Positions 1-12,788 of a DNA stretch of 12,788 bases are shown in pieces. Positions within the stretch are counted from its first letter, which is position 1. Each line of letters opens with the position of its first letter. The position numbers and the translations under genes were made by a program. Below the pieces are notes generated by a model. That model saw nothing but the letters and a program-made list of their open reading frames with translations. It was not told where the DNA came from and did no database searches. The stretch is from an uncultured Oscillospiraceae bacterium (GTDB lineage: Bacteria; Bacillota; Clostridia; Oscillospirales; Ruminococcaceae), in assembly GCA_958403605.1 (NCBI GenBank), contig CATXYA010000011.1, forward strand, positions 1 to 12,788. The letters are read 5' to 3'.

Positions 1-878
1 ACATAGCCCAGGTTGCCCGCGAAGTTCATCAGGGGCATCATCATGCCGGAGAGGCATTGGCTCTTCCAGGCCGCGTTATACAGCTGGCCGTTGAGCTGGT
101 CGAAATCGCGGATGCTGTCCTCCTGGCCGTTGAAGGCGGTGACGACCACATGGCCGCCGTACATTTCCTCCACGTGGCCGTTGACGTGGCCCAGGTAGTC
201 CTGCTGCTTTTTGAAGTAGGGCTGACTGTGCTTCACCACCACGCTGACGATGAGCACGCTGATGGGCAGGATGCACGGCGCCACCAGCGTCATCAGCGGG
301 CTGATGGACAGCATCATGCACAGCACGCCGACCATCATCGTCACGTTGCTGACGATGCTCGACAGGCTCTGGTTCAGCGTCTGCACCACGGTGTCCACGT
401 CGTTGGTGATGCGGCTGAGCACCTCACCGCTCTGCACGCGGTCAAAATCGGCCAGCGGCATGCGGTCGATCTTATGGCTCCAATCGCTGCGCATAGTGTA
501 GCTGATCTTGGTGGCCACCCCGGCCATCACCCAGCCCTGCACACCCGTCAAAAGGGCGCTGATGCCGTACAGGCACGCCAAAAACAGCAGGATCTGCGCG
601 ATGGCGGTGAAATCGATGCCGCCGGTGCCCGTGAGGATGGCGAGGACGCCCTCGAACAGCTTGGTGGTCGCCTGGCCCAAAATTTTGGGGCCGAAGATGG
701 AGAAAACGGTGGAAGCTGCGGCGCATACCAGCACCAGCACGATGGCCGGCAGGAATTTTTTCAGATACGACAGCAGCTTTTTCATGGTCCCTTTGAAGTC
801 CTTGGCCTTTTCGCCCGGCATCATGCCGCGTGCACCGCGGCCGCCGCCGGGGCGAGGCCCTGTCCCTGGTCCTGCCAT
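1..878 (-). CDS. ABC exporter half-transporter, canonical-partner candidate (3' part outside window)
   Basis: This is the N-terminal part, about 292 residues, of a fused membrane/ATPase exporter half; the frame stays open to the window edge, so the nucleotide-binding domain is not visible. A Gly/Pro/Arg-rich cytoplasmic tail (residues 1-20) leads into GEKAKDFKGT, then membrane helices near 43-63, 92-118, 170-192 and 195-215. The first intracellular-loop motif SGEVLSRITNDVDTV (150-164) and the stretch EEMYGGHVVVTAFN (237-250) are typical of the ABC exporter transmembrane domain. The ATG at 878 shares its A with the TAA stop of the upstream exporter gene (TAATG), and AGGAGG sits at 889-894, ten bases ahead. 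Two later ATGs at codons 19-20 are possible starts but have no ribosome site. The one-base overlap implies translational coupling and equal expression with the upstream half. Because that partner is degenerate, I infer this subunit carries the intact catalytic Glu, but that part lies outside the window. Confidence 0.93.
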   Translation of the reverse strand, partial: MAGPGTGPRPGGGRGARGMMPGEKAKDFKGTMKKLLSYLKKFLPAIVLVLVCAAASTVFSIFGPKILGQATTKLFEGVLAILTGTGGIDFTAIAQILLFLACLYGISALLTGVQGWVMAGVATKISYTMRSDWSHKIDRMPLADFDRVQSGEVLSRITNDVDTVVQTLNQSLSSIVSNVTMMVGVLCMMLSISPLMTLVAPCILPISVLIVSVVVKHSQPYFKKQQDYLGHVNGHVEEMYGGHVVVTAFNGQEDSIRDFDQLNGQLYNAAWKSQCLSGMMMPLMNFAGNLGY

Positions 879-3082
879 TATGCCAATTCCTCCTTTGAAA
901 GCTGGCTCTCCGCGATCTCGCGGTAAGTCCTGCAGTTTTTCAGCAGCTCTTCATGGGTGCCGATGCCCATCACACGCCCCTCGTCCAACACGACGATCTG
1001 GTCGGCGTGCATGATGGTGGAGACGCGCTGCGCCACGATCAGCACCGTGGAGTGCTCGGTATAGCCCTTCAAAGCCTGGCGCAGCTTGGCGTCCGTCTTG
1101 AAGTCCAGGGCGCTGAAGGTGTCGTCGAAGATATAGATGGGCGCCCGCTTCACCAACGCCCGCGCAATGGAGAGGCGCTGGCGCTGGCCGCCGGAGACGT
1201 TGGTGCCGCCCTGGCTGATGGGCGTGTCGTAGCCCTCGTCCAAATGGTCGATGAACTCGGTGGCCTGGGCGATGTCCGCCGCGGCCGCCAGCACATCGTC
1301 GCCTGCCTCCTCGTCGCCGTAGCGCAGGTTGGAGGCGATGGTGCCCGAGAACAGCATGCCCTTCTGCGGCACATAGCCGATGGCCTCCCGCAGGTCGTGC
1401 TGGGTGAGGTCCTTCACGTTCACGCCGTCCAGCGTCACGGTGCCCTCGGTGGCGTCATAAAAACGCGGGATGAGGTTGATCAGGGTGGATTTGCCCGAGC
1501 CCGTGGAACCGATGAAGGCCGTCGTCTTGCCCGGCTCGGCCTTGAAGGTGACGTGCTCCAGCACGCGCTCGCTGGCGCCGCCGTAGGCAAAGGAGACGTC
1601 CTTGAACTCCACCACGCCCTTGACGGGCTGGGCGTGCTTTTGGGGCTGCGCGGGGTCCTTGACGGATTCCTCGGTCCCCAGCACCTGGCTGATGCGCTCG
1701 GCGGAGACGGACGCGCGGGGCACCATGACGAACATCATGCTGATGAACAAAAAGCTCATGATGACGTGCATGGCGTACTGGATGAACGCCATCATGTCGC
1801 CCACCTGCATGGTGCTTTGGGCGATCTGGTGGCCGGCCACCCAGACGATGAGCAGGCTGACGCCGTTCATGACCAGGGTCATAATGGGCATCATGGTGGA
1901 CATGGCCCGGTTGACAAAGAGGGTGTTGCCCGTCAGGTCCTTATTGGCCCGGTCAAAGCGGTCCTGCATGAAGTTTTGGTTGGCGAAGGCGCGCACCACC
2001 ATCATGCCGGACAGCTCCTCGCGGGAGACCAGGTTCAGCCGGTCAATGAGATCCTGCATCTTCTTGAAACGGGGCAGGGCCACCGTGAAGAGGATGAAGA
2101 TGACCGCCAGCATGATCGCCAACGCCCCCAGCAGGATCCAGGACATGGAGGCACTGGTGGTGAGGCTCATCACCAGGCTGCCGATGCCCATGACGGGCGC
2201 GAAGATCAGCATGCGCAGGCCCATGGACAAAAAGCCCTGCACCTGCATGACGTCGTTGGTGCTGCGGGTGATGAGGCTGGCCGTGGAGAACTGGTCCAGC
2301 TCGGCATTGTTGAAGCCCGTCACCTTGGTGAACACCGCGTGCCGCAGGTCGCGGCCCACGCCCGCGCCCATGCGGGACAGGCAGAACCCGGCGCCGATGG
2401 CGCACCCTGTCAGCAGCAGCGCAAAGCCCAGCATCTTGAGGCCGGTCAACAAAATGTAGTTGGTCTGGATGGCGTCGGTGTCGGCGCCCAGCTGCACGTA
2501 AAAGCTTTTGGTGAACACCATGGCCGTCTGGTTCAAGATCATGGCGTCGGTGCCCGCGGCCATGTCGATCTTCTCCGCGATGGCCGCGGGCGGGATCTGC
2601 GCCAGCATGGGCAGGATCTCCTCCAGCTTGGAGAGGTCCAGGGTCTTGGATTCCGTGTCGCCCAGCGCGACCTCCTGGCCGCTCTGCTTCATCACGTCTT
2701 CCATCAGCTGCATCATGGCGTAAGAGGCCCGGGCGAACGCCAGGTCGGCGCCGGAAGCCCCGGCGTCCGCGGTCAGCACATAGTCCGCGTCCGTCAGGCC
2801 CGGATAGCGCTCCTTCACCGCGGCGTCGGCGGCGGAGACATAGGCGTTTTGCACCGCCTGCTTGTCGGCGTCGGACATGAACGTCTGCATCAGCTGCATG
2901 CTGCCCGCCGCAATGGCGTCCGGCGCGGCCTGGGTGATGCCGCCCTGTTGGATGCCCACGTTGACGATGTCGCTCATCAGGTTGGGCAGTTCCAGCTCCA
3001 GCATGGCCTGCCCGAACAGCAGCACCACCGCGCCCAGAAGCAGCGCCACATAGGGCTTTAAAAATCGCTTCAATTTCAGCAT
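878..3082 (-). CDS. ABC exporter half-transporter with degenerate catalytic site and large extracytoplasmic insert
   Basis: A 734-residue inner-membrane exporter half: transmembrane domain (1-460) followed by an ATPase domain (488-725). The Walker A GSTGSGKS (525-532), Q-loop VPQKG (Q573) and signature VSGGQ (629-633) are intact. The Walker B reads IYIFDD (649-654), so Asp654 replaces the catalytic Glu, and the H-loop reads IVAQR with Gln685 in place of His. This pair of changes is known from the degenerate half of heterodimeric exporters such as TM287 of TM287/288, so the partner is expected to be the gene starting at 878. TM1 (about 11-30) and TM2 (about 207-233) are separated by roughly 170 mostly hydrophilic, Ala/Asp-rich residues; typical halves have about 580 residues in all, so this is an extracytoplasmic insert. 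The start lies 6 bases after the marR stop; GGGAG at 3096-3100 is a distant ribosome site, so coupling to marR is likely. Substrate is unknown; a drug or peptide is plausible. Confidence 0.95.
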   Translation of the reverse strand: MLKLKRFLKPYVALLLGAVVLLFGQAMLELELPNLMSDIVNVGIQQGGITQAAPDAIAAGSMQLMQTFMSDADKQAVQNAYVSAADAAVKERYPGLTDADYVLTADAGASGADLAFARASYAMMQLMEDVMKQSGQEVALGDTESKTLDLSKLEEILPMLAQIPPAAIAEKIDMAAGTDAMILNQTAMVFTKSFYVQLGADTDAIQTNYILLTGLKMLGFALLLTGCAIGAGFCLSRMGAGVGRDLRHAVFTKVTGFNNAELDQFSTASLITRSTNDVMQVQGFLSMGLRMLIFAPVMGIGSLVMSLTTSASMSWILLGALAIMLAVIFILFTVALPRFKKMQDLIDRLNLVSREELSGMMVVRAFANQNFMQDRFDRANKDLTGNTLFVNRAMSTMMPIMTLVMNGVSLLIVWVAGHQIAQSTMQVGDMMAFIQYAMHVIMSFLFISMMFVMVPRASVSAERISQVLGTEESVKDPAQPQKHAQPVKGVVEFKDVSFAYGGASERVLEHVTFKAEPGKTTAFIGSTGSGKSTLINLIPRFYDATEGTVTLDGVNVKDLTQHDLREAIGYVPQKGMLFSGTIASNLRYGDEEAGDDVLAAAADIAQATEFIDHLDEGYDTPISQGGTNVSGGQRQRLSIARALVKRAPIYIFDDTFSALDFKTDAKLRQALKGYTEHSTVLIVAQRVSTIMHADQIVVLDEGRVMGIGTHEELLKNCRTYREIAESQLSKEELA

Positions 3083-3088
3083 TGCTTG

Positions 3089-3574
3089 TCAAACACTCCC
3101 ATCATTTTTCGTTCCGAGAAGTTCCAGTTGGTTCGCCACTTGGTCCAGCAGCCGCAGCAGGGTCTCAAATTCGTCGTCCTGCAGGGTGGAAAAGGCTTGC
3201 TCCATCTGCCCCCGCAGCACCAGCCAGCTCTCGTGTAAAAACCGTGTGCCCTCTTCGCTGAGGCGCACGGCGGAGACCCGCCGGTCGTGCTGGTCAGCCA
3301 CGCGCTCCACCAGGCCCATTTCCACCAGGCCCGTGACGCGCTGGCTCATGGCGGGCAGGCTTTGGTTCATGGTACGGGCCAGGGTGCCCACCGTCACCGG
3401 CACCGGGGTCTTCGGCACCGGGGCGTGCATAGGCCGTCCGCCGCGCTGCAGTACCATCAGCGTGGCAAACTGGCCCTTGCTGAGGCCCGCGCAGGGGGTG
3501 ATGTTCTGCCAGGCGCGCTGCATGCGCATCATGGCGACAAACAGCTGGCCGCTGCGGTCCGCTTTTGTTTCCAC
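3089..3574 (-). CDS. MarR-family winged-helix transcriptional regulator
   Basis: A 161-residue regulator, first gene of the exporter operon. An N-terminal dimerisation helix (1-25) precedes the winged-helix domain: LSKGQFATLMVLQ (31-43), the recognition-helix region SLPAMSQRVTGLVEMGLVER (72-91), and the wing ADQHDRRVSAVRLSEEG (93-109) with the family's D-x-R/D-R-R-type motif, then long C-terminal dimerisation helices. A proline-rich insert (GGRPMHAPVPKTPVPV, 45-60) between the first helices and the recognition unit is longer than in most MarR proteins. The start is GTG at 3574, chosen because AGGAGG (3582-3587) lies 7 bases upstream and the protein begins correctly there. Six bases separate its stop from the exporter start. 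A palindrome overlapping its transcription start suggests it represses its own operon and is released by a ligand, probably an exporter substrate; that last step is inference from the family. Confidence 0.95.
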   Translation of the reverse strand: METKADRSGQLFVAMMRMQRAWQNITPCAGLSKGQFATLMVLQRGGRPMHAPVPKTPVPVTVGTLARTMNQSLPAMSQRVTGLVEMGLVERVADQHDRRVSAVRLSEEGTRFLHESWLVLRGQMEQAFSTLQDDEFETLLRLLDQVANQLELLGTKNDGSV

Positions 3575-3581
3575 AGGCGCT

Positions 3582-3587
3582 CCTCCT
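3582..3587 (-). promoter_or_regulatory. Ribosome binding site of the MarR gene
   Basis: Perfect AGGAGG on the minus strand, 7 bases before the GTG at 3574. It decides the GTG start, since no ATG lies nearby in frame. Confidence 0.85.
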
Positions 3588-3596
3588 CTCTGATAA

Positions 3597-3611
3597 GTTA
3601 ATCAAGCTAAA
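3597..3611. promoter_or_regulatory. Possible second, degenerate MarR operator
   Basis: GTTAATCAAGCTAAA matches the perfect palindrome at 3614-3628 at 10 of 15 positions, with an intact GTTAA half-site. It starts 17 bp from the first site, between the predicted transcription start and the ribosome site. Tandem sites are common for MarR repressors, but the match is weak enough to be chance in this AT-rich stretch. Confidence 0.35.
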
Positions 3612-3613
3612 TT

Positions 3614-3628
3614 GTTAAGCTGCTTAAC
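3614..3628. promoter_or_regulatory. Putative MarR operator (perfect 15-bp palindrome)
   Basis: GTTAAGC-T-GCTTAAC is a perfect inverted repeat with 7-base arms about a single central base. It begins one base after the -10 box of the marR promoter and covers the predicted transcription start (about 3623). Size, symmetry and place are as expected for an autoregulatory MarR site, where binding would block RNA polymerase. Assignment to this MarR protein is inferred from adjacency. Confidence 0.75.
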
Positions 3629-3629
3629 T

Positions 3630-3658
3630 ATTCTAGAACGAAAGTACTTTGCTGTCAA
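3630..3658 (-). promoter_or_regulatory. Sigma-A promoter of the marR-ABC exporter operon
   Basis: On the minus strand, TTGACA (3653-3658, perfect -35) is followed by a 17-base spacer and TAGAAT (3630-3635, five of six to consensus). Transcription is expected to start near 3623, inside the palindrome. The spacer also contains a 10-bp palindrome AAAGTACTTT (3641-3650). A promoter this close to consensus would be strong, so repression is the likely control. Confidence 0.85.
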
Positions 3659-3803
3659 GATGGAAGCGCCGCATTTCATAAAAAGTTCAAAATTGCGCAG
3701 AGGACAGGGCTTGCTGCTTTCGCGGCATCGCGCGGGCGGATCTTCTTTCTTTTCGCCGGTAGGGGATCGAGGTACGGTCAAGAGGCGGCCGCTGGCGGGG
3801 AGC
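3659..3803. other. Intergenic stretch with no supported gene
   Basis: About 145 bases between the marR promoter and the terminator of the 28-codon ORF. ORFs crossing it run through the terminator or the promoter and have no ribosome site. I see no tRNA, repeat or convincing RNA structure. It is GC-rich near 3715-3803 and more balanced near the promoter. Confidence 0.6.
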
Positions 3804-3837
3804 AAAAAAGCGCCCGGCTTACAGCCGGGCGCTTTTT
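3804..3837 (-). terminator. Rho-independent terminator after the 28-codon ORF (possibly bidirectional)
   Basis: A perfect 10-bp GC-rich stem (GCGCCCGGCT / AGCCGGGCGC, arms 3810-3819 and 3823-3832) closes a 3-base loop and is flanked by six A on one side and five T on the other, giving U-tracts in both directions. On the minus strand it begins 17 bases after the stop of the small ORF. It isolates that ORF from the marR promoter unless it is regulated. Confidence 0.92.
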
Positions 3838-3854
3838 CTGGCAATGTGCGTTTC

Positions 3855-3941
3855 TCAGAAGCGCTCGTTGACGGTGAAGTACGCGTCGATGGCGTCCTTG
3901 CTCACTTCTTTGCCAAACATGAATTTGAAAAAGTTGTTCAT
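3855..3941 (-). CDS. 28-residue microprotein or leader peptide, unrecognised
   Basis: An ATG ORF of 28 codons ending in TGA, beginning MNNFFKFMFGKE and ending YFTVNERF. The evidence that it is translated comes from context: AGGAGG at 3950-3955 sits 8 bases before the ATG, a promoter with perfect TATAAT lies about 100 bases upstream, and a strong terminator follows the stop after 17 bases, so it is the only ORF on its transcript. The peptide is aromatic-rich (six Phe, one Tyr); residues 1-9 are hydrophobic with one Lys, and 12-28 could form an amphipathic helix. Lys/Arg and Asp/Glu balance at four each, and there is no Cys. It is too short for a membrane-spanning toxin of the usual type I pattern, and no antisense promoter is evident. 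It could be a small regulator or a leader peptide that controls read-through into the exporter operon. I do not recognise a family. Confidence 0.78.
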   Translation of the reverse strand: MNNFFKFMFGKEVSKDAIDAYFTVNERF

Positions 3942-3949
3942 AAAAAAGA

Positions 3950-3955
3950 CCTCCT
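3950..3955 (-). promoter_or_regulatory. Ribosome binding site of the 28-codon ORF
   Basis: Perfect AGGAGG, 8 bases (mostly T) before the ATG at 3941. It is as strong as any ribosome site in the window and better than those of most V-ATPase genes, which argues the peptide is made in quantity. Confidence 0.88.
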
Positions 3956-4004
3956 AAATAAAATGAATGTGTCAGCCGCCCGAATGGTGACGGCCGCTTT
4001 CCCT

Positions 4005-4030
4005 TGTAAGGACCTACTCTTGTCCTTACA
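4005..4030 (-). promoter_or_regulatory. 9-bp hairpin at the predicted 5' end of the small-ORF transcript
   Basis: TGTAAGGAC and GTCCTTACA (arms 4022-4030 and 4005-4013) form a perfect 9-bp stem with an 8-base loop. Counting from the -10 box, transcription should start at about 4029-4031, so the RNA would begin with this stem. Two readings fit: a 5'-terminal stem-loop that protects the RNA, or a DNA operator over the start site. Confidence 0.65.
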
Positions 4031-4036
4031 TGTTCT

Positions 4037-4064
4037 ATTATATTCATTTTTTGCACAAATGCAA
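4037..4064 (-). promoter_or_regulatory. Sigma-A promoter of the 28-codon ORF
   Basis: On the minus strand, TTGCAT (4059-4064) is followed by a 16-base spacer and a perfect TATAAT (4037-4042). The next gene upstream ends at a terminator at 4174-4211, so this promoter is the ORF's only obvious source of transcription. The spacer holds one copy of TTGTGCAA (4051-4058). Confidence 0.82.
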
Positions 4065-4082
4065 GCGGTATTCTTTATGAAC

Positions 4083-4115
4083 ATTGCACAACTACTTAAC
4101 GAGCTTTTGTGCAAT
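4083..4115. repeat. Inverted repeat upstream of the small-ORF promoter (candidate regulator site)
   Basis: ATTGCACAA (4083-4091) and TTGTGCAAT (4107-4115) are perfect 9-bp inverted arms around 15 bases. The 8-base core recurs at 4051-4058 in the promoter spacer in the orientation of the 4083 copy, 33 bp away, close to three helical turns. Placement at about -53 to -85 suits an activator or a looping repressor. No regulator for it is visible in the window. Confidence 0.55.
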
Positions 4116-4173
4116 ATGGATATATATGAACGATATATTAATGCAAAATGACGAAAATAAGGCGGAATTGTGA

Positions 4174-4211
4174 GGAAAAAGAGAAGAGCGCCCCTTTTCA
4201 AAAGGGCGCTC
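4174..4211 (-). terminator. Rho-independent terminator of the V-ATPase operon
   Basis: GAGCGCCCCTTTT (4186-4198) and AAAAGGGCGCTC (4200-4211) pair to a long stem with one bulged C, followed on the minus strand by a T-rich tail (TTCTCTTTTTCC, 4185-4174). It starts 6 bases after the stop of subunit D, marking the end of the operon. Confidence 0.9.
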
Positions 4212-4217
4212 TCCACG

Positions 4218-4844
4218 CTATTCCGCCGCCGGCTGGGCAGCTTTCTGCCGTTTGATGACCTTGAGGCGGGTGAATTCCTCACGCTCGTGCTCCTCCAGCG
4301 TGGAGGAGATGAAGCGGATATTTTCTTCCAGCCGGGGAATGACCACATTTTCCAGCATATTGGCCCGGCGCTGGGTCTTTTTGATGCCCGTCGCCAGGCG
4401 GTAGACGCTGTTTTCGATGCCGCCCAGGTCGGCGCACAGGCGCTTGACCCGGTCGAAGCACAGGTAGGCGTAATCCAGCTGGCCGTTGGTGCCCGCAAAC
4501 CCGTAATAGGGGTAAGGGGCCGGGGAATCCAGATGGCCCTGGGGCAGGTCCACGCCCATGATGCTGTGGCTGGTGACGGAGAAGCCGTCTTCCACGGCGG
4601 TGACGCTCTCCAGCGAAAAATCGATGCCCAGGGTGATGTTGGCGCTTTCCAGCGCCTTGTAGGCCTTGGTGAAGGTGTCGCCGATCTCCCGCTGCATGGC
4701 GCCCGCCGCGTCGATAAGCTTCATCATCTCCCGCATCAGCACGTTGCGCTTGCGGTCCAGCAGGTCGAAGCCCAGCTTGGCGAGAGTCAGATTTTTCTTG
4801 CAGGCGATCAGGTTGCCCTTGGTCGGGAAAATTTGCTCAGCCAC
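4218..4844 (-). CDS. ntpD: V-type ATPase subunit D (central rotor shaft)
   Basis: A 208-residue coiled-coil protein forming the central shaft that turns inside the A3B3 head, the V-type counterpart of F-type gamma. The family signature is clear at the N-terminus: PTKGNLIACKKNLTLAKLGF (7-26), then LLDRKRNVLMREMM (28-41). A second long helix near the C-terminus (about 150-200) ends EEFTRLKVIKRQKAA, as usual for the family. Length is normal. The start is GTG at 4844, with GGGGGAG-type ribosome sequence at 4851-4858; the first in-frame ATG would remove the conserved PTK motif. It follows subunit B after 23 bases and is the last gene before the operon terminator, the A-B-D order conserved in bacteria and archaea. 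Confidence 0.97.
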   Translation of the reverse strand: MAEQIFPTKGNLIACKKNLTLAKLGFDLLDRKRNVLMREMMKLIDAAGAMQREIGDTFTKAYKALESANITLGIDFSLESVTAVEDGFSVTSHSIMGVDLPQGHLDSPAPYPYYGFAGTNGQLDYAYLCFDRVKRLCADLGGIENSVYRLATGIKKTQRRANMLENVVIPRLEENIRFISSTLEEHEREEFTRLKVIKRQKAAQPAAE

Positions 4845-4867
4845 AAGGGCTCCCCCCTTTCAAAAAC

Positions 4868-6256
4868 TCAGTGTTTGCCATAGTGCTGGGCCAGCACGTC
4901 CTCGTCGATGCGGTCCAGCTCCTCCCGCGGCAGGATGGACAGCAGCCGCCAGCCCAGATCCAGGCTTTCGTCGATGGTGCGGTCCTCATCCTGGCCTTGG
5001 TTCAGGAATTCGTGCTCGAAGTGGTCGCCGAAATCCAGGTAGCGCTTGTCGGTGGACGAAAGCTCTTCCTCGCCGATGACGCTGGCCAGGCCGCGGGCGT
5101 CGGACACCTTGGCGTAGCTGGCGAACAGCTGGTTGGAGACGTCCGCGTGATCCTCGCGGGTATAGCCCTTGCCGATGCCGTCCTTCATCAGACGGGACAG
5201 GCTGGGCAGCACGCTGATGGGCGGGTAGACGCCCTGCTGGTCCAGGTAGCGGTCCAGCACGATCTGCCCCTCGGTGATGTAACCCGTCAGGTCGGGGATG
5301 GGGTGGGTGATGTCGTCGTTGGGCATCGTGAGGATGGGGATCTGCGTCACGCTGCCCGCGCGGCCCTGGATGACGCCCGCGCGCTCGTAGAGGCTGGCCA
5401 GGTCCGAATACAAATAGCCGGGATAGCCCTTGCGGCCCGGGATCTCGCCCTTGGAGGAGGAGAACTCGCGCAGGGCCTCGGCGTAGCTGGTCATATCCGT
5501 CATGACCACCAGCACGTGCATGCCCTGCTCAAACGCCAGATACTCGGCGGCGGTCAGCGCGCAGCGCGGCGTCAGGATGCGCTCGATGATGGGGTCGCTG
5601 GACAGGTTGAGGAACATGGTGACGCGGGCCAGCGCGCCCGATTCTTCGAAGCTACGGCGGAAGTATTCCGCCACGTCCTTGGTGACGCCCATGGCGCAGA
5701 ACACCACGCCGAATTTTTCGTGCTCGGTGCCCTGGCCGCTCAGCTTGGCCTGGCGCACGATCTGCGCCGCCAGCTTGTTGTGGCTCATGCCGCTGCCCGA
5801 GAAGATGGGCAGCTTTTGGCCGCGGATGAGGGTGATGAGGGAATCGATGGACGAGATGCCCGTGCGGATGTAGTTGCGCGGGTACTGGCGGCTCACCGGA
5901 TTGATGGCGCTGCCGTTGATGTCGTCGAAGCGGCTGGCGTACACGGGGCCCAGCCCGTCGATGGGCTCGCCCGCGCCGCTGAAAATGCGGCCCACGATCT
6001 CGGGGGCCAGGGCCAGGCGCATGGGTTCGCCCATGAAGCGGCTCTCGGTGCCTGTCAGCTCCATGCCGCTGGTGCCGGCAAACACCTGCACCACGGCGCG
6101 CTTGCCCTCCAGGGCCACGATGCGCCCGGTGCGCACGCCGTCCTTGGTGCGGATCTGCACCAGCTCCTCGTAGCCGGCGCCCTCCACGCCGTCAATGGCC
6201 ACCAGCGGGCCGTTGATGTCCGCGAGGCCCAGATATTCCATTGCCCAATTCGCCAT
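4868..6256 (-). CDS. ntpB: V-type ATPase subunit B (non-catalytic head subunit)
   Basis: A 462-residue cytoplasmic subunit alternating with A in the A3B3 hexamer. Visible family features are the N-terminal barrel (1-75), [17 protein letters not shown] (122-138), [15 protein letters not shown] (152-166), where the normal P-loop Lys-Thr motif is replaced as expected for this non-catalytic subunit, and [12 protein letters not shown] (351-362) holding the arginine (R355) that reaches into the neighbouring catalytic site. Length is normal for bacterial B subunits. The ATG lies 6 bases after the stop of A, and the AGGAAG ribosome sequence is within the last codons of A, implying coupled translation and matching the 3:3 stoichiometry. 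Confidence 0.98.
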
Positions 6257-6262
6257 GGGGGC

Positions 6263-8056
6263 TCACTTCCTTTCCGGCTGCTCCGCCATCGAAGCGGCGG
6301 TCTGCTGCGCGAGCAGGTCCGCGCAGGCGCGGTCCAGCTCTGCATTGTAGGTCTTAAACATTTCGGGCTTGTCGTTGGGGATCTCGTACTTCACCTTTAC
6401 CAGCTTGTCGAACAGGCCCGCCTCTTTCATGGCGGAAACGGGCACGCCCGCCTCGGCCAGCTCTTTGGTGCGGTCATACAGGTGCATGATGGCTTCCATC
6501 ATCCACAGCTGCTTTTCCAGCGGCACATAGGTGTCGTCCTTGTGGAAGGCGTTCTGCTGCAAAAAGCCCACGCGGATGACGCGGGAGATCTCCAGCGTCA
6601 GGCGCTGGCTGTCGGGCAGCACGTCCGTGCCGATGAGCTTGACGATCTCCATCAGCTTGTTTTCCTCGCTGAGGGTGCTCAGCATGCGCCCGCGCAGGTC
6701 GCAGAAAACGCGGCCCAGGTGCTCGATGTAGTAGGGGTCCAGGTCCTCGTAATACTCGGAATAGCTGATGGTCCAGTTGATGGCGGGGTAGTGCCGGGCA
6801 TAGGCCAGGCTTTTGTCCAGCGCCAAAAAGCAGCGCACGAAGCGCTTGGTGTTCTGGGTGACGGGCTCGGAGAAGTCGGAGCCCTGGGGCGACACAGCGC
6901 CGATGATGGACACGCTGCCCTTGGCGCCGCACAGCGCCTCCACGCAGCCCGCGCGCTCGTAAAACGCGGCCAGGCGGCTGGGCAGGTAGGCGGGGAAGCC
7001 CTCCTCGGCGGGCATCTCCTCCAAGCGGCCCGAGATCTCGCGCAGGGCCTCGGCCCAGCGCGAGGTGGAATCGGCCATCATGGCCACATCGTAGCCCATG
7101 TCGCGGTAGTATTCCGCCAGGGTGATGCCGGTGTAGATGGACGCCTCGCGGGCGGCCACAGGCATGTTGGACGTGTTGGCGATCAGCACGGTGCGCTCGG
7201 TCATGGGCTTGCCGCTCTTGGGGTCCTCCAGCTCGCTGAACTCCTGCAGCACCTGGGTCATCTCGTTGCCGCGTTCGCCGCAGCCCACGTAGATGATGAT
7301 GTCGGCGTCGCACCATTTGGCCAGCTGGTGCTGGGTCATGGTCTTGCCGGTGCCGAAGCCGCCGGGCACGGCGGCGGCGCCGCCCTTGGCGATGGGGAAC
7401 AGCGTGTCGATGACGCGCTGGCCCGTGATCAACGGACGGCTGATGGGCTCGCGCCGGCGCACGGGGCGGGAGACGCGGATGGGCCATTTCTGGGCCAGGC
7501 ACACGTCCTTGACCTCGCCGGTGTCGGTCTCGATCTTGCAGATGGGCTCGGTGACGGTGTAGGCGCCGTCGGGCGCGGCCCATTTCACCACGCCGGAAAT
7601 GTCCGGCGGCACCATGCTTTTGTGGGTGATGATGGACGTCTCGGGGCAGGTGGCGATGACATCGCCGCCGGACACCTGCTGGCCGGGCTTCACGCACACG
7701 GTGACGTCCCACTTTTTCGCCTCATCCAGGCTGTCGGCGTGCACGCCCGTGGCGATGAAGGCGCCGTTTTGCTGGGCGATGACGCCCAAGGGGCGCTCGA
7801 TGCCGTCGAAAATATTCTGCATGATGCCGGGGCCCAGGGTGGCGGAAAGGGGCGAGCCCGTCCCGCGCACCGGTTCGCCCACGCGCAGGCCGGTGGTGTT
7901 CTCGTACACCTGGATGGTGGTCTTTTCGCGGCTGACGCTGATGACCTCACCGATGAGGCCCGCCTCGCCCACGTAGACCATCTCCATCATGCCGAAGGTG
8001 TCGGTATGGCGCACGGTGACCACGGGGCCGTTGATGGAATAGATCGTATCTTTCAT
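6263..8056 (-). CDS. ntpA: V-type ATPase subunit A (catalytic subunit)
   Basis: A 597-residue catalytic subunit hydrolysing or synthesising ATP at the A/B interfaces. The P-loop PGGFGTGKT (231-239) is intact, GERGNE (260-265) contains the catalytic Glu261, and MADSTSRWAEALREISGRL (327-345) is the usual nucleotide-site loop. The V-specific non-homologous insert lies at about 115-190 (from VCVKPGQQVSGGDVIATCPE onward), which separates it from F-type beta. Length is normal. The ATG at 8056 overlaps the stop of subunit E as ATGA, so translation is coupled. Nothing unusual is seen in active-site residues; the direction of the reaction in the cell cannot be read from the sequence. Confidence 0.98.
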   Translation of the reverse strand: MKDTIYSINGPVVTVRHTDTFGMMEMVYVGEAGLIGEVISVSREKTTIQVYENTTGLRVGEPVRGTGSPLSATLGPGIMQNIFDGIERPLGVIAQQNGAFIATGVHADSLDEAKKWDVTVCVKPGQQVSGGDVIATCPETSIITHKSMVPPDISGVVKWAAPDGAYTVTEPICKIETDTGEVKDVCLAQKWPIRVSRPVRRREPISRPLITGQRVIDTLFPIAKGGAAAVPGGFGTGKTMTQHQLAKWCDADIIIYVGCGERGNEMTQVLQEFSELEDPKSGKPMTERTVLIANTSNMPVAAREASIYTGITLAEYYRDMGYDVAMMADSTSRWAEALREISGRLEEMPAEEGFPAYLPSRLAAFYERAGCVEALCGAKGSVSIIGAVSPQGSDFSEPVTQNTKRFVRCFLALDKSLAYARHYPAINWTISYSEYYEDLDPYYIEHLGRVFCDLRGRMLSTLSEENKLMEIVKLIGTDVLPDSQRLTLEISRVIRVGFLQQNAFHKDDTYVPLEKQLWMMEAIMHLYDRTKELAEAGVPVSAMKEAGLFDKLVKVKYEIPNDKPEMFKTYNAELDRACADLLAQQTAASMAEQPERK

Positions 8057-8694
8057 ACTGTTTTCGTCTCTCCTTGGTCCACACGCAGGCCGCAGCGCGA
8101 CAAAAAGCGCTCGCGTTCCGCGTCGGCGGCAAAGTCCAGCGTCTCGTCAAACAACACGCCGTCGGCAGCCAGCTTGAAGCCGCCCAGCCGGATGCGGCCG
8201 TCGGCCTTCACCGGGCAGCCGGGGAACACCTTGGCCGCCGGGGCGGCCAGACGCGTCTCGTCGCCCCGGCGCACGTACAGCGCGGCGGGGGTATGGCCCT
8301 GGGCGCGCCGGGCGCAGGCGGCCAGACGCCGCTCCATATCGGCCACATAGGCGGGCGTCTCGGCGTAGGCCTCCAAATTTTCCTCGGCCTCGGCAAACAG
8401 GGCGTTCACCAGCTGCTGGCGGTACACCAGCAGCTTCTTGCGGTTCTCCTGCTGCGCAAAGGCCACCTTGCGGGCCAGCGCGGCCTCGGCCTCGGCACGG
8501 TACAGCTCCACGGGGTCCGTGCGCTGCGGGGCCGTCAGCTTCTGGTACATCTGCTCGGCCTCGGCGCGGGCGGCCTTGATGATATTGTCGGCCTGCCGCT
8601 GGGCGGCGTCCATGACGGAATCATCGAACGCGGCGTATTTTTCCTCGCTGCCCACCCGTTTGGCGGTGCGCTGCAATTCCTCTTTATTCTTCAA
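8053..8694 (-). CDS. ntpE: V-type ATPase subunit E (peripheral stalk)
   Basis: A 213-residue stalk protein pairing with the G/H-type subunit to hold the head against the membrane. Residues 1-115 are a highly charged, Ala-rich helix (for example AAQRQADNIIKAARAEAEQM, 30-49), followed by a small globular C-terminal domain with KADGRIRLGGFKL and the family-like DGVLFDETLDF. Identification rests on this architecture, size and operon place more than on sharp motifs. The start is TTG at 8694: an in-frame TGA lies 6 bases further upstream, no ATG exists in the first 25 codons, and GAGGTGA (8701-8707) is well spaced. It follows subunit F after 11 bases and overlaps subunit A by four. Its place between F and A is less common than the K-E-C order of Enterococcus. 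Confidence 0.92.
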   Translation of the reverse strand: MKNKEELQRTAKRVGSEEKYAAFDDSVMDAAQRQADNIIKAARAEAEQMYQKLTAPQRTDPVELYRAEAEAALARKVAFAQQENRKKLLVYRQQLVNALFAEAEENLEAYAETPAYVADMERRLAACARRAQGHTPAALYVRRGDETRLAAPAAKVFPGCPVKADGRIRLGGFKLAADGVLFDETLDFAADAERERFLSRCGLRVDQGETKTV

Positions 8695-8700
8695 AGCGGT

Positions 8701-8707
8701 TCACCTC
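8701..8707 (-). promoter_or_regulatory. Ribosome binding site deciding the TTG start of subunit E
   Basis: GAGGTGA on the minus strand, 6 bases before the TTG at 8694 and overlapping the stop of subunit F. It supports TTG as the real start rather than an internal codon. Confidence 0.7.
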
Positions 8708-9014
8708 AAATCTTTACGCCCACGACTTCCGAGATATAGCGTTTGATGCTGTCCCCGGGATTGGAGTCGCTGTGGCGGTCGGGCATTTCCACGATCAGCG
8801 GCCGGCGGCGCGTCAGCTTGTAGCTGAACACCAGCTCCGAGCATTTCGCCACCAGCTTGTCGGTGATGAGCACCAGGCCCACCTCGTCGTCCGCGCACGC
8901 CTTCTCCAGCGCCTCGCGCACCTCGGCTTCCTCGTGCACCACAACGCCCCGCACCCCCACGAGCCGCATGCCCGCAAGCGTATCCACGTTGTCGCTGATC
9001 AAAAAGTACTTCAT
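8706..9014 (-). CDS. ntpF: V-type ATPase subunit F (rotor)
   Basis: A 102-residue soluble subunit that binds subunit D in the rotor (called NtpG in Enterococcus hirae). The fold signature is plain: MKYFLISDNVDTLAGMRLVG at the N-terminus, then the central strand and helix VGLVLITDKLVAKCSELV (45-62), RRPLIVEMPD (70-79) and the final helix SIKRYISEVVGVKI. Size is normal. The ATG lies 4 bases after the stop of K. The gene symbol follows the general V/A-type nomenclature, so take care when comparing with the E. hirae names, where ntpF is a different stalk gene. Confidence 0.96.
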   Translation of the reverse strand: MKYFLISDNVDTLAGMRLVGVRGVVVHEEAEVREALEKACADDEVGLVLITDKLVAKCSELVFSYKLTRRRPLIVEMPDRHSDSNPGDSIKRYISEVVGVKI

Positions 9015-9018
9015 GGGA

Positions 9019-9351
9019 TCACACTTTGTTGAGGATCAGGATGGAGATCAGCATGCCGTACAGGGCGATGCCTTCGCCCAGCACCACGAAGATCAGGGCT
9101 TTACCAAAGCTCTTGGGGTCCTCGGTCAAAGCGCCGATGGCGGCGGGGGCGCCCGCGCCCACGGCGATGCCGGCGCCGATGCCCGCAATGCCCGTGGAGA
9201 GGGCGGCGGCAATGAGGCCCAGCCCGTTGGAGCCGGCGGTGACGGCGGAAGCGTCGCCCTCAGCAAAGGCGATGCTGGACAGCGCGCAGGCCAGCGCGGC
9301 GGTCAGGGTGAGAAGAAACAGGGTGCGAAGCATTTTTTTCTTGTTGTTCAT
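9019..9351 (-). CDS. ntpK: V-type ATPase subunit K (membrane rotor ring proteolipid)
   Basis: A 110-residue proteolipid forming the rotating ring that carries ions. Residues 1-30 look like a signal sequence (Lys-rich start, hydrophobic core, AFA before EGD), as in the Thermus ring subunit. Two membrane helices follow: 43-70 with the Gly-rich packing motif GIAGIGAGIAVGAGAPA, and 84-107 with VVLGEGIALYGMLISIL, where Glu93 is the ion-binding carboxylate. This is a single hairpin, half the 156-residue, four-helix NtpK of Enterococcus hirae, so each hairpin carries its own Glu. The helix-1 position where sodium-binding rings have Gln is Ala60, hinting at protons; this is inference. The gap to subunit I is 81 bases and the ribosome sequence GGAG is 11 bases from the ATG. 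Confidence 0.96.
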   Translation of the reverse strand: MNNKKKMLRTLFLLTLTAALACALSSIAFAEGDASAVTAGSNGLGLIAAALSTGIAGIGAGIAVGAGAPAAIGALTEDPKSFGKALIFVVLGEGIALYGMLISILILNKV

Positions 9352-9407
9352 AAGGATTCATACTCCATTCTGCCGGTTCGCGGCGAAGATTTTAGGTTTA
9401 TGTTCAT
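9348..9407 (-). other. 19-codon ORF ending on the subunit K start codon (possible coupling ORF)
   Basis: Within the 81-base gap between I and K, an ATG at 9407 opens 19 codons (MNINLKSSPRTGRMEYESL) whose TGA overlaps the ATG of K as ATGA. No proper ribosome site precedes it (GGGG abuts the ATG). It could deliver ribosomes to the abundant ring subunit, or be chance; a second in-frame ATG gives only six codons. Confidence 0.25.
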
Positions 9408-9432
9408 CCCCACAGGGAGGGAAGGCGGGATT

Positions 9433-11373
9433 TTAAGCGGCGCGCTCGATGCCCTCGGTCACGCGCAGCGGCGTGAAGGGGGTGCCGGCGGCCTCGAAGA
9501 AGCGGCTGAAGATCTCGTAGAATTCCAGGCGCAGCACCTGGATGCCCACAAACAGGGCCTCCAGCGCCATGACGAACAGGTTGCCCACAATGACGATGAG
9601 CACGTAGGGCACACCGCTGGTCATATTGGCCAGCGTGAACACCACGGTCATCATGCCCGCGTGGGCCAGCACGAAGCCGCCCACACGCAAAAAGCTCATG
9701 GTGTTGGAGGCGAAGCTCAGCACCGCGTCGAACATCTCAAAGAAGCCGTTGATGAGGATCTCGCCCACCTTGCCGGGCTTATGGCCCTCCAGCATCTCGC
9801 AGATAGGCTCGGAGAAATACATGCAAAGGAAGGGGATCCCCAGGAACAAGATGCAGTAGGGCACCGAGCCCACAAAGGGCAACTGCACGCCCAGCATGGG
9901 CAGCAGCAGCAAGATCAGCGCCAGGTAGAACACCAAGCCCGACACGCCGTTGACCGAAAGCAGCGTCTTGGCGATGATGCCGCGCCGCAGGTTGGAAATG
10001 ATGCCCGTGACGATGGCCGCCGCGATGATGAACACGCCTGCGGCGATGCTGGAAATGAGGATGGCGTTGATGCTGTTGGGCTCCATGACCTCCAACGGCT
10101 TTTCTGCAAAGCCAAGAGCATGGTACATGGGGTCCAGCGCGTGCTCAAAGCCGAACACGCTGCCGTACACAAAGCCGAACAGCACGCTGAAAATGCTGCA
10201 CCGGGCCACCACCTGGCCCAGCTGCATGTGCATCTTTTTATACATGATGAAGTAGGCGATCAGCCCCAGCAGCACGCCCTGGCCCACGTCGCCGAACATG
10301 ACGCCGAACAGGATGGCATAGGTGACGGCCACGAAACTGGTGGGGTCGATGTCGCCGTAGCCCGGCAGGCCGTACATGTCGATGAACATCTCGAAGGGCT
10401 TGGCGAACCAGTTGTTTTTCAGCTTGGTGGGGGGCTTGAGCAGGTCGGTGCCCTTGGCGCCCACCTCCTCGTCGGTGTTGGCGCGCACGTCGGGCAGCTC
10501 TTTGCCCACGGCGTCCTTCAGCCGGGCCACCTGGTCCTGCGGCACGAAGCCGCTGATGTAATAGCTGTTTTCCAGCAGAATGACATAGCGGTGCATCTGG
10601 GCCAGCTGCGATTCATAGTTGAGCCACGCCGCCGCCGCCTTCAAAAAGGCGATGTCCTCGGGCGAGGCCACGGCCGCCAGATCGTCCAGCTCTTTTTGCT
10701 GGGCCTGCAGGTCGTTTTCATCGGCCATGATCTGCGCCAGCGCGTCCTGCGGGGTGCCGTGCACGAAATCAGGCACCCACATGCGCTCAAAGTACAAACT
10801 GGCGAAGATGTTGTCCACCTCTTCGGAATTGGCCTGGGGCACAAAGTACATGCCCCAGTAATATTCGCCGTCGAAATCGTATTCGCGGAAGGTGAACGGC
10901 AGGTTTTCATAGTAGGGCAGCTTGACGTAGCTGTCCTTGGGCAGGCGGCCGAAGCGCACCTTCAGGTATTTGCAGCCGAAGATCTCGTCCATGCTCGTCT
11001 GCAGGCCCGTCAGGTGGTACAGCTGGGCCTTCGCCTGTTCGTAAGTATTCAGCTTGGCCGCAATCTCGGCCTTTTCCTTGCCGCGCTGGGCGACCTCCGC
11101 CGCAAAGCCCTCCACCTTCTGCTGGACTTCCTCCAGCTCATACCGCTGGCCGTCCCAAACGGGCAGCGTCTCGTTTTCCCCCAGATCCTTGAGCAGACCG
11201 GCTGCCTGCTGCAGCAGCGGCCCGTAAGCATCTTCACATTGGGTGGTGCCGGGCCGCAAGGTGCCCGGTTCATCGGGCTGGAAGCATTCCAGCTTCGCCA
11301 GCAGCTCCAGCGTGGGCTGCGGATCGCGCCCGGGCCCATACAGGTTCATATGGACCATTTTTACCATACCCAT
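9433..11373 (-). CDS. ntpI: V-type ATPase subunit I (membrane stator, ion channel half)
   Basis: The membrane stator subunit, the V-type counterpart of F-type a. Counted from ATG 11373 it has 646 residues: a soluble N-terminal half (1-325) with long coiled-coil stretches (about 80-120 and 220-260) that anchors the peripheral stalks, then about eight membrane helices. Family motifs are MFGDVGQG (359-366), SFLRVGGFVLAHAGM (560-574, R563) and GIQVLRLEFYEIFSRFFEA (610-628, R615), two arginines expected to face the ring carboxylates. An open frame begins 9 bases earlier with GTG (11382), but that GTG is part of GAGGTG (11380-11385), the natural ribosome site for the ATG 6 bases on, so I prefer 11373. 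The C gene ends 25 bases upstream. Confidence 0.96.
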   Translation of the reverse strand: MGMVKMVHMNLYGPGRDPQPTLELLAKLECFQPDEPGTLRPGTTQCEDAYGPLLQQAAGLLKDLGENETLPVWDGQRYELEEVQQKVEGFAAEVAQRGKEKAEIAAKLNTYEQAKAQLYHLTGLQTSMDEIFGCKYLKVRFGRLPKDSYVKLPYYENLPFTFREYDFDGEYYWGMYFVPQANSEEVDNIFASLYFERMWVPDFVHGTPQDALAQIMADENDLQAQQKELDDLAAVASPEDIAFLKAAAAWLNYESQLAQMHRYVILLENSYYISGFVPQDQVARLKDAVGKELPDVRANTDEEVGAKGTDLLKPPTKLKNNWFAKPFEMFIDMYGLPGYGDIDPTSFVAVTYAILFGVMFGDVGQGVLLGLIAYFIMYKKMHMQLGQVVARCSIFSVLFGFVYGSVFGFEHALDPMYHALGFAEKPLEVMEPNSINAILISSIAAGVFIIAAAIVTGIISNLRRGIIAKTLLSVNGVSGLVFYLALILLLLPMLGVQLPFVGSVPYCILFLGIPFLCMYFSEPICEMLEGHKPGKVGEILINGFFEMFDAVLSFASNTMSFLRVGGFVLAHAGMMTVVFTLANMTSGVPYVLIVIVGNLFVMALEALFVGIQVLRLEFYEIFSRFFEAAGTPFTPLRVTEGIERAA

Positions 11374-11379
11374 GGATAA

Positions 11380-11385
11380 CACCTC
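11380..11385 (-). promoter_or_regulatory. Ribosome binding site of subunit I
   Basis: GAGGTG on the minus strand, 6 bases before ATG 11373. Gene finders choosing the longest frame would take its GTG as the start codon. Confidence 0.75.
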
Positions 11386-11398
11386 GTTTCTTTTTCCC

Positions 11399-12442
11399 TT
11401 AATATTTCAAAAACGCGTCGATCTGTTCCACAGGCAGGCCGTACCGCACGCCCTCGATCACGTTTACCACATTGCTGCGCTCCATGTTTGCCAGGCACAG
11501 GAACGCCGTCAGCACCGTCTCCGGGTTGCTGGAAAAGTGCAGCAGCCGCTGGGCCGACCGGTACAGCGCCCGCTGAGCGGGCACCTCGGTGGCTTTGCCC
11601 AGATCGGCGCTGCGCTCACCATACACGTCCTTGGCGCGGCAGGTGCCGTAAACGCGCAAAAACGCCTCCAGGTCCGGCGCCTGGGCCAGCTCCCGCAGCT
11701 TTTTGTCGGAGATCACACACGTCACCGGCACCAACAGCTGCGTCAGGCGCGCGGGCGGCAGCTGGCCCGCGTAAAACGCCTTGGCCCGGTACAGCAGGTC
11801 CAGGTTGTGGGCCTCGGCTTCCATCTGGAACAGACGCCGCGTCGCGGCGGCGTCGCGCCCGTGGCCGATGCGCGCCAGAGACGTCTGATAGTAATACGAC
11901 CAGAACGTGTGCTCACAGGCCAGATAATCGGGCGCGCTGCCGTCCTTGGGCAGCAGCCCCGCCAGCAGCTTGGCATAGGGGGTGCCCGCCAGCACGGGCA
12001 GGCAGTCCGCCGGGGCCTCGGCCTTGGCCAGGCCCATCAGGCTGAAGCTGGTCTTGTCGGCCAAAAAGCCGGGCAGGTTGACGATATAGTGGTGCTTGAA
12101 GCCCATGGCCAGCAGCCGCAGCTTCGTCAAAAGCTCTTCGATCTCACAGCGCATCACGAAAAACGAGAGGAACCCGCTTTTTTTGAATGAGTAGTGGATC
12201 AGCCCTTCGTACTTGTAAAAAACGTCCTTGCTCAGCGCCTGCTCCAGCTGCTCGCGGTGCAGGTTGGTCTGGGAAATGCCCTTCAGGCTGTGGACGAAAT
12301 AGGGATGCGCCTGCAGCGCGGCCATCACTTCCAGCACGCTGCGCTTGCGCGCAAATTCCAGATATTCCGCCCGCGTCGGCCGGCGCGCGGCCATGGCCTT
12401 GGCTTTAGGCACGATGGCAAGGGCGGATAAGTTATCCAGCAT
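11399..12442 (-). CDS. ntpC: V-type ATPase subunit C (socket between rotor shaft and ring)
   Basis: A 347-residue helical subunit (the equivalent of eukaryotic V-ATPase subunit d) that seats the D/F shaft on the K ring. The N-terminus ALAIVPKAKAMAARRPTRAEYLEFARKRS (7-35) carries the family's K-A-K-A-M start and the following acidic/aromatic helix; later parts are typical of the family, with helical repeats such as LLTKLRLLAMGFKH and the C-terminal NVIEGVRYGLPVEQIDAFLKY. Length matches the family (about 320-350). The ATG at 12442 has GGAG immediately upstream and AGGAAG further up (12451-12456). It precedes I here, whereas in Enterococcus and Thermus C lies after K and E; the rearranged order does not affect function. 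Confidence 0.93.
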   Translation of the reverse strand: MLDNLSALAIVPKAKAMAARRPTRAEYLEFARKRSVLEVMAALQAHPYFVHSLKGISQTNLHREQLEQALSKDVFYKYEGLIHYSFKKSGFLSFFVMRCEIEELLTKLRLLAMGFKHHYIVNLPGFLADKTSFSLMGLAKAEAPADCLPVLAGTPYAKLLAGLLPKDGSAPDYLACEHTFWSYYYQTSLARIGHGRDAAATRRLFQMEAEAHNLDLLYRAKAFYAGQLPPARLTQLLVPVTCVISDKKLRELAQAPDLEAFLRVYGTCRAKDVYGERSADLGKATEVPAQRALYRSAQRLLHFSSNPETVLTAFLCLANMERSNVVNVIEGVRYGLPVEQIDAFLKY

Positions 12443-12475
12443 CTCCGTCGCTTCCTTTCGCGCTGTCCACGGATC

Positions 12476-12787
12476 TTACCCCTCGGCCAGCATGTTTTTC
12501 GTCACCTCGTCCAGCCAGGCCTCCCGGTGCGTTTCAAACGCATCGTCCAGGCCGCGCTTGGCGGCGAGGTAAGCCTCGTCAGCCTTCTGGTTTTCCGCCT
12601 GCTCCCGCAGGGCAAGCTCTGTGTCGATGGCCTGCTTGCCCTGTTGGGTGGCGGCGCTCTGTTTTTTCAATTCCTCCGCCGCGCGCTGTTTGGCCTCTTC
12701 CAGCAGGCGTTTTTTCTCCCGCTGGGCGTTTTCAATGACGCCGCGGGCCTTGCGGTCGGTCTCAATGATGCGGTCTACAAATGCTTC
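12476..12787 (-). CDS. V-type ATPase G/H-like peripheral stalk subunit (5' end outside window)
   Basis: At least 103 residues of almost pure charged helix, open to the window edge. It begins in-window with EAFVDRIIETDRKARGVIE and continues through NAQREKKRLLEEAKQRAAEE; the composition (Glu, Lys, Ala, Gln, Arg) and the DRKAR / NAQREKK pattern resemble the short coiled-coil subunits (G, H or NtpF) that pair with E in the peripheral stalk. These are usually 100-120 residues, so only a few codons are probably missing. A TTG within the frame at 12670 is not the start, since the helix runs on upstream. It ends 33 bases before subunit C. Assignment is by architecture and operon place; such coiled coils have little diagnostic sequence. 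Confidence 0.8.
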   Translation of the reverse strand, partial: EAFVDRIIETDRKARGVIENAQREKKRLLEEAKQRAAEELKKQSAATQQGKQAIDTELALREQAENQKADEAYLAAKRGLDDAFETHREAWLDEVTKNMLAEG

Positions 12788-12788
12788 C

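Follow-up and report, generated by a model that had tools for sequence, protein, structure and literature searches.

A probable gene for a 28-residue microprotein, apparently confined to a small clade near Ruthenibacterium, with a putative operator dyad at its promoter

In DNA of an uncultured Oscillospiraceae bacterium, the minus strand carries, between a V-ATPase gene cluster and a MarR–ABC cluster, what can be regarded with moderate confidence as a real gene, monocistronic and regulated, that encodes a 28-residue microprotein and is restricted to one species or small clade near Ruthenibacterium. The window (the whole stretch of DNA analysed, 12,788 nucleotides) is placed near Ruthenibacterium and Faecalibacterium sp. 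UBA1819 by its V-ATPase subunit D (best identity 84%). The elements of the unit are as follows.

4064–4059, minus strand: −35-like hexamer TTGCAT, a weak match (3/6) to the consensus TTGACA (sequence)
4042–4037, minus strand: −10 hexamer, perfect TATAAT, with a 16-bp spacer to the −35-like TTGCAT (sequence)
4030–4005, minus strand: perfect 9-bp inverted repeat TGTAAGGAC/GTCCTTACA with an 8-nt loop, at the expected 5′ end of the transcript (sequence and folds)
3973–3996, minus strand: second predicted hairpin of the 5′ UTR, 8 bp (fold)
3955–3950, minus strand: perfect Shine-Dalgarno sequence AGGAGG, 8 nt before the ATG (sequence)
3941 (ATG) to 3855 (end of TGA), minus strand: 28-codon ORF, MNNFFKFMFGKEVSKDAIDAYFTVNERF (ORF call, codon signature)
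3838–3804, minus strand: intrinsic terminator of 16 pairs, with a loop of 3 and a U-run (sequence and folds)

Promoter, first hairpin, AGGAGG, ATG, 28 codons and terminator all lie where a preliminary description of this DNA had put them. Its promoter holds as far as the perfect TATAAT is concerned, but the −35 element is weak, and because TTGCAT matches only three positions, a generic promoter scan with a limit of 4/6 at −35 did not list the promoter of the unit. Nor did that scan list the terminator, whose T-run, it is suggested, is absorbed into the stem; the evidence for both elements therefore lies in sequence and folds. The terminator's first paired base lies 16 nt, and its A-run 17 nt, from the stop codon, in agreement with the previously reported 17 bases if these are counted to the A-run. 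With an A-run on one side and a T-run on the other, the stem at 3804–3838 could act bidirectionally; no plus-strand gene is evident nearby. The inverted repeat at 4030–4005 begins 7 nt after TATAAT and is possibly an mRNA-stabilising hairpin, its position at the transcript start being inferred; the expected transcript, from 4030 to 3804, would measure 227 nt, with a 5′ UTR of 89 nt. For the second hairpin, a 36-nt piece around it gave a fold z of −2.73, but the 63-nt 5′ UTR lacking the first hairpin gave −0.98. Counting against the main reading, the Shine-Dalgarno sequence is largely paired in the predicted fold of the full transcript (unpaired probability 0.13–0.43).

Codon choice in the ORF resembles that of the host, and the ORF is therefore probably a protein gene. 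Its GC content at codon positions 1/2/3 is 0.36/0.21/0.82, compared with 0.59–0.72/0.35–0.50/0.81–0.92 in the ten neighbouring genes, and the excess of GC at position 3 peaks inside the ORF in 60-nt sliding windows. This GC3 contrast was equalled by 1/50,000 base permutations, and the synonymous codon score against the window's own genes (log ratio 11.4 relative to intergenic background, 10.1 relative to the ORF's own composition) exceeded 20,000/20,000 draws under each of two nulls (maxima 8.7 and 6.7), these P values being somewhat flattering because they concern one sequence that a reader had preselected for looking good. Among the starts on the transcript that reach a stop within its 227 nt, only the ATG at 3941 has a Shine-Dalgarno sequence in front of it, so the peptide ORF is the sole closed, Shine-Dalgarno-led ORF there, as expected from the earlier assertion that nothing else on this transcript could be the product. 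Together with the codon signature and the Rfam result given below, this upholds the view that the transcription unit is self-contained and that its probable product is the 28-residue peptide.

The combined anatomy of the unit is unlikely to be due to chance. The window and 41 loci (434,663 bases, both strands) were searched for a perfect AGGAGG 5–10 nt before a start, an ORF of 15–60 codons, and a terminator of at least 7 pairs with its 5′ arm ending no more than 60 nt from the stop. Nine places had AGGAGG with such an ORF and two had all three features, namely the 28-codon unit and a 53-codon ORF in locus L029; five block-wise dinucleotide shuffles had no place with all three. Small ORFs led by a Shine-Dalgarno sequence were rarer in real DNA (9) than in the shuffles (mean 18.8), so that this pair of signals is unremarkable on its own and it is the terminator that makes the difference. 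The L029 ORF (5756–5917, minus strand) is followed closely by a terminator of 13 pairs.

The features flanking the unit are listed here.

4844–4218, minus strand: V-ATPase subunit D gene (Pfam PF01813)
4214–4183: terminator-like site after subunit D (site scan)
3658–3630: promoter-like site before MarR, TTGACA-17-TAGAAT, 11 of 12 (site scan)
3614–3628: perfect 15-bp palindrome GTTAAGCTGCTTAAC, just after the MarR −10 (motif search)
3574–3089, minus strand: MarR gene (family search)
3082–878, minus strand: ABC gene (family search)

With a terminator-like site of its own for the V-ATPase cluster and a promoter-like site of its own for MarR, the 28-codon unit stands alone. Downstream of the first ABC gene a second ABC frame, interrupted by the window edge, was recognised by reading. 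The palindrome GTTAAGCTGCTTAAC is probably an autoregulatory operator of MarR; it was considered as a link between the small gene and the MarR unit and rejected, no other match within 3 mismatches being found near the small gene. Upstream, an uninterrupted series of nine minus-strand frames (4218–12787), the last of them subunit D, was read as a V/A-type ATPase cluster, with D assigned by family search. A long antisense frame at 3612–4151 (plus strand), with GC3 of 0.45, is not credible as a gene.

Conservation of the peptide across clostridia, raised in the preliminary description, is not supported: tblastn searches of samples from genus (11 genomes), family (396), order (394), class (391) and phylum (398) gave nothing credible. 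Within the genus, a single match was obtained at E ≤10 (E 0.64, genome G007), and it lay inside a 174-residue frame. At E ≤1 the family sample gave weak matches in 26/396 genomes (12.2–16.3 bits), three of which (L051, L054 and L055) were not reproduced by separate tblastn. Of the remaining 23, 17 fell in frames of at least 97 residues, some of these reading as radical-SAM-like, glycosidase-like or integrase-like, and six in frames of 32–77 residues, four lacking a start codon upstream of or at the match and two having starts but no clear Shine-Dalgarno sequence; after this inspection of the loci, all 26 were judged chance matches. No genome matched at E ≤0.05 in the order (0/394), class (0/391) or phylum (0/398) samples, draws that overlap in part. 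Searching phages and plasmids at E 10 gave no match to the peptide, the first 41 loci gave nothing convincing (best E 1.0), and two degenerate back-translated patterns were found 0 times in viral contigs. By blastn, the 651-bp intergenic region matched 11 plasmid records and 1 phage record in pieces covering 3–6% of the query. The peptide was earlier said to match no recognised family, and family profiles agree, with 0 matches in Pfam, NCBIfam and PADLOC and a best PHROG E of 0.27; neither these profiles nor a search of PDB sequences, which gave no match, has much power at 28 residues.

The sensitivity of these searches was gauged with a 28-residue piece of subunit D, sought in 61 relatives and found in 12. 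Nine of the 11 genus genomes had a subunit D match, and the piece was found in eight of them (78–84% protein identity, 58–75% over the piece, 23.5–34.3 bits) and not in the ninth, whose subunit D has 33% identity. A homologue as alike as this control would thus be detected within the genus, barring an assembly gap. Four more distant genomes gave the piece at 43–53% identity and only 16.8–17.3 bits; sensitivity is therefore limited beyond the genus, where remote homologues could be missed. These distant true hits barely exceed the best of the family matches to the peptide, so bits alone do not decide the latter.

In a comparison of gene order, L004 is the one locus of the 41 with a match to the ABC gene as well, and there, by reading, the terminator after subunit D runs straight to the MarR promoter without the unit. 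In this respect relatives lack a homologous ORF at the same locus, an outcome that the preliminary description had named in advance as telling against it, and which bears on conservation. Regions after subunit D in L001, L003, L005, L007 and L011 held nothing like the unit by eye and tblastn, while L002 and L006 extend no more than about 350 and 45 bases, respectively, past subunit D. A DNA search of the genus gave matches of 16–55 bp in 10/11 genomes, the four best of which (G002 twice, G315 and G004; three genomes) fall on the terminator part and the fifth, in genome G398 (32 bp, E 0.0083), inside the ORF. Five relatives of the MarR protein were found at E ≤1e-10, including two of 92% and 88% identity, so other close strains may exist that carry the small gene.

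It appears unlikely that the unit instead yields a small regulatory RNA, or a dual-function RNA for which the peptide is of secondary importance. The transcript would be short and structured, with a long 5′ UTR of 89 nt, and the stability of its overall fold was reached by 0/200 shuffles (fold z −4.57; 5′ UTR z −2.77). Much of this stability, however, is due to the terminator and first hairpin, the structure being ordinary apart from them: z falls to −1.53 for the 5′ UTR with the ORF and to −0.98 for the 63-nt 5′ UTR without the first hairpin, and is +0.49 for the ORF alone. No Rfam covariance model matched at its gathering score, 18 matches lying far below threshold, and the consensus Shine-Dalgarno sequence likewise counts against this reading. 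Given that the whole unit is not conserved, the four best DNA matches in the genus being to its terminator part, and that its codon signature is indicative of a coding sequence, an RNA gene is not the preferred reading.

Of the rival mechanisms, the one to be taken most seriously, given the ABC exporter genes downstream, is that the ORF encodes a leader peptide for ribosome-mediated attenuation of a downstream MarR–ABC–ABC exporter operon, stalled translation leading to read-through of the terminator. Such a leader would have the arrangement seen here on one strand, in which small ORF and terminator are followed by MarR and the ABC exporter genes (the second ABC by reading); six of the 28 codons are for Phe, and there is a precedent in Bacillus subtilis, where bmrB, a small ORF with an intrinsic terminator, precedes the exporter genes bmrCD; in that system, terminator and antiterminator are described as lying within the ORF, with translation controlling read-through (PMC4191407). 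Measured against that description of bmrB, the present terminator comes after the stop, no antiterminator beyond chance is found and MarR has a promoter-like site of its own. Upstream pairing of the terminator 5′ arm gains 6.5 kcal/mol, and 127/200 shuffles did as well or better (mean 7.7). About 230 nt separate the terminator from the MarR start, the 11-of-12 promoter-like site there is accompanied by the perfect palindrome, the relative at L004 has MarR–ABC without a leader, and the codon choice of the ORF is that of the neighbouring genes. Attenuation is, on this evidence, improbable.

Less probable still, despite the lack of a detected homologue, is an ORF that arose by chance, in a transcription unit that is spurious or decaying, or that was assembled in part from a gene fragment. 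The ORF resembles a GAPDH-like gene of G398 over a short distance: 32 ORF bases (3883–3914, minus strand), encoding the 11 residues GKEVSKDAIDA, align with L071 1501–1532 at 84% identity (E 0.0083 for one genome), in frame and with 8/11 residues identical, within a 342-residue frame read as GAPDH. Part of the ORF may conceivably derive from such a fragment, which would carry the codon signature along, but the match itself is probably chance. Against a chance ORF stand the codon score (0/20,000 null draws as good) and the scarcity of the three combined signals (two places in 434,663 bases, none in five shuffles). A type I toxin repressed by antisense RNA to its 5′ UTR is very improbable, since the structured 5′ UTR of this small ORF and a weak plus-strand promoter-like site (3937–3964), followed by the 4005–4030 repeat, listed as terminator-like on that strand, are offset by the lack of a membrane-spanning stretch in the peptide (11-residue windows, highest mean hydrophobicity 0.28) and by the quality of the promoter-like site, which at 9 of 12 is of a kind expected 0.7 times in the region. 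The RNA-gene, attenuator and type I toxin readings are all weaker than that of a microprotein gene.

Regulation of the microprotein gene is suggested by an octamer at its promoter, TTGTGCAA, which the preliminary description did not include. All three exact copies in the window lie within 64 bp.

4051–4058, minus strand: TTGTGCAA copy in the spacer between −35 and −10 (motif search)
4084–4091, minus strand: TTGTGCAA copy (motif search)
4107–4114, plus strand: TTGTGCAA copy (motif search)
4084–4114, minus strand: dyad TTGCACAA-N15-TTGTGCAA, putative operator, recurring in the family at fixed spacing (motif search)

Three copies, against 0.42 expected in the window, were seen in 1/200 whole-window shuffles, and in a local test any octamer with at least 3 G/C occurred at least three times in 1/3000 shuffles. 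Genus and family were searched for TTGCACAA-N8–24-TTGTGCAA, with the reversed pattern as control. In the genus, 2/11 genomes contained three such sites, two upstream of genes read as NagD-like HAD (L106) and galE (L108) and one within a coding frame (L107), and the reversed pattern gave none. The family gave 42 sites in 30/197 genomes, as opposed to 5 for the reversed pattern, with a spacer of 16 in 23/42 and of 15 in 8/42 (hand tally). As an operator, the dyad looks real, judging from its recurrence in sequence, and a putative regulator acting there probably controls the 28-residue unit. The literature matches listed, judged by title and the opening of the abstract, included no such bacterial site for the octamer. 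Inspection of the loci of 20/42 family sites found mixed adjoining genes, read from sequence as BglG-type antiterminators (L109 and L110), cellobiose phosphorylase-like (L123), citrate synthase-like (L128), PadR-like (L124) and others, some sites being without a clear gene nearby; such mixed neighbours do not reveal the role of the peptide.

In the mechanism proposed, a putative DNA-binding regulator would act at the TTGCACAA/TTGTGCAA dyad, centred ~69 bp upstream of the expected +1, on a sigma-A promoter, perhaps as an activator, given the weak −35 and the position of the dyad upstream of it. Transcription by sigma-A would start at about 4030, the hairpin at 4030–4005 would protect the short mRNA, the consensus Shine-Dalgarno sequence would direct translation of the 28 residues, and the terminator would end the RNA at 3804 after about 227 nt. 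With four K/R and four D/E, the peptide carries no net charge; it has a Phe-rich N-terminal segment, and its amphipathicity is not significant (permutation P 0.097 for residues 11–28, 0.66 for the full length), leaving the idea of a binding helix with little support. Other very small bacterial proteins work by binding larger partners or a membrane surface, and the best guess, from size and composition, is that this peptide would do likewise, using the Phe-rich segment at its N-terminus and a helix that may form at its C-terminus; it would be neither an enzyme, a membrane-spanning pore nor a leader peptide. SpoVM and other Bacillota membrane-surface proteins of fewer than 30 residues combine a hydrophobic or aromatic segment with a charged remainder. 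The present peptide is like them in size and in its aromatic segment and charged remainder, with no sequence similarity claimed, and unlike what would be expected of that type in its non-significant amphipathicity.

A small gene confined to one lineage is an ordinary kind of thing, as figures given for the GMSC catalogue indicate: more than half of small-protein families with at least three members are genus-specific, most genus-specific families are species-specific, and 39.7% of analysed families are species-specific (PMC11364881). The ORF is like those species-specific families in having fewer than 100 codons, no annotated family and an apparently narrow clade, and differs in that a transcription unit and a family-wide dyad are described for it as well. 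More tentatively, and at the level of a doubtful possibility, it may be a lineage-specific regulatory microprotein that is the output of a putative family-wide regulator at TTGCACAA-N15/16-TTGTGCAA dyads, a newly acquired small protein in an old family circuit. If the reading of a microprotein gene is right, a gene of this kind can be complete and well formed while no relative of it is detected in its own genus, and conservation filters would discard it for that reason even though codon signature and signals indicate that it is probably real; the dyad would offer a way of testing when a gene of this sort comes into use.
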